Positions 1 through 64,000 of a stretch of DNA of 64,000 nt are shown here, piece after piece. Made by a program: the position numbers and the translations under genes. The stretch covers positions 1 through 64,000 of the forward strand of contig DVGK01000160.1 in NCBI GenBank assembly GCA_018712785.1. The letters run 5' to 3'. Origin of the DNA: Candidatus Choladousia intestinavium (GTDB lineage Bacteria > Bacillota > Clostridia > Lachnospirales > Lachnospiraceae). The first letter of the stretch is position 1. Each line of letters opens with the position of its first letter. The notes beneath the pieces are model-generated. The model was not told the DNA's origin. It did not search any database and saw only the letters and a list, made by a program, of their open reading frames with translations.

Positions 1-1
1 A

Positions 2-1420
2 AAGGACAGTACGAGAGAAGCATACAATCCGGCCGACAGTATAGAAAAGACCAGCAGTGCAGAAAAGAACGGAAGCATAGAAGAAGCTGGCAGGGTGAAA
101 GCGGCTGGAAGTATAAAAAAGTCCGGATACCGGTCAGGCGGGGATGATGGCGGTGAAGAAAGAGAAAGAATCCGGGAGATAAAGAGCAACTCCTTTTGGA
201 AGGGCGTGCTGACAGGAAGTCTCTGTATGCTTGCATTCTGCGGAATTTATCTGGTAATACTGGTGCGGCTGTCAGATACAGGAGGCGGCCTGGAGGAAAG
301 CCGGGGGGCGGAGGTTCTCACGGAAAGCGGGACATTGGATAAGCTTGCGGAAGTGGGAAGCCTGATCGACTCTTTTTATCTGGGAGATCTGGACAGTGAG
401 GAATTGTCCGCCTCTCTTTTCAGAGGAGTCGCCGCGGGACTGGAGGATGTCTATGCTAGGTATTATACGGAAGAAGAGCTGAATACAGTTCTGGATGAGA
501 CCCAGGGAGCCTATTATGGCATCGGAGCTACCTTAATCCAGAATATGGAGACGGGAGAGATACGGGCGACTCAGATTTATGAAGGCAGTCCTGCCCAGAA
601 GGCCGGTCTGCAGCCGGGAGATGTACTTCTGGCCTGCGGCGGAGAGGATCTTCAGAGTATGGAGCTTTCGGATGCCGTGGCATGTATAAAAGCCCAGGAG
701 GGGGAATTTGAGCTTATCGTTTACAGAGAAGAGACGGAGGAAGAGCTCACTCTTACGATTCAGTGTGAAGAGGTGGAGAAGACCACGGTTCATATCAGGA
801 TGCTTGGCGGAACCGTCGGTTATATGGAAATTCTTGAGTTTGATCAGGTTACAGTGGAGCAGTTTCGCAGTGGTCTGTCAGAGCTGAAGGAGCAGGGGAT
901 GGAGAAGCTGATCGTAGACCTGCGGGGAAATCCCGGAGGGTTGCTGGACAGCGTCTGCGAGATTATGGATGATCTGCTTCCGGAAGGATTGATCGTGTAT
1001 ACGGAAGACAAAAGCGGAAACCGCGTGGAATATAATTCAGAAGAAGGACAGCTCTTTGACGGGGAGCTGGCGGTTCTGGTGGATCAGGACACGGCCAGCG
1101 CGGCAGAGATTTTTGCCGGGGCGGTCCAGGATCATGAGATCGGAACGATCATCGGCACACAGACCTACGGAAAGGGCCTTGTGCAGAAAACGTACACCCT
1201 CTCAGATGGTTCCGGAATTAAATTTACCACTGAAAATTATTTCACGCCTCTTGGAAACAATATAAACGGAACCGGGATCACCCCGGATATTGTCCTTGAG
1301 GAAGAGTCGGAGGAGGAGACGGAAGAACAGACAGAGGAAATACAGGCAGAAGAGACAGAGAGGGCAGAAGAGGAGCCGGACGCTGCTTTGGACGCGGCAT
1401 TGGCGCTTTTTGGAGAGTAG
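2..1420 (+). CDS. S41 family C-terminal processing peptidase (CtpA-like) with PDZ domain; probably truncated by the left edge
   Basis: TM segment, PDZ (GSPAQKAGLQPGDVLLACGG), S41 core (LRGNPGGLLDSV, DQDTASAAEIFAGAVQD). ORF track starts at GTG 95 but the same frame is open to base 2 with no stop. Confidence 0.9.
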   Translation, partial: KDSTREAYNPADSIEKTSSAEKNGSIEEAGRVKAAGSIKKSGYRSGGDDGGEERERIREIKSNSFWKGVLTGSLCMLAFCGIYLVILVRLSDTGGGLEESRGAEVLTESGTLDKLAEVGSLIDSFYLGDLDSEELSASLFRGVAAGLEDVYARYYTEEELNTVLDETQGAYYGIGATLIQNMETGEIRATQIYEGSPAQKAGLQPGDVLLACGGEDLQSMELSDAVACIKAQEGEFELIVYREETEEELTLTIQCEEVEKTTVHIRMLGGTVGYMEILEFDQVTVEQFRSGLSELKEQGMEKLIVDLRGNPGGLLDSVCEIMDDLLPEGLIVYTEDKSGNRVEYNSEEGQLFDGELAVLVDQDTASAAEIFAGAVQDHEIGTIIGTQTYGKGLVQKTYTLSDGSGIKFTTENYFTPLGNNINGTGITPDIVLEEESEEETEEQTEEIQAEETERAEEEPDAALDAALALFGE

Positions 1421-1475
1421 CGGAGCTGTAGGGGGGAGATGGCTGAATGCCAAAAGCTTTGCGGAGGGAAGATAA

Positions 1476-2222
1476 ATGGATCAGAGAATGATTTTTTATG
1501 AACGCCTGGGCGAGCTGAAAAGTCTTGCGGAAGAGTATGAGAATGTGCTCTCCAAAGAACAGGTGAGAGAATTCTTTTCCGGGACCCCGCTGGAAGAGGA
1601 GCACTTTGAACTGATTTTTCAATATCTGGAACAGCAGAAAATAAGGGTAGCGGAAAGCAGACAGGAGGCGGAGAGAATCCGTCAGGAACAGGAAGCAGGC
1701 AGCAAAAGCCTTAGACTCTATCTGGAAGAGCTGGAGAAGCTGGACGAAGGAGGGGAGGGACCCTCAGGAGAAGTGTTTGCCAGAGCCGTCCTTAGAGATG
1801 AGGATGCCAGAAAAGAGCTGATCGACTGGTACCTGCCCTTCATCTGCAGACTTGCCGGAGAAAACGAAAGCCCCGAGATCCCTGCTGAGGATTTGATCCA
1901 GGAGGGGAATCTGGGACTTCTGACAGCTCTTGACGAGCTGGAGGAGCTGGAAAGCGCGGCGGCTTATCAGGCCTTTCTTTTAAACAAAATCAGCCGGGCT
2001 ATGGAGCAGGCTCTCTTATGGGATAAGAAAGAAAAAGAATTCGGAGAAAAGCTTGCCGGCCGTGCGGAGCGTCTGCACCAGGCTGCCAGAAATCTGGAAG
2101 AAGAGCTGGAACATAAAGTATCTGCGGAGGAATTGTCTGCTTTCCTGGATATACCTCTGGAGGAGATTCAGGATCTTATGCGGATGTCTGCCGACCAGAT
2201 CGGGATGAAAGAAGATAAATAA
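1476..2222 (+). CDS. sigma-70-like protein with region 1.1/2/3-like segments but no evident region 4
   Basis: PAEDLIQEGNLGLLTALDELEE resembles sigma region 2; RLHQAARNLEEELEHKVSAEELSAFLDIPLEEIQDLMRM resembles region 3; protein ends there. Confidence 0.6.
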   Translation: MDQRMIFYERLGELKSLAEEYENVLSKEQVREFFSGTPLEEEHFELIFQYLEQQKIRVAESRQEAERIRQEQEAGSKSLRLYLEELEKLDEGGEGPSGEVFARAVLRDEDARKELIDWYLPFICRLAGENESPEIPAEDLIQEGNLGLLTALDELEELESAAAYQAFLLNKISRAMEQALLWDKKEKEFGEKLAGRAERLHQAARNLEEELEHKVSAEELSAFLDIPLEEIQDLMRMSADQIGMKEDK

Positions 2223-2237
2223 GCGAGGAGGCAAAAA

Positions 2238-3674
2238 ATGAAAAAAACAAAAATCATTTGTACTATGGGACCCAACGCAGATAACCGGAATACGCTGATG
2301 GAGCTGGCTCTGAACGGGATGGATATTGCCAGATTTAACTTTTCTCACGGAAGCCATGAAGAGCAGAAGGGAAGAATGGATCTTTTAAAGAGCGTCCGGG
2401 AGGAAGTGAAAAAACCTATCGCCATTCTTTTGGATACAAAGGGGCCGGAGATCCGCACAGGACTTCTGGCAAACGGCGGGAAGGTTATGCTTCGGGAAGG
2501 GGAGAGCTTTATCCTTACCTCCGAAGAAATTCTGGGAGACGAGACAAGGGTAAGCCAGAGTTATCCCGACCTGGCCAGGGATGTGAAGCCGGGGGACAGA
2601 ATTCTCATCGACGATGGCCTCATCGGTCTTACGGTGGAGGAGATCCGCGGCAGCGAGATCGTCTGTAAGATTTTAAACGGCGGGGAGCTGGGACAGAGGA
2701 AAGGCATTAATGTACCGAATGTAAGCGTAAAGCTTCCGGCGATCACGGAGAAAGACAAAGAGGATATCATCTTCGGCATTGAGCAGGGAATCGATTTTAT
2801 CGCGGCTTCCTTTGTGCGGGACGCGGACGCCATCCGGGAGATTAAGCATATTCTGAAAGAACACAATGCCTCTCATATAGATGTAATTGCCAAGATTGAA
2901 AACAGCGAGGGAATCAAGAACATAGACAGGATCATTAACGCGGCGGACGGCGTTATGGTAGCCAGAGGCGATATGGGCGTTGAGATTCCAGCCTATGAGG
3001 TTCCTCACGTTCAGAAGATCATTGTTAAAAAATGCAATGAAAAATATAAACCGGTCATTATTGCTACACAGATGCTGGATTCCATGATCCGCAATCCCCG
3101 TCCTACCCGGGCGGAGGTAACAGACGTGGCCAATGCCATCCGGGAAGGAACGGACGCCATCATGCTGTCCGGGGAAACTGCCATGGGAAAATATCCGGTA
3201 GGCGCCCTTAAGATGATGGTTCAGATCGCGGAATCCACAGAACAGTATCTGGACTATGATTCTATGCCCGACTATAAGATGCTCAAAGGAGACGCCAACG
3301 TGTCGAATGCCGTAGGGGTGGCGGCGGTAAATACGGCCGCTTATGTTCAGGCAAAGTGCATTGTGACCCCCACCATGTCGGGACAGACGGCCCGCCTCAT
3401 GTCACATTTCCGTTCCGCGATTCCGATCTATGCTGTGACGCCCAATGACTGGGCCCAGAGAAAGATGCAGCTTTACTGGGGCGTTACGCCACTGAGAGGC
3501 TATCAGGAGGACAGCACGGAACACATTATTTCTCATGCCATGTATGTGGTGAAGAGAGAGGAATACGTACAGGTGGGGGATATGGTAGTATTTACAGCAG
3601 GGGATCCGGCCACCAATATCGTAAAAGGCAAGGGCGCTATGACCAATATGATGCATGTAATTCAGGCAAAATAG
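2238..3674 (+). CDS. pyk: pyruvate kinase
   Basis: MKKTKIICTMGPNADN..., DTKGPEIRTG, GVMVARGDMGVEIP, MLDSMIRNPRPTRAEVTDVANAI. Confidence 0.97.
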   Translation: MKKTKIICTMGPNADNRNTLMELALNGMDIARFNFSHGSHEEQKGRMDLLKSVREEVKKPIAILLDTKGPEIRTGLLANGGKVMLREGESFILTSEEILGDETRVSQSYPDLARDVKPGDRILIDDGLIGLTVEEIRGSEIVCKILNGGELGQRKGINVPNVSVKLPAITEKDKEDIIFGIEQGIDFIAASFVRDADAIREIKHILKEHNASHIDVIAKIENSEGIKNIDRIINAADGVMVARGDMGVEIPAYEVPHVQKIIVKKCNEKYKPVIIATQMLDSMIRNPRPTRAEVTDVANAIREGTDAIMLSGETAMGKYPVGALKMMVQIAESTEQYLDYDSMPDYKMLKGDANVSNAVGVAAVNTAAYVQAKCIVTPTMSGQTARLMSHFRSAIPIYAVTPNDWAQRKMQLYWGVTPLRGYQEDSTEHIISHAMYVVKREEYVQVGDMVVFTAGDPATNIVKGKGAMTNMMHVIQAK

Positions 3675-3983
3675 AGGAAGCGGCGAAGCAGAGTAAGATG
3701 AGAGAAAGCAGAAAAGGGCTGCCAGGACAGAGAAAGGTTCCAGGCGGCCTTTGCGTATTCATGCCCATAGAAAGCACTATTTGCTGTTCGCGGCCATAGA
3801 AAGTTCGTGGAGCGCTCTTTCTGCAGTTTAAAAGGGAAAAACGGAATATAAAATCTTAATAATTTATTTTGGAAAAGCGAAAAGGTTTTCTGTTATAATA
3901 AAATACGGGTTTTTCTGTATCCGGTAAAGGGAGTACGGGAGACCAGACAATAAGAAACAAGAATACAGACAGGGGGTACAGAG

Positions 3984-4679
3984 ATGTATAATATACTTGT
4001 GTGCGATGATGATAAAGAGATTGTGGACGCCATAGAGATTTATTTAATGCAGGAGGGCTTCCATGTGCTGAAGGCGTACAATGGCCTGGAGGCTTTGGAA
4101 ATCCTGAAAAAGGAGGAGGTTCACCTGCTGATTCTGGATCTTATGATGCCGGAGATGGATGGAATTCACGCGATTATGAAAATAAGAGAGGAGAGCAGCA
4201 TTCCCATAATCATCCTCTCCGCTAAGACCCAGGATAATGATAAGGTGCTGGGACTGAATCTGGGAGCGGATGATTATGTGGCCAAGCCCTTCAATCCCCT
4301 GGAGCTTATTGCCAGGGTGAAGTCTCAGATCCGCCGGTATACGAATTTTGGAACCATAAAGGACGAACCGGAGGAGAAGGTCTACAGCACCGGGGGTCTG
4401 GTGATTAATGACGACAGAAAAGAAGTAACGGTGGACGGGGAACCGGTGAAGCTTACAAGGATCGAATATAATATCCTTCTCTTTCTGGTCCAGAATAAAG
4501 GAAAGGTCTTTTCTATCGAGCAGATCTATGAACATATCTGGAAGGAAGAGGCGTACGGCGCGGACAATACAGTAACTGTACATATCCGCCATATCCGGGA
4601 AAAGATAGAGATTGATCCCAAGAATCCAAAGTATCTGAAGGTAATCTGGGGAATCGGCTATAAAGTAGAAAAATTATAA
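3984..4679 (+). CDS. OmpR/PhoB-type response regulator
   Basis: Receiver domain (LVCDDDKEIV, LILDLMMPEMDG, AKPFNPLEL) plus winged-helix DNA-binding domain. Confidence 0.95.
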   Translation: MYNILVCDDDKEIVDAIEIYLMQEGFHVLKAYNGLEALEILKKEEVHLLILDLMMPEMDGIHAIMKIREESSIPIIILSAKTQDNDKVLGLNLGADDYVAKPFNPLELIARVKSQIRRYTNFGTIKDEPEEKVYSTGGLVINDDRKEVTVDGEPVKLTRIEYNILLFLVQNKGKVFSIEQIYEHIWKEEAYGADNTVTVHIRHIREKIEIDPKNPKYLKVIWGIGYKVEKL

Positions 4680-4714
4680 GGATTTCACGGAATCCGGGAA
4701 AAGGAAGGGATGAA

Positions 4715-7072
4715 GTGGGACGGCTGATTTATAAAAAATGGGCGAAGGTGCTTCTCATGATTCTGCAGACGGCTGCGGCCTGCCTGCTTGTTTTCAGTGT
4801 GATCCGGATCGGCTTCTGGCTGGAGGATTCCCTCAATTTAAATGAACTTTCAAGGGATTATGAGGAGTCAGAGCTCTTTCTTGGCACTGTAAATACAATT
4901 ATCGAAAATAAAATCCGGGGGCAGCAGAACCTGGAGCTGTTTGAGAAGGACGGCGAGTTCTACGGAAAGAGAGAAATTGACATTCAGTCTTATGGGGAGG
5001 ACCAGGAGGCTGTACAGGATCTGAATACAACGTACCTTCTGGAGGATCTTCTGAGCTTCTGCGAAGACGGGGGGAGAGAGGCCCTTCACAGCGCTATTTC
5101 CCAGGCCCAGGAGGAGGAGCATAGTACTGGGCAGGAGGCGGGAGAACTTCTTTCCGAGCAGGCGTATACACTGGAAACTATTCTGCCGATTACAGGGATT
5201 CCTCTTACGGAATGCTCCAGGTGGTATTCGGATTCCGCTTCTTTTCTGTTTCGGATGTACGTGCGGTTGGATGAGGTGTGCCAGGATATCTGGGACAGGT
5301 ATCAGGAGTATCAGAATGTGCAGGATGAGACCTGGTCGCCGGATGCCCCCAGCAACCTGCGCTACTGCATTGAGAATACGGCCACAGGCAAGCTGTACAC
5401 GAATATGAATGTGAGCTCCTTCGATGAGGCGGCCTCCGCCCTGGAAGAGGAGGATGGCTTTGTTGCTCTCTATGAAGGAGAGAGAAGCTTTAACATTATG
5501 GTGGCAAATCCGGATAATGTCCTGAATGACGCGGCAGCAGACTGGTTTATGACGAACCGCTTTGTGGATACGAATGAAAAGGTGTTTTTGGCAGTAAATC
5601 TCTCCTACCCTGTCAGCGACCTGCTGCAGACCCTCGCGGAATACTATTCCGGACGGGAGGGAATTGTATGGACTTCTGTTTTGATAGCGGCAGGGTGTCT
5701 GGCTGTCATGGCAGCGGGCTTTATTCTCTCCCTGCTGGGAGCAGGATGGAAGGAGGGAAGGCTGACTCCGGTTTTGCTGCGGATTGACCGGATCCCTACG
5801 GAAGTGGCTCTGGGGATTTACATGATCGCGGGTACGATCTTTCTTATTTATTTCTTTTCCATAAAGAGCTGGGGAACCGTGCTGTACGGAATTAACGGTT
5901 ATCCCTTCGGGGCAGTTCTGGCAGGAAGTTATCTGATATTTTTAAGCGGCTGTCTCAGCCTGGCCAGGCGGATCAAGTGCAGAACCCTCTGGTCAAACAG
6001 CGTCTGCCGGATGCTGGTAAAGACATGGCAGCAGGTTCGTTCTGCCAGAATGATTTCAGGACTTGTGCTTCTGGTCTATGTTATATTTTTTGCCCTGAAT
6101 TTTCTGTTTCTTCTTTGCTTCAGAAGAACCGGCGTACTTCTGGTGCTGATTATGGATATGGCGGTTCTGCTCTATCTTCTCCGGGATATGGTAGGAAAGC
6201 AGAGTGTGTGGGAGGGAATCCATCAGATTTCTCAGGGAGACTTGTCCTACAAGATTGACATATCTACTCTGCAGGGAGAGACGTATGAGATGGGAAAAGC
6301 CGTAAATGAGATGGGAGACGGCCTGCAGAAGGCGGTGGACGCTATTGTGAAAAATGAACGGCTGAAAGCTGAACTGATCACAAACGTTTCCCATGATATT
6401 AAGACGCCGCTTACCTCTATTATTAATTATGTAGATCTCCTGAAACGGGAGAACCTTCCGGGAGAGAGGGCCAACCACTATCTGGAAGTGTTGGATCAGA
6501 AATCCCAGCGGCTGCGCCAGCTGACAGAAGATCTGGTGGAGGCAAGCAAAATTAGCTCCGGCAACATAGAGCTGCACATGATGCGGATGCAGTTTCAGAG
6601 TATGCTTTCCCAGGCACTTGGAGAATTTGAGGAACGACTGGAGGAGAAGCAGCTTTTGGTAAAGTTGGATTTTCCGAAGGAACCCGTATATATTCAGGCG
6701 GACGGCCGCCAGCTCTGGAGAGTGCTGGAAAACCTGCTGGGAAATATTTTTAAATACGCAAAGGAAAATACTTCTGTAGAAGCTGTTCTCACCTGCAGCG
6801 GGGGACGGGCGGTTTTTACCTTGAAAAATATTTCCAGAGAAAAGATCACAGTGGAGGCTCAGGAGCTCAGCGGACGTTTTGTCCGGGGAGACAAAAGCCG
6901 TACAACAGAAGGGAGCGGACTCGGCCTTTCCATTGCCCAGAGTCTTACAGAACTGATGAACGGGAGCTTCCGACTTCAGGCGGAGGGAGAGGAATTTTCT
7001 GCCATTCTGGATTTCCCTGTGGCTGACGCTGAACGAGAACAACCCGAAAACAGCCGGCCTTCCGGTCTCTGA
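4715..7072 (+). CDS. membrane sensor histidine kinase, partner of preceding response regulator
   Basis: Multiple TM segments, HAMP-like region, H-box VSHDIKTPLTSIINYVDLL, ATPase motif GSGLGLSIAQSL. Confidence 0.93.
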   Translation: MGRLIYKKWAKVLLMILQTAAACLLVFSVIRIGFWLEDSLNLNELSRDYEESELFLGTVNTIIENKIRGQQNLELFEKDGEFYGKREIDIQSYGEDQEAVQDLNTTYLLEDLLSFCEDGGREALHSAISQAQEEEHSTGQEAGELLSEQAYTLETILPITGIPLTECSRWYSDSASFLFRMYVRLDEVCQDIWDRYQEYQNVQDETWSPDAPSNLRYCIENTATGKLYTNMNVSSFDEAASALEEEDGFVALYEGERSFNIMVANPDNVLNDAAADWFMTNRFVDTNEKVFLAVNLSYPVSDLLQTLAEYYSGREGIVWTSVLIAAGCLAVMAAGFILSLLGAGWKEGRLTPVLLRIDRIPTEVALGIYMIAGTIFLIYFFSIKSWGTVLYGINGYPFGAVLAGSYLIFLSGCLSLARRIKCRTLWSNSVCRMLVKTWQQVRSARMISGLVLLVYVIFFALNFLFLLCFRRTGVLLVLIMDMAVLLYLLRDMVGKQSVWEGIHQISQGDLSYKIDISTLQGETYEMGKAVNEMGDGLQKAVDAIVKNERLKAELITNVSHDIKTPLTSIINYVDLLKRENLPGERANHYLEVLDQKSQRLRQLTEDLVEASKISSGNIELHMMRMQFQSMLSQALGEFEERLEEKQLLVKLDFPKEPVYIQADGRQLWRVLENLLGNIFKYAKENTSVEAVLTCSGGRAVFTLKNISREKITVEAQELSGRFVRGDKSRTTEGSGLGLSIAQSLTELMNGSFRLQAEGEEFSAILDFPVADAEREQPENSRPSGL

Positions 7073-7133
7073 AATGTTACGAAAATGTCTGAAATTTATA
7101 TGAAATTTCGGGAGAATCCGTTGACAGGAGCGG

Positions 7134-7162
7134 ATTTCGGGGGTAAAGTTTGAAATACAGAT
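7134..7162 (+). promoter_or_regulatory. candidate sigma-A promoter for the zinc-ribbon/DUF5685/J-domain cassette
   Basis: TTGACA - 17 bp - TAAAGT in the intergenic region downstream of the kinase; coordinates approximate. Confidence 0.4.
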
Positions 7163-7228
7163 GAGGCTGCTCATGCATGGGAATTTGCGGCAGAGCGCGG
7201 CTATAAAGGGGAATGAGAGGTAAGTCAT

Positions 7229-7618
7229 ATGAAGGAACGGTTTATGCGGTTTATGAGCGGAAGATACGGGGCGGATCAGCTGTCCAGATTTATGCTGGCA
7301 GTCTGCTTTTTGTGCCTGCTTCTGAATTTATTTACAGGTACCTATATCCTGTATGTGCTGGCTCTGGCGATTCTGGTGGTATGCTATTTCAGAATGTTTT
7401 CCAGAAATCTGGCCAAGCGGGATGCGGAAAACCAGCAGTATCTCCGCCTGAAAGAAAAATTCCTCTCTGTATTTAAGCGGAGCTGGTGGGAGGAGAGAAG
7501 GGCGTATCATATTTATAAGTGTCCTTCCTGCGGACAGAAGATCCGAATTCCAAGGGGCAAGGGCAAAATCTGCATTACCTGCCCCAAGTGCAGAAATGAA
7601 TTTGTGAAGAAGAGTTGA
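7229..7618 (+). CDS. membrane protein with C-terminal zinc ribbon, unknown function
   Basis: Two hydrophobic segments followed by CPSCGQKIRIPRGKGKICITCPKC. Confidence 0.7.
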   Translation: MKERFMRFMSGRYGADQLSRFMLAVCFLCLLLNLFTGTYILYVLALAILVVCYFRMFSRNLAKRDAENQQYLRLKEKFLSVFKRSWWEERRAYHIYKCPSCGQKIRIPRGKGKICITCPKCRNEFVKKS

Positions 7619-7622
7619 TGGG

Positions 7623-8489
7623 ATGTTTGGATATATACGCGTAAATGAACAGGAGCTGAAGATTCGGGAATATACGGCATACCGCAGCTATTACTGCGGA
7701 TTATGCCGTAATTTGCATGTGCGGTATGGACGTACGGCCCAAATGATGCTAAACTATGATTTGACCTTCCTGGCCATTCTTCACACAGGCTTGTATGAAC
7801 CTGAGACGGAAAAGGAACGGAAGAGGTGCATCCTCCATCCGGTCAGGAGACATGACAGCGTACAGAATGAGGCTGTGGCTTATGCTGCGGATATGTGTGT
7901 GCTTCTCTCCTATCAAAAGCTTCTGGATGACTGGAGGGACGACCGGAAGTATCCTCAGAGGGCGGCTGCCGGAGTTCTGAAGAAAAGCTATAAGAGACTG
8001 GAAGAGCAGTATCCGAGACAGGCAGAGGCTATAGAGAAGAATATCCGTCTTCTTTCACAGGCAGAGCAGGAGAAGGCAGGGGATATTGATTATGTTTCGG
8101 GGCTTACAGGAAAATTTCTGGAAGAGATTTTCGTCTGGAAGGAGGACATCTGGGAAGCAGACCTGCGCAGGATGGGATTTTTCCTGGGCAAGTTTATCTA
8201 TCTTCTGGATGCCATTGAGGATGTGGAGAAGGACCGGAAGAAAGAGAATTATAATCTGTTTTCCGAATGGGGAGATCTCTGGCAGGAAGAGCGGGAAAAG
8301 GAACTGCGGGAAATGCTCACCTCTATGATGGCAGAGGCTTCCCGGAGCTTTGAAAGGCTTCCCATCCTGGAGAACGCCGGCATACTGAGGAATATTCTGT
8401 ATTCAGGCGTATGGTGCAGATATGCGCAGCTTCTGGAGGCAGGAACCAGAAAGGATAAGAAAGAGAGAGCGTCACGGGAGGAAGTATGA
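7623..8489 (+). CDS. DUF5685-like family protein
   Basis: [37 protein letters not shown]-terminus; Asp-rich [12 protein letters not shown] and [18 protein letters not shown] motifs. Confidence 0.7.
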
Positions 8490-9160
8490 AGAATCCATAT
8501 GAGATATTGGGAGTACCGGAGAACGCGTCGGAGGAAGAGATAAAGAAAGCTTACCGAAGCTTAAGCAGAAAGTATCATCCGGATGCGAATATCAATAATC
8601 CGAATAAAGAAAAAGCAGAAGAAAAGTTTAAAGAGATTCAACAGGCTTACCAGCAGATTATGCATGAGCGGGAGAGGGGAACTTCCGGAGGCTCCGGCTC
8701 TTATTCTCAGGAGTATGGAGGCTACGGCGGTTTTGGCGGCTTCGGCGGTTATGGCTCCGGCTACGGTCAGAGCAGACAGGAGAATTGGACAGAGACGGAT
8801 GTACGCCTGCAGGCGGCAGAGAATTATATACGCAACCAGTACTTTTCCGAGGCACTGAATGTACTGTCGGGCATTGAGCAGAGGTCGGCACGGTGGTATT
8901 ATCTCAGCGCGCTGGCGAATTCGGGAATGGGAAACAATGTACTGGCAAAAGATCACGCCAGAAGAGCGGCGAATATGGAGCCGGGGAACTTTCAGTATCG
9001 TCAGCTGGTACAGCAGCTTGAGCAGGGAGGACAGTGGTATCAGAATATGGGAGAATCCTACGGCAGTCCTTTCTCAGGAGGCGGGGACTGGTGCATGAAG
9101 CTCTGTGCTTTGAACCTGTTCTGCAACTGCTGCTGCGGAAGAGGCATGTTCTGCTGTTAA
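8486..9160 (+). CDS. J-domain protein with Gly/Tyr-rich linker, TPR-like region and Cys-rich C-terminus
   Basis: J domain with HPD (KYHPDAN), [18 protein letters not shown] linker, tail [23 protein letters not shown]; overlaps upstream gene by 4 nt. Confidence 0.85.
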
Positions 9161-9269
9161 TATACGGATATACCGGTGGCTATCCTTCTTAGGCTTCTTT
9201 GTCAGGGAAGAGATGCGTCAGCCTATATAAGGAGAGAAAGAAAAAAGTGTCACGGACAGGAGGAGAAAA

Positions 9270-10550
9270 ATGAGCGATTATCAGATTGAGACAAAATGTA
9301 TCCAGTCAGGCTGGCAGCCTGAAAACGGAGGCCCCAGAATGCTTCCCATTTACCAGAGTACCACCTTTAAGTATGATACCTCAGAACATATGGGAAAGCT
9401 CTTTGACCTGGAGGAAGAGGGATATTTTTATACCAGGCTCCAGAATCCAACCAACGACGCTGTGGCGGCCAAGATCGCGGATCTTGAGGGCGGCGTGGCG
9501 GCCATGCTTACCTCGTCTGGGCAGGCGGCCAATTTTTACGCGGTGTTCAATATTTGTGAGGCGGGGGAGCATGTGATCTGCGCTTCCTCCATCTACGGAG
9601 GTACTTTCAATCTCCTGGGAGTTACCATGAAGAAGCTGGGCATTGAGTGTACTTTTGTGGATGTGGACGCGCCGGAGGAGGAGCTGGCGAAAGCGTTTAA
9701 GCCAAACACAAGAGCCGTTCTGGCAGAGAGCATCGCCAATCCGGCTCTGGTCATTCTGGACATAGAGAAGATGGCAAGGCTGGCTCATTCCCACGGAGTG
9801 CCCCTGATCGTGGACAATACCTTCGCTACACCTGTAAACTGCAGGCCCTTTGAGTGGGGAGCGGATATTGTGACCCATTCGACTACCAAATATATGGACG
9901 GCCATGCTATGCAGGTAGGAGGCGCTATCGTAGACAGCGGCAATTTTGACTGGGAGGCGTACGGGGACAAGTTCCACGGACTTACAACGCCGGACGATTC
10001 CTACCATGGGATTATATATACTAAGAAATTCGGGAAAAAAGCATATATTACCAAGGCCACTTCCCAGCTGATGCGGGACCTGGGTTCGATTCCTTCGCCC
10101 ATGAACTGCTTCCTGCTGAATGTGGGGCTGGAGACGCTGCCCCTGCGCATGGAGCGTCATTGCTATAACGCGCAGAAAGTAGCGGAATTTCTGCAGGCTC
10201 ACGAGAAGGTAGCTTCCGTAAACTTCGCGGGACTTCCCGGTGATAAGTATCATGAGCTGGCTAAGAAGTATATGCCAAAGGGAACCTGCGGCGTGATTTC
10301 CTTTGAGCTGAAAGGCGGAAGGGAGCCGGCTGTGCGCTTTATGGATTCCTTGAAGCTGGCCTCTATTGTTACCCATGTGGCGGATGCTAAAACCTGCGTT
10401 CTGCATCCCGCGAGCCACACCCACCGGCAGCTGAACGATCAGCAGCTTAAGGAAGCTGGTATCTCTCCGGGAATGATTCGGCTTTCTGTGGGAATCGAAA
10501 ATGTTCAGGATATTATCCAGGATCTGTCCCAGGCTTTAGAACAGGCATAA
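9270..10550 (+). CDS. metY: O-acetylhomoserine aminocarboxypropyltransferase / cysteine synthase
   Basis: Cys/Met metabolism PLP enzyme: TKCIQSGWQPENGGPRMLPIYQSTTFKY, VTHSTTKYMDGHAMQVGG, IRLSVGIENVQDIIQDL. Confidence 0.92.
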   Translation: MSDYQIETKCIQSGWQPENGGPRMLPIYQSTTFKYDTSEHMGKLFDLEEEGYFYTRLQNPTNDAVAAKIADLEGGVAAMLTSSGQAANFYAVFNICEAGEHVICASSIYGGTFNLLGVTMKKLGIECTFVDVDAPEEELAKAFKPNTRAVLAESIANPALVILDIEKMARLAHSHGVPLIVDNTFATPVNCRPFEWGADIVTHSTTKYMDGHAMQVGGAIVDSGNFDWEAYGDKFHGLTTPDDSYHGIIYTKKFGKKAYITKATSQLMRDLGSIPSPMNCFLLNVGLETLPLRMERHCYNAQKVAEFLQAHEKVASVNFAGLPGDKYHELAKKYMPKGTCGVISFELKGGREPAVRFMDSLKLASIVTHVADAKTCVLHPASHTHRQLNDQQLKEAGISPGMIRLSVGIENVQDIIQDLSQALEQA

Positions 10551-10585
10551 GAATTCTGAAGCACGGAAGAAAAAGGAGATAGAAG

Positions 10586-10613
10586 GCGGTGAGGAATCCA
10601 TATTCCTCACCGC
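10586..10613. repeat. perfect 12-bp inverted repeat (hairpin) between metY and the YhaO-like gene
   Basis: GCGGTGAGGAAT-CCAT-ATTCCTCACCGC; no T-tract on the plus strand side. Confidence 0.8.
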
Positions 10614-10648
10614 TTGCAGGTTATAAGGAATAAGAAAGGCGGTGCAAA

Positions 10649-11701
10649 ATGCGTTTTATGCATATTGCGGACGTACACCTGGGGGCGCTCCCAGACGCGG
10701 GGGCGCCCTGGTCCGGGGACCGGGGAAAGGAACTTTGGCAGACTTTTGAAAAATGCATCGGTGAGGCCAGGGCAAGGAAGGTGGATCTGCTTTTGATTGC
10801 TGGCGATCTGTTTCACCGGCAGCCCAGGGGAAGGGAGCTTCAGGAGGTAAATACTCTGTTCTCGTCCCTGTCCGGAACCATTGTGGTTCTGATGGCCGGA
10901 AACCATGATTATCTGAAGCCCTCCTCCCCATACTGGGATTTCCCCTGGGGAGAAAACGTGGTCTGCCTTTTTGATGATCGGTGCGAAAAAATACGGCTGC
11001 CGGAGCTGAGAACAGAAATCTACGGGTTCAGCTATCATCAGCAGGAGATTACAGCCCCTCTTTATGACGCCCTCCAGGCAGGAAAAGGGGATTACTTTAA
11101 AATCCTCCTAGCCCACGGGGGAGACGCCCAGCACATTCCTATGAATAAGGAAAAGCTGATGAAAGCCGGTTTTGATTATATTGCCCTGGGACATATCCAT
11201 AAGCCCCAGGTCTATATAAAGAATCTGGCCCTGTATGCCGGGGCTCTGGAGCCCATCGACATAAATGATACGGGTCCCCATGGATTTATCCTGGGGGAAA
11301 CCTTCCGGAAAAAGGTAAAGCTGACGTTTGTGGAACTGGCCGGGCGGCAGTACCGCCACGAGGAAATTGAGGTAACTCCGGAGGATACTTCCTTTTCGCT
11401 GAAAAACAAAATCGAAGAGCGGATTCGTCGGGAAGGAAGTCAGCACCTCTACAAGGTGATTCTGCGGGGACAAAGGGATCCCCAGTTTCTGCCGGACTGC
11501 AGCCTATACAGGAAGTGCGGCCGGATTCTTGAGATCCAGGACAGGACTGCGCCGGCCTTTCCGTTGGAAGAGCTGAAGAGAAGGTATCAGGGACAGCTGG
11601 TGGGAGAGTTTATAGAGAGCTTCGGGGAGGAACCCCGGGAGGCGGTGGAGAGAAAGGCTCTTCAGTACGGTCTGGAAGCGCTGCTGGCAGATTTGCGGTA
11701 A
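10649..11701 (+). CDS. SbcD/YhaO-like DNA repair metallophosphoesterase
   Basis: MRFMHIADVHLGA, LLIAGDLFH, AGNHDYLKPSSPY, LGHIHKPQ. Confidence 0.9.
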   Translation: MRFMHIADVHLGALPDAGAPWSGDRGKELWQTFEKCIGEARARKVDLLLIAGDLFHRQPRGRELQEVNTLFSSLSGTIVVLMAGNHDYLKPSSPYWDFPWGENVVCLFDDRCEKIRLPELRTEIYGFSYHQQEITAPLYDALQAGKGDYFKILLAHGGDAQHIPMNKEKLMKAGFDYIALGHIHKPQVYIKNLALYAGALEPIDINDTGPHGFILGETFRKKVKLTFVELAGRQYRHEEIEVTPEDTSFSLKNKIEERIRREGSQHLYKVILRGQRDPQFLPDCSLYRKCGRILEIQDRTAPAFPLEELKRRYQGQLVGEFIESFGEEPREAVERKALQYGLEALLADLR

Positions 11702-11759
11702 TTTTTCCGGGACGGAGGGAAGAATAGTCTGCCAAGCGGGAGAGGAGTGTGAGAATGAG

Positions 11760-13223
11760 ATGGAGATTCTTGATATTACGGTAAAGCATTACGGCAAGTT
11801 TGAAAACTACAGGATGAATTTCCGGCCTGGAATGAACATTATAAGCGGAGGAAATGAGTCAGGAAAGTCTACTCTGCATTCCTTTCTGCGGGCCATGCTG
11901 TTCGGGCTTCCCAGAGGCCGGGGAAGGGCCGCCCGCACCGATGAGTACCAGCTTCGGCAGCCCTGGGAGAATCCCGGGTATTTTGCCGGAGAGATGCGGA
12001 TTCGGGAGCAGGGAGAGATTTATAGGATTCAGAGGGATTTTTCCGGGAACGGGCAGGCCTTAACCGTGGTCTGTGAAACTGGGGAGAGAGAAGAGGAGGC
12101 TCCCCAGAAATTTCTGGAAGAAATGCTGGGAGGCATGCGGGAGGCTGCTTTCCGCAATACCGTCTTTGTGGCTCAGGCAGGGGCCAGGACGGACGAGGGG
12201 CTGGCAGAGGAGCTTCGGAGCTTCATGGTTAACTATGAAAATTCTCTGGACGAGCATGTGGATGTCACCAGGGCTCTGGACAGCCTGCGAAAGCGAAAAA
12301 AAGAATTCGAGCAGAAGAAGAAGCGGGAGGAAGAGCTTTTAGACGCCAGAATTCAAAAGTGCCAGACAGAAGCAGAGTACATACGAAGAGAGATCGGCAG
12401 ACTGAAGCAGCAGGTTCGTCCCGGGATAGAGCGGAGGGAAGAGGAACCGGAGGCTCCTGGCATATCCGGAGGAGGAAAAGCAGGAAACGCGGCCAAGGCC
12501 CTTCTGGCAGCCGGAGGTATGGTTTCCTTTGCGGGAGCCGTATTTCTGGATTCTATATCGGTCCGGATTTTCCTGGTGCTGTCCGGGATGGTCTTCTTTG
12601 GCTTTTTTTATCTGGCATGGCGCCTTCTGAGAGAGAAAAAAGAGCAGGAAACGGAAGAAGCGGCAGGCGGCCGGGAGGCCTGGAAACAGGAGAGGCTGTG
12701 CGAAGAAATCCGAAACCGGGAGGAGGCGTACCAGAAGCGTCAGAATGACCTGGAAGCTCTCTACCAGCGATACACAGGGCTGGACGGGCTTCAGACAGAG
12801 ATCGACGCCCTGGATCTTGCCATCCAGAGAATCTGCGAGCTTTCTATGGGCATCTATGAGAGAACGGGAGGCACGCTGAATGACAGGGCTTCTTCCATCC
12901 TCTCCGTCCTTACCAGAAGGAAATATCAGAGGATTACTATAGATGATACGCTGGAGGTGCGGGTGCATACGAAAAACAGGATCCTCAGACTCTGGCAGCT
13001 CAGCTATGGAACCATGCAGCAGATTTATTTTTCTCTCCGCGTGGCAGCGGGAGAGCTTTTTGCCGGGGATAAAAAACTGCCGCTGATCCTGGATGAGCCC
13101 TTCGCTATGTATGACGACGCCAGAACCAGGGAGGCCCTGGAATGGCTGAACGGCTGCGGGCGTCAGGTGATTCTGTTTACCTGCCAGAACCGGGAAGAGA
13201 CGATTCTGAAGCAGCTCCGGTAA
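11760..13223 (+). CDS. SbcC/YhaN-like AAA ATPase with internal TM hairpin
   Basis: Walker A SGGNESGKSTLHSF, C-terminal signature and Walker B LPLILDEPFAMYDD, two TM segments between coiled coils. Confidence 0.85.
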   Translation: MEILDITVKHYGKFENYRMNFRPGMNIISGGNESGKSTLHSFLRAMLFGLPRGRGRAARTDEYQLRQPWENPGYFAGEMRIREQGEIYRIQRDFSGNGQALTVVCETGEREEEAPQKFLEEMLGGMREAAFRNTVFVAQAGARTDEGLAEELRSFMVNYENSLDEHVDVTRALDSLRKRKKEFEQKKKREEELLDARIQKCQTEAEYIRREIGRLKQQVRPGIERREEEPEAPGISGGGKAGNAAKALLAAGGMVSFAGAVFLDSISVRIFLVLSGMVFFGFFYLAWRLLREKKEQETEEAAGGREAWKQERLCEEIRNREEAYQKRQNDLEALYQRYTGLDGLQTEIDALDLAIQRICELSMGIYERTGGTLNDRASSILSVLTRRKYQRITIDDTLEVRVHTKNRILRLWQLSYGTMQQIYFSLRVAAGELFAGDKKLPLILDEPFAMYDDARTREALEWLNGCGRQVILFTCQNREETILKQLR

Positions 13224-13276
13224 GGCTGCCATGAGCTGCTTTCAGGCGAATTAAGAAAGGAAAAGAAGAGAGACTT

Positions 13277-14104
13277 ATGATTAAAATAGGATGCCACTTA
13301 TCATCGTCAAAGGGATTTCTGCACATGGGAAAGGAAGCTGCGGCCATTGGAGCCAATACGTTTCAGTTTTTCACAAGGAATCCCAGAGGAAGCAGAGCCA
13401 AAGCTATAGATCCGGAGGATGTCAGGGCCTATCTTGCCTTCGCCGGTGAACACGGGATCGGGCAAATTGTAGCCCATGCCCCCTACACCCTGAATCCCTG
13501 CTCCGCTAGGGAGGAGACAAGAGAATTTGCCCTGGAAACCATGCGGGATGATCTTGAGCGGCTGGAATATCTTCCGGGGAATTATTATAATTTCCATCCC
13601 GGAAGCCATGTGGGACAGGGAATTGAAGCCGGAATCGCGCAGATCGCCGGGACGCTGAATGAGATTCTGGTACCCGGCCAGAGGACGGTCGTACTTCTGG
13701 AGACCATGGCGGGAAAAGGGTCGGAGGTAGGGAGCCGGTTTGAGGAGCTGGAGAGGATTCTGGAGCAGGTAATGCACCCAGAGCTTATGGGAGTGTGTCT
13801 GGACACATGCCACGTTTACGATGCGGGATATGATATCACGGAAGATTTAGAGGGAGTTCTGGATTCTTTTGACAGGATCATCGGTCTGGAGAAGCTGAAA
13901 GCGGTTCATGTAAACGACACAAAGAATCCCATGGGAAGCCATAAGGACCGGCACGAAAAAATCGGCGAAGGCTTCCTGGGACTGGAAGCGCTCCGCCGGG
14001 TTGTACATCATCCGAAGCTGTCCGGCCTGCCCTTCTGCCTGGAAACCCCCAATGAGCTTCCGGGATATGAGGCGGAGATCCGTCTGCTTCGTCAGAAATC
14101 ATAA
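13277..14104 (+). CDS. nfo: deoxyribonuclease IV (AP endonuclease)
   Basis: [68 protein letters not shown]. Confidence 0.95.
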
Positions 14105-15289
14105 CCGTTTTTTCTGGTTTTTCTTTGCAAGAAAGTTATTGATCCGCCCTGTGGGATTGAGAAGATCACTGATGGAACCGTCGTGATTTAACGTATCAAT
14201 CAGCAGGGCGATATATTTACTCATATCGCAGCCTGTATAGTAAGGCTTTTCTAATAGCTCCGGTCTCTGATAGATCAGATTGGTGGTGAGCATGGAATCG
14301 AAAAGCCCCTGCTGGTAGGCGTCGTCGAATTTCTTCAGACCGTTGGTGAAGAGCCCAAAGGTCGCGCAGATAAAGATGCGGGACGCGTGCCGGGACTTCA
14401 GCTCTTTTGCCACCTCCAGGACACTGTCTCCGGAGGAGATCATATCATCCAAGATCACTACGTCCTTTCCGGCTACATCCGAGCCCAGAAATTCGTGGGC
14501 TACAATGGGGTTGCGTCCGCTTACAATGTGAGCGTAATCCCTGCGTTTATAAAACATTCCCATATCCAGGCCCAGAATATTTGCCATATAGATGGCCCGC
14601 TTGGCGCCGCCTTCGTCCGGACTGATAATCAGAAGACGTTCCGGAGAAATCTCCAGGTCGGGAGCGGCCCGGAACAAACCTTTGATAAACTGGTATACGG
14701 GATGAATGGTTTCAAAGCCATGAAGAGGAATGGCGTTCTGGACTCTGGGATCGTGGGCGTCAAAGGTAATAATGTTGTCAACACCCATCTTCACAAGCTC
14801 CTGAAGGGCCAGGGCGCAGTCCAGAGACTCCCGGCCGTTCCTTTTATGCTGGCGGCTTTCATAGAGGAAGGGCATGATCACGTTAATCCGCCGGGCTTTT
14901 CCACCTACGGCCGCGATCACCCGCTTCAGATCCTGAAAATGATCATCCGGGGACATGTGATTCTGAATTCCGAACATGGGGTACGTCAGACTGTAGTTGC
15001 ACACGTCTACCAGAATATAAAGGTCATCTCCCCGGACAGAGTCGTGTATGACGCCCTTGGCCTCTCCGGAACCAAAACGGGGCACTGCAGTTTTCACCAG
15101 ATAGGAATCCCGGGCATAGTGCTGGAGCAGAGGGCTGTTTCTGTGCTCGTGCTCCCGCTCCCTGCGCCACTGGACAATATGGGCGTTGATCTTTTCGCCA
15201 AGCGCCTCGCAGCTTTTCAGAGCAATAATGCCAAGCTCGCCTACGGGAATCGTTTCGAGATTACGTTCAAAAGCAGACTGAAATTCCAT
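14099..15289 (-). CDS. prs: ribose-phosphate pyrophosphokinase
   Basis: [50 protein letters not shown]. Start moved to [10 protein letters not shown] inside the 15346 ORF. Confidence 0.9.
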
Positions 15290-15343
15290 GGTGTAATTTT
15301 TCCTCCATATCTTTAGATTTAAATCAGTGTCCGGGTATGTCTT

Positions 15344-15396
15344 CACACGAACCTCGTGCTGCGTTTCAGCTGCACTCGCTGAGTGTTCACATTATA
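15344..15396 (-). promoter_or_regulatory. prs promoter -10 plus leader element, copy 1 of a sequence shared with 53715-53766
   Basis: Minus strand: TATAATGTGAACACTCAGCGAGTGCAGCTGAAACGCAGCACGAGGTTCGTGTG; TTGACC upstream with 16-bp spacing. Confidence 0.65.
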
Positions 15397-15409
15397 TCAT
15401 AAAAATTTT

Positions 15410-16411
15410 TCAGGTCAAGCGGTGCAGTTTTTTCTGTATGCGGATGTCGTCTCCGATCAGCTTCAGCATAGTATAGTTGCTGGAAATTCTGGAGAAAATC
15501 CGCTCGGAATACGTTTCCGCGAAGGTTTCAAGAGAAAGATTTGTGGAGATCAGGGTACTCTTTCTCCTGAGAATCCGCTCGTTCAGTACGAAAAAGAGCT
15601 GTGAGGTGACAAAGGTGTTCGTCATCTCCGTCCCCAGATCGTCGATGATCAGGAGATCACACTGGAAAATGTGTTCCTCCAGCTCGGAAGTCTCTTCCTC
15701 TCCGCGGCTGAAGGTGTGCTGAGCGAACAGCTCAAATAGCCGGAAGGAAGAAAAATACAGGACGGAATGCGTGGTCTCAATCAGCTCTTTCGCGACACAG
15801 TGAGAGAGAAAGGTCTTTCCCAGCCCCGTATCTCCGTACAGGAAGAGATTCTGAAAATCCAAGTCAAAATCTCTGACAAAATTCCGGCATACAGTCAAAG
15901 CCCGTCCGGCCGTCTGCCTGGCGCTCTGGCCTGTGACGGGATCCTTCAGGGAAGCGGAGTAGTAATCCAGGGAAAAGGTAGAGAAGTTCTCTTCTTCCAG
16001 GATCTCCCGGAGGTTGGACTGCATGTACAGAAGGTCAATGGCTTTCTGCAGGAAGCAGTGGCACTTTCTGGAACCGATGTAACCGGTATCCTGGCAGTCA
16101 GGACAGCGGTAATGAGGGCTGAGATAGTCGGAAGGGTAGCCGGCATCGGTTAAAATCTTTTTTTTACGTGCGGAAAGCTCTGCCAGCCTGGCCCGCAGCC
16201 TGGATTCAGAGCTTTTGAAAGAGGAATTGCCCCCCAGAAGGGTTCTGGCACAGGAACAGCTCTCAGAAGCAATTCGGCGGTCGATCTGAGAAAGCTCCGG
16301 AAAACGGTCATAAACCTCTTCCGTCCGCGCGGAAAGCTCCTGCTGGTTCTTAAGCTGCTGTCTGTGATAATCCCGCATAATTTCATTGTATTGTATATTC
16401 GTCAGTCCCAT
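15410..16411 (-). CDS. DnaI/DnaC-like replicative helicase loader ATPase
   Basis: Walker A LYGDTGLGKTFLSHCVAKEL, Walker B LLIIDDLGTEM, N-terminal Zn-binding YRCPDCQDTGYIGSRKCHC. Confidence 0.9.
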   Translation of the reverse strand: MGLTNIQYNEIMRDYHRQQLKNQQELSARTEEVYDRFPELSQIDRRIASESCSCARTLLGGNSSFKSSESRLRARLAELSARKKKILTDAGYPSDYLSPHYRCPDCQDTGYIGSRKCHCFLQKAIDLLYMQSNLREILEEENFSTFSLDYYSASLKDPVTGQSARQTAGRALTVCRNFVRDFDLDFQNLFLYGDTGLGKTFLSHCVAKELIETTHSVLYFSSFRLFELFAQHTFSRGEEETSELEEHIFQCDLLIIDDLGTEMTNTFVTSQLFFVLNERILRRKSTLISTNLSLETFAETYSERIFSRISSNYTMLKLIGDDIRIQKKLHRLT

Positions 16412-16419
16412 TCTTTACC

Positions 16420-17439
16420 TCATTGATTTAATAGCTGCTTTTCAAGCTGGCCGTAGTCATAATCTCTCTGGGAGAAATTATGGAAACGGTTGGATGAGGC
16501 AGATCTTACGGGTTCTCTTTTCGGCGCTGCTTTTGAAGATTGCTGCTGCGCCCTGCGCTTCAGATCCAGAGCCTTGATGTCTCCCAGAGAGGAGACTTTT
16601 TTTTGGCGCCAGTCCTCGAGAATCTTATTGGCGTACTGGAAATTCGGCTCGTGGGTCTGCCTTACCGTACGGCGGCAGGCCTCCAGAACGATCTCAACCG
16701 AGAAGCCCAGATCGTCAAGCCAGTGCGACATCATTTCCTGCTCAAAGGAAGCAGGACTGCGCCCTTTGATTCCAAAGGCATTTAAAATCGTAAAATAATT
16801 TTTGTTGTACAGGTTCGTCTCTTCCTTTGCCTGAAGCACAGTGGAAATGCCGGCTTCCGCCCAGGAAAGAGCCACCTTCCTCATATAGTGCCGGCTGGAG
16901 GAGCCTTTGGAAATACAGTATTCCAGCAGGTACTCAATCAAATCCGAAGAAAACTTCAGGGAATCATAGTAATAAATAAAATCACTCTGTTCCGAGGAGG
17001 AAAGAGGACGCTGCAGATACTGCTCAGCAATAAAAAAGAGCTGACGGATCTCCTTCTCCTGGGATAATTCCGCGATCCTGGCAGGAGTGGGAGCGTCGTT
17101 CTCCTCTTTCACGGACGCAGGCCGCGCGGGCAGGGAGGTTTCCGAAGCCTTCCCTCCTGGCATCTGAAGAGAAATCTCGGAGAGGTTTCCCTGTCTGTCA
17201 TAGCCAAGACGGAGAAGCTGAAGCTTTTCCCAGTAAATAAGAGCGCGCTGGATATCCTTTTCCGTGTGGTCGAAGGCATCCGCAATGGAAGAAAGGGACA
17301 GATCCCTTCCGCTTCCGGCGCAGCGCAGCAGATAAAGGTATACTTTCACGAATTCTCCGTTGGCATGGGGCATATACTGGTCGATAAATTCGTTCTGAAT
17401 CAGGGTCGCCCCGGAAGAGGCGGCTGTATGTATTTTCAT
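16420..17439 (-). CDS. DnaD domain protein
   Basis: N-terminal FVKVYLYLLRCAGSGRDLSLSSIADAFDHTEKDIQRAL; C-terminal DnaD-like repeats with YxxxILxxW (YANKILEDW). Start MKIHTAASSG. Confidence 0.88.
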   Translation of the reverse strand: MKIHTAASSGATLIQNEFIDQYMPHANGEFVKVYLYLLRCAGSGRDLSLSSIADAFDHTEKDIQRALIYWEKLQLLRLGYDRQGNLSEISLQMPGGKASETSLPARPASVKEENDAPTPARIAELSQEKEIRQLFFIAEQYLQRPLSSSEQSDFIYYYDSLKFSSDLIEYLLEYCISKGSSSRHYMRKVALSWAEAGISTVLQAKEETNLYNKNYFTILNAFGIKGRSPASFEQEMMSHWLDDLGFSVEIVLEACRRTVRQTHEPNFQYANKILEDWRQKKVSSLGDIKALDLKRRAQQQSSKAAPKREPVRSASSNRFHNFSQRDYDYGQLEKQLLNQ

Positions 17440-17469
17440 GTACTTCACTCCCATGTTGTTCTTGGGCTT

Positions 17470-17475
17470 AGTATA
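17470..17475 (-). promoter_or_regulatory. candidate extended -10 of the dnaD-dnaI operon
   Basis: Minus strand TGCTATACT upstream of the dnaD start. Confidence 0.4.
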
Positions 17476-17533
17476 GCATAATTCCCTGAAAATGAGAATA
17501 GGAGAATCAAAGGATTCAAAACCCACATTAAAA

Positions 17534-17551
17534 TGTGGATAATGTGGATAA
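17534..17551 (+). promoter_or_regulatory. two abutting perfect DnaA boxes (TGTGGATAA x2; TTATCCACA on the other strand)
   Basis: TGTGGATAATGTGGATAA read directly, upstream of dnaD. Confidence 0.75.
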
Positions 17552-17666
17552 AAAGTTGACAATAATGAAAAGATCCCTTGAAGAGGCCCGTATTCTGTCG
17601 GATTTTGTAAATATGTTATGTAAATCAACTGTCCACAAAAAAATCCACATGCTTTCACAGAAAAAA

Positions 17667-17696
17667 TGTGAATAAACATGTGGATAATGTGGATAA
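17667..17696 (+). promoter_or_regulatory. three DnaA-box matches: TGTGAATAA (17667) and abutting TGTGGATAA x2 (17679, 17688)
   Basis: Matches to the TTATNCACA consensus (reverse complement) between the murC 3' end and dnaD. Confidence 0.75.
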
Positions 17697-17697
17697 C

Positions 17698-19074
17698 TTA
17701 CTGTCCAAGAAGGGATTCCCCTATTTTTACTACGTCTCCGGCCCCCATAGTTATCAACAAATCCCCGGGGCTGCAGTGTTGAAGAAGAAAATTTTCGATT
17801 TCGTCAAAAGTGGGGAAATACCAGGCGGCTTTTCCCAGCTTTTCCAGCTCCAGGCGGAGCGTGTCCGAGCTGATTCCCAGATCGTCCGTCTCTCTGGCGG
17901 GATAGATTTTCGCAAGTACGATCTTGTCGGCCAGAGAGAGGGCCTTAGCGAATTCCTTCAGAAGAGCTTTCGTCCTTGTGTAAGTATGGGGCTGAAATAC
18001 GCACCAGATCTGTCCGGCGGAGAATTTTCTGGCTGCCTGGAGGGTAGCCTTGATCTCAGTAGGATGATGGGCATAGTCATCTACGATGGTTACGCCGCCG
18101 ATCTCGCCTTTTTTCTGGAAGCGCCGGTCCGTGCCGGAAAAGCCGGCCAGGCCTTTAGCCATAGCTTCAGCGGGAACCCCTAGAAGATCGCCGGCTGCCA
18201 AAGCAGCGGCGGCGTTTAATATATTGTGTTCCCCGGGAACGGACAGGGAAAAATGGCCCAGGCATTCTCCGCCTTTGTACAGATCGAATTCGCCGCAGCC
18301 GGAATTGTGGTAAGAAATTTCGGAGACGTGATAATCGCCGGATTCCAGGCCAAAGGTAATCACGCGGCAGGGAAGATCTCTGACAAGTTCATTCAGATGA
18401 GGGATTCCTTCATATATAATAAGGGTTCCGTCATTTTTCAGACGCTCCGCGAAGAGACGGAAAGAATGACGGATATCATCCAGATCTTTAAAGAAATCCA
18501 GATGATCTGCGTCAATATTCAGAATGATTTCCATTTTAGGGAAAAACTCCAGAAAGCTGTTGGTATATTCACAGGCTTCCGTTACAAAGTACTGCGTATG
18601 GCCAATCCGCACGTTTCCGTGGATAGAGGGAAGAATGCCGCCCACAGAGATGGTGGGATCCAGGCCGCCCTCCAGGAGAATATGCGTCAGCATGGAGGTG
18701 GTGGTAGTCTTCCCGTGGGTGCCTGCCACGGCTACGGGCATTTCATAATTTTTCATCAGCTGGCCCAGAAGCTCTGCCCGGGAGAGCATGGGAATCTGCT
18801 TTCTGGAGGCTGCTATGTATTCGGGATTATCCGGATGAATGGCTGCGGTGTACACAACCACGTCGGTACCCTCCTGTATATTTTCTTCTTTCTGTTCATA
18901 AATAATAGAAGCGCCCAGGCTGGAGAGCCAGTCTGTCAAGGGGGATTCTTTGGCGTCTGAACCGCTGACTGTGAAGCCGCGCTTCAGCAGCACGGCAGCC
19001 AGGCCGCTCATGCTGATTCCTCCGATCCCGATAAAATGAATATGAACAGGACGATTATAGTCGATCTGATACAT
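17698..19074 (-). CDS. murC: UDP-N-acetylmuramate--L-alanine ligase
   Basis: IHFIGIGGISMSGLA, VAGTHGKTTTTSML, VDDYAHHPTEIKATL. Confidence 0.96.
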   Translation of the reverse strand: MYQIDYNRPVHIHFIGIGGISMSGLAAVLLKRGFTVSGSDAKESPLTDWLSSLGASIIYEQKEENIQEGTDVVVYTAAIHPDNPEYIAASRKQIPMLSRAELLGQLMKNYEMPVAVAGTHGKTTTTSMLTHILLEGGLDPTISVGGILPSIHGNVRIGHTQYFVTEACEYTNSFLEFFPKMEIILNIDADHLDFFKDLDDIRHSFRLFAERLKNDGTLIIYEGIPHLNELVRDLPCRVITFGLESGDYHVSEISYHNSGCGEFDLYKGGECLGHFSLSVPGEHNILNAAAALAAGDLLGVPAEAMAKGLAGFSGTDRRFQKKGEIGGVTIVDDYAHHPTEIKATLQAARKFSAGQIWCVFQPHTYTRTKALLKEFAKALSLADKIVLAKIYPARETDDLGISSDTLRLELEKLGKAAWYFPTFDEIENFLLQHCSPGDLLITMGAGDVVKIGESLLGQ

Positions 19075-19428
19075 TTGGAAAATCTCCTTATCTTTACAAT
19101 TTTTCTCGCTGCTTTTCTTATTATACCCTCTTCATTAAAAAAATCCAAGGAAAAGATACGCTTCCGGGGAAACCGGCCCCAGGTATGGGAGGTCACGCCC
19201 CTGTGGAAATGTCGAAAAAAGTCGGAAATAGTAAAAATAAACAAAAACAGAAAGAAAAATGCGGACAAAATATCGCAACAATTATGTAGTATAAAAAACC
19301 AGATGGCTTATTTAAGCTATTTCTAATAAAAACTAAGAAAAATAAAAGAAAATATTGTAAAATATGTTCACTATTTTTGGAAGCTGTGGTATAATAATGC
19401 AATAAAATATACATCAAGAGGTGATAAT

Positions 19429-20703
19429 GTGATTAAGAAAGAGATGATTGCCATGCTATTGGCAGGCGGGCAGGGAAGCCGGCTTGGTGTTCTGACAGCC
19501 AAAGTCGCAAAACCCGCGGTAGCATTTGGAGGAAAATACCGCATCATTGACTTCCCGCTGAGCAACTGCATCAATTCCGGAATTGATACAGTTGGTGTTC
19601 TGACCCAGTATCAGCCCCTTCGCCTAAATACCCACATCGGAATCGGCATCCCATGGGATCTTGATAAGAATGTGGGAGGCGTCAGCATTCTTCCGCCTTA
19701 TGAGAAAGTGGGGAAGACGGAATGGTACACAGGAACCGCCAACGCCATCTATCAGAATCTGGCTTATATGGAATCCTTTAATCCGGATTATGTGCTGATC
19801 CTTTCCGGCGACCATATCTATAAGATGGATTATGAGGTAATGCTGGACTACCATAAGGCACATAACGCGGATGTGAGCATCGCAGTTATGCCGGTTCCCA
19901 AGGAAGAAGCCAGCCGTTTCGGCATTGTTGTGGCGGATGAGAACGGCAGGATTGTGGAATTTCAGGAAAAACCCAAGGAACCCAAAAGCAATCTGGCCTC
20001 CATGGGAATTTATATTTTCTCCTGGCCGATTCTGAAGGAGGCTCTGATCACTCTGGCGGAACAGAGCAACTGCGATTTCGGAAAGCATGTAATTCCCTAC
20101 TGCCACGCGAAGGGAGAGACTCTGGTGGCCTATGAGTACAATGGCTATTGGAAAGACGTAGGGACCCTTGGCTCTTACTGGGAAGCCAATATGGAACTGA
20201 TTGATATTATTCCGGAGTTTAATCTCTATGAAGAATTCTGGAAGATCTATACAAAAAATGAAATTATACCGCCTCAGTACATATCTGAGGAAGCGAAGGT
20301 GGAGCGTTGTCTTATCGGCGACGGGACAGAGGTGTACGGCGAAGTCTGCAACTCCATCATCGGCTGCGGAGCTTTGATTGAGAAGGGCGCGGTAGTCAGA
20401 GATTCCATTGTGATGGAGAACGCCGTAATCCGAGAGGGCGCAGTGCTGAATAAGGCCATCGTGGCGGAGAATACCGAGATCGGCGCCAGAAGCCAGATCG
20501 GTGTAGGCGAGGAAGCGCCCAATAAGTTAAAACCTGCCGTCTACGCTTTCGGACTTGCTGTAATCGCAGAGAATACAGTGATACCGCCGGATGTTAAGAT
20601 CGGAAAGAACACCGCTGTTGCGGGCGTTACCGTAAAGGAGGATTATCCGGACGGAATTTTGGCCAGCGGAGAAACTTTAGATAAGGCAGGTGATTTGTCA
20701 TGA
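19429..20703 (+). CDS. glgC: glucose-1-phosphate adenylyltransferase
   Basis: [47 protein letters not shown] start. Confidence 0.96.
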
Positions 20704-21818
20704 GAGCGGTAGGTATGATTTTAGCTGGCGGAAACAGCTTCAGAATGAAAGAGTTATCCAACAAAAGAGCCATTGCGGCCATGCCCATCGCAGGCAGCTT
20801 CAGAAGCATTGATTTTGCTTTAAGCAGCATGTCCAATTCCAATATCCAGAAGGTGGCAGTGCTGACGCAGTACAATTCCAGATCTCTGAACGAGCATCTG
20901 AATTCCTCAAAATGGTGGAACTTCGGAAGAAAGCAGGGAGGTCTGTTCGTATTCCCGCCCATGGTGACAGCGGACAACAGCTTCTGGTACAGAGGAACAG
21001 CGGACGCCATCCATCAGAATCTGGATTTTCTGAAAAACTGCCATGAACCGTACGTAGTCATTGCCTCCGGGGACGGCATTTACAAGCTGGACTACTCCAA
21101 GGTTTTGGAATATCACATTGAAAAGAAGGCAGATATTACAGTGGTCTGCAAAGATATTCCCGGGACAGAGGATGTCACCAGATTCGGCATTATTAAGATG
21201 AATGAGGACAGCCGTATTGTACAGTTTGAGGAGAAGCCCATGGCAGCTTCCTCACATACGGTTTCCTGCGGGATCTATGTGATCCGCCGCCGCCAGCTCA
21301 TTGAATTGATCGAAAAGTCCGTGGAAGAGGGACGTCATGATTTTGTGACGGATGTTCTGATACGGTATAAAGACGTAAAGCGCATTTACGGATATAAGAT
21401 AAAAGAGTACTGGAGCAACATTGCTTCCGTGGACTCATATTACAGGACGAATATGGATTTTCTGAAGAAAGAAGTAAGAGATTACTTTTTCCGTCAGTAT
21501 CCGGACGTACATTCAAAGATCGATGACAATCCGCCGGCGAAATACAATCCGGGCAGTGAAGTGAAGAACAGTCTGGTTTCCAATGGATGTATTATCAATG
21601 GAAAGGTAGAGAATTCCATTATCTTTAAAAAAGTTTTCGTGGGAGAAAATTGTGTTATCAAAAACTCGATTGTTCTGAACGATGTATATTTAGGAGATAA
21701 TGTTTATATTGAGAATTGTATTGTAGAAAGCCGCGATACAATCCGTGCGAACTCCCGCCATGTAGGAGAAAATGGTGTTAAAATCGTTATTGAATCCAAC
21801 GAAAGATATGTTCTGTAA
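20700..21818 (+). CDS. glgD: glucose-1-phosphate adenylyltransferase subunit GlgD
   Basis: GlgC paralogue directly downstream with 4-nt overlap; degenerate N-terminal motif [37 protein letters not shown]. Confidence 0.93.
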
Positions 21819-21997
21819 AAGGCAGGGCATGTGTCAGGATATTCCAAACGTCTCCGCGGCATAAAACGGCTGCGGAGGATTAGAATTGCGGTGCAGCAGA
21901 CTGCGGGGGGGACGATTGCCGCACATGGTGCCGTCGGAATCTAAGGAAGAAGATTTTGACTTACCGCTGCGAGAAAAATTCAGTGGGGGAATGTTGA

Positions 21998-22282
21998 ATG
22001 ACAATAACAGACGTAAGAGTTCGGAAAATTGCGAAGGAAGGAAAAATGAAGGCTGTTGTATCCATTACCTTGGATGATGAGTTTGTGGTGCATGACATTA
22101 AAGTCATTGAAGGCGAGAAGGGACTGTTTATCGCAATGCCCAGCCGAAAAGCCGCGGACGGGGAATACCGGGATATTGCTCACCCTATTAATTCCACAAC
22201 AAGGGAACGGATTCAAAGTATGATTCTTCAGGAATATGAGAGAGCAGTCACAGAATCTCCTGAAGAAGAAATGGAAGCATAG
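21998..22282 (+). CDS. spoVG: septation regulator SpoVG
   Basis: [51 protein letters not shown]. Confidence 0.97.
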
Positions 22283-22332
22283 GCTGGAGCCTCCAAGTCC
22301 AGCCCAGGGCTTTCCGCCATCTTGATGTATGT

Positions 22333-22376
22333 CACTTTCTGTCATCTGCGCTCAGGCACAGATGACAGGGAAAGTG
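22333..22376. repeat. long inverted repeat between convergent spoVG and acyltransferase genes
   Basis: CACTTTCTGTCATCTG ... CAGATGACAGGGAAAGTG; no immediate T-tract. Confidence 0.7.
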
Positions 22377-22407
22377 GCGCTTATGAAGATGCGGGGAGCC
22401 GTTTTTT

Positions 22408-23160
22408 TTATGCTTTTTTTTCTAGAACCCTGCGGTTTTTCTCCAGGGTTTCCCGGATCTGCTCCTGAACCCGGCGTCCGATAAATTTCTGTTCCTCCCT
22501 GGAGAGAGAGCCGGGGCAGATGGGTTCGCCGTACTCGATGATCACGGGTACAGCCTTGACCCACGGGAGGTGATCCTCAAAGACAGAGGAAGAGTTTACG
22601 ATAGACACGGGCACGATGGGACAGCCGGTCTTGGTGGCGATTTTAAAGGAACCCTCATGGAAAGGAAGCATCTCGGCTTCCGTGGCTGCGGAGCCTCTGG
22701 TACCCTCCGGGAAAATCATCATGGAAATTCCGTTTTGAATCTGATCGATGGCCGTCAGTATGGTCTTCATTCCCTGCTTAATATCCTTCCGATCCAGGAA
22801 AAGGCAGTAAAGGAATTTCATCCACCGGGAGAGAAGAGGGATCTTTTCCATCTCTTTTTTGGCAATGTAGCCGGTTCGTCCGGGACAGCGTGCGTAGGTG
22901 AGAACAATATCAAAATAGCTTCTGTGATTTCCGATATAAAGCACGGGCGTATCCTTTGGAACGCGCTCCTCCCCGATGACGGTCAGGCGTATGCCGGCAA
23001 GGCGTATAATCACCCGGAAAGCCCACTGAACAATGCGCAGCGAACTCATATCCCTGAGTCTGGGATTTCGCTTTCCGATGATCCACTCCGCCAGGAAAAC
23101 CGGAATGGAGAGGATCAGGAAAACTACGACAAAAAGCACAATCAGTAAAAAGCGAAGCAT
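22408..23160 (-). CDS. 1-acyl-sn-glycerol-3-phosphate acyltransferase (PlsC-like)
   Basis: IGNHRSYFDIVL (HX4D-like), MMIFPEGTRGSAA. Confidence 0.9.
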   Translation of the reverse strand: MLRFLLIVLFVVVFLILSIPVFLAEWIIGKRNPRLRDMSSLRIVQWAFRVIIRLAGIRLTVIGEERVPKDTPVLYIGNHRSYFDIVLTYARCPGRTGYIAKKEMEKIPLLSRWMKFLYCLFLDRKDIKQGMKTILTAIDQIQNGISMMIFPEGTRGSAATEAEMLPFHEGSFKIATKTGCPIVPVSIVNSSSVFEDHLPWVKAVPVIIEYGEPICPGSLSREEQKFIGRRVQEQIRETLEKNRRVLEKKA

Positions 23161-23179
23161 GGCAATTACTCCTTTTGTA

Positions 23180-24724
23180 TTATCTTCCGTAAAGCTTCGT
23201 GGTTTTCAGAAGCCACTGGACTCTTTCAGGGGTCAAATCCTCCTCCTCATACCGGAAGGCCCAGTTATTGGCAGCGACTCCCGGAGTGTTCATGCGGGCC
23301 TCGCTTCCCAGGGTCAGAAGATCCTGTAAGGGGAAGAGAGCGTAACGGGCAATGGAGCCGAGACAGAAGCGGATGAAATCCAGGCTCACCAGGTTGCCGT
23401 CTGTGTTTCCGTACCGCCGGATCCTGTCTTTGATGATCTCCGGCTGTTCCTGGTACCACCCCATGGTGGTGTCGTTGTCGTGGGTGCCGGTGTAGCAGAT
23501 GCAGTTGCAGCTGGTATAGAAATGAGGCACGTAATTCTGGTCATTCATGTCTCCGAAACCAAACTGAAGCACCTTCATGCCGGGAAAGCCAAGGCTGTCT
23601 CTTAAATGCTCCACTTCGGGCGTGATGATTCCAAGATCCTCGGCAAAAATCGGCAGTTCGCCTTCAAAGGCCTGCTCCATGGCCAGGAAGAGATCCCTGC
23701 CGGGGCCTTTGATCCATGAGCCGTTGATGGCGGTCTCTTCCCCGGCCGGTACGGACCAGTAGGCTTCAAAGCCCCGGAAATGATCAATCCGCAGATAATC
23801 CGTCAGGGCCAGCTGACGGCGGATTCTGGCAATCCACCACTGGTAGCCGGTCTCTTTATGGTATTTCCAGTCGTAAAGGGGGTTTCCCCACAGCTGCCCG
23901 GTGGCACTGAAATAATCCGGGGGCACCCCCGCTACGCAGGTGGGATGGCCCTTTGTGTCAAGCTGGAACAGTTTTTTGTTGGCCCACACATCTACACTGT
24001 CCAGGGCTACGAAGATGGGAATATCGCCGATGATTTCGATCTCTCTCTCATTGGCGTATTCCTTCAGCTCAAGCCACTGTCTCTGAAACATGAACTGTAT
24101 GAAGTTGTAATAGCCGATCTCGTATTTCAGTTTTTCACTCCAGCGCTTTCTTGTCCCGGCATCCGGATGGATCAGCTCATCTTCCCAGTCCAGCCACCAG
24201 CAGCCCTCATGAGCGTCCTTGACCGCCATGAAAAAGGAGTAGTCCTCCAGCCAGTCCTTTTCCTCCAGACAGAACTGCTCATATTCCTCCAGAAGCGTCT
24301 TATCCGGAGTATGGTGAAAAGCAGACCAGGCTTTTTTCAGAAGCTTTGTTTTAAACAGGATTACTTCCCCGTAATCTACTTTTTTGGGATCCCACTGGGG
24401 CATGTCCTCCAGATCCTCCCGGGTGAGAAGCTGCTCTTCCATTAATTTCGCGGGACTGATCAGCAGAGGCTGGCCGGCAAAGGCAGAAAAGCTCTGATAA
24501 GGAGAGTCGCCGAAGCCGGTAGGACCTAAGGGAAGGGTCTGCCAGAGATGCTGACCTGTCTTTTCAAGAAAATCTACAAAGTGGTAAGCTCCGTCTCCGA
24601 GATCTCCGATTCCGTAAGGGGAGGGGAGAGAGGTGGGGTGGAGAAGAATACCGGACATCCGCTTCCTGGCGGAAGGGGATGGAGCCGTGATTTCCTCCTG
24701 AGGGGTGTTTAATTTCGTATCCAT
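23180..24724 (-). CDS. malQ: 4-alpha-glucanotransferase
   Basis: SGILLHPTSLPSPYGIGDLG, LRIDHFRGFEAYW, IFAEDLGIITPEV, YTGTHDNDTTMGW. Confidence 0.96.
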   Translation of the reverse strand: MDTKLNTPQEEITAPSPSARKRMSGILLHPTSLPSPYGIGDLGDGAYHFVDFLEKTGQHLWQTLPLGPTGFGDSPYQSFSAFAGQPLLISPAKLMEEQLLTREDLEDMPQWDPKKVDYGEVILFKTKLLKKAWSAFHHTPDKTLLEEYEQFCLEEKDWLEDYSFFMAVKDAHEGCWWLDWEDELIHPDAGTRKRWSEKLKYEIGYYNFIQFMFQRQWLELKEYANEREIEIIGDIPIFVALDSVDVWANKKLFQLDTKGHPTCVAGVPPDYFSATGQLWGNPLYDWKYHKETGYQWWIARIRRQLALTDYLRIDHFRGFEAYWSVPAGEETAINGSWIKGPGRDLFLAMEQAFEGELPIFAEDLGIITPEVEHLRDSLGFPGMKVLQFGFGDMNDQNYVPHFYTSCNCICYTGTHDNDTTMGWYQEQPEIIKDRIRRYGNTDGNLVSLDFIRFCLGSIARYALFPLQDLLTLGSEARMNTPGVAANNWAFRYEEEDLTPERVQWLLKTTKLYGR

Positions 24725-24904
24725 GAGATTTCTCCTTCTGTATAGAATCAATAGCGGCAGCCGTCCTTAGACCACGGCGGCTGCAGATAAAGCTATTATA
24801 CTGAATGAAAAAGAGAAAAACAATACTAACTGTTCATGCATATTTGGAAAAGCCGGAAAATAAAATAAATAGAAAGTTTTGTGTGTCGGGAACGGCTTGG
24901 AATT

Positions 24905-25315
24905 ATGAAACGGATTCTGACGATTGTGGGACTGACGGTGCTTCTTCTGCCGGTGTTATTTGGGTGCGGGAAGAAAGAGGATGACAGAAGCGGGCGCAGC
25001 GAAGTAGATTTTGAAGTGGTTCCAAAGGAAGAGCTGCCGGCGCCTCTGGCAGAAGCGGTAGAGGAAAATAAAAAAGACGAAATCCGTATGACCTATATGG
25101 ATGGTGAGGATCTTTACCTGGTCCGGGGCTACGGGGAGCAGGCCACCGGGGGCTACAGCATCTCCGTGCTGGAGTGTTCGGAAGATGAGGAAAAAGTGTA
25201 TCTGGATACGCGGCTTCTGGGACCGGAAAATCCGGATGAGATCTCCAGGGATCCGTCTTATCCGTATCTGGCGCTTAGAATCGATATGCGGGACAAAGAG
25301 GTTGTCATTCAGTAG
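24905..25315 (+). CDS. small predicted lipoprotein
   Basis: MKRILTIVGLTVLLLPVLFGCGKKED: signal peptide and lipobox. Confidence 0.6.
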   Translation: MKRILTIVGLTVLLLPVLFGCGKKEDDRSGRSEVDFEVVPKEELPAPLAEAVEENKKDEIRMTYMDGEDLYLVRGYGEQATGGYSISVLECSEDEEKVYLDTRLLGPENPDEISRDPSYPYLALRIDMRDKEVVIQ

Positions 25316-25337
25316 AGGGAGAGAAGGAGGAAAAGGG

Positions 25338-26918
25338 ATGGAACTGTTAATGAAAAATATCCACATGTGCCGGCAGGCCAGGCAGGCAGAAGCAGAGGTG
25401 ACTCTGGATGAGGATTTTAATGTCCCGGACGCAAAGCCCGACGTGGAAATGATCATTCAGAGCAAAGAGCGGGTGGTTCTGGAGGATACCAGAACAGAGA
25501 GCGGCAGGATTTATATACACGGATTCATGGAGGTGAGCATTCTTTATCTGGACGATACCAGGGAACGGCAGCTGCACCGCCTGGATACAAAGCTGCCCTT
25601 CGATGAAACCATCCATATGGAAGGGCTGACGCCGGGAGAGAATGTGAGGATCCGGTATGAGACGGAGGATCTGAATACGGCCCTGATTAATTCCAGAAAG
25701 CTGGCCATCCGGGGGCTGTTAAGCTTCCGGGCTTCTGTAGATGAGATTTACGATATCTCAGCGGCTGTGGAGACGCAGACCAGGATCAGCATCTGTGAGA
25801 AAAGAAAAAAACTGGAGCTGATGCAGCTGGAGGTTCAGAAGAAGGATATTTTAAGGCTGAAGGAAGAATTTCCCGTACCTGCCAATAAGCCCAACATCCG
25901 GGAGCTGCTGTGGGAGAATATCCAGCTCCAGGGCTGCAGAATCCGCCTGGAGGAAGGAAAGCTTGCGGTGGAGGGAAAACTTTTCCTTTTCGTTCTCTAC
26001 AGAGGGGAGGAGGAAGGAAGCCAGTGTCAATGGATGGAGCAGACTCTTCCCATAAAAGGAGAACTGGACTGCGCAGGCTGTAAAAAAGAAATGGTGCCGG
26101 ATATTGAGGTTTCTCTGTCCCAGGCAGAGCTTTTTCCTAAAGAGGATACAGACGGGGAGACACGTATGTTTCATCTGGAAGGAATTCTGGAGCTTGAAAT
26201 CCGTCTGTATGGAAATGAAGAGGCGGAGATTTTAGAGGACGTATTTTCACCGGAAAAAGACCTGGAGGTGACCGCGGGGGAAGAGACGTATGAAAGCCTG
26301 GTGATGCACAATGAATCCAAATGCCGGGCGGAAGGAAAGATACGGATTCAGGCGGCAAAGCCCAGGATTCTTCAGATCTGCCACAGCCATGGAAGCATCA
26401 AGATCGACCAGACGAAAATCGTACCGGGAGGAATCAAAATAGAAGGGGCCATCCCGGCGGTGATCCTGTATATTTCCCCGGAAGATACCATGCCCTTCGC
26501 GGTGCTGGAGGGAACGATTCCCTTTTCCCATGTGGCGGAGGTGCCTGGGATTACCCGGGACTGCCGGATTACACTGAACGCGGGACTGGATCAGCTTCAG
26601 GCAGCCATGGCGGACAGTGAGGAGATCGAGCTGAAGGCTTCTGTCAGCCTGGAGATTTTCGCGGTTTTGCCCCACACCCAGAGGTGTATTCAGGAGATCC
26701 GGGAGAGAGAGTACGATCCGGCAGTTCTGGAAGCCGTACCGGGGATTACGGGTTATATGGTGCAGGAAGGAGATACTCTCTGGGGGATCGCGAAACAGTA
26801 TTATATGACGCCTCAGCAGATTATGGAAATGAACAGTCTGGAGACGCAGGAGCTTCATCCGGGAGTATGTCTGATTCTTATGAAGAACATGGTTAGTTTG
26901 AATGAAAACCGGGGATAG
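25338..26918 (+). CDS. SPOCS/DUF3794 repeat protein with C-terminal LysM domain (spore-coat-associated type)
   Basis: Start at MELLMKNIHMCRQ (25338); repeated DUF3794-like segments; LysM GYMVQEGDTLWGIAKQYYMTPQQIMEMN. Confidence 0.8.
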   Translation: MELLMKNIHMCRQARQAEAEVTLDEDFNVPDAKPDVEMIIQSKERVVLEDTRTESGRIYIHGFMEVSILYLDDTRERQLHRLDTKLPFDETIHMEGLTPGENVRIRYETEDLNTALINSRKLAIRGLLSFRASVDEIYDISAAVETQTRISICEKRKKLELMQLEVQKKDILRLKEEFPVPANKPNIRELLWENIQLQGCRIRLEEGKLAVEGKLFLFVLYRGEEEGSQCQWMEQTLPIKGELDCAGCKKEMVPDIEVSLSQAELFPKEDTDGETRMFHLEGILELEIRLYGNEEAEILEDVFSPEKDLEVTAGEETYESLVMHNESKCRAEGKIRIQAAKPRILQICHSHGSIKIDQTKIVPGGIKIEGAIPAVILYISPEDTMPFAVLEGTIPFSHVAEVPGITRDCRITLNAGLDQLQAAMADSEEIELKASVSLEIFAVLPHTQRCIQEIREREYDPAVLEAVPGITGYMVQEGDTLWGIAKQYYMTPQQIMEMNSLETQELHPGVCLILMKNMVSLNENRG

Positions 26919-26964
26919 GATTACAGCAGTTTTCATAAAAATAGAAAAAGGCGGTTTCTGGTCA

Positions 26965-27006
26965 TTGACAGAGCCGCGGCAGATAGATAGAATGTATTGT
27001 ATACAA
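26965..27006 (+). promoter_or_regulatory. promoter with palindromic operator at the predicted TSS for ispE-gntR
   Basis: TTGACA(26965-26970)-17 bp-TAGAAT(26988-26993) followed by perfect palindrome TTGTATACAA (26997-27006). Confidence 0.6.
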
Positions 27007-27048
27007 AGTGCATGCTAGTACAAAGGTGGAAGAAAGGGATCCGAATCC

Positions 27049-27912
27049 ATGAGAGAACTGAAGCTGAAGGCCATGGCCAAAGTGAATCTTGGCCTGGATG
27101 TACTGAGAAAACGAGAAGATGGATATCATGAACTGAGGATGATTATGCAGAGCATCTATCTGTATGACCGGATCGAGATCCGGCGGTCGGAGGAGAAGGG
27201 AATCCGGGTTTTTACAAATCTATATTACCTTCCCACAGGTCCCGAGAATCTGGTTTACAGAGGGGCGGAGCTTCTGATGAAAGAATTTCAGATTCAGTCG
27301 GGACTGGAAATCCGTCTGGAGAAGCATATTCCGGTGGCTGCGGGCCTTGCAGGAGGAAGCTCTGACGCTGCTGCCGTCCTCCTTGGAGTGAACCGGATCT
27401 TCGGCCTGGGCCTTTCCAAGGAGGAGCTGATGGAGAGAGGAGTAAAGCTGGGAGCAGACATTCCCTTCTGCATTATGAGAGGCACTGTTCTGGCAGAGGG
27501 GATCGGAGAAAAGCTGACAAAGCTTCCCGGCGCGCCGTCCTGCCAGGTTTTGCTGGCAAAGCCTAAGATTCATGTTTCCACTAAGTCTGTATACGGAGCC
27601 CTGCAGGCTGAGAAGCTGCCTTTCCATCCGGATATAGACGGGCAGATTCAGTCCATCCGGCAGGGAGACCTGTATGGGATGGCAGAGAAAATGGGAAATG
27701 TACTGGAGACAGTGACTATACAGAGGTATCCGGAAATCCAGGCTCTGAAGGACGGCATGGAGAAGATGGGAGCGCTGAAAGCCATGATGAGCGGAAGCGG
27801 TCCTACGGTTTTCGGTCTGTTTGATGACCGCAGGACGGCCAGGGAGGCGTACGAGCGGCTGCGGAAGGGAAGCCTGGCGAAGCAGGTGTATCTCACCACC
27901 TTTTTTAACTGA
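27049..27912 (+). CDS. ispE: 4-diphosphocytidyl-2-C-methyl-D-erythritol kinase
   Basis: KAMAKVNLGLDVLRKREDGYHELRMIMQ, PVAAGLAGGSSDAAAVL, MMSGSGPTVFGLF. Confidence 0.95.
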   Translation: MRELKLKAMAKVNLGLDVLRKREDGYHELRMIMQSIYLYDRIEIRRSEEKGIRVFTNLYYLPTGPENLVYRGAELLMKEFQIQSGLEIRLEKHIPVAAGLAGGSSDAAAVLLGVNRIFGLGLSKEELMERGVKLGADIPFCIMRGTVLAEGIGEKLTKLPGAPSCQVLLAKPKIHVSTKSVYGALQAEKLPFHPDIDGQIQSIRQGDLYGMAEKMGNVLETVTIQRYPEIQALKDGMEKMGALKAMMSGSGPTVFGLFDDRRTAREAYERLRKGSLAKQVYLTTFFN

Positions 27913-27984
27913 TCTGCAGTAAATAGAAAACAGCAGAAGAAGGATGCCGTTTGCCGGCGGAAAAGGAAAGGACAGAAGAGTTAT

Positions 27985-28659
27985 ATGGTAGAAGCATTTC
28001 AATTACAGATGAACGAATATCTTCCTCTCCGGGACGTGGTGTTTCAGACGCTGCGTCAGGCGATCCTGAGAGGAGAGCTGAAGCCAGGGGAACGCCTTAT
28101 GGAAATTCATCTGGCACAGAAGCTGGGGGTAAGCCGCACGCCGGTACGGGAGGCCATCCGGAAGCTGGAGCTGGAAGGGCTGGTTCTTATGATTCCCAGA
28201 AAGGGAGCCGTCGTCGCGGAGATTACGGTGTCAGATCTGGAAGACGTGCTGGAAGTGCGTTCAGCCCTGGAGGAGCTGGCTGTGAAATGTGCCTGCCGGA
28301 AGATTACCTCCGAACAGATCTCGCAGCTGAAAGAAGCGGCGGAAGCCTTCGGAAACTCCCTGAAGGGGGACGACATATCTGCCTGCGCCCAGGCAGACGA
28401 GACTTTTCACGGGGTGATCTATCAGGCCACCGGAAACCGGCGGCTGGTGCAGATGCTGAGCAATCTCCGGGAGCAGATGTACCGGTACCGGGTTGAATAT
28501 TTAAAGGACCGTCAGTCCCATCAGATTCTTCTTCAGGAGCATAGAGAGATCATGCGGGCTCTGGAGAGAAAGGATGAAGAGGCGGCGGCGCGTATCACCG
28601 CCATACACATAGAGCGGCAGAAGGAAAACATTATCAACAGTCTGACGAAAAAGGAATAA
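27985..28659 (+). CDS. GntR family regulator, FCD (FadR-like) type
   Basis: wHTH LRQAILRGELKPGERLMEIHLAQKLGVSRTPVREAIRKLELEGLV plus all-helical C-terminal domain. Confidence 0.92.
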   Translation: MVEAFQLQMNEYLPLRDVVFQTLRQAILRGELKPGERLMEIHLAQKLGVSRTPVREAIRKLELEGLVLMIPRKGAVVAEITVSDLEDVLEVRSALEELAVKCACRKITSEQISQLKEAAEAFGNSLKGDDISACAQADETFHGVIYQATGNRRLVQMLSNLREQMYRYRVEYLKDRQSHQILLQEHREIMRALERKDEEAAARITAIHIERQKENIINSLTKKE

Positions 28660-28681
28660 AATAGAAAATTTTGCCTATACT

Positions 28682-28707
28682 AAAGGATATCCTGCTGGAT
28701 ATCCTTT
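28682..28707. terminator. perfect 11-bp hairpin after the GntR gene
   Basis: AAAGGATATCC-TGCT-GGATATCCTTT followed by CGCTGTTTT. Confidence 0.55.
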
Positions 28708-28741
28708 CGCTGTTTTCAGGGAAGGTTTTTTCGCCTTTCCT

Positions 28742-30337
28742 GTGAAAGAGCAGAAGCTTTTCCGGAGAATCTCAGTTATGCTACCGGGGAGAATCCGCAT
28801 GCGAAGCAGCAGGAGAGAAAGGAGAGGAAGGATGGAAGCAATCTCCGGATGTCTGACGGAAAATGAGCAGGTGATCCGCTCCCTGTGCAGGGGCTGTGAC
28901 GATATTATTCTGCGCCCTATGAGGCTTGGCTTTCCCGCGCCTGTTTCCTGCCTGGCCGTCTATATTGAGACGGCAGTAAGTAATATGATGCTTAGGGAAT
29001 CGGTTTTGGGTCAGCTTCTTTCCCATCTCTGGGAGATGGACACAGCGGGAATCCGCCGGGTTATGGAAGAAAACGGGCTGGGGATTTCCGACATGAAAGA
29101 GCTCTCCACTATGAAGGAAGCCATGGACGCTATGCTTGCGGGAAACGCCGTCCTGTTCGTGGATGGATATGAGAAAGCGCTGAAAATAGGAAGCAAGGGA
29201 TATCCGGGAACGGGAGTGGGCAAAGCCGAGTCAGAGAAGGTGCTGAGAGGCTCAAAAGAAGCCTTCTGTGAATCTGTAAAGATTAACACAGCCCTGATCC
29301 GGAAAAGAATCCGCACTACAGGACTGAAGGTGGAAGAAAATTTTCTCGGGACACGGTCCAATACAGTGACAGCTCTCGTATACATGGAGGACCTTGTAAG
29401 GCAGGACCTCCTTTCGCAGATCAAAGAGGAGCTGCAGAGCCTCTCTTTGGATTCGGTGATGGACAGTGGGATTCTGGAGCAGCTGACAGGGAGGTTCTCC
29501 TGGTCGCCTTTTCCCAGGTGTCAGGTCACAGAGAGGCCGGACCGGGCTGCCGCCGCCCTGCTGGAGGGCCGGATTGCTTTGATCAGCGATAATTCTCCTT
29601 CCGCTCTGCTGCTTCCAACCACGCTGAACAGCCTGATGCAGACCGGAGATGATTACTACGGGAACTTTGAAATCGCCTCTCTCCTTCGCTGCATCCGTTT
29701 TTCCGCTATTTTCCTGGCCTTTTCCCTTCCGGGACTTTATCTGGCCGTGACGGGATTTCATCCCCAGCTTCTGCCCACACCCCTGGCCATGTCTCTGGCA
29801 CAGGCCAGGCAGGGCGTGCCTTTTCCAGGAATGGGGGAAGTGCTGTTCCTGGAATTTTCTTTTGAGCTTTTAAGAGAGGCGGGGCTGCGGATGCCGGGCC
29901 CTATCGGAAACACCATCGGGATCGTGGGAGGGCTGATTATAGGCCAGGCGGCTGTAAGCGCGAATCTCTTGAGCCCGGTAGTGGTGATAGTAAACGCGCT
30001 GACGGCCCTTGGGTCCTTCTCCATACCGAATGAAGAGCTGTCAGAGGCCTTCCGCCTGCTGAAATACGGGATGATCTTCCTATGCGGCTTTTTTGGAATG
30101 TACGGGTTTGCATTTGGATGGCTGTTTCTTCTGATTCATCTGTGTACTCTTAAAAGCTTTGGAATTCCCTACATGATGCCCTTCGCGGCCACTACGGAGG
30201 ACGGGATTACTCCTGTGACCGACGGCATCCTGCGGGCGCCGGCAGGCAGAATGGATCGGCGGCCCGTCTACACCCGGCCCGGAGCAAGAATCCGCATGGG
30301 CCGGGAAAAGCCGGAAGAGAAAGAAGGAAGGAGATGA
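28742..30337 (+). CDS. GerA-family spore germination receptor subunit A
   Basis: GTG start; FVDGYEKALKIGSKGYPGTGV, LRMPGPIGNTIGIVGGLIIGQAAVSANLLSPVVVIVNALTALGSFSIPN, YMMPFA. Confidence 0.92.
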   Translation: MKEQKLFRRISVMLPGRIRMRSSRRERRGRMEAISGCLTENEQVIRSLCRGCDDIILRPMRLGFPAPVSCLAVYIETAVSNMMLRESVLGQLLSHLWEMDTAGIRRVMEENGLGISDMKELSTMKEAMDAMLAGNAVLFVDGYEKALKIGSKGYPGTGVGKAESEKVLRGSKEAFCESVKINTALIRKRIRTTGLKVEENFLGTRSNTVTALVYMEDLVRQDLLSQIKEELQSLSLDSVMDSGILEQLTGRFSWSPFPRCQVTERPDRAAAALLEGRIALISDNSPSALLLPTTLNSLMQTGDDYYGNFEIASLLRCIRFSAIFLAFSLPGLYLAVTGFHPQLLPTPLAMSLAQARQGVPFPGMGEVLFLEFSFELLREAGLRMPGPIGNTIGIVGGLIIGQAAVSANLLSPVVVIVNALTALGSFSIPNEELSEAFRLLKYGMIFLCGFFGMYGFAFGWLFLLIHLCTLKSFGIPYMMPFAATTEDGITPVTDGILRAPAGRMDRRPVYTRPGARIRMGREKPEEKEGRR

Positions 30338-30344
30338 GAAAAGG

Positions 30345-32066
30345 GTGTTTTCTGACAATCATAAAATTTCACTGCGGCAGCTGAAGTACATGGTATTTAT
30401 GGATATTCTTGGAATTCTGTGTATTCTGCTGCCGGTGTACCTTCAGAATGAGACCATTGGAAGCATGGCGGTTTCTCTTCTGGCCGGACTTTTGGTATGG
30501 CTGCTTTTTGCCGGACTGCTGGCCAGAGGAATTTCCTCAGGCAGGACGCCTCTGGAAGCGGTTAGGAAGACCGCCGGCCCTCTTACGGCCTTTTTACTTC
30601 TTGCGGCCGCTGTGGTTTATCTGGCGGCACAGGCCGCGGTTTTCCTGAACCTGTGCGCTGAACTGGCGGGAACGTATCTGCTTCCGGAAACTCCTCTTCC
30701 GGTTTTGGTGCTCCTTCCCCTGGCTGCCGGACTTTTCCTGGCCAGAGGGGGGCTGGAGGTGAGAGCAAGGACCAGCGAGGTGCTGGGACCTGTGGTTCTG
30801 GTACTGTTTTTGATTATGGGGGCCGGAGCTGCTTTTGGCATCCGGAATCCGGGCAGGACGGAAGAGCTGCTGCGGATTCAGGATGAGAGCCTTCTGGGTG
30901 GATATGAGATCTTTGCCTGCGCCGGCGGGCTGTTTCTGCCGGCCCTGACCGGCCATATTAAAAAAGAAGAGGAAGGACAGGAGAAAAAGACCTCCAGGTA
31001 TCTGAGAACGGGAGGAATTTTGGGCGTGCTGCTGCCCGGCATCCTTCTGCTGATTACTGCCCTGTCCTTTGGAAACGGCGGGATGCAGGCCATGGAATTC
31101 CCGGCGGTCCGTGTTATGAGCAGCGTCAGTCTTCCCGGAGGCTTCCTGAAGCGGTGGGACGTCATTTTCCTGCTTCTGATTCTCTTCAGCATGGGTCTGG
31201 CCTGCGGAAGCGCTTTTTGGAATCTGAAAGAATCCAGCCGGGCTTTATGGGAGATGATTCCCAGAGCCGGACAAAATCAAAAGGGCTGTTTGGCCTTTCA
31301 GGGACTTCTTGTACTTCTCGTCTATGCCGCCGCCGCGGGATTTCTAAACGCCCAGACAGCTATGTGTTATTACAGGGCTTTAAATCTTCAGATCCTGACG
31401 CCGTTGTTTCTTCTGGTTCTGCTGCTTCTGTATTTTCGCCTGAAAAAAACAGGAATTATGGCCGCGGCCGCCCTGGCCGCCGTATTCCTGCTGGGCGGCT
31501 GCACAGCCAGGGAGCTGGAGGAGAGGCTGTTTCCCACGGCTTTGCAGGTCAGTCTTGAGGGCGAAGAGGTGCAGATCGCCTATGCCTGGAATCAGGGGAC
31601 GGGGCTGTATGCCGGAGAGGAAGAGACAGAGACGGACTCCGAAGGGGCCGCGGGAGAAAATCAAAATCCCGCGGGAAGCGGCGCGGAAGCAGAAAGCCCC
31701 CTTACCCTGGTCAGGGGAAAAAATCTGGAAGAGGTTTTTAAGAAGGTAGAGAACTACAGTGAAAGGTATATGGATTACAGCCATGTAAAGGCCCTGCTCC
31801 TGGACGAAAAAATACAGGATAAGTCTGAACTGAAGAAAGAGCTTATAGAGTGGCTGGCCGGGGATCCGGCTTTTTCGGCCAATCTGATTCTCTTTCCCAT
31901 GAGAGAATCCGGCCTGAACCTTGAGAAATCCCAGGAGCACAGCAGCGGCCAGGCAGGGCAGTATCTGGAAAACCTCTACGAACACAATGATACGTATCGC
32001 AGCCAGGCTCTTACCTTGGGAGAATGGATTCGGCAGCAGGCAGAAAGTGAAAAGGAACCCCTGTAA
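30345..32066 (+). CDS. GerAB-type transporter fused to a GerAC-like N-terminal segment
   Basis: About 10 TM GerAB-like region, then KKTGIMAAAALAAVFLLGGCTARELEERLFPTALQVSLEGEEVQIAY (GerAC lipobox/domain I like). Start in the track at 30345; a later Met is possible. Confidence 0.75.
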   Translation: MFSDNHKISLRQLKYMVFMDILGILCILLPVYLQNETIGSMAVSLLAGLLVWLLFAGLLARGISSGRTPLEAVRKTAGPLTAFLLLAAAVVYLAAQAAVFLNLCAELAGTYLLPETPLPVLVLLPLAAGLFLARGGLEVRARTSEVLGPVVLVLFLIMGAGAAFGIRNPGRTEELLRIQDESLLGGYEIFACAGGLFLPALTGHIKKEEEGQEKKTSRYLRTGGILGVLLPGILLLITALSFGNGGMQAMEFPAVRVMSSVSLPGGFLKRWDVIFLLLILFSMGLACGSAFWNLKESSRALWEMIPRAGQNQKGCLAFQGLLVLLVYAAAAGFLNAQTAMCYYRALNLQILTPLFLLVLLLLYFRLKKTGIMAAAALAAVFLLGGCTARELEERLFPTALQVSLEGEEVQIAYAWNQGTGLYAGEEETETDSEGAAGENQNPAGSGAEAESPLTLVRGKNLEEVFKKVENYSERYMDYSHVKALLLDEKIQDKSELKKELIEWLAGDPAFSANLILFPMRESGLNLEKSQEHSSGQAGQYLENLYEHNDTYRSQALTLGEWIRQQAESEKEPL

Positions 32067-32212
32067 AAGGAACGCCTCGGGGCCGGGACAAAAAAGGTGT
32101 TGTAGAATCAGGGTTTTCTGTGCTATAGTGGACAGATGAATAGGTCAGAAAAGCGGACATACGCCCAAGAGGCTCTTGTCTGTCCGTTTCATGAGATGGG
32201 AGAGGAGAACAT

Positions 32213-33979
32213 ATGAAACAGATTTTAGATCTGATCAGCCAGGAAGTGATGGAGGCTTTTGAAGCCTGCGGCTACGATCCTTCCTATGGCAGGACAGGGA
32301 TTTCCAACCGGCCGGATCTCTGCGAATACCAGTGCAACGGAGCGATGGCTGCCAGAAAGAAATATGGAAAGGCGCCGGCGGTGATCGCGGCGGAGGTGGT
32401 GGAGAAGCTTAAGGCGAACCCGGCTTTTGAGCTGGCAGAGGCGGTGGGCCCCGGCTTTATCAATCTGAAGGTTAAGGGGGAATTTCTGCAGAAATACCTT
32501 CTTGAAATGCAGGCAGATCCGGATCTGTCTGTAGAAAAGACCAAGAGCACGAAGACCGTTATGCTGGACTACGGCGGACCCAACGTGGCAAAGCCGCTTC
32601 ATGTGGGACATCTGCGTTCTGCTATTATCGGGGAGAGTATTAAGCGGATCGGACGGTTTATGGGACATAAAATGATCGGAGACGTCCATCTGGGGGACTG
32701 GGGACTTCAGATGGGGCTGATTGTGACGGAGCTTAGGCATCGGCAGCCGGATCTTCCGTATTTTGACGATAACTGGAAGGGTGAATATCCCAAAGAGCCG
32801 CCCTTTACAATTTCCGAACTGGAGGAGATCTATCCAAGCGCCAGCGCCAGGTCCAAGGAGGACGAAGCGTACCGGCAGGAGGCTCTGGAGGCTACGAAGC
32901 TGCTTCAGAACGGAAAGCCGGGCTATCGGGCTTTGTGGGAGCATATTTTAAATGTCTCCGTAGCTGACTTAAAGAAAAATTATAAAAAGCTGAATGTGGA
33001 ATTTGACCTGTGGAAAAAGGAATCTGACGCTCAGCCCTACATCCCGGATATGGTAGAGAGGATGAAAGCGGAGGGATATGCCTATGAAGATCAGGGAGCT
33101 CTTGTGGTGGATGTGAAGGAAGAGTCCGATACGAAGGAAGTGCCTCCCTGTATTCTTTTGAAATCAGACGGCGCCTCTTTGTACACCACCACAGACCTGG
33201 CTACGATTGTAGAGCGAATGAAGCTGTTTCATCCTCAGGAGATCATCTATATTGTGGATAAACGGCAGGAAATGCATTTTACCCAGGTATTCCGCTGCGC
33301 CAGAAAGACGGAGCTTGTGGGGGAAGATACGCAGCTTAAGTTCCTTGGCTTCGGAACCATGAACGGGAAGGACGGAAAGCCCTTTAAGACCAGGGACGGA
33401 GGCGTTATGCGCTTGGAAACCCTCATCGGGGAGATCACCGATGAGATGTACAGGAAGATCCTGGAGAACCATGAGGCGGATCCTGGGGAGGCCAGGAAGA
33501 CGGCGGAAATCGTAGGCCTGGCGGCCATTAAATACGGAGACCTCTCCAACCAGGCGTCCAAGGATTATGTGTTCGATGTAGAACGGTTTACTTCTTTCGA
33601 GGGAAATACGGGCCCCTATATTCTGTATACGATTGTAAGAATTAAATCCATTCTGTCAAAATATAGAGAAGCAGGAAGAACGGTGGAGATAGGAGGAATC
33701 CTGCCGCCGGCTGGAGATGTGGAGAAGGATCTGGTGCTGTCTCTGTGCGGCTTTAACAGCGCCATTGCTCAGGCGTACGCGGAGACGGCGCCCCATAAGA
33801 TCTGTTCCTATATTTACGAGCTGTCCAACGCCTTCAACCGCTTTTATCATGAGACGAAAATTCTCTCAGAAGAGGACGAGAGGCAGCAGGAGAGCTGGAT
33901 TCAGATTCTGGAGCTTACCAGGAGGGTGCTGGAGACCAGCATTGATCTTCTGGGCTTCTCTGCGCCGGAGCGGATGTAA
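32213..33979 (+). CDS. argS: arginyl-tRNA synthetase
   Basis: DYGGPNVAKPLHVGHLRSAIIGESIKR, DKRQEMHFTQVF, FNRFYHETKIL. Confidence 0.96.
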   Translation: MKQILDLISQEVMEAFEACGYDPSYGRTGISNRPDLCEYQCNGAMAARKKYGKAPAVIAAEVVEKLKANPAFELAEAVGPGFINLKVKGEFLQKYLLEMQADPDLSVEKTKSTKTVMLDYGGPNVAKPLHVGHLRSAIIGESIKRIGRFMGHKMIGDVHLGDWGLQMGLIVTELRHRQPDLPYFDDNWKGEYPKEPPFTISELEEIYPSASARSKEDEAYRQEALEATKLLQNGKPGYRALWEHILNVSVADLKKNYKKLNVEFDLWKKESDAQPYIPDMVERMKAEGYAYEDQGALVVDVKEESDTKEVPPCILLKSDGASLYTTTDLATIVERMKLFHPQEIIYIVDKRQEMHFTQVFRCARKTELVGEDTQLKFLGFGTMNGKDGKPFKTRDGGVMRLETLIGEITDEMYRKILENHEADPGEARKTAEIVGLAAIKYGDLSNQASKDYVFDVERFTSFEGNTGPYILYTIVRIKSILSKYREAGRTVEIGGILPPAGDVEKDLVLSLCGFNSAIAQAYAETAPHKICSYIYELSNAFNRFYHETKILSEEDERQQESWIQILELTRRVLETSIDLLGFSAPERM

Positions 33980-34005
33980 AGGCTTTGGCAGAAAGGCGGC
34001 AGTGT

Positions 34006-34389
34006 ATGAAATACATAAAACAGTTTGTCATTATACTTACTGTTTCTTTTCTGGGAGAGGTGCTGCGGGCTGTGCTGCCTCTTCCGGTGCCGGCCAGTAT
34101 CTACGGACTCCTGCTGATGCTTCTGGCGCTGTGCACCGGTGTGATTCCCCTGGATTCTGTGCGGGAGACGGGGCGATTTTTGATTGAAATCATGCCTCTG
34201 ATGTTTATCCCGGCGGCTGTGGGGCTTATTGAGTCCTGGGATAAGATCAGCCCCATTGTCTTTGAGCTGATTGTAATAACGGCCGTGTCCACGGTTCTGG
34301 TTATGGTTCTTTCAGGAAGAGTAACCCAGTGGGTGATCCGAAGAGAAAACAGAAAATCACAGAGTACAGGGGAGGCAGAGGGGAAATGA
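34006..34389 (+). CDS. CidA/LrgA family protein
   Basis: Four-TM LrgA pattern LPLPVPASIYGLLLMLLALCTGVIPL; start MKYIKQF. Confidence 0.88.
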   Translation: MKYIKQFVIILTVSFLGEVLRAVLPLPVPASIYGLLLMLLALCTGVIPLDSVRETGRFLIEIMPLMFIPAAVGLIESWDKISPIVFELIVITAVSTVLVMVLSGRVTQWVIRRENRKSQSTGEAEGK

Positions 34390-35078
34390 GAGAGATCCTG
34401 TGTGAGTCTACTTTTTTTGGAGTGGCGGTCAGCATCCTGGCCTATGAGGCGGGTATTTTTCTGAAAAAGAAGCTGAAGCTGGCGATTTTTAATCCTCTGC
34501 TGGTGGCAGTGGCGGCAGTGATTGTATTTCTTCTGCTTACAGGCGTAGACTACGACAGCTACGCGGCAGGGGCGGACAAGCTCAGTTATCTGCTGACGCC
34601 TGCTACAGTGTGCCTGGCCATCCCTCTCTATGAGCAGATCTCGCTGCTGAAGCATCACGCCAAGGCCATTCTGGCAGGGCTGGTTTCCGGCGTGCTTACA
34701 AGCCTGATCTCGATTCTGGGGATGGCTGTGGTTTTCGGACTGAGCCATGAAGAGTATGTGACCCTTCTTCCAAAGTCCATTACAACGGCCATCGGAATGG
34801 GCGTCTCAGAAGAATTGGGAGGTATCGTAACGATTACAGTGGCTGTGATTATTGTGACAGGGATTCTGGGAAATGTAATCGCGGATCCCGTTTGCCGGCT
34901 TTTTAAAATCCAGGAGCCTGTGGCGAAGGGAGTGGCGATCGGTTCTGCTTCTCATGCCATCGGAACGGCGAAAGCCATGGAGATGGGTGAGATCGAGGGA
35001 GCCATGAGCAGTCTCTCTATAGCGGTGGCCGGACTGCTGACGGTGGTGGGAGCCTCGGTATTTGCCGGTTTTCTGTAA
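34386..35078 (+). CDS. LrgB family protein
   Basis: [72 protein letters not shown] overlap with LrgA. Confidence 0.93.
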
Positions 35079-35108
35079 CAGTTTTCTGCGTGAGCGCGTA
35101 AAAAGTCT

Positions 35109-35137
35109 TTGTATTTTTATAAGAAATATGTTATATT
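35109..35137 (+). promoter_or_regulatory. candidate promoter upstream of amino-acid ABC operon
   Basis: TTGTAT - 17 bp - TATATT. Confidence 0.45.
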
Positions 35138-35152
35138 ATGGAGCAATAGGGA

Positions 35153-35197
35153 ACAAAGGAGCTCCTGATTTGCTTAGGATTCCTTTGTATTTTTATA
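35153..35197 (+). terminator. terminator-like hairpin in the leader between that promoter and the SBP gene
   Basis: ACAAAGGA-gc-TCCT-gatttgctt-AGGA-t-TCCTTTGT then ATTTTTAT. Confidence 0.6.
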
Positions 35198-35222
35198 TTA
35201 CAGGAAAGTGGAGGAGAAAAAG

Positions 35223-36065
35223 ATGAAGAGATACGTAAAGGCAGCAGTGAGCGCAGGGTGTGCGGCGGCAATGATTCTTGGGACAGGCGTTTTTGCTTCC
35301 GCGGAGGAGACGAAGACTTTGAGAGTGGCTATGGAGTGCGGATACGCTCCCTACAACTGGACGCAGCCCACGGACGAAAACGGCGCGGTTCCCATTTCGG
35401 ACAGCAATGAGTACGCCTACGGCTACGATGTTATGATGGCTCAGCATATCTGTGAGGAGCTGGGATATGATCTGGAGATTGTGAAGCTGGACTGGGATTC
35501 TCTGGTTCCCGCTGTAGTTTCCGGCACAGTAGACTGCGTCATCGCGGGCCAGTCCATTACTTCTGAGAGACTGGAGGTAGTAGATTTTACCGTTCCGTAT
35601 TATTATGCATCCATTATTACCCTGACGAAGAGTGACAGTGAATACGCGGATGCCAAAGGTGTGGCAGATCTTGCCGGCGCTACCTGTACTTCACAGTTAA
35701 ATACAGTGTGGTACGATGTGTGCCTGCCGCAGATCGAGGATGCCGATATCCTTCCGGCACAGGATTCAGCTCCCGCCATGCTGGTAGCTCTGGATTCAGA
35801 CAAATGTGACCTGGTGGTAACAGATATGCCTACAGGTATGGCGGCTGTGGTTGCGTACCCGGATCTGACGCTTCTGGACTTCTCCGGAACCGAGGATGAT
35901 TTTGAGGTGTCGGATGAGGAAATCAACATCGGCATTTCTGTACAGAAGGGCAATACAGAGCTTCTGGACGCCATCAACGGAGTTTTGGAAGAGATGACCC
36001 CTGAGGACTATGAAGAGATGATGAATGAGGCGATCTCTGTTCAGCCTCTTTCTGACGCGGAGTAA
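35223..36065 (+). CDS. amino acid ABC transporter substrate-binding protein
   Basis: Signal peptide MKRYVKAAVSAGCAAAMILGTGVFASAEE, family 3 SBP pattern VAMECGYAPYNW, SERLEVVDFTVPYY. Confidence 0.92.
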   Translation: MKRYVKAAVSAGCAAAMILGTGVFASAEETKTLRVAMECGYAPYNWTQPTDENGAVPISDSNEYAYGYDVMMAQHICEELGYDLEIVKLDWDSLVPAVVSGTVDCVIAGQSITSERLEVVDFTVPYYYASIITLTKSDSEYADAKGVADLAGATCTSQLNTVWYDVCLPQIEDADILPAQDSAPAMLVALDSDKCDLVVTDMPTGMAAVVAYPDLTLLDFSGTEDDFEVSDEEINIGISVQKGNTELLDAINGVLEEMTPEDYEEMMNEAISVQPLSDAE

Positions 36066-36068
36066 AGG

Positions 36069-36130
36069 CTTCTGGCGACAGAAGCAGCTGTCTGGAGAGA
36101 GGGCGGCAGTCCGGCCGGTCCGGCTGCCGC
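36069..36130. repeat. two hairpins between SBP and permease genes
   Basis: CTTCTG-GCGA-CAGAAG (36069-36084) and GCGGCAG...CTGCCGC (36103-36130). Confidence 0.6.
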
Positions 36131-36149
36131 GGGAAAGGAGTAGAGGATT

Positions 36150-36941
36150 ATGCCTCAGGATTTTTTAGGAAGAATATGGTATATTCTTGACAATAACTGG
36201 ATGTCCTTTCTGACGGGAGCGGTCAATACCATGATTATTGCCCTGGTGAGCACCCTGATCGGATGTGTCATCGGTTTCGCGGTGGGACTGGTCCAGACCA
36301 TTCCCCTGGATAAAAAGGGGAATCCCCTGAAAAAAGGCCTGCTGTATCTGGTGCGCCTCATCTTAAATATCTATGTGGAGGTATTCAGGGGAACGCCCAT
36401 GATGGCCCAGGCTATGTTTATTTATTTCGGCTCGTCAGCCGTTTTCGGAATTAATATGTCCATGTGGTTCGCGGCCTTTTTTATTGTATCCATCAACACA
36501 GGCGCCTACATGGCTGAGACAGTCCGAGGAGGCATACTCTCCATTGATCCCGGACAGACGGAAGGAGCCAAGGCCATCGGCATGAACCACGTACAGACTA
36601 TGATGTATGTGATTCTGCCCCAGGCTCTCCGGAATATCATGCCTCAGATCGGAAACAATCTTGTAATCAATATAAAGGATACGTGTGTGCTTTCCACCAT
36701 CGGTATTGTGGAGCTGACGTATGCCACAAGAAGCGTGGCAGGAGCTCTGTATACGTATTTTGAAGCTTTTTCCATCGCCATGGTGATTTATTTCATCCTG
36801 ACCTTTGCCTGCTCCAGACTTCTTCGGATGTGGGAGAAGAGAATGGATGGAAGCGACAACTATGACCTGGCTACCACAGATACCCTGGCCCATACCAGCG
36901 GCCTGTACAAATACACGGGAAGGGAGGAGGATGACGAGTGA
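36150..36941 (+). CDS. amino acid ABC transporter permease
   Basis: HisM/GlnP-like: [43 protein letters not shown]. Confidence 0.94.
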
Positions 36942-37681
36942 GTAAAGAAGAAGTAATCCGAATCCATCATCTGAGCAAGACCTTCGGAAAGAACGTGGTG
37001 CTCCGGGATATTGATTTTTCTGTGTCTTCCGGGGATGTAACGTGTATTATCGGGGCTTCCGGCTCAGGAAAATCCACTCTGCTGCGGTGCCTGAACCTGC
37101 TGGAAACGCCTACCACGGGAGAGGTGTTCTACCACGGACAGGATATTATCAAGAGCGGCATCAATGAGGCGGCCTACCGGGCCAAGGTGGGAATGGTATT
37201 TCAGAGCTTTAACCTTTTCAACAATATGACTGTGCTGGAAAACTGTATGATCGGCCAGATCAAGGTGCTGAAGAAAAAGAAAGAGGAGGCAAAAGAAAGC
37301 GCCCTCTCCTTCCTGGAGAAGGTAGGAATGGCCCCCTATATCAACGCGAAGCCCAGACAGCTTTCCGGAGGACAGAAGCAGAGAGTAGCCATTGCCAGAG
37401 CCCTGGCTATGGAGCCGGAGCTGCTGCTTTTTGACGAGCCCACCTCCGCTCTGGATCCCCAGATGGTAGGAGAGGTTCTGGATGTTATGAAGCAGCTGGC
37501 ACGGGAAGGGCTGACCATGATTATTGTGACCCATGAGATGGCCTTTGCCCGGGATGTTTCCAACCATGTAGTTTTCATGGCGGACGGAGTGATTGCGGAG
37601 GAGGGAGAACCGGACCAGATTTTCAACCATCCGCAGAACCCGAAGACCACGGAATTTTTAAGCCGGTTTATGAGGGGATAA
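36938..37681 (+). CDS. amino acid ABC transporter ATP-binding protein
   Basis: Walker [47 protein letters not shown]. Confidence 0.96.
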
Positions 37682-37704
37682 GCCGACGAAGGGATGAAAA
37701 ATTT

Positions 37705-38559
37705 ATGATTCATATTTTAGAACATTGTGTGACGGATACACTGAAGGTCCTGCCGCTTCTGTTTCTGTCTTATATTCTGGTAGAGTATATAGAACACCGC
37801 ATGACCAGCCGGACCCGGGAGATGATCTTCCGGGCCGGGAAGGCAGGACCTGTAATCGGGGCTTTGGTGGGAATGATTCCTCAGTGCGGCTTTTCGGCCG
37901 CAGCGGCAGGTCTCTTTGCCGGGGGAGTGATCTCACCGGGAACCCTTCTGGCAGTATTCTTATCCACTTCTGATGAGATGCTGCCGATTCTGCTGTCAGA
38001 GCGGACTCCTGTATCAGTAATTCTGAAAATCCTTCTGATTAAAGGAGCTGTGGCGGCTCTGGCAGGCATTCTGGTGGATCTTGCGGCGGCGGCCTTCGGG
38101 AAAAACAAAAGGATGGAGCACGGCCACTCGCCTTTATGCGAACATGGACACTGTCACTGTGGGGAAGGCGGAATTCTCCGCCCGGCGCTTTATCATACCC
38201 TTCAGGTGACAGTATTTTTGTTCCTGATCAATCTGGTGCTGGGATTCGGCATGGAATGGCTGGAGGAATCCCGGGCTATGCAGGTAATCACAGGAACTGT
38301 TTTCCTCCAGGAAGCTATCTGCGCATTGGTGGGGATGATCCCCAACTGCGCGGCCTCTGTGCTGATCACACAGCTTTATCTGGGGGGAGTGATCCATGCG
38401 GGGGCGCTTTTTTCCGGCCTGCTGTGCGGGGCAGGAAGCGGTCTTCTGGTTTTGTTTCGGACAAATCGGAATCCGAAGCAGAATCTGATTTTTCTGGTTC
38501 TTCTGTATGGAATCGGACTGACAGCGGGATTTCTCATTGGACAGACGGGAATTATGTAG
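37705..38559 (+). CDS. putative metal exporter, ArsP_2/putative manganese transporter-like, with His/Cys-rich loop
   Basis: MIPQCGFSAAAAGLFAGGVISPGTLLAVFLSTSDEMLPIL; loop MEHGHSPLCEHGHCHCGEGG. Confidence 0.7.
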   Translation: MIHILEHCVTDTLKVLPLLFLSYILVEYIEHRMTSRTREMIFRAGKAGPVIGALVGMIPQCGFSAAAAGLFAGGVISPGTLLAVFLSTSDEMLPILLSERTPVSVILKILLIKGAVAALAGILVDLAAAAFGKNKRMEHGHSPLCEHGHCHCGEGGILRPALYHTLQVTVFLFLINLVLGFGMEWLEESRAMQVITGTVFLQEAICALVGMIPNCAASVLITQLYLGGVIHAGALFSGLLCGAGSGLLVLFRTNRNPKQNLIFLVLLYGIGLTAGFLIGQTGIM

Positions 38560-38574
38560 AAGGAAGGATAGAAA

Positions 38575-39456
38575 ATGGATTATATGATTCGGGCTACAGC
38601 GGCGGATCAGCAGATCCGCGCTTTTGCCGCTACAACAAGGGAGACGGTAGAGAAGGCCAGAGAGTATCATAATACAAGTCCGGTGGCGACAGCCGCTCTT
38701 GGAAGACTTCTGAGCGCGGGAGCTATGATGGGCGCTATGATGAAGGGAGAGAAAGATCTCCTTACCATACAGGTAAAAGGCGACGGCCCCATAGGCAGCG
38801 TCACCGTGACGGCTGACAGCAGCGGAGGCGTCAAGGGTTACGCAGCCAATCCTCAGGTGCTTCTTCCGGCAAATCTGGCAGGAAAGCTGGATGTGGGCGG
38901 AGCCGTGGGAAAGGGAACTCTGCGGGTCATTAAGGATCTGGGGATGAAAGAGCCTTATACAGGTCAGTGTGAGCTTCAGACAGGAGAGATCGGGGACGAT
39001 CTTACGTATTATTTCGCCGTGTCGGAGCAGGTTCCTTCTTCTGTAGGGCTTGGGGTTCTCTTAAACAGGGAGAATACCGTGCGCCAGGCAGGAGGATTTA
39101 TCATACAGCTGATGCCCTTCACTTCTGAGGAGGTGATTCAGAAGCTGGAGGGAAAATTGGCGGGACTTCACTCTGTCACTGCTCTTCTGGATCAGGGGAT
39201 GACGCCGGAGGACATGCTGAACGAGCTTCTGGGAGACTTTGGAGTAGAGTTTACAGAGCGTGTTCCGGTGGAGTACCGCTGCGGCTGCTCCAGGGAACGG
39301 ATTGAAAAAGCGCTGATCAGCATTGGGAAAAAGGAACTGCAGGAGATGATTTCAGAAGGGAAAACCATAGAGGTGAACTGCCAGTTCTGCGGCAAATCCT
39401 ATTCTGTGACGGTTGAGGAGCTGCGGGAGCTTTTGAAACGGGCGGTTCGGAAATAG
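38575..39456 (+). CDS. hslO: Hsp33 redox-regulated chaperone
   Basis: DYMIRATAADQQIRAFAATTRETVE, C-terminal YRCGCSRERIEKAL...VNCQFCGKSY. Confidence 0.96.
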   Translation: MDYMIRATAADQQIRAFAATTRETVEKAREYHNTSPVATAALGRLLSAGAMMGAMMKGEKDLLTIQVKGDGPIGSVTVTADSSGGVKGYAANPQVLLPANLAGKLDVGGAVGKGTLRVIKDLGMKEPYTGQCELQTGEIGDDLTYYFAVSEQVPSSVGLGVLLNRENTVRQAGGFIIQLMPFTSEEVIQKLEGKLAGLHSVTALLDQGMTPEDMLNELLGDFGVEFTERVPVEYRCGCSRERIEKALISIGKKELQEMISEGKTIEVNCQFCGKSYSVTVEELRELLKRAVRK

Positions 39457-39465
39457 AGGTGGCCA

Positions 39466-41376
39466 ATGAAGGACGGATTTATTAAGGCTGCTGCCCTGAC
39501 ACCGGGAATCCGGGTGGCGGACTGTGAGTACAATACAAATCAGATATGCAGGATGATGGAGGAAGCCTGGGAGCAGGAGGCGAAGCTTTTAGTTTTTCCG
39601 GAGCTGTGCGTTACAGGCTACACCTGCGGAGATCTTTTCCTGCAGGAGCCCCTTCTGCGGAGTGCGGAAGATTCTCTGGAGAGGATTATCCGTCATACGG
39701 CAGACAGGGAAGGGCTGGTGTTTGTAGGGCTTCCCTTCCGGAAAGGGGGAAAGCTTTACAACGTGGCGGCGGCTATAAGCAGCGGCCGGCTCCTGGGACT
39801 GGTTCCCAAATACGCTCTTCCAAACTACGGCGAGTTTTATGAGAGACGCCATTTTGAACCGGGGCCGGAGAAGGTTCAGTGGATTTCCTGGAGGGGAGAG
39901 CAGGTTCCCTTCGGAATGAAGCAGCTCTTTGTCTGCGAAAGTATGGAAAATCTTGCGGTGGCCGCAGAGCTCTGTGAGGATCTGTGGGCGCCGGATCCCC
40001 CCAGCGTCGCCCACGCGCTGGCGGGAGCGTCTGTGATCGTAAATCTGTCTGCCAGTGATGAGGTGACAGGAAAGAATCTGTACAGAAGGTCACTGGTTTC
40101 CTCCCAGTCGGCAAGACTTTTCTGCGGCTATATTTATGCCAGCGCCGGAGAAGGGGAATCTACCCAGGATCTTGTGTTTTCCGGCCATAATCTGATCGGA
40201 GAGAACGGCCACATTCTGGCTGAGTCTTCCAGATTCGGTACGGGCATTCTGATCTCGGAGATTGATGTGGAACGGATAAACGCGGAGAGGCGCAGAACCA
40301 CTACATTTCAGGAAAGGGGCGCGGAAGCTTATGTGAGACAGGGCTTTTCCATGAAGCTGGAGGAGACGGTTCTTTCCAGAAGCTTTGACCCGGCGCCTTT
40401 TGTCCCGGCGGGAAAAGAGGACCGGGACGCCCGGTGTGAAGAGATTCTGATGATTCAGGCCATGGGGCTGAAGAAGCGGGTGGAGCACACCCGCAGCAAA
40501 AGCCTGGTGGTGGGCATTTCCGGAGGTTTGGATTCCACTCTGGCCCTGCTGGTGATGGTGAAGGTCTGCGACCTTCTGGGACTTCCCAGGAGCACGGTGA
40601 CGGCAGTTACCATGCCGGGATTCGGCACCACCGACCGGACGTATCAGAATGCCTGTGAGCTGACCAGAAGCCTTGGAGCAAAGCTTCAGGAAGTCGATAT
40701 CCGGGAAGCGGTAAATCTTCACTTCCGGGATATCGGCCACGACGGCCAGGTACACGATGTGACGTATGAGAACAGCCAGGCCAGGGAGCGCACCCAGATT
40801 TTGATGGATCTGGCCAATCAGAAGGGAGGCCTCCTGGTGGGCACCGGTGATATGTCGGAGCTGGCCCTGGGCTGGGCCACCTATAACGGAGATCATATGT
40901 CCATGTACGGCGTGAACTGTTCGGTGCCCAAGACCCTGGTGCGCCATCTGGTCCGGTACTATGCGGATACCTGCGGGGAGGAGAAGATTCGGGAGATTCT
41001 GTACGATGTGCTGGATACCCCTGTAAGTCCGGAGCTGCTGCCGCCCAAGGACGGAAAGATCGCCCAGAAGACGGAGGATCTGGTAGGCCCCTATGAGCTT
41101 CACGATTTCTTCCTGTATCATATGATGCGCTTCGGGTGCAGGCCGAAGAAGCTGTACCGGATGGCCCTTCTGGCCTTTGACGGACAGTACGGACCGGAGA
41201 CCATTTTAAAGTGGCTGAAGACCTTTTACCGGAGATTCTTCGCCCAGCAGTTTAAGCGCTCCTGCGTGCCCGATGGCCCCAAGGTGGGTTCTGTGGCCCT
41301 TTCTCCCAGAGGGGATCTGAGGATGCCCAGCGATGCCTGCGCGGATCTGTGGCTGAAGGAGCTGGAAGCTATATGA
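39466..41376 (+). CDS. nadE: glutamine-dependent NAD+ synthase
   Basis: Nitrilase-like amidase domain (FPELCVTGYTCGDLF) plus NAD synthase domain (VVGISGGLDSTLALLV). Confidence 0.95.
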   Translation: MKDGFIKAAALTPGIRVADCEYNTNQICRMMEEAWEQEAKLLVFPELCVTGYTCGDLFLQEPLLRSAEDSLERIIRHTADREGLVFVGLPFRKGGKLYNVAAAISSGRLLGLVPKYALPNYGEFYERRHFEPGPEKVQWISWRGEQVPFGMKQLFVCESMENLAVAAELCEDLWAPDPPSVAHALAGASVIVNLSASDEVTGKNLYRRSLVSSQSARLFCGYIYASAGEGESTQDLVFSGHNLIGENGHILAESSRFGTGILISEIDVERINAERRRTTTFQERGAEAYVRQGFSMKLEETVLSRSFDPAPFVPAGKEDRDARCEEILMIQAMGLKKRVEHTRSKSLVVGISGGLDSTLALLVMVKVCDLLGLPRSTVTAVTMPGFGTTDRTYQNACELTRSLGAKLQEVDIREAVNLHFRDIGHDGQVHDVTYENSQARERTQILMDLANQKGGLLVGTGDMSELALGWATYNGDHMSMYGVNCSVPKTLVRHLVRYYADTCGEEKIREILYDVLDTPVSPELLPPKDGKIAQKTEDLVGPYELHDFFLYHMMRFGCRPKKLYRMALLAFDGQYGPETILKWLKTFYRRFFAQQFKRSCVPDGPKVGSVALSPRGDLRMPSDACADLWLKELEAI

Positions 41377-41417
41377 TTTTATAAATATTCTGCACAGTCT
41401 AATGACTGATGCTTAAG

Positions 41418-41452
41418 GAAAGCAGGCGGCTTAAAGCTGCCTGCTTTTCACA
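41418..41452 (+). terminator. Rho-independent-like terminator after nadE
   Basis: GAAAGCAGGCGGCTTAAAGCTGCCTGCTTTTC. Confidence 0.6.
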
Positions 41453-41539
41453 TAAGCTAAACCAATCAAATGCCTCCGAAATTGCTGTTTTCCCATGCTG
41501 ACTAAAATTAGAAAGCAGAAAACAGGCAGGAGGAGACCT

Positions 41540-42080
41540 GTTTGAGATTGACAAGCAGCCGTTAGCAGACATAGGAAAGAGTTATGATTTGCAGGAAGAA
41601 ATTTATATTGCAGGGCTTTATGGTGAAAAATGCGGTTTTTTTGAACTGTTTCCGGCCAAAGCGCGCGTAGCAGTACCCGCCGGTCATCGCCTATTTGGAA
41701 AACATGTTATCTCACTTCAAGACTTGCGTGGTGAAACCATTACCCTAACAAAGAAAAGACAAACACCCGCGTTTGACTTGGTTCGGGGAATGCTTGAGCA
41801 AGAGAATTTGTGTGTTCAAATCATTGACACGGAATTTTACGACATCAATGTATTTGCGACTTGTGAATTAAATAATACCCTTCTGCTCTCTCCACATATG
41901 CGCAGACATATGTCCATCTATGAACACCTGTTTTATTGATGTTGATTGCACTGTGCCATGCGGACTTGTATATCCTCTCCATCCGACGAAGGAAGTTCAA
42001 ATACTATTGGATACAGCACACACATTGAAAGAGGATGGCTTTTTTTACGAAGAAAACCATTTGGAAGTCAAGCGCGAAAA
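41540..42080 (+). pseudogene. remnant of a LysR-type regulator (substrate-binding domain only, frameshifted)
   Basis: FEIDKQPLADIGKSYDLQEEIYIAGLYGEKCGFF...LFPAKARVAVPAGHRLFGKHVISLQDLRGETI; after YEHLFY* continuation FIDVDCTVPCGLVYPLHPTKEVQILLD in another frame; no HTH upstream. Confidence 0.65.
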
Positions 42081-42128
42081 AATTAAGCAGGAGAAGAAGA
42101 GTTGTGTGGCAAATTCTTCCTCCTGCCG

Positions 42129-43043
42129 TCACCGTGAGGCGGGGTCTGAAGGAAGCCGGAGGCAAACCACTGGATTGTTTTTTCCGGCGTAATCCCGCGG
42201 TGAACACTGATAAAATTCTCTGAAAGCTTTGTAAAAATTGCTGCTGTTGCTGTAACCGAGCATGGAGGCAATCTCCTCAACAGACAGAGTGGTTCCTTTC
42301 AGCAGAAAAGCCGCACGCTCCATCCGTTGTTCCAAAAGAATTTCGGAAAAGGATTTTCCGATTTCACGGTGCAGCAGAGTGGAAATATAGTTTGGGTGGT
42401 AAGAAAAATGCTTCGATATATCTTTTAATGTCACAACGTCAGAGTGCTCTCCCATATAACGGACGATTCTTTCTGACAGACGTTCATCTTTCGGAACGGG
42501 GCTCGACCGCTTATACTGCCTTGCCACCATCATCAGCAGCGTCAGTACCATAGGCTGGAGAATGGCCTGAGTATCCTCCTGCGGATTGGCATATTCAATT
42601 ACCATCATTTCCAGAAGGGTGCGGATACAGCAGGAGTCATCAAAGCGAAGGTGAATGAATTCCTCGGAATACTCATTGGTCTGCGGATCGAGGAAAAAGC
42701 GGAACAGCTTCGTATCTGCGGACAGCACCGGCAGGAATACCTGGAAAAAAGTCTCTTTTTGAATCGGAATGCCAATGATGATAATGTCCTTTTCACTGTG
42801 TGCCGAGAGCGCATATCCGGCAAACGGCTGGCCGATATAACACTCATTTTCATGAATCGTAATGTGGTTGTCATATTTATAGCTCAGCGCGCCATAATCG
42901 CCTGAATAGGCGAAGCTGAAAAAGAAAAAATCCCGGCGGTGGAACATCTCCTGAATACACTGGAATAAAAAGAAATAGTTTGAAATTACGGCAGAAGATA
43001 TAAGCGCTATCAATGCTATGCCATATTTTGGCGGTTCAGGCAA
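42129..43043 (-). CDS. AraC family transcriptional regulator
   Basis: C-terminal HTH: RIVRYMGEHSDVVTLKDISKHFSYHPNYISTLLHREIGKSFSEILLEQRMERAAFLLKGTTLSVEEIASMLGYSNSSNFYKAFREFYQCSPRDY. Confidence 0.93.
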   Translation of the reverse strand: MPEPPKYGIALIALISSAVISNYFFLFQCIQEMFHRRDFFFFSFAYSGDYGALSYKYDNHITIHENECYIGQPFAGYALSAHSEKDIIIIGIPIQKETFFQVFLPVLSADTKLFRFFLDPQTNEYSEEFIHLRFDDSCCIRTLLEMMVIEYANPQEDTQAILQPMVLTLLMMVARQYKRSSPVPKDERLSERIVRYMGEHSDVVTLKDISKHFSYHPNYISTLLHREIGKSFSEILLEQRMERAAFLLKGTTLSVEEIASMLGYSNSSNFYKAFREFYQCSPRDYAGKNNPVVCLRLPSDPASR

Positions 43044-43070
43044 GGAAGCTCAGAGCCATGAATGAAAAAC

Positions 43071-43110
43071 AGGATAAAAGATAAAGCTTGCCTGCTCAAT
43101 CTTTTATCCT
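43071..43110. terminator. 12-bp hairpin between the phytase-like and AraC genes
   Basis: AGGATAAAAGAT ... ATCTTTTATCCT. Confidence 0.55.
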
Positions 43111-43157
43111 ATTGCTTCGTAAAGGTTGGAATCTATCAAGATCCTTCTTAAACAGGA

Positions 43158-44516
43158 TTATTCGCTGGCGGTCTGGAACAGCCAGATCTGAGCCGGCTCA
43201 GTGTTTTCCCCGATGGAGATCTGGGGGCTGGCTTCTGTGCCGTCCAGGGAATAGGTACCGGTTTCGGCATCATATACATAATCGGTAATATCACAGTCCT
43301 CGTTCTCCGGGTCTTCTGCTACCGTAACGATGCCGAAATCATTGTCATTGATTACAGCGATGGTATTCTCGTCTGCCATGCAGATACCCTCAGCCTTTTC
43401 CGCGGTCCATCCATATTCGCGAAGATCCAGCAGCTCCTCTTTTTCCATAAAGGAAATGTCTGTCAGCTCTTCCGCAGAAGCATATTCCGGGTAGGTATCA
43501 TTGTAAGTTACATCTGTTATGTCAGAGGCCTGGGACAGATCCACCTGGTAAACCTTATTCTGCATGGTTCCGTCTGCAAGCTTGCCCTGCTCGATGACCA
43601 GAAGCGTCGTATCATCCACTGCGTAGATATCGCCGATCTTGCAGTCGCTGGGGGAGTTATACTGGGAGACGTCTACAGGATAGGCATACATTTTAACATC
43701 GCCTGTTTCAGGATCCAGCTCTACAATTCTTGTGAAGGAGGCGGTATCTGCCGTTTCTCCATTAATATCCAGAACACTCTGTACAGAAGCCAGAACCTTT
43801 CCGGAGGGAGTAATGGTCAGGCCCTCAAAGCCTCTGTTGGGGATCCGGTACTGCAGCACCTCGGGAAGTCCGTTGCCGGGCGCGTATTTTTCCAGAAGCG
43901 TTCCTTCAGAATCTGTCTTTACAATAAAGGGGCCGTATTCGTCGCAGAGCCAGAAATTTCCATCGGCATCTACTGCGATTCCCTCTGTATCCAGGCCGTT
44001 GCTGTCATAGCCGAGATTGTTCATCTCCATGTCGAGAGCCGTTTCATTGGTGGATCCTACCTGTCCGGGTTCCAGGGGAAGCCCCGTAATATTGTTTCCT
44101 TCCGTGTCCTTCAGCTCAATGACAGAGGTTACCTCCGCCCCGTCTTCTGTGACGGTGAGAACGGCGATGCTGGGGGTGAATTCGGGACACGGGAAAATCT
44201 TGGCATCCGTAACGGTACCGCCGCTGCTGTACTGGGGCGCGTCCGCATTGGGGCCGCGGTCGGTGACAGCGTAAAATTCCATCTGTCCCTCTTCGTTCAG
44301 CCCTTTAAAGGTAACAGCGGAGCCGAAGCCTGTCACCAGGCCGTTTTCAAAGTATCCCTCTTCTGAATAAGCGTAGGGAACCATGTATTCCTGAGGAACC
44401 GAGACGTCATAGGAGGCGGCTGTATAGCTGCCTGAAGCATCCGATGCCAGGGCGGAGAAAGGCAGGGACGCCAGGAGAAGTCCGGTGCTTAAAACGGTGA
44501 AAATCTGTTTTTTCAT
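43158..44516 (-). CDS. secreted esterase-like/phytase-like beta-propeller protein
   Basis: Signal peptide; EEGQMEFYAVTDRGPNADAP, DTEGIAVDADGNFWLCDEYGPFIVK, FEGLTITPSGKVLASVQS. Confidence 0.75.
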   Translation of the reverse strand: MKKQIFTVLSTGLLLASLPFSALASDASGSYTAASYDVSVPQEYMVPYAYSEEGYFENGLVTGFGSAVTFKGLNEEGQMEFYAVTDRGPNADAPQYSSGGTVTDAKIFPCPEFTPSIAVLTVTEDGAEVTSVIELKDTEGNNITGLPLEPGQVGSTNETALDMEMNNLGYDSNGLDTEGIAVDADGNFWLCDEYGPFIVKTDSEGTLLEKYAPGNGLPEVLQYRIPNRGFEGLTITPSGKVLASVQSVLDINGETADTASFTRIVELDPETGDVKMYAYPVDVSQYNSPSDCKIGDIYAVDDTTLLVIEQGKLADGTMQNKVYQVDLSQASDITDVTYNDTYPEYASAEELTDISFMEKEELLDLREYGWTAEKAEGICMADENTIAVINDNDFGIVTVAEDPENEDCDITDYVYDAETGTYSLDGTEASPQISIGENTEPAQIWLFQTASE

Positions 44517-44723
44517 AATGATGAATCTCCTTTTCTTTTTGATCTATTTTAGAGCAGAAGAAAGGGAGGGACTATCAACGAATTGAAAAATCTGGATGTA
44601 GATAAAGTAAAAACAGGTCAAAAAAATAGAATGGCTCTCCACTTGACTGTATGCGGGAAACAGGGTACGATGAATTCAAAAAGATTTCTGTCTGCAGACA
44701 GAAGGAAACAGGAGGAAAATCGT

Positions 44724-46712
44724 ATGAGAATCTATGTGGATGCCAAAGCGGCCCGTGACGGAAACGGTTCAAAGGAAATGCCCTTTAAGCGTATCAATGA
44801 CGCGGCCCAGGCTGCCGGACCGGGGGATGAGGTACTGGTGGCGCCCGGCATTTACCGGGAGTATGTGGATCCCAGGAATGCAGGCAGGGAGGACGCCAGA
44901 ATCACATATCGCAGTGCGCAGCCTCTTGGAGCTGTGATTACAGGGGCGGAGGAAGTGAAGGACTGGAAGCCGTACCAGGAAAATGTCTGGGTCTGCCGGA
45001 TTGATAATTCCATTTTCGGAAGCTACAATCCGTACACCACGTATGTTTACGGAGACTGGTACTTTGCGGGACGCAGCAAACATACGGGAGCTGTCTACCT
45101 CAATGATAAGATGCTGTATGAGGCGGAGAGCCTGGAGGCCTGCCTCAAAGGGGAAGTCTATCCATGCTCCTGGGAACCGGAGGCCTCGGTCTACAAATGG
45201 TATTCCTGCCAGGAGGACGGAGAGACGGTGATTTACGCCAACTTTCAGGGCAAGAATCCCAATGAGGAAAATGTAGAGATCAATGTGCGGCGTGAATGCT
45301 TTATGCCCTCAAAGACGGGAGTGGGATATATTACTGTCAGCGGCTTTCATATTAATAAGGCTGCCACTACCTGGGCGCCTCCCGCGGCTTATCAGGATGG
45401 CATGATCGGCCCTCACTGGTCCAAAGGCTGGATTATCGAGGACTGTGAGATCAGCAACAGTAAGTGCGCCGGCATCTCCCTGGGAAAATATCTGGATCCG
45501 GACAATGACCATTACTTTACATACAAGCATGTGAAAAGTCCGACTCAGATGGAGCGGGACGCTGTGTGCCGGGGCCAGTACCATGGATGGCTGAAGGAGA
45601 AGGTGGGAAGCCATATCATCCGCCGCTGCAATATCCATAACTGTGAGCAGGGAGGCATTATCGGCCGCATGGGAGGCGTATTCTCAATCATCGAGGACAA
45701 CCATATTCACCATATCAACAACATGATGGAGCTGGGAGGCGCTGAGATCGCCGGCATTAAGATGCATGCGGCCATTGATGTGACGTACCGCAGAAATTAT
45801 ATCCATCACTGCACGATGGGTATCTGGTGTGACTGGGAGGCACAAGGTACCCGCATTACCCAGAACCTGTTTCACGACAACCAGAAGCCGGAATTTGCCG
45901 CGCAGCTCAAGGGAGGCATGATGAGCCAGGACATTTTCGTGGAGGTAGGACACGGGCCCACTCTGATTGACAATAATATTCTGCTGTCAGACGTTAGCCT
46001 GCGCATGGCCACAGAAGGAGTCGCCATGGTTCATAACCTGATCTGCGGGGCGCTCACCTGTGTGGGAGAAGGCACAGGCCCCAGATATACGCCTTACCAT
46101 ATTCCCCACCGTACGGAGGTCATGGGATTTATGACGATTCTGCACGGGGACGACCGTTTCTACAACAACATTTTCGTACAGAAATGGCCTTCCAAGCCCT
46201 TTACCACTCTGCGTGACAGCTCAGAGGGGACGGATGAGGAAAATCGGGAGGTAGGTACCCACGTTATGGACGAATATCCTGCCTATGAAGAGTGGATCGC
46301 CATGTTTGACATGGATACAGATACGCCGGATATGGTTAAGCTGGAGGCGGCCCACGGACATCACCTGCCTGTCTGGGCAAAAGGAAACGCTTACTTTAAC
46401 GGCGCGAAAGCCTGGAAAAAGGAGCAGGCTCCTCTGGTAGATACAGAGCATGAGGTATATGTGGACGTGATCTTTAAGGATGGAAAACCAGTCCTCTCTA
46501 CCAATCTTTACGAGTTTCTGGGAGACTTTTCTGCCGGTATGATAAACAGTGAGATTCTGGGCTGTGCCTTTGAGCCGGAGGAGAGATTTGAGAATCCAGA
46601 CGGCACGGATATCGTCTTTGACCGGGATTACTTCGGAGAACACCGGGGAGTAAGAGTTCTGCCTGGCCCCCTCGCCCTGGGAGAGGATGCCGGGAAAGAA
46701 CTTTGGCAGTAA
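44724..46712 (+). CDS. right-handed beta-helix glycosidase, GH120-like beta-xylosidase
   Basis: Start MRIYVDAKAARDGNG after GGAGG; resembles recalled GH120 XylC (GIYREYVDPRNAGREDARITYRSA, NVWVCRIDNSIFGSYNPY, WAPPAAYQDGMIGPHWSKGWIIEDCEI, AAIDVTYRRNYIHHC, GIWCDWEAQGTRITQNLFHDN). Confidence 0.82.
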   Translation: MRIYVDAKAARDGNGSKEMPFKRINDAAQAAGPGDEVLVAPGIYREYVDPRNAGREDARITYRSAQPLGAVITGAEEVKDWKPYQENVWVCRIDNSIFGSYNPYTTYVYGDWYFAGRSKHTGAVYLNDKMLYEAESLEACLKGEVYPCSWEPEASVYKWYSCQEDGETVIYANFQGKNPNEENVEINVRRECFMPSKTGVGYITVSGFHINKAATTWAPPAAYQDGMIGPHWSKGWIIEDCEISNSKCAGISLGKYLDPDNDHYFTYKHVKSPTQMERDAVCRGQYHGWLKEKVGSHIIRRCNIHNCEQGGIIGRMGGVFSIIEDNHIHHINNMMELGGAEIAGIKMHAAIDVTYRRNYIHHCTMGIWCDWEAQGTRITQNLFHDNQKPEFAAQLKGGMMSQDIFVEVGHGPTLIDNNILLSDVSLRMATEGVAMVHNLICGALTCVGEGTGPRYTPYHIPHRTEVMGFMTILHGDDRFYNNIFVQKWPSKPFTTLRDSSEGTDEENREVGTHVMDEYPAYEEWIAMFDMDTDTPDMVKLEAAHGHHLPVWAKGNAYFNGAKAWKKEQAPLVDTEHEVYVDVIFKDGKPVLSTNLYEFLGDFSAGMINSEILGCAFEPEERFENPDGTDIVFDRDYFGEHRGVRVLPGPLALGEDAGKELWQ

Positions 46713-46897
46713 AAATTTTTTGAATTTGAAAATCTTATAACAACGATTACAGTCATTAAGAGGAGCGGATGCGGTTCAGAGCAGCTGCTCTTCTTTATAT
46801 TGCGGTATATTTCATCTGTTGACGGCGTCGGGGATGTTGTAGTATTCTATTCTTTATGTAGTGAAAGCGGAAGACAGAAGTAAGGAGAAGAGAAGCT

Positions 46898-48409
46898 ATG
46901 TATGAAATCATGAGTTCGGATGAGGCCATCCGTCTGATCCGCGACGGTGACTGTATCTGCGTAAATTCTTTTGTAGGCATCGAAAATCCGGTGGAGCTTC
47001 ATGAAGCGATTTACCGGAGATATCAGAGAATGCAGTCCCCTAGGCATCTTACCATTATTTCCAGCGCCGGCTTCGGAGTCTGGGATGAGGAGCGCAATGC
47101 GGAGGGCTATATCCGGGAGGGAGCAGTGGATCGGCTGATCTGCGGACATTTCGGGGCCATGCTAAGCACCAAGAAGCTGGTGCTGGAAGATCGCTTCGAG
47201 GCATACAATCTGCCCCTGGGCTGTATCTCGCATGCCATCCGGGCTCAGGCGGGCGGTCTGCCGGGAGCGCTGTCCAAGGTAGGGCTTGATATCTTTGTAG
47301 ATCCCAGGAGGGAAGGGCCGGGCATCAACCGGATTTCTATTGATGATTCGCTGGTAAAATATGTGGAAGTGGACGGAGAGGAATTTCTCTATTATAAGCT
47401 GCCGAAAATTAACGTAGCCCTGATTAAGGGAACCGCGGCGGACCGGAAGGGGAATATTTCCTTTGATGATATGTTCATGTCCGGAGACGCCCTCTCCATC
47501 TGTCAGGCGGTGAAGGCCAATCGGGGTAAGGTGATCGTGCAGGTAGACCGTCTGGTGAACACACCTTCACGGCCCAGAAACGCCATTATCCCCGGCTGTC
47601 TGGTGGACGCCATTGTGGTGGCGGAGCCGGAGGAGCGCAATGAGGCTTACACATCCCTTACCGGAAGCTTTGAGATTCCTTATGAAGACTGGAGCAAGTG
47701 GAATGAAAAGATCGATACGGCTTCCGCGAAACAGCTCCAAAACAGTGTGGTAGGCAATGTTATCGGCCGGAGGGCGGCCCAGGAGCTGCGGGTGGATGAC
47801 ATTGTGAATATCGGCATCGGGCTTCCGGAAATGGTATCCAGATATACCAGAAAAAGCGGAATGCTGGATCAGGTCACGCTAACAGTGGAGTCAGGAGGCA
47901 TCGGCGGTTTCCCTGTGTCCGGAGAGGTTTTCGGAGCCATGATCGGCGCTTCTTCGGTCTATGATATGGCCAACCAGTTCGACCTATATGACAACGGCGG
48001 GCTTGATATCTGCTTTATGGGAGCCCTGGAGGTGGATAAAGAGGGGAATGTCAACGCCCACAGAGGCCCAGGGGCCTTTGCCGGCATCGGAGGCTTCGCC
48101 AATATTACGGCAAAAACACCGACAGTAGTGTTCTGTATGACCTTCAATACAAAAGGGCTGGAAGTTTCCCAGAAAAAAGGCGTGGTAACCATCCAGCGGG
48201 AGGGATTGGTACCTAAATTTGTGGATAAAGTAAGGAGCGTCAGTTTTTCCGCCAAGCGAGCCATAGCCAATGGGCAGAAGGTGCTGTATGTGACGGAGCG
48301 CTGTGTGTTCCGGCTGACTCCCAAGGGGCTTAAGCTGATCGAAGTCTATCCGGGAATCGATGAGGAAAAAGAGATTCTGGCGCTGCTGCCCTTTGAGGTG
48401 GAGAGATAG
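46898..48409 (+). CDS. acyl-CoA:acetate/3-ketoacid CoA-transferase (fused alpha-beta)
   Basis: IRDGDCICVNSFVGIENP, NIGIGLPEMVSRY, LTVESGGIGGFPVSGEVFGAMIGA. Confidence 0.92.
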   Translation: MYEIMSSDEAIRLIRDGDCICVNSFVGIENPVELHEAIYRRYQRMQSPRHLTIISSAGFGVWDEERNAEGYIREGAVDRLICGHFGAMLSTKKLVLEDRFEAYNLPLGCISHAIRAQAGGLPGALSKVGLDIFVDPRREGPGINRISIDDSLVKYVEVDGEEFLYYKLPKINVALIKGTAADRKGNISFDDMFMSGDALSICQAVKANRGKVIVQVDRLVNTPSRPRNAIIPGCLVDAIVVAEPEERNEAYTSLTGSFEIPYEDWSKWNEKIDTASAKQLQNSVVGNVIGRRAAQELRVDDIVNIGIGLPEMVSRYTRKSGMLDQVTLTVESGGIGGFPVSGEVFGAMIGASSVYDMANQFDLYDNGGLDICFMGALEVDKEGNVNAHRGPGAFAGIGGFANITAKTPTVVFCMTFNTKGLEVSQKKGVVTIQREGLVPKFVDKVRSVSFSAKRAIANGQKVLYVTERCVFRLTPKGLKLIEVYPGIDEEKEILALLPFEVER

Positions 48410-48432
48410 ATATTGTCTTTCCTTCCGGTCTT

Positions 48433-49067
48433 CTATTCTTCAATAAATGAATGACTGATAATATAGAATTCTTCCTGGCTGGGCAGATATTTCTTTTCCA
48501 TTTTTCCAGGGTGCCGTCATAACGCTCGGCCTCCTCCGGTGAAAAGGACATAACAGCGCTGCCGTGATAAAACCATCTTCTGCGGTCCAGGGCATGGGGC
48601 CGCAGCTCCTTTACCAGCATGCCGGCAGGGTATTTTCCGTCTTCCAGGCTTACGTGATATCTGAGGCAGCTTTTAAAGCCGCGGCTGACGTAGTTTCCGG
48701 GATTTCCAAAGATGACGATCACATCGTAGCCCAGGGCCGCTGCCTGTTCAAAGGAATATTCAATCAGCTTTTTGCCGTAGCCCATTCTCTGATACGCGGG
48801 GTCAATCGAGACGGGGCCGAAGGTAAGAATTTCTTTTTTGTTTCCTTCCCCGTCCCGCAGCCAGGCTTTTGTATACATAATATTGCCGATGATCTGCCCG
48901 TCCAGTTCCAGGACAAAATCCAGCTCCGGTATAAAATCTTCGTGTTCCCGCATGATATGGACAAGATAATGTTCGGTACAGCCGGGGGTGTATACGTTGT
49001 AAAAAGCCTTTCTTGTCAGAGCTTCCACAGCCGCCCGGTCTTTTGGTTCTTCTCTTCTAATTTCCAT
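48433..49067 (-). pseudogene. GNAT N-acetyltransferase with a 1-nt frameshift near 48501-48505
   Basis: MEIRREEPKDRAAVEALTRKAFY, FGPVSIDPAYQRMGYGKKLIEYSFEQAAALGYDVIVIFGNPGNYVSRGF. Uninterrupted ORF runs on to 48330, antisense to the neighbour; adding one A restores EKMEKKYLPSQEEFYIISHSFIEE* ending at 48433. Confidence 0.7.
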
Positions 49068-49219
49068 TTTGACGCTCCTTTTTATATGGCAATCGTTTTG
49101 CCTGAATTTAAAAGAATATACGGTTATTCTACCAGATACGGACGGGAAAGTATACCTTTCTCTGCGTTTCCTCCTTGACAAAACATCCGCTCATGGTGTA
49201 TGGTAAAGTACATCAGAAG

Positions 49220-49488
49220 AAGATTCTAAAACGATGACGAGACCAGTAGGATGGGAAAAGCATCCAGAGAGAGGGCGGAAGCTGGAAAGCCCTTATGCGG
49301 AACCATTTGAAGACCAGCTCTGAGCGGCCCCAATCCGGCCCGGTGATTCCGTTACCATCTGCGAGCGGCCAGACACAGGAGTCCTGTTGGGAAGAAAGGA
49401 CAGACCTGATTGTGGATGGCAACAAGGGTGGAACCGCGAGTAGAGATTACCCGTCCCTTGCAGCGATGAAGCTGCAGGGGATTTTTTG
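49220..49488 (+). ncRNA. T-box leader controlling threonyl-tRNA synthetase
   Basis: T-box AGGGTGGAACCGCG (49425-49438), terminator CCCTTGCAGC-gatgaa-GCTGCAGGGGATTTTTT; candidate Thr specifier ACC near 49313-49315. Confidence 0.9.
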
Positions 49489-49547
49489 ACCTTTATAGAA
49501 AAGTTTTCCGAAGGGTCTTATAGAGTCAAAAAAGAAAGGAGAGACGT

Positions 49548-49748
49548 ATGAAAAACTGGATAAAAGATAATTTTCTGGCTAGCTGGACGCCCTTTGAGAA
49601 GGGGCTTTTTCTGACAGATGTGCTGCTGCTGGGGATTCTGATTGGCTGGCTCACATCGCCCCTCAAGGGAGGACTTCGTTTTTTCAGCAACAATTCCTGG
49701 GAAATAGGGGAAAAGGATAAAGAAGAACAGGAACAGGAGGAAGAATAA
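49548..49748 (+). CDS. small single-TM protein between T-box and thrS
   Basis: AAGAAAGGAGAG SD; MKNWIKDNFLASWTPFEKGLFLTDVLLLGILIGWLTSPLKGGLRFF with acidic tail. Confidence 0.65.
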   Translation: MKNWIKDNFLASWTPFEKGLFLTDVLLLGILIGWLTSPLKGGLRFFSNNSWEIGEKDKEEQEQEEE

Positions 49749-49749
49749 C

Positions 49750-51687
49750 ATGATTATTACACTGAAGGATGGATCGAAGAAGGAGTACAGTCAGCCAATG
49801 TCCGTCATTGACATTGCCGCGGACATCAGCGAAGGGCTGGCAAGAGTGGCGACGGCCGGAGAGGTCGACGGGGAGACGGTGGATCTGCGGACGGTGCTGG
49901 ATCAGGACTGTCATCTTTCCATTCTCACCTTTGAGGATCCGGAGGGCGCGGGAGCCTTCAGGCATACGACTTCCCATATTATGGCGCAGGCCATTAAGAG
50001 ACTGTACCCCCAGGTGAAGCTGGCCATCGGGCCTTCCATTGCCGACGGCTTCTACTATGACGTGGACAGCGATACGCCTCTGACCACAGAAGACCTGGAG
50101 AAGATTGAGAAGGAAATGAAAAAAATTGTGAAGGAGGCGCTGCCCATCACTCGCTTCACAAAGCCCAGAGAAGAGGCGATCGCATACTTTAAAGAGAAAA
50201 ATGAACCTTATAAGGTAGAACTGATCGAGGATTTTCCGGAGGGAGAGGAGATCAGCTTTTATCAGCAGGGAGAATTCGTGGATCTGTGCGCAGGACCTCA
50301 TTTGATGTCCACCAAGCCGGTGAAAGCCTTTAAGCTGACAAGCCTGGCCGGGGCATACTGGAGAGGCAGTGAGAAGAATAAGATGCTTACCAGAATCTAC
50401 GGAACCTCCTTTACCAAGAAAGCGGATTTGGACGCATATCTGACGCGGCTGGAGGAAGCGAAAAAGAGAGACCACAGGAAGCTTGGCAAGCAGCTGGGAC
50501 TGTTTATGATGCGGGAGGAAGGACCCGGATTCCCCTTCTTCCTTCCTAAGGGAATGGTGCTGAAAAACACGCTTCTGGATTACTGGAGAGAGATTCACAG
50601 GAAGGCAGGGTATGTGGAGATCTCCACTCCTATTATGTTAAGCCGTCATCTCTGGGAAACTTCCGGCCACTGGGATCATTATAAAGAAAATATGTACACC
50701 ACGGTGATTGATGATACAGATTTCGCCATCAAACCTATGAACTGTCCGGGAGGCATTCTGGTTTACCAGTCAGAGCCCCGTTCTTACCGGGATCTGCCTT
50801 TGAGAATGGGCGAGCTGGGACTGGTACACCGTCATGAGAAATCCGGACAGCTTCACGGCCTGATGAGAGTTCGCTGCTTCACCCAGGACGATGCCCATAT
50901 CTTTATGATGCCGGAGCAGATCCGGGACGAGATCAAAGGCGTAGCTAAGCTGATCGATGAGGTTTATCAGCTCTTCGGCTTTAAATATCACGTGGAGCTT
51001 TCCACAAGGCCGGAGGATTCCATGGGAAGCGATGAAGACTGGGAGATGGCTACAGAGGCTCTCAGGGGCGCCCTGGATGATCTTGGACTCCCCTATGTGG
51101 TAAACGAGGGTGACGGAGCTTTCTACGGGCCAAAGATTGATTTCCATCTGGAGGATTCTATCGGGAGAACCTGGCAGTGCGGAACCATCCAGCTTGATTT
51201 CCAGCTTCCGCTGCGGTTTAACTGCGAATACATCGGGGCAGACGGAGAGAAACACCGCCCCATTATGATTCACAGAGTGGCATTTGGCTCCATCGAGCGG
51301 TTTATCGGTATTCTTATAGAGCATTTCGCCGGAGCCTTCCCCACCTGGCTGGCGCCGGTTCAGGTAAAGATTCTGCCTATTTCCGATAAGCATATGGAAT
51401 ACGCCAGAAAGGTGGAGGATGCCCTTCTGGAAGAGGGAATCCGCTGTGAAGTGGATGCCAGGGCGGAAAAGATCGGATATAAAATCCGGGAGGCGCGTCT
51501 GGAAAAGGTTCCTTATATGCTGGTAGTCGGAGCGAAGGAGGAAGAGGAAGAGCTTGTATCTGTACGCAGCCGTTTTGCCGGGGATGAGGGACAGAAGAAG
51601 CTGAAGGATTTCATTTCAGACATAAAAGAGGAAATTTCTTCCAGAAAGATTCGGGAGACCGTGGCGGAGGAAGAACAGAAGGCGTGA
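49750..51687 (+). CDS. thrS: threonyl-tRNA synthetase
   Basis: TGS domain, HTTSHIMAQAIKRLYP, MNCPGGILVYQSEPRSYRDLPLRMGELG, HRVAFGSIERFIGILIEHFAGAFPTWLAPVQV. Confidence 0.97.
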   Translation: MIITLKDGSKKEYSQPMSVIDIAADISEGLARVATAGEVDGETVDLRTVLDQDCHLSILTFEDPEGAGAFRHTTSHIMAQAIKRLYPQVKLAIGPSIADGFYYDVDSDTPLTTEDLEKIEKEMKKIVKEALPITRFTKPREEAIAYFKEKNEPYKVELIEDFPEGEEISFYQQGEFVDLCAGPHLMSTKPVKAFKLTSLAGAYWRGSEKNKMLTRIYGTSFTKKADLDAYLTRLEEAKKRDHRKLGKQLGLFMMREEGPGFPFFLPKGMVLKNTLLDYWREIHRKAGYVEISTPIMLSRHLWETSGHWDHYKENMYTTVIDDTDFAIKPMNCPGGILVYQSEPRSYRDLPLRMGELGLVHRHEKSGQLHGLMRVRCFTQDDAHIFMMPEQIRDEIKGVAKLIDEVYQLFGFKYHVELSTRPEDSMGSDEDWEMATEALRGALDDLGLPYVVNEGDGAFYGPKIDFHLEDSIGRTWQCGTIQLDFQLPLRFNCEYIGADGEKHRPIMIHRVAFGSIERFIGILIEHFAGAFPTWLAPVQVKILPISDKHMEYARKVEDALLEEGIRCEVDARAEKIGYKIREARLEKVPYMLVVGAKEEEEELVSVRSRFAGDEGQKKLKDFISDIKEEISSRKIRETVAEEEQKA

Positions 51688-51731
51688 AAATTGCCGGCGT
51701 CTGAATAAAAATTAAAAATTCGCAGATACTA

Positions 51732-51800
51732 CCTTATGGAACGGAAGGCGCGGCATCCCTGAATAGGGAAGGCCGCAGGTTCCAGGATAAAATAAGGAGG
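51732..51800 (+). promoter_or_regulatory. structured leader that can pair with the SD of the DUF1540 gene
   Basis: Nested stems CCTTAT/ATAAGG, GGAAC/GTTCC, GCGGC/GCCGC, TCCCT-gaat-AGGGA; SD AAGGAGG at 51794-51800. Confidence 0.55.
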
Positions 51801-51807
51801 TATTAGG

Positions 51808-52119
51808 ATGCCGGCTTTAGTATGTTCCGCACAGAACTGTGTCTACAACAACGCGATGTACTGCAGCAGAGGAGATATCCGGGTTGGAGGCGCCAACGCG
51901 TCAGTCTGCCAGGATACCTGCTGCGAAAGCTTTCAGGAAAGAAAGATTGAGAGCATGAAGAGCTCCATGGGGACGCCCTCCACGGAGACAAAGATTGACT
52001 GTGAGGCAAAGAACTGCAAGTATAACAAGGGCTGCGAATGCCACGCGGGTCATGTGGATATTTCAGGAGCTGCAGCCTGCCGCTGCGAGGAGACGGAATG
52101 CGTCACCTTCCAGGGATAA
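51808..52119 (+). CDS. DUF1540 domain protein, Cys-rich (two repeats)
   Basis: LVCSAQNCVYNNAMYCSRGDIRVGGANASVCQDTCCESF and DCEAKNCKYNKGCECHAGHVDISGAAACRCEETECVTF. Confidence 0.85.
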   Translation: MPALVCSAQNCVYNNAMYCSRGDIRVGGANASVCQDTCCESFQERKIESMKSSMGTPSTETKIDCEAKNCKYNKGCECHAGHVDISGAAACRCEETECVTFQG

Positions 52120-52171
52120 AAGCTTCCGGGCGTTTGGCCCGCCGAGGAATAAAAGTTCCGGGAAAAAAAGA

Positions 52172-52200
52172 TTGACAGGAACTGCCTTATGTGCTAATCT
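52172..52200 (+). promoter_or_regulatory. candidate promoter of the infC operon
   Basis: TTGACA - 17 bp - TAATCT. Confidence 0.55.
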
Positions 52201-52204
52201 TACA

Positions 52205-52373
52205 AAGGTATGATTAACAGGAAAGCAGAGTATCCACTCTCACCCTGGCACATAAGGCAGTGACCAGCGGTTTATATTGGGGACGGAGTCATCCCTGGCA
52301 TCGTAAGAAAGCCATGCCGGGATTCTGTGTCCTGATGTGAGATTAAGTGGATAACTATGTTATCCACTTTTTT
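52205..52373 (+). ncRNA. ribosomal protein (L20-type) leader/attenuator upstream of infC-rpmI-rplT
   Basis: Terminator AAGTGGATAAC-tat-GTTATCCACTTTTTT (52345-52373); early TATCCACTCTCAC (52231-52243) can pair with GTGAG-atta-AGTGGATA (52337-52353) as antiterminator. Confidence 0.75.
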
Positions 52374-52380
52374 ATTCATG

Positions 52381-52415
52381 ACAATAGAAAACTTGCGGAG
52401 CGTGTTTTCTATTGT
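52381..52415. repeat. perfect 12-bp inverted repeat between the leader terminator and infC
   Basis: ACAATAGAAAAC-ttgcggagcgt-GTTTTCTATTGT. Confidence 0.8.
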
Positions 52416-52479
52416 TCGGGACAATCAGAAAGTCTCAGGATGGGATTTCTGTTGTATCAATGTGTGGAGGTGCAGTACA

Positions 52480-52986
52480 ATTAGCGAATTAATGATTAAC
52501 GAACAGATCCGGGACCGGGAGGTCCGTGTAATTGGTGAGAACGGAGAGCAGCTTGGAATCATGTCAGCGAGAGATGCGATGAAGCTTGCGAGGGAAGCAG
52601 AGCTTGACCTTGTTAAAATCGCGCCGACGGCCAAACCGCCGGTCTGCAAGATCATCGATTACGGAAAGTATCGTTATGAGCTGGCAAGAAAGGAAAAGGA
52701 AGCCAGGAAGAAGCAGAAGATCATTGAGATCAAAGAAGTCCGGCTGTCGCCAAACATTGATGTAAACGACCTGAATACCAAGATAAACAATGCCAGAAAG
52801 TTTATCACCAAGGGAAACAAGGTAAAGGTAACACTGCGTTTCAGAGGCCGGGAGATGGCCCATATGCAGGCCAGCAGGCATATTCTGGATGATTTTGCCA
52901 AGCAGCTTGAAGATATCGCGGTCATTGATAAGCCGATTAAGCAGGAAGGCAGAAGCCTGACTCTATTTTTGGGAGAGAAACGCTGA
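52480..52986 (+). CDS. infC: translation initiation factor IF-3 with probable AUU start
   Basis: ISELMINEQIRDREVRVIGENGEQLG; ATT at 52480 preceded by GGAGG at 52466-52470. Confidence 0.92.
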   Translation: MSELMINEQIRDREVRVIGENGEQLGIMSARDAMKLAREAELDLVKIAPTAKPPVCKIIDYGKYRYELARKEKEARKKQKIIEIKEVRLSPNIDVNDLNTKINNARKFITKGNKVKVTLRFRGREMAHMQASRHILDDFAKQLEDIAVIDKPIKQEGRSLTLFLGEKR

Positions 52987-53013
52987 CTATTTTAAATAAG
53001 GAGGAACATTGAG

Positions 53014-53211
53014 ATGCCGAAAATGAAAACCAGCAGAGCAGCTGCAAAACGCTTCAAAAAAACAGGAACAGGTTTATTAAAGAGAAGCAAAGCTTATAAA
53101 AGCCATATCTTAACCAAAAAGTCTACAAAGAGAAAGAGAAATCTGAGAAAGGCAGCGATCACAGACTCTACCAATGCTCAGAACATGAAGAAGATTTTAC
53201 CGTATTTATAA
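53014..53211 (+). CDS. rpmI: 50S ribosomal protein L35
   Basis: [20 protein letters not shown]. Confidence 0.98.
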
Positions 53212-53236
53212 GAACTGGCGAAGGAGGAAATAAGAC

Positions 53237-53593
53237 ATGGCAAGAATTAAAGGCGGCATGAACGCTAAGAAGAAACATAACCGGGTATTAAAACTGGCAA
53301 AAGGATACAGAGGAGCAAGATCTAAGCAGTACCGTATCGCGAAGCAGTCTGTAATGCGCGCGCTCACTACCGCGTACGCGGGAAGAAAGCAGAAAAAGCG
53401 TCAGTACAGACAGCTTTGGATTGCTCGTATTAACGCGGCGGCACGTCTGAACGGTCTTTCTTACAGCCGTTTTATGTACGGACTGAAGCTGGCAGGCGTA
53501 GAGCTGAACCGCAAGGTGCTGGCTGATATGGCTGTCAATGACGCGGCCGGATTCGCTACGCTGGCTGAACTGGCAAAGACAAAGCTGGCATAA
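53237..53593 (+). CDS. rplT: 50S ribosomal protein L20
   Basis: [33 protein letters not shown]. Confidence 0.98.
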
Positions 53594-53623
53594 GGAGAAT
53601 GTATGCAGGGGCGCTGTGCAGAG

Positions 53624-53665
53624 AGATTTCTGCTGTTGTGAAAGAACAGCGGCAGTTTTTCTGCC
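53624..53665 (+). terminator. terminator after rplT
   Basis: CTGCTGTTgtgaaagAACAGCGGCAGTTTTT; approximate coordinates. Confidence 0.55.
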
Positions 53666-53690
53666 CGGCAGCCCTTTTTTGCTTTTTATA

Positions 53691-53766
53691 TTGAAGGTAC
53701 TTTCGGAAAAGTGGTATAATGTGAATACTGGGTGAATGCAAGCGAAGCGCAGTATGAGGTTAGTGA
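53691..53766 (+). promoter_or_regulatory. promoter plus leader element, copy 2 of the sequence shared with prs
   Basis: TTGAAG-18 bp-TATAAT then GTGAATACTGGGTGAATGCAAGCGAAGCGCAGTATGAGGTTAGTG. Confidence 0.65.
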
Positions 53767-53864
53767 CCATGGAATAATACGGGCAGGGGATTTGATTTTT
53801 GCTGTGAGAGGCAGGGAGATCCCTTAAAAAATGACAAAACAGATTGACTAGATAACAGGAGGTA

Positions 53865-55541
53865 TTGGGGATGGAGAATACATATGTAATTGGACTGGAT
53901 TATGGAACCCTTTCGGCCAGGGCCGTGCTGGTACGCTGTCAGGATGGCCGGGTGGAGGCCACGGCAGTGAAGCCTTACCCTCACCAGGTGATGGATCAGA
54001 CGCTGCCGGACGGCAGGACAAAGCTGGGTGCCAACTGGGCACTGGAACATCCGGCGGATTATATTCTGGCTATGACGGAGACGGTCAGGGGCATCATGGA
54101 AGGCAAGGAAGATTTGAAAGATTCAGTGGTGGGAATCGGAATTGATTTTACTTCCTGCACTATCCTTCCGGTGGATGAGTCGGGAACCCCTCTCTGCTGT
54201 CTGCCGGAATATGAGAATCGTCCCCATGCGTATGCGAAGCTCTGGAAGCACCATGCGGCTCAGCCCCAGGCGGACCGGATCAATCAGGTTCTGGAGGAGC
54301 GGGGAGAGCTTCAGGGAATCCGCTATGGAGGCAAAATTTCCTCAGAGCTTCTTCTGCCAAAGGTGCTTCAGATTGTGGAAGAGGATCCGGAGATTTACCG
54401 GAGGGCAGACCAGATTCTGGAGGCGGGAGACTGGCTGACACAGACTCTTACGGGAGAGGGGCGGCGTTCCGGAAATATGGCCGGGTACAAGGCTATGTGG
54501 CTGCCGGAAAGCGGATATCCGGATAAAGAATTTCTCCGTCAGCTGCATCCGGAGCTGGAAAAGCTCGGGGAGACGAAGCTGCGGGGAGAGATGGTCCTTA
54601 TGGGACAGCCGGCAGGCTTCCTGACGAAAGAATGGGCGGAAAAGCTGGGGCTTCCTGAGGGAATCACAGTGGCTCCGGCTGTTATTGATTCTCATTCGGG
54701 ACTGCCGGGAAGCGGGGTGTCCAGAAAAGACCAGATGATGATGGTGGTGGGAACATCCAGCGTTCTTCTGGCTCTTTCCGAGAAGCCGTTTGCCAGAGAA
54801 GGCGTGGTCAGCGGTATTAAAGGAGGCATTGTGCCGGGATACTATGCCCTGGAATCCGGACTTGCCGCAGTGGGAGATATGCTGGGGTGGTTTGTAGACC
54901 AGGCAGTGCCGGAGACGTACGCCAAGGCGGCCAGAGAGCAGGGAATGAACCTCCACTCTTATCTGACGGAAAAGGCGTCGGAATTAAAACCGGGACAGAG
55001 CGGCCTGGTGGCCCTTGACTGGTGGAACGGGAATAAAACGCCTTTTGTGGACGGACGTCTCTCGGGAGTGCTGGCAGGGTGTACGCTGGGGACGAAGCCG
55101 GAAGAAATTTACCGGGCTCTCATCGAAGCTACTGCCTTTGGAACCAGAAGGATCGTAGATCTGTACGAGGAGGCCGGGGCCCGGATTGAAGAGATTATCG
55201 CCAGCGGCGGCATTGCGGAGAAGAATCCTTTGTTCCTGCAGATTTACGCGGATGTGTTGGGAAAGAAAATACGGGTGTCCGCCACAGAGCAGACGGCTGC
55301 AGTGGGCTCGGCGATCTATGCTTCCGTGGCGGCCGGAGCGGACCGGGGCGGCTACGGCACTCTGGGCGAGGCTGTGGAGAAGATGAGCCGGATTCACGAA
55401 AAGGCGTATCTTCCGGACGCGGGGAACGGAAAGATCTACGATGAGATCTATGCTCTCTACAGGGAGCTTTCCGGAATGTTTGATCCGGGAAAGAATACGG
55501 TTATGGCTAAGCTTCTGAAGCTGAAGAGTGAAAATAAATAA
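53865..55541 (+). CDS. ribulokinase-like FGGY carbohydrate kinase
   Basis: YVIGLDYGTLSARAVLV, GIDFTSCTILPVDESGTPL, GNKTPFVDGRLSGVLAGCTLGTKPEEIYRALIEATAFGTRRIV. Confidence 0.88.
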   Translation: MGMENTYVIGLDYGTLSARAVLVRCQDGRVEATAVKPYPHQVMDQTLPDGRTKLGANWALEHPADYILAMTETVRGIMEGKEDLKDSVVGIGIDFTSCTILPVDESGTPLCCLPEYENRPHAYAKLWKHHAAQPQADRINQVLEERGELQGIRYGGKISSELLLPKVLQIVEEDPEIYRRADQILEAGDWLTQTLTGEGRRSGNMAGYKAMWLPESGYPDKEFLRQLHPELEKLGETKLRGEMVLMGQPAGFLTKEWAEKLGLPEGITVAPAVIDSHSGLPGSGVSRKDQMMMVVGTSSVLLALSEKPFAREGVVSGIKGGIVPGYYALESGLAAVGDMLGWFVDQAVPETYAKAAREQGMNLHSYLTEKASELKPGQSGLVALDWWNGNKTPFVDGRLSGVLAGCTLGTKPEEIYRALIEATAFGTRRIVDLYEEAGARIEEIIASGGIAEKNPLFLQIYADVLGKKIRVSATEQTAAVGSAIYASVAAGADRGGYGTLGEAVEKMSRIHEKAYLPDAGNGKIYDEIYALYRELSGMFDPGKNTVMAKLLKLKSENK

Positions 55542-55556
55542 GAGAGAAAGTGGATC

Positions 55557-55584
55557 TGACCCGGAGCGGCTGCTCCGGGTCAGT
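55557..55584. terminator. 12-bp hairpin between convergent kinase and aldolase genes
   Basis: CTGACCCGGAGC-ggct-GCTCCGGGTCAG; weak T-tract. Confidence 0.6.
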
Positions 55585-55616
55585 TGTGTATCTATACAGA
55601 AATAATTTGAGGCGAA

Positions 55617-56486
55617 TTACAGTCTGTAGTACTGCATCTTGTCTGCGTCGTCAAAGAGATCGATCTTCTGGCAGATGACTTCCTTCATAGCGCCGATGGC
55701 GTCTACATACAGCTCAAAGGGCTCTCTGACCTTCTTGTCGTTTGCCAGGGTGATTCGCAGTCTCTGGTAGAAGGCATCCTTGATATCGGAAGAAATATTG
55801 ATCTTGTTGATGCCTCTCTTTACGGATTCAGCGATTTCGCTGTCGGGATTTCCGGAACCGCCATGGAGCACCAAAGGGATGGAAACCAGGGACTTGATCT
55901 CAGAGAGAAGATCCTGCTTCAGCTCCGGTTTGAAATCCTTGGGATACAGACCATGGGCTGTACCGATGGCTACCGCCAGAGCGTCTACGCCGGTTTCCTC
56001 AACAAACTTCTTTGCGTCTGCCGGAACGGTGTAGATGATATCGTCCGTGCCGCCTTCGGTATCTCCGTCTGTAGTACCGATGGTTCCAAGCTCAGCTTCA
56101 ACGGAAACTCCCAGTGGGTGAGCAAAAGCTACTACTTTCTTTGTGATAGCGATGTTGTCTTCAAAGGACATATGAGAAGCGTCGATCATAACGGAGGTAA
56201 AACCGTCCCGGATGGCGCGCTCGATCTGTGCATACTCTCCGCCGTGATCCAGGTGAATGGCCATGGGAACGCGGGAATCGTTCGCGGCTTTAATACACTG
56301 AGCGATAAACGCGTCTCCCTGGAATGCCAGTTCATTGGGGTGGATGGCAAGGATCACAGGCGCCTTCTTCTCCTCGCAGCACTCAATCACTGCTTTTAAA
56401 ATCTGACCTGTACCAATATTAAATGCGGGTACAGCAAAATTGTGATCATTCGCCACTGACAGTACATCGGCCATGTTCATTAACAT
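55617..56486 (-). CDS. class II fructose/tagatose-bisphosphate aldolase family protein
   Basis: VPMAIHLDHGGEYAQIERAIRDGFTSVMIDASHMSFEDNIAITKKVVAFAH, VEAELGTIGTTDGD, LHGGSGNPDSEI. Confidence 0.92.
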   Translation of the reverse strand: MLMNMADVLSVANDHNFAVPAFNIGTGQILKAVIECCEEKKAPVILAIHPNELAFQGDAFIAQCIKAANDSRVPMAIHLDHGGEYAQIERAIRDGFTSVMIDASHMSFEDNIAITKKVVAFAHPLGVSVEAELGTIGTTDGDTEGGTDDIIYTVPADAKKFVEETGVDALAVAIGTAHGLYPKDFKPELKQDLLSEIKSLVSIPLVLHGGSGNPDSEIAESVKRGINKINISSDIKDAFYQRLRITLANDKKVREPFELYVDAIGAMKEVICQKIDLFDDADKMQYYRL

Positions 56487-56646
56487 AATAAGTATCCTCC
56501 TTAGATGAAATAAATTTTAATTCAAAAATATTATAGTAAAGAAACTTGCATATGGCAAGAAATATAGATGAAATCCTCTCAGAATCCGGAAAGATGATGT
56601 ATAAAAAGTCCTGGGGATTCTGCCTCGGAACAATCCGGTCAGACGG

Positions 56647-57504
56647 TTACATACTTTCGGCGATCGCTTTCAGATTAGCCAGGCCTTCCACCGCCAGGGC
56701 TTCTCCGCTTTCTGCCAGTTTTCTCCAGATGGCGCAGTTCCCGGCCAGCTCTTCAAATTTCGGGTCAAAAGATTCAATTACAAGGGGGCCCTCATATCCG
56801 ATATCATGGACAGCCTGGAAAAATTCTCTGAAGGGAACCAGGCCGGTTCCGGGAATTCCCCGGTCGTTTTCATTTACATGAATGTATCCCAGATATTCTT
56901 TTCCGCAGGTTTCCACTGCTCCACGGAAGCTTTTTTCCTCCCGGATCATATGGAAGCAGTCCAGATGAACCTTCATATTTCCGGTGCCCACGTCCTTGCA
57001 GAACTGGACTGCGTCAGAGGCGATATTCAGGAAATGGGTCTCAAAGCGGTTGACGCACTCAACGCAGATCATAACATCGCCCGTCTCCTTGGCGTACCGG
57101 GCGGATTCACGCATAGACTCAACGCCCCATTCCCATTCCTGCTCCGTGCGGGGTTTCTTGGTAAGATAACCCCAGCCGGCATAATTTACGCCGCCTAAAA
57201 GGGGTGAACCAAGCTCGTTGCAGATATCAATGGCTTTCTTTACTGCCTGCACGCCGGCTTTTCGGATCTGGGGATCCGGAGAGATGGGATTTGTCTCCAG
57301 GGTCAGGGTTGTAGTACACACGCAGTCCATGCCTACCCGTTCCAGCTCCTTTTTAACTGCCTCGGTGGGGAATCTAAAGGGATTGGAAATGGCGAAATCG
57401 ACTACCTCAAATCCGATATCTTTGGCTTTCTGAATAATCCAGAGATCCTTTTCGCTGAAATTTTCAGCCCAGATAAAGCTGTCTACTCCAAACTTAAAAT
57501 ACAT
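56647..57504 (-). CDS. sugar phosphate isomerase/epimerase (TIM barrel, tagatose/psicose 3-epimerase-like)
   Basis: KFGVDSFIWAENFSEKD, DVMICVECVNRFETHFLN, VHLDCFHMIREEKSFRGAVETCG, YIHVNENDRGIPGTGLVPF. Confidence 0.85.
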   Translation of the reverse strand: MYFKFGVDSFIWAENFSEKDLWIIQKAKDIGFEVVDFAISNPFRFPTEAVKKELERVGMDCVCTTTLTLETNPISPDPQIRKAGVQAVKKAIDICNELGSPLLGGVNYAGWGYLTKKPRTEQEWEWGVESMRESARYAKETGDVMICVECVNRFETHFLNIASDAVQFCKDVGTGNMKVHLDCFHMIREEKSFRGAVETCGKEYLGYIHVNENDRGIPGTGLVPFREFFQAVHDIGYEGPLVIESFDPKFEELAGNCAIWRKLAESGEALAVEGLANLKAIAESM

Positions 57505-57557
57505 AGAAACTCCTTTCTTTCGGTGTTGTTTATAATCGTCTTTGTCTGTAGAGCGTT

Positions 57558-58763
57558 CTATACAGTAGCGGGAACGGCAGGATTATTGTTGGCGAAGTTC
57601 TGAAGAATGACCAGAGGCTCATAGGAGCTGGTATTGCGGATGCAGATGCCCTTCTTTGCTGCCTGTTCGCTCACGAAATACTCGTCTCCGGAAATATCGC
57701 CGTAGCGCAGCATTCCGGGAGCTTCGCATTCAAAGACTCCGAAGGTTCCATGGCCCTGAACCACCAGAGCGCAGTAGCAGGCCTGATCGGTGAGCGTTAC
57801 CTGAGCTCCCGGCGCCACGGTTACCTCTTTTGCGGCAATCCATTCGTTGGCGTAGGCAACCCACGCCTCCTGCAGTCCTTCCTGGGTATTTTCCAGAGGC
57901 TTCGGCGCCCGGAAATAAACTTCCTTATAATCCTTCCTGGTACTCTCTTCCCAGTTGATTTGAGCGAAGATGGCTTCCAGATCATCCTTCTCCGCTTCCG
58001 GAGCGCAGTCTGTCAGAAGATTGTGAGGATTTACCTCTCCCATGGTGACGTTTTCCATAATGGTATTGACATCGCTGTTCCACTGAGGCTCATAGGTAAC
58101 CACGGAAGCGGGCGCGTGAATCACTCCTGCCGGCGTATACCATCCGGTTCCAAGCTGAATCCGGTAGGCTCTGGAAAGCTCCGTGATCCGGTTGTCTTTA
58201 ATATCATAATTTCTCAGGCATTCCATAACCTCTTCTTTCGTAGTAGAAGGATCGAATCCGAAATAGGTCAGTGGGAATCTGCCAAGATAAGAGTTGTACT
58301 GTCTCGGGAAATAATACGCCTCCGGTTTTCCGTGCATTCCGATTTTCTGCGCTCTTTCTTCTGTAAGATGCAGGTGATGGAACAGAGGCTTGTCATAGTC
58401 GTAAAGCTTCGCGAAGGCCGGCCAGGTGCCATATTTCTCCATAAGCGTGTCGCCTAAAAGCTCCGCACCCAGCTCTTCTACATAATCCTTTAGAAGCGAC
58501 TGCTCTTTTGTAGCCGCGTCTTCCAGTACATAGCTCATTCCTTCTGTCTCTCCAGTCTTGGGACCGTTAAGAGCCTTGGCCAGAGAACCGAGCCATCGCT
58601 CGCAGATTCCGCCCCGGTCCATGCCCAGGGCATAATAATCATCCGGATGGAGACGCAGGCGGCGGCCGGGCTCGTTAAATCCTCTTGGCACCCAGGTGGG
58701 CATCAGATGAAGCACGCCTTCCCCCTTCTGAAATACACTTCTTATCTTCTCTTTGCAAGACAT
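57558..58763 (-). CDS. cupin-type protein, possibly sugar(-phosphate) isomerase-like
   Basis: GWYTPAGVIHAPASVVTYEPQW and C-terminal cupin-like GHGTFGVFECEAPGMLRYGDISGDEYFV; distant mannose-6-phosphate isomerase-like organization. Confidence 0.55.
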   Translation of the reverse strand: MSCKEKIRSVFQKGEGVLHLMPTWVPRGFNEPGRRLRLHPDDYYALGMDRGGICERWLGSLAKALNGPKTGETEGMSYVLEDAATKEQSLLKDYVEELGAELLGDTLMEKYGTWPAFAKLYDYDKPLFHHLHLTEERAQKIGMHGKPEAYYFPRQYNSYLGRFPLTYFGFDPSTTKEEVMECLRNYDIKDNRITELSRAYRIQLGTGWYTPAGVIHAPASVVTYEPQWNSDVNTIMENVTMGEVNPHNLLTDCAPEAEKDDLEAIFAQINWEESTRKDYKEVYFRAPKPLENTQEGLQEAWVAYANEWIAAKEVTVAPGAQVTLTDQACYCALVVQGHGTFGVFECEAPGMLRYGDISGDEYFVSEQAAKKGICIRNTSSYEPLVILQNFANNNPAVPATV

Positions 58764-58812
58764 GGTAATCCCTCCTTACGTCGTTGGTTTTGCAAGTATC
58801 TGTGTCTGCTTT

Positions 58813-58841
58813 ATTATAGCTGATTTGTCAGCTGTGTTCAA
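58813..58841 (-). promoter_or_regulatory. promoter of cupin-epimerase-aldolase genes with a dyad inside the spacer
   Basis: Minus strand TTGAAC-17 bp-TATAAT; the spacer contains AGCTGA-CAAA-TCAGCT. Confidence 0.65.
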
Positions 58842-58945
58842 CTCTTTCGCGAAAAAAATTTTTACGAGATCAAAAAAAATTGTATGATATGCATAATTAT
58901 TCTTTTGAATGATGTTATTTTTGCTCGTTATTTCCAACATTCTCC

Positions 58946-58974
58946 TTGACGGATGTAAAAAATTCCGTTATTAT
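58946..58974 (+). promoter_or_regulatory. promoter of the sugar ABC operon
   Basis: TTGACG-17 bp-TATTAT; ACGGA...TCCGT dyad in the spacer. Confidence 0.6.
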
Positions 58975-59005
58975 AGAAATCAATATATGAGAAACCGAAT
59001 ACGAT

Positions 59006-60535
59006 ATGAATAAGACTGGAGGGGATAAATTGGCAGAGAGTTACATATTAGAATGCTCCGGCATTTCCAAGGCTTTTGGCGGTACCCAGGCCCTTAAGGA
59101 CGTGCAGCTTCACGTCCGTCCCGGCGAAGTACATGCCCTTTTGGGAGAGAACGGAGCCGGCAAATCAACTCTGATGAAAATCATTATTGGCCTTTATAAA
59201 CAGGATGAAGGAAGCATCACCTGGAATGGACGGCCTTATCAGGCCAAGGGCCCCGTTGACGCGATTAAGCAGGGGATTTCCATGATTCACCAGGAGCTGA
59301 ATCCGGAACCTCATCTTACCATCGCGGAGACTATTTTCCTGAAGAGAGAGAGCACGGTTGGGAAATTTTTCCTCAACAAGAAGGCGCAGAATGAGCGGGC
59401 GGCAGAGGTTCTGAAAAAATTTGATTTTCCGTTCCCTCCTACAACGATGATGAAGGAGCTGACGCTGGCTCAGGTACAGATGATTGAGATTATCAAGGCG
59501 GTTTCCTGTGACGCGAAGCTGATCATTATGGATGAGCCTACCTCATCTCTGGACAGTGAGGAGACAGAACATCTTTTCAGGACGATCCGGGATCTGAAGT
59601 CCAGAGGCGTTGCGATTATCTATATTTCTCATCGTATGGAAGAAATTTTTGAAATCTGTGACCGGGTGTCGGTTTTCAGAGACGGAACGTATGTCAACAG
59701 CTGCGATATGAGCGGCGTTACCAGAGACGAGCTTGTATCCATGATGGTTGGACGAACTGTGAAGAATATTTTCCCCAAGGTGGACTGCAGGATCGGAGAG
59801 CCGGTTTTCCGGGTGGAGGGACTGTCTGGAAAAGGCTTCCATAACATCAGCTTTGAAGTGCGGGCGGGAGAGATTCTCGGTCTGTCCGGCCTGGTGGGGT
59901 CAGGGCGCAGCGAAACCATGCGGGCAATTTTTGGCCTGGATCCATTAACCTCAGGGAAGATCTATCTGGAAGGGAAGGAGATCAAGATCCGCCATCCAAG
60001 AGACGCCATTAAAAACGGAATCTGCATGGTAAATGAGGACAGAAAAGGGTACGGTCTCTGTCTTCAGCGCTCCATCCGTGAGAATATTTCCCTTCCGAAT
60101 CTGCCGAAAAGACAGAAAGGACTTCTTCTGAACCAGAGACGTGAAAAGAAAGAATGTGAAGAAGCGGCCAAGATGCTTACTGTTAAGTGCGCCAGCATTG
60201 AACACACAGGTCTTTCCTTGAGCGGAGGTAACCAGCAGAAGGTGGTTCTTGCCAAATGGCTGATGGACAACCCCAAGGTGCTGATTCTTGACGAGCCCAC
60301 CAGAGGCGTTGACGTGGGCGCTAAGTCTGATATTCACACTCTGATGTGCCAGTTTGCTGCAAAGGGGATGGCTGTCATTATGATTTCTTCCGAGCTTCCT
60401 GAAGTAATGGGTATGAGTGACCGTATCCTGATCTATCACGAGGGGACGCTGAACGGAGAGATCCAGCGCAGTGAGATTCTGGCAGAAAACGTCACGCAGA
60501 AACATATTCTAGCAAAAGAATTCGGCGGGGAATAG
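59006..60535 (+). CDS. sugar ABC transporter ATP-binding protein (RbsA/MglA type)
   Basis: Two ABC domains: GENGAGKSTLMKIIIG, LSGGNQQKVVLAKWLMDNPKVLILDEPTRGVDVGAK. TTG at 59030 after GGAGGGG may be the true start. Confidence 0.95.
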   Translation: MNKTGGDKLAESYILECSGISKAFGGTQALKDVQLHVRPGEVHALLGENGAGKSTLMKIIIGLYKQDEGSITWNGRPYQAKGPVDAIKQGISMIHQELNPEPHLTIAETIFLKRESTVGKFFLNKKAQNERAAEVLKKFDFPFPPTTMMKELTLAQVQMIEIIKAVSCDAKLIIMDEPTSSLDSEETEHLFRTIRDLKSRGVAIIYISHRMEEIFEICDRVSVFRDGTYVNSCDMSGVTRDELVSMMVGRTVKNIFPKVDCRIGEPVFRVEGLSGKGFHNISFEVRAGEILGLSGLVGSGRSETMRAIFGLDPLTSGKIYLEGKEIKIRHPRDAIKNGICMVNEDRKGYGLCLQRSIRENISLPNLPKRQKGLLLNQRREKKECEEAAKMLTVKCASIEHTGLSLSGGNQQKVVLAKWLMDNPKVLILDEPTRGVDVGAKSDIHTLMCQFAAKGMAVIMISSELPEVMGMSDRILIYHEGTLNGEIQRSEILAENVTQKHILAKEFGGE

Positions 60536-60548
60536 GAGGAACGGAAAG

Positions 60549-61529
60549 ATGGCTTCGAATAATAAAAAGAAAATCCTGGGAATGGAACAGGATAAGTTTA
60601 ATATGTTTATGGGTAAATATGGAATTGGTATTATTCTGATCGGCATGGTAATTATCATAGCCATTATGAAGCCGATGTTTATCAGACCCGGCAACCTGCT
60701 GAATATTTTTACCCAGATTTCCATTAACGGACTGATCGCTTACGGCATGTGCCTGGCCATTACCACCGGCGGCATTGACCTGACCGTAGGCGCGCAGCTG
60801 GCTCTTGTAAGCTGCATTCTCGGACAGCTTGTAGGCGTCAGAGAATGGGGATACCTGCCGGCCGGCATTGTGGCTGTGGCGGTAGCCGGACTGTTCGGTT
60901 TCCTGAACGGTGTGCTGATTTCAAAGTTTGATATGTTCCCCTTCGTGGTTACTCTGTCTACGCAGCTGATTGTCCGCAGTATCGCGCAGATCATCAGCAG
61001 CGGTCAGGCGGTGTCCATGGCGGATCCGGCTTTTAAGGCAATTTACGCAGGAAAGTTCGGCCCCATTCCAAGGCCCATTATCTATCTGGCCATCGTGGTT
61101 GTGATCATGTACATTATTATGCACTGGACCCGCTTCGGGCGCTACGTATACGCAGTGGGAGGCAATGTAAACGCTGCCATAGCCTCCGGAGTGAGTGTAT
61201 TCTGGACGAAGACCATGTGCTATACCATCAGCGGCGTACTGGCAGGACTGGCCGGTATCATCTTCACCAGCAAGACTGGTTCTGCCCAGTCCAACATTGG
61301 TATCGGGTATGAGACGGACGCGGTTGCGGCCTGCGTGCTCGGAGGTACATCCTTCGCGGGCGGAATTTCCACTGCGCCCGGCGTGCTTCTGGGAGCAATT
61401 ATCATCGGATGTATCTATAACGGAATGAACTTCCTGAGAATCGACTCCTACTACCAGTCTCTGGCAAAGGGCGTTGTAATCATAGGAGCAGTTCTTCTTG
61501 ATATGGTAATGAACAAGAAAAACCGGTAA
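60549..61529 (+). CDS. sugar ABC transporter permease (RbsC-like)
   Basis: LAITTGGIDLTVGAQLALVSCILGQLVG, YAVGGNVNAAIASGVSVFWTKTMCYTISGVLAGLAGIIFTSKTGSAQ. Confidence 0.95.
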   Translation: MASNNKKKILGMEQDKFNMFMGKYGIGIILIGMVIIIAIMKPMFIRPGNLLNIFTQISINGLIAYGMCLAITTGGIDLTVGAQLALVSCILGQLVGVREWGYLPAGIVAVAVAGLFGFLNGVLISKFDMFPFVVTLSTQLIVRSIAQIISSGQAVSMADPAFKAIYAGKFGPIPRPIIYLAIVVVIMYIIMHWTRFGRYVYAVGGNVNAAIASGVSVFWTKTMCYTISGVLAGLAGIIFTSKTGSAQSNIGIGYETDAVAACVLGGTSFAGGISTAPGVLLGAIIIGCIYNGMNFLRIDSYYQSLAKGVVIIGAVLLDMVMNKKNR

Positions 61530-61624
61530 GGGACAGTTTTCGGTACCGGCGGTAAAAATGTATGACATGGAGGATTCCATTGTTATAGAAGCAAAAACTA
61601 TTTAATTAAAAGGAGGAAATTTTT

Positions 61625-62608
61625 ATGAAACTCAAAAAACTTGCGGCGATTTCGATGACTGGGCTTATGGTAATGGGCATGGCTCTTCCGGCAGCGGCTG
61701 AAGAGGCAAAGACCGGCGATGTGAACGGCGACGGCAAGATTGTTGTAGGCTACATTTCCAAGAACCTGGTTGACCCCTTCCACGTACCGATCAATGATGC
61801 GGCGGAAGAGCTTCTTCAGGGTATGGTAGATGACGGAACCATTGATGAGTTTACAGGTATTCTTGATGGAAATACAGACGGCGCGAAGCAGTGCGACCTT
61901 GCTCAGGACTGTATTAACATGGCATGTGACTATGTAATCATTCTTCCCGCTGAGGCAGTAGCTTCTGACCCGGCCGTTACCTCTCTGGTAGATGCGGGCA
62001 CAAAGGTTGTTGTTGTGAATTCCAAGACAGACAGTACCGATGATCTGGCTCTGACCTACTGCGGATCTGATGATGTTTACGCAGGACAGCTTATGGCTGA
62101 GTACGTAATGGAGCAGGTTCCGGACGGCGGCGTTTACGTTCACCTTCAGGGTATCATTGGTAATTCCGCACAGATCCAGCGCGGCGAGGGTATTGTGAAT
62201 ACACTGGATTCTGAGAAGTGGGAGCTGGCGGCAGACGTTCCCTGCGACTGGGCGGCAGACAAGGCTGTAAATGCGGCGCAGGATTATATGGCACAGTACG
62301 GCGATGAACTGAAAGCGATTATCTGTGACAACGATGATATGTCCTCCGCAGCACAGCAGACCTGCAACGAAGCCGGAAGGGAAGATATCGTTTGCATCGG
62401 CGTTGACGGAAACCAGGGTCCTCTGTCTATGATTAAAGAAGGCACACTGGGCGCAACCGTTCTTCAGGACGGCGTAGGCCAGGTAACCGCTGGTATTGAC
62501 GCCATCAAGGCTGATATCGCAGGCGAGACGGTTGAGAAGGAATATGTAGTTCCTTTCGTACTTGTTACCTCTGAGAACGTAGACGAGTACCTTACTGCAG
62601 AAGAGTAA
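61625..62608 (+). CDS. sugar ABC transporter substrate-binding protein
   Basis: Signal peptide then GYISKNLVDPFHVPINDAAEELL; periplasmic-binding protein type 1 fold. Confidence 0.93.
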   Translation: MKLKKLAAISMTGLMVMGMALPAAAEEAKTGDVNGDGKIVVGYISKNLVDPFHVPINDAAEELLQGMVDDGTIDEFTGILDGNTDGAKQCDLAQDCINMACDYVIILPAEAVASDPAVTSLVDAGTKVVVVNSKTDSTDDLALTYCGSDDVYAGQLMAEYVMEQVPDGGVYVHLQGIIGNSAQIQRGEGIVNTLDSEKWELAADVPCDWAADKAVNAAQDYMAQYGDELKAIICDNDDMSSAAQQTCNEAGREDIVCIGVDGNQGPLSMIKEGTLGATVLQDGVGQVTAGIDAIKADIAGETVEKEYVVPFVLVTSENVDEYLTAEE

Positions 62609-62689
62609 AATGTAAAAAGAGCTGGAAGGAGCGGAGAGTACGCGGCGCGGACTTTTGCCTTCCGGGAATAAAAGCTCACAGAGAGATTT

Positions 62690-62720
62690 GGGGCTGTCGG
62701 ATTAATCCGGCAGCCCTTTT
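62690..62720 (+). terminator. terminator of the sugar ABC operon
   Basis: GGGCTG-t-CGGATTAATCCG-g-CAGCCCTTTTAAT. Confidence 0.8.
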
Positions 62721-62737
62721 AATATACTGAAAGAAAA

Positions 62738-62778
62738 ACGGGCAGGGAGAAAATGAATATTTTCTTCCTGCCCGACGG
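62738..62778 (-). terminator. terminator of the ADP-dependent kinase gene
   Basis: CGGGCAGGgAGAAAATgaatATTTTCTTCCTGCCCG; minus-strand copy is followed by TTTTTCTTTC. Confidence 0.75.
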
Positions 62779-62818
62779 CATATTTTCATAGAAAAAGTTT
62801 GAAGCATCCCCGTCCGCT

Positions 62819-64000
62819 CTACGGTCTGGGAATGAAAGCGCACTGCACGCCCGCCACAAAGGTATCGCCCAGGCCGATGGTATACTTGGGCTTTTCCATA
62901 TAGCGGGAGGGAACCAGGCAGACGCTGTGCTTCATATCTGTGCTGTCCAGCTCCCTGGCAAAGCGGAGGCCTGTTTCACTTAAAGGACAGGCCAGGGTTT
63001 CCCGGCAGTCCTCCAGCGTTCCGTACCGGCCTGTCCTGGCTCTGGTGCTGGCCATAAGGTTTCCTATAGTCAACCCCTTTTCTATTTTGACGCCCCTTAA
63101 TTCTTTTCCGTAGTACATGGAATAGTCTTTGGTGTGAAGAATGATGCCGTTTACTTTGTGGCGGTTCAGCACAAGCTCCAGGGCCCGGAGAATGTCCGGA
63201 AGAGAATGTTTGTCCATGGATTCTCCGCATTCCTGGGTATGCACGGCCAGCTCCTCTTCATTCATACCTAAAATATCCACATAGCGGGCCATAGTATGAT
63301 AGACCTCATGCTTTACCTGAGGGCTCAGATAATGGGCGCTCTCAAAATAAAAGATACAGCTGGGATTTCTTTCTTTTAAGGTTCTGTAATGTCTGTCCGC
63401 CTCCTGCAGGCGCTTTTTCAGAAGCTCCACATCCAGGATGGCGTTCAGACCTGAAATGTTGTAGGACAGGATCTGCTCTGCGTGTTCTTCCAGATACCGC
63501 TGAAAACCGGGATCAATCCGCAGATCTTTGTGGATGGTGTCATAATCCATGATCAGTCGGTTGGATAAGGGGACTGTGCAGGTCTTTTGGCCGATCCGGA
63601 AGGTGTCGCCCTTTGTGTATTGAAGAATCATATGATAGACCGGCATATCATCAGTGGCGATTTCCATAATAGGAACGGGACGTCCGTCCTTGATGGTATA
63701 CAGCTCCGGATAATTCATAAGCTCACATACAGGCTGGCACTTATCCGAAATGTGTGCCAGAAGAGGCATGCCTACAGCGGCCAGGGCGGCAGCGCCCTGA
63801 GCGCCGGTTCCGCCAAGGCCCCGAACTCCGGAAAAATGGCTGTTCAGATAGTCGCAGACCTCAGGCGCTGTTATGTCAATCTCGCCTCCGTCCCCCTGCA
63901 GCAGATAAGCGGCGGTGATCCGGGCCAGATCCTGCAGGCTGTCAATGGAATCTTCGGGAGATACCCGGGGAGTTTCCTTCAGGTATTCTTCGAGAAGACA
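62819..64000 (-). CDS. ADP-dependent phosphofructokinase/glucokinase family protein, N-terminus beyond window
   Basis: C-terminal KYTIGLGDTFVAGVQCAF; DILGMNEEELA; frame continues open past Met at 63769 to the right edge (GGTGAQGAAALAAVGMP). Confidence 0.7.
   Translation of the reverse strand, partial: CLLEEYLKETPRVSPEDSIDSLQDLARITAAYLLQGDGGEIDITAPEVCDYLNSHFSGVRGLGGTGAQGAAALAAVGMPLLAHISDKCQPVCELMNYPELYTIKDGRPVPIMEIATDDMPVYHMILQYTKGDTFRIGQKTCTVPLSNRLIMDYDTIHKDLRIDPGFQRYLEEHAEQILSYNISGLNAILDVELLKKRLQEADRHYRTLKERNPSCIFYFESAHYLSPQVKHEVYHTMARYVDILGMNEEELAVHTQECGESMDKHSLPDILRALELVLNRHKVNGIILHTKDYSMYYGKELRGVKIEKGLTIGNLMASTRARTGRYGTLEDCRETLACPLSETGLRFARELDSTDMKHSVCLVPSRYMEKPKYTIGLGDTFVAGVQCAFIPRP

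Follow-up and report, generated by a model that had tools for sequence, protein, structure and literature searches.

That DnaA recognizes TTATCCACA is well established, and in B. subtilis nrdR-dnaB-dnaI may respond to this protein. Class I activators occupy sites about 70-100 bp before the transcription start and depend on helical phase. In B. subtilis DnaA directly activates sda and represses other operons, and the top in vitro DnaA regions given in the accessible part of that report exclude dnaB, dnaD and dnaI (PMC4447404). In E. coli a DnaA dimer occupies double boxes with a gap of 2-3 bp (PMC11317965), and the replication targets reviewed for DnaA are nrdAB, dnaN and, in Caulobacter, the genes for the DnaB helicase and DnaQ (PMC8203912). 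In C. difficile the closest DnaD homologue is CD3653, and how DnaA is regulated is stated as unknown (PMC7561715).

The locus described here, upstream of dnaD- and dnaI-like genes in a 64,000-nt window (the whole stretch of Candidatus Choladousia intestinavium DNA that was analysed), shares something with each of several known systems. Like the B. subtilis sda promoter and the clusters at ywlC, yydA, ywcI/vpr, gcp and trmE, it is a multi-box DnaA cluster outside oriC; the B. subtilis clusters differ in their target genes, and the accessible parts of the sources describe no cross-species helical register for them. The E. coli double boxes (nrdA, polA, purH, DARS, datA) share the 3-bp gap seen here between boxes 2 and 3, whereas the main pairs here abut (0 bp), both boxes being perfect, and two such pairs stand in register with a promoter. 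In the Caulobacter regulon, too, predicted DnaA boxes lie upstream of a replication gene (dnaB helicase, dnaQ; PMC8203912), but the target is the helicase rather than its loader, the phylum is different and no register is known. Helical-phase dependence is common to this locus, the lac and ara loops and class I activator sites, the in vivo repeat estimated from lac loops being 11.08-11.6 bp (PMC1762422); unlike those systems, the candidate protein here is a replication initiator, and its phase dependence is a prediction from sequence. The openly accessible literature (subscription papers lay outside the search) holds no description of DnaA boxes or DnaA control at dnaD-dnaI of Lachnospiraceae. 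As a DnaA target dnaD-dnaI is likely, but not certain, to be new, and the helical register of the box pairs with the dnaD promoter is new here.

The 18-mer TGTGGATAATGTGGATAA, which the earlier note took to occur exactly twice, each copy consisting of two 9-mers with zero spacing, does so in the window, starting at 17534 and 17679, and the fifth box placed by that note at 17667 is TGTGAATAA, at 17667-17675, box 3 of the cluster. All five read TTATNCACA on the minus strand, the sense strand of dnaD, on which the order is murC, distal pair, 3 bp, third box, 115 bp, proximal pair, promoter, dnaD, dnaI and prs (Table 1). The gap that contains them, thought to be of about 260 bp, measures 258 bp, between a murC stop at 17698 and a dnaD ATG at 17439, and the distal pair begins one base past the murC stop codon. 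The candidate -10 suspected near 17470 is the minus-strand TATACT at 17475-17470, with TG before it, which would place the transcription start near 17463, and the resemblance of the two genes to DnaD and DnaI is upheld by their domain matches. Since prs has a promoter-like sequence of its own, at 15391-15418 and overlapping the end of dnaI, it need not depend on the dnaD promoter. No Rfam family matched between 17300 and 17900, hence no described RNA element is present there.

Table 1. Features of the murC-dnaD-dnaI-prs region, listed in minus-strand order.
Feature	Coordinates	Strand	Remarks
murC, upstream neighbour	17698..19074	-	Pfam Mur_ligase domains
Distal DnaA box pair, TTATCCACA x2 abutting (0 bp gap) = TTATCCACATTATCCACA	17679..17696	-	exact match
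Third DnaA box TTATTCACA, 3 bp from distal pair	17667..17675	-	exact match
murC intrinsic terminator	17637..17684	-	-18.7 kcal/mol, z -6.0
TTNACATAA motif, here TTTACATAA, candidate binding site	17616..17624	-	conserved in relatives
Proximal DnaA box pair, TTATCCACA x2 abutting = TTATCCACATTATCCACA	17534..17551	-	begins 76 bp upstream of -10 hexamer
dnaD promoter TTCTCA-N17-TATACT, extended -10 TG	17470..17498	-	-35 17498-17493, -10 17475-17470
dnaD-like gene, ATG 17439 behind GGGAG	16420..17439	-	Pfam DnaB_2 twice, NCBIfam DnaD_dom; start codon inferred from sequence
dnaI-like helicase loader	15410..16411	-	AAA+ loader
prs-like PRPP synthetase, next gene	14099..15346	-	own promoter-like TTGACC-N16-TATAAT

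Boxes are concentrated at this point of the genome. The window contains 7 against 1.0 expected, a number reached by none of 100 shuffles, and 5 of the 7 fall within 163 bp; the isolated TTATCCACA boxes at 33253-33261 and 48220-48228 are compatible with background. The genome-wide scan for clusters that had been proposed as a check, carried out on this metagenome-assembled genome (MAG; 2.97 Mb, 160 contigs, 90% completeness), counted 87 boxes and two clusters only, the dnaD locus and C142:20231-20319. The latter represents a second recurrent box-pair locus, present once per genome in the 11 genomes checked and in some cases carrying two pairs at a distance of 97 bp. In 5 of the 11 it is close to hpf (ribosome hibernation factor), and mostly to secA too; in other genomes its neighbours are mecA and a secreted protein gene, and in the genus of the window the gene of a large membrane protein.

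No DnaA C-terminal domain was found in the 90% complete MAG, from whose assembly the dnaA/oriC contig appears to be missing. The DnaA encoded by a genome of the same genus is of the standard type: its best match is 8btg (E 2.8e-141), its domain IV bears the GNRDHSTV signature, and TTATCCACA boxes lie on both flanks of the gene. In the nine genomes of relatives that have both on one contig, the dnaD locus is 0.1-0.67 Mb away from dnaA; it does not occupy the position at dnaA/dnaN that oriC has in this lineage, and dnaA has separate boxes.

Conservation upstream of dnaD orthologues, on which the earlier note had staked its proposal, was assessed in 184 usable murC-dnaD spacers drawn from 61 named loci, 30 family-search loci and 100 fetched regions, a sample tilted to closer DnaD proteins, to which 20 more distant ones, still mostly box-bearing, were added. 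Together they contain 536 exact boxes, of which 499 are dnaD-sense. At least one box is present in 172 of the 184, an outcome that favours the proposal, and at least two in 144; the element can shrink or disappear, since 28 spacers keep a single exact box and 12 lack any. In the first 164 spacers, 498 exact matches to TTATNCACA (465 dnaD-sense) stand against 3.9 in shuffled sequence and a single one when the motif is reversed, and among same-strand neighbours 143 abut exactly while 27 stand 12 bp apart from start to start, as do the distal pair and third box of the window. Of 164 loci examined, 108 have 0-2 nt between the murC stop and the start of their first box. The setting recurs as well: murC is kept upstream in 167 of 171 loci, and 60 of 61 have a dnaI-like gene downstream in the same orientation. 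Across 61 loci the 500 bp upstream of dnaD contain 209 boxes, against 22 in the remaining 487 kb. The spacer DNA is A+T-rich (median GC 0.36). The exact 18-mer is found in 111 of 199 near-complete genomes of the family, usually 1-3 times, with none for the reversed control among the counts listed.

Outside the family the picture is different. Sixty DnaD-like loci from other Clostridia families, chosen as the best DnaD-domain genes whatever their linkage to dnaI and from a sample without Bacilli, yielded 7 boxes in 96 kb of upstream DNA, compared with 3 matches for the control; the two boxes of one locus stand 72 bp from each other and more than 500 bp from the ORF. Since no promoter-linked cluster lies upstream of any of the 60, the box element appears, within this sample, as a trait of Lachnospiraceae.

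The dnaD promoter is itself recognizable throughout the family: a motif TTCTCW-N16/17-TGNTATAMT, located independently of the boxes, is found in 165 of 181 spacers, and in these 165 loci none of 494 boxes overlaps or lies downstream of the core promoter (-35/-10). The raw histogram of all box-to-box distances was set aside, as its peaks could be 9-bp sidebands of tandem boxes; instead, each locus contributed one distance, between the best proximal 18-mer and the best distal one, the latter lying no more than 30 bp from the murC stop. The choice of best pairs, like the calling of -10 hexamers, was automatic. Kinship was handled by collapsing neighbouring loci of equal distance on a tree of murC and DnaD, although the collapsed groups are not fully independent. 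The distances found (77, 86-88, 98-100, 110, 120, 131, 140-145, 150-157, 162-167, 174-176, 183 and 189 bp) advance by about 11 bp per step from 77 to 189. Over 61 collapsed groups the register has R 0.60 with a best period of 11.1 bp (5-20 bp scanned; p <= 2.5e-4, the floor set by 4000 draws), a period that agrees with the in vivo repeat from lac loops (PMC1762422). Counting each distinct distance once gives R 0.53-0.58 (p 5e-5, again the floor that the number of Monte Carlo draws imposes). In 20-29 phylogenetically independent pairs the differences bunch at 9-11, 20-22, 44-46 and 66-67 bp (p about 0.001), an earlier and smaller test of this kind having been weaker (p 0.01 at 11.0 bp). The 9-bp ambiguity created by tandem boxes was dealt with by restricting the analysis to isolated pairs, which have no third abutting box: R rises to 0.84 at 11.15 bp in 18 groups.

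The same holds with respect to the promoter. Distances from the pair to the -10 bunch at 67, 76, 84-88 and 96-97 bp, with R 0.77 at a period of 10.6 bp in 75 groups (p 2e-4, at the floor; 0.001 for independent pairs), and the distal pair is in register with the -10 as well, with R 0.60 at 11.15 bp in 89 groups (p 2e-4, at the floor). Two controls from the same spacers, -10 to start codon (R 0.16, p 0.15) and distal pair to start codon (R 0.17, p 0.27), show no phasing. The window itself has 145 bp between pairs, 76 bp from the proximal pair to the -10 and 221 bp from the distal pair to the -10. Several short spacers place the distal pair itself at 84-86 bp from the -10, which would fit an element whose minimum is a single in-phase pair.

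Other words recur in these spacers. The TTNACATAA motif is present in 77 of 181, against 3-9 for controls, mostly about 62 or 73-76 nt past the murC stop and helically phased with respect to the -10 (R 0.57); it could be the site of another protein or a weak reverse-strand DnaA box. Two Spo0A-like words, TTCGACA and TGTCGAA, occur in 29 and 12 of the 181 spacers, where control words occur in 2-7; they are a possible hint of sporulation input to the loader operon, but too slight a basis for a claim.

The boxes keep a fixed strand, stand in register with the promoter and avoid its core, a combination that points to a protein facing RNA polymerase from upstream. A TTATCCACA-binding protein, almost certainly DnaA, thus seems to act on the loader promoter in a helix-face-dependent manner, and direct transcriptional control of dnaD-dnaI by DnaA, whatever its sign, is on this evidence highly probable. 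Our main reading, to which we assign a probability of about 0.6, is that the dnaD-dnaI promoter is a DnaA-responsive element with class-I-like activation and an in-phase auxiliary distal site. On each abutting box pair DnaA would sit as a dimer or a short oligomer. The proximal pair, upstream of the -35 and on a fixed helix face relative to RNA polymerase at about 67, 76, 87 or 97 bp before the -10, would most likely activate a promoter with a weak -35 and an extended -10 through a class-I-like contact; the distal pair and third box would form a second site of the same register that adds cooperativity, either by cooperative oligomerisation or, probably, through a DNA loop of 7-17 turns. Active DnaA, rising before initiation, would then raise the amount of loader, which DnaA-opened origins need. 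From the pattern of sites we infer DnaA occupancy, activation over repression, looping and the role in the cell cycle. In its fullest form, which we put forward only tentatively, DnaA is a face-of-helix class I activator whose auxiliary site is contacted via a DNA loop, the whole being a feed-forward link from initiator to loader, invented in Lachnospiraceae and kept through whole-turn insertions and deletions.

That the effect is activation, rather than repression, is what we lean towards, because the pair is placed as in class I activators, with its centre about 70-100 bp ahead of the expected start, and the -35 hexamer is poor. Repression by looping is the main rival. It, too, could use upstream sites in phase with the promoter: DnaA bound at both pairs would close a loop or trap RNA polymerase, so that dnaD-dnaI would be shut while DnaA is abundant and induced once DnaA is occupied at other sites or replication stress sets in. 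The register data suit this reading too, two in-phase sites look like those of loop repressors, and DnaA of B. subtilis represses several operons besides activating sda (PMC4447404). We nevertheless consider this unlikely, for in 165 loci no box lies on the core promoter or leader, where simple repressors would have theirs, and the pair nearest the promoter is mostly 84-97 bp from the -10, as expected of a class I activator. The earlier note had proposed either direct regulation or titration, and it is the first that the helical register and its evolutionary maintenance favour, since titration alone predicts no register. An origin-proximal, high-affinity sink that buffers free DnaA with no promoter role, as proposed for the B. 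subtilis clusters or E. coli datA, would suit a locus that is among very few clusters per genome and lies within 0.1-0.67 Mb of dnaA in the nine single-contig genomes, and removal of six B. subtilis clusters does cause early initiation (PMC5295017). But such a sink requires neither promoter register nor family-wide murC-dnaD linkage, both of which are observed; we regard it as improbable, and any titration could be a side effect of a regulatory element.

The two remaining explanations concern the boxes as such. The second distal box doubles as terminator sequence of murC: its TCCACA, at the base of the 5' arm, pairs with a TGTGGA that is followed by a T-run. This arrangement recurs in 107 of 181 loci if near-matches to the box are included; the inner stem has pairs changed on both sides among the 107, and the arm is an exact TTATCCACA in 68. 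Such double use as box and terminator arm accounts for the position of the distal pair right at the murC stop. That TCCACA repeats are a mere by-product of murC transcription termination is very improbable, however: the overlap accounts for neither the first distal box nor the proximal pair, for which this explanation is refuted, and it leaves the TTA prefix and the promoter register unexplained as well. Least probable of all is a second replication origin or initiation site, which boxes in A+T-rich DNA might bring to mind; relatives have oriC-type boxes around dnaA, and neither near-uniform box orientation nor register with a promoter is a feature of origins.

Little is known in Firmicutes of how the supply of helicase loader is coordinated with initiator activity. 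The dnaD-dnaI element, read as a site of class-I-like activation by DnaA, suggests that the initiator has direct control over how much of its downstream partners is made. It makes contact between DnaA and RNA polymerase, and looping by DnaA, directly testable, and its variants across the whole family are an evolutionary record of helix-face-dependent action on the loader promoter. For the gut Lachnospiraceae, it offers a conserved reference for the DnaA regulon.
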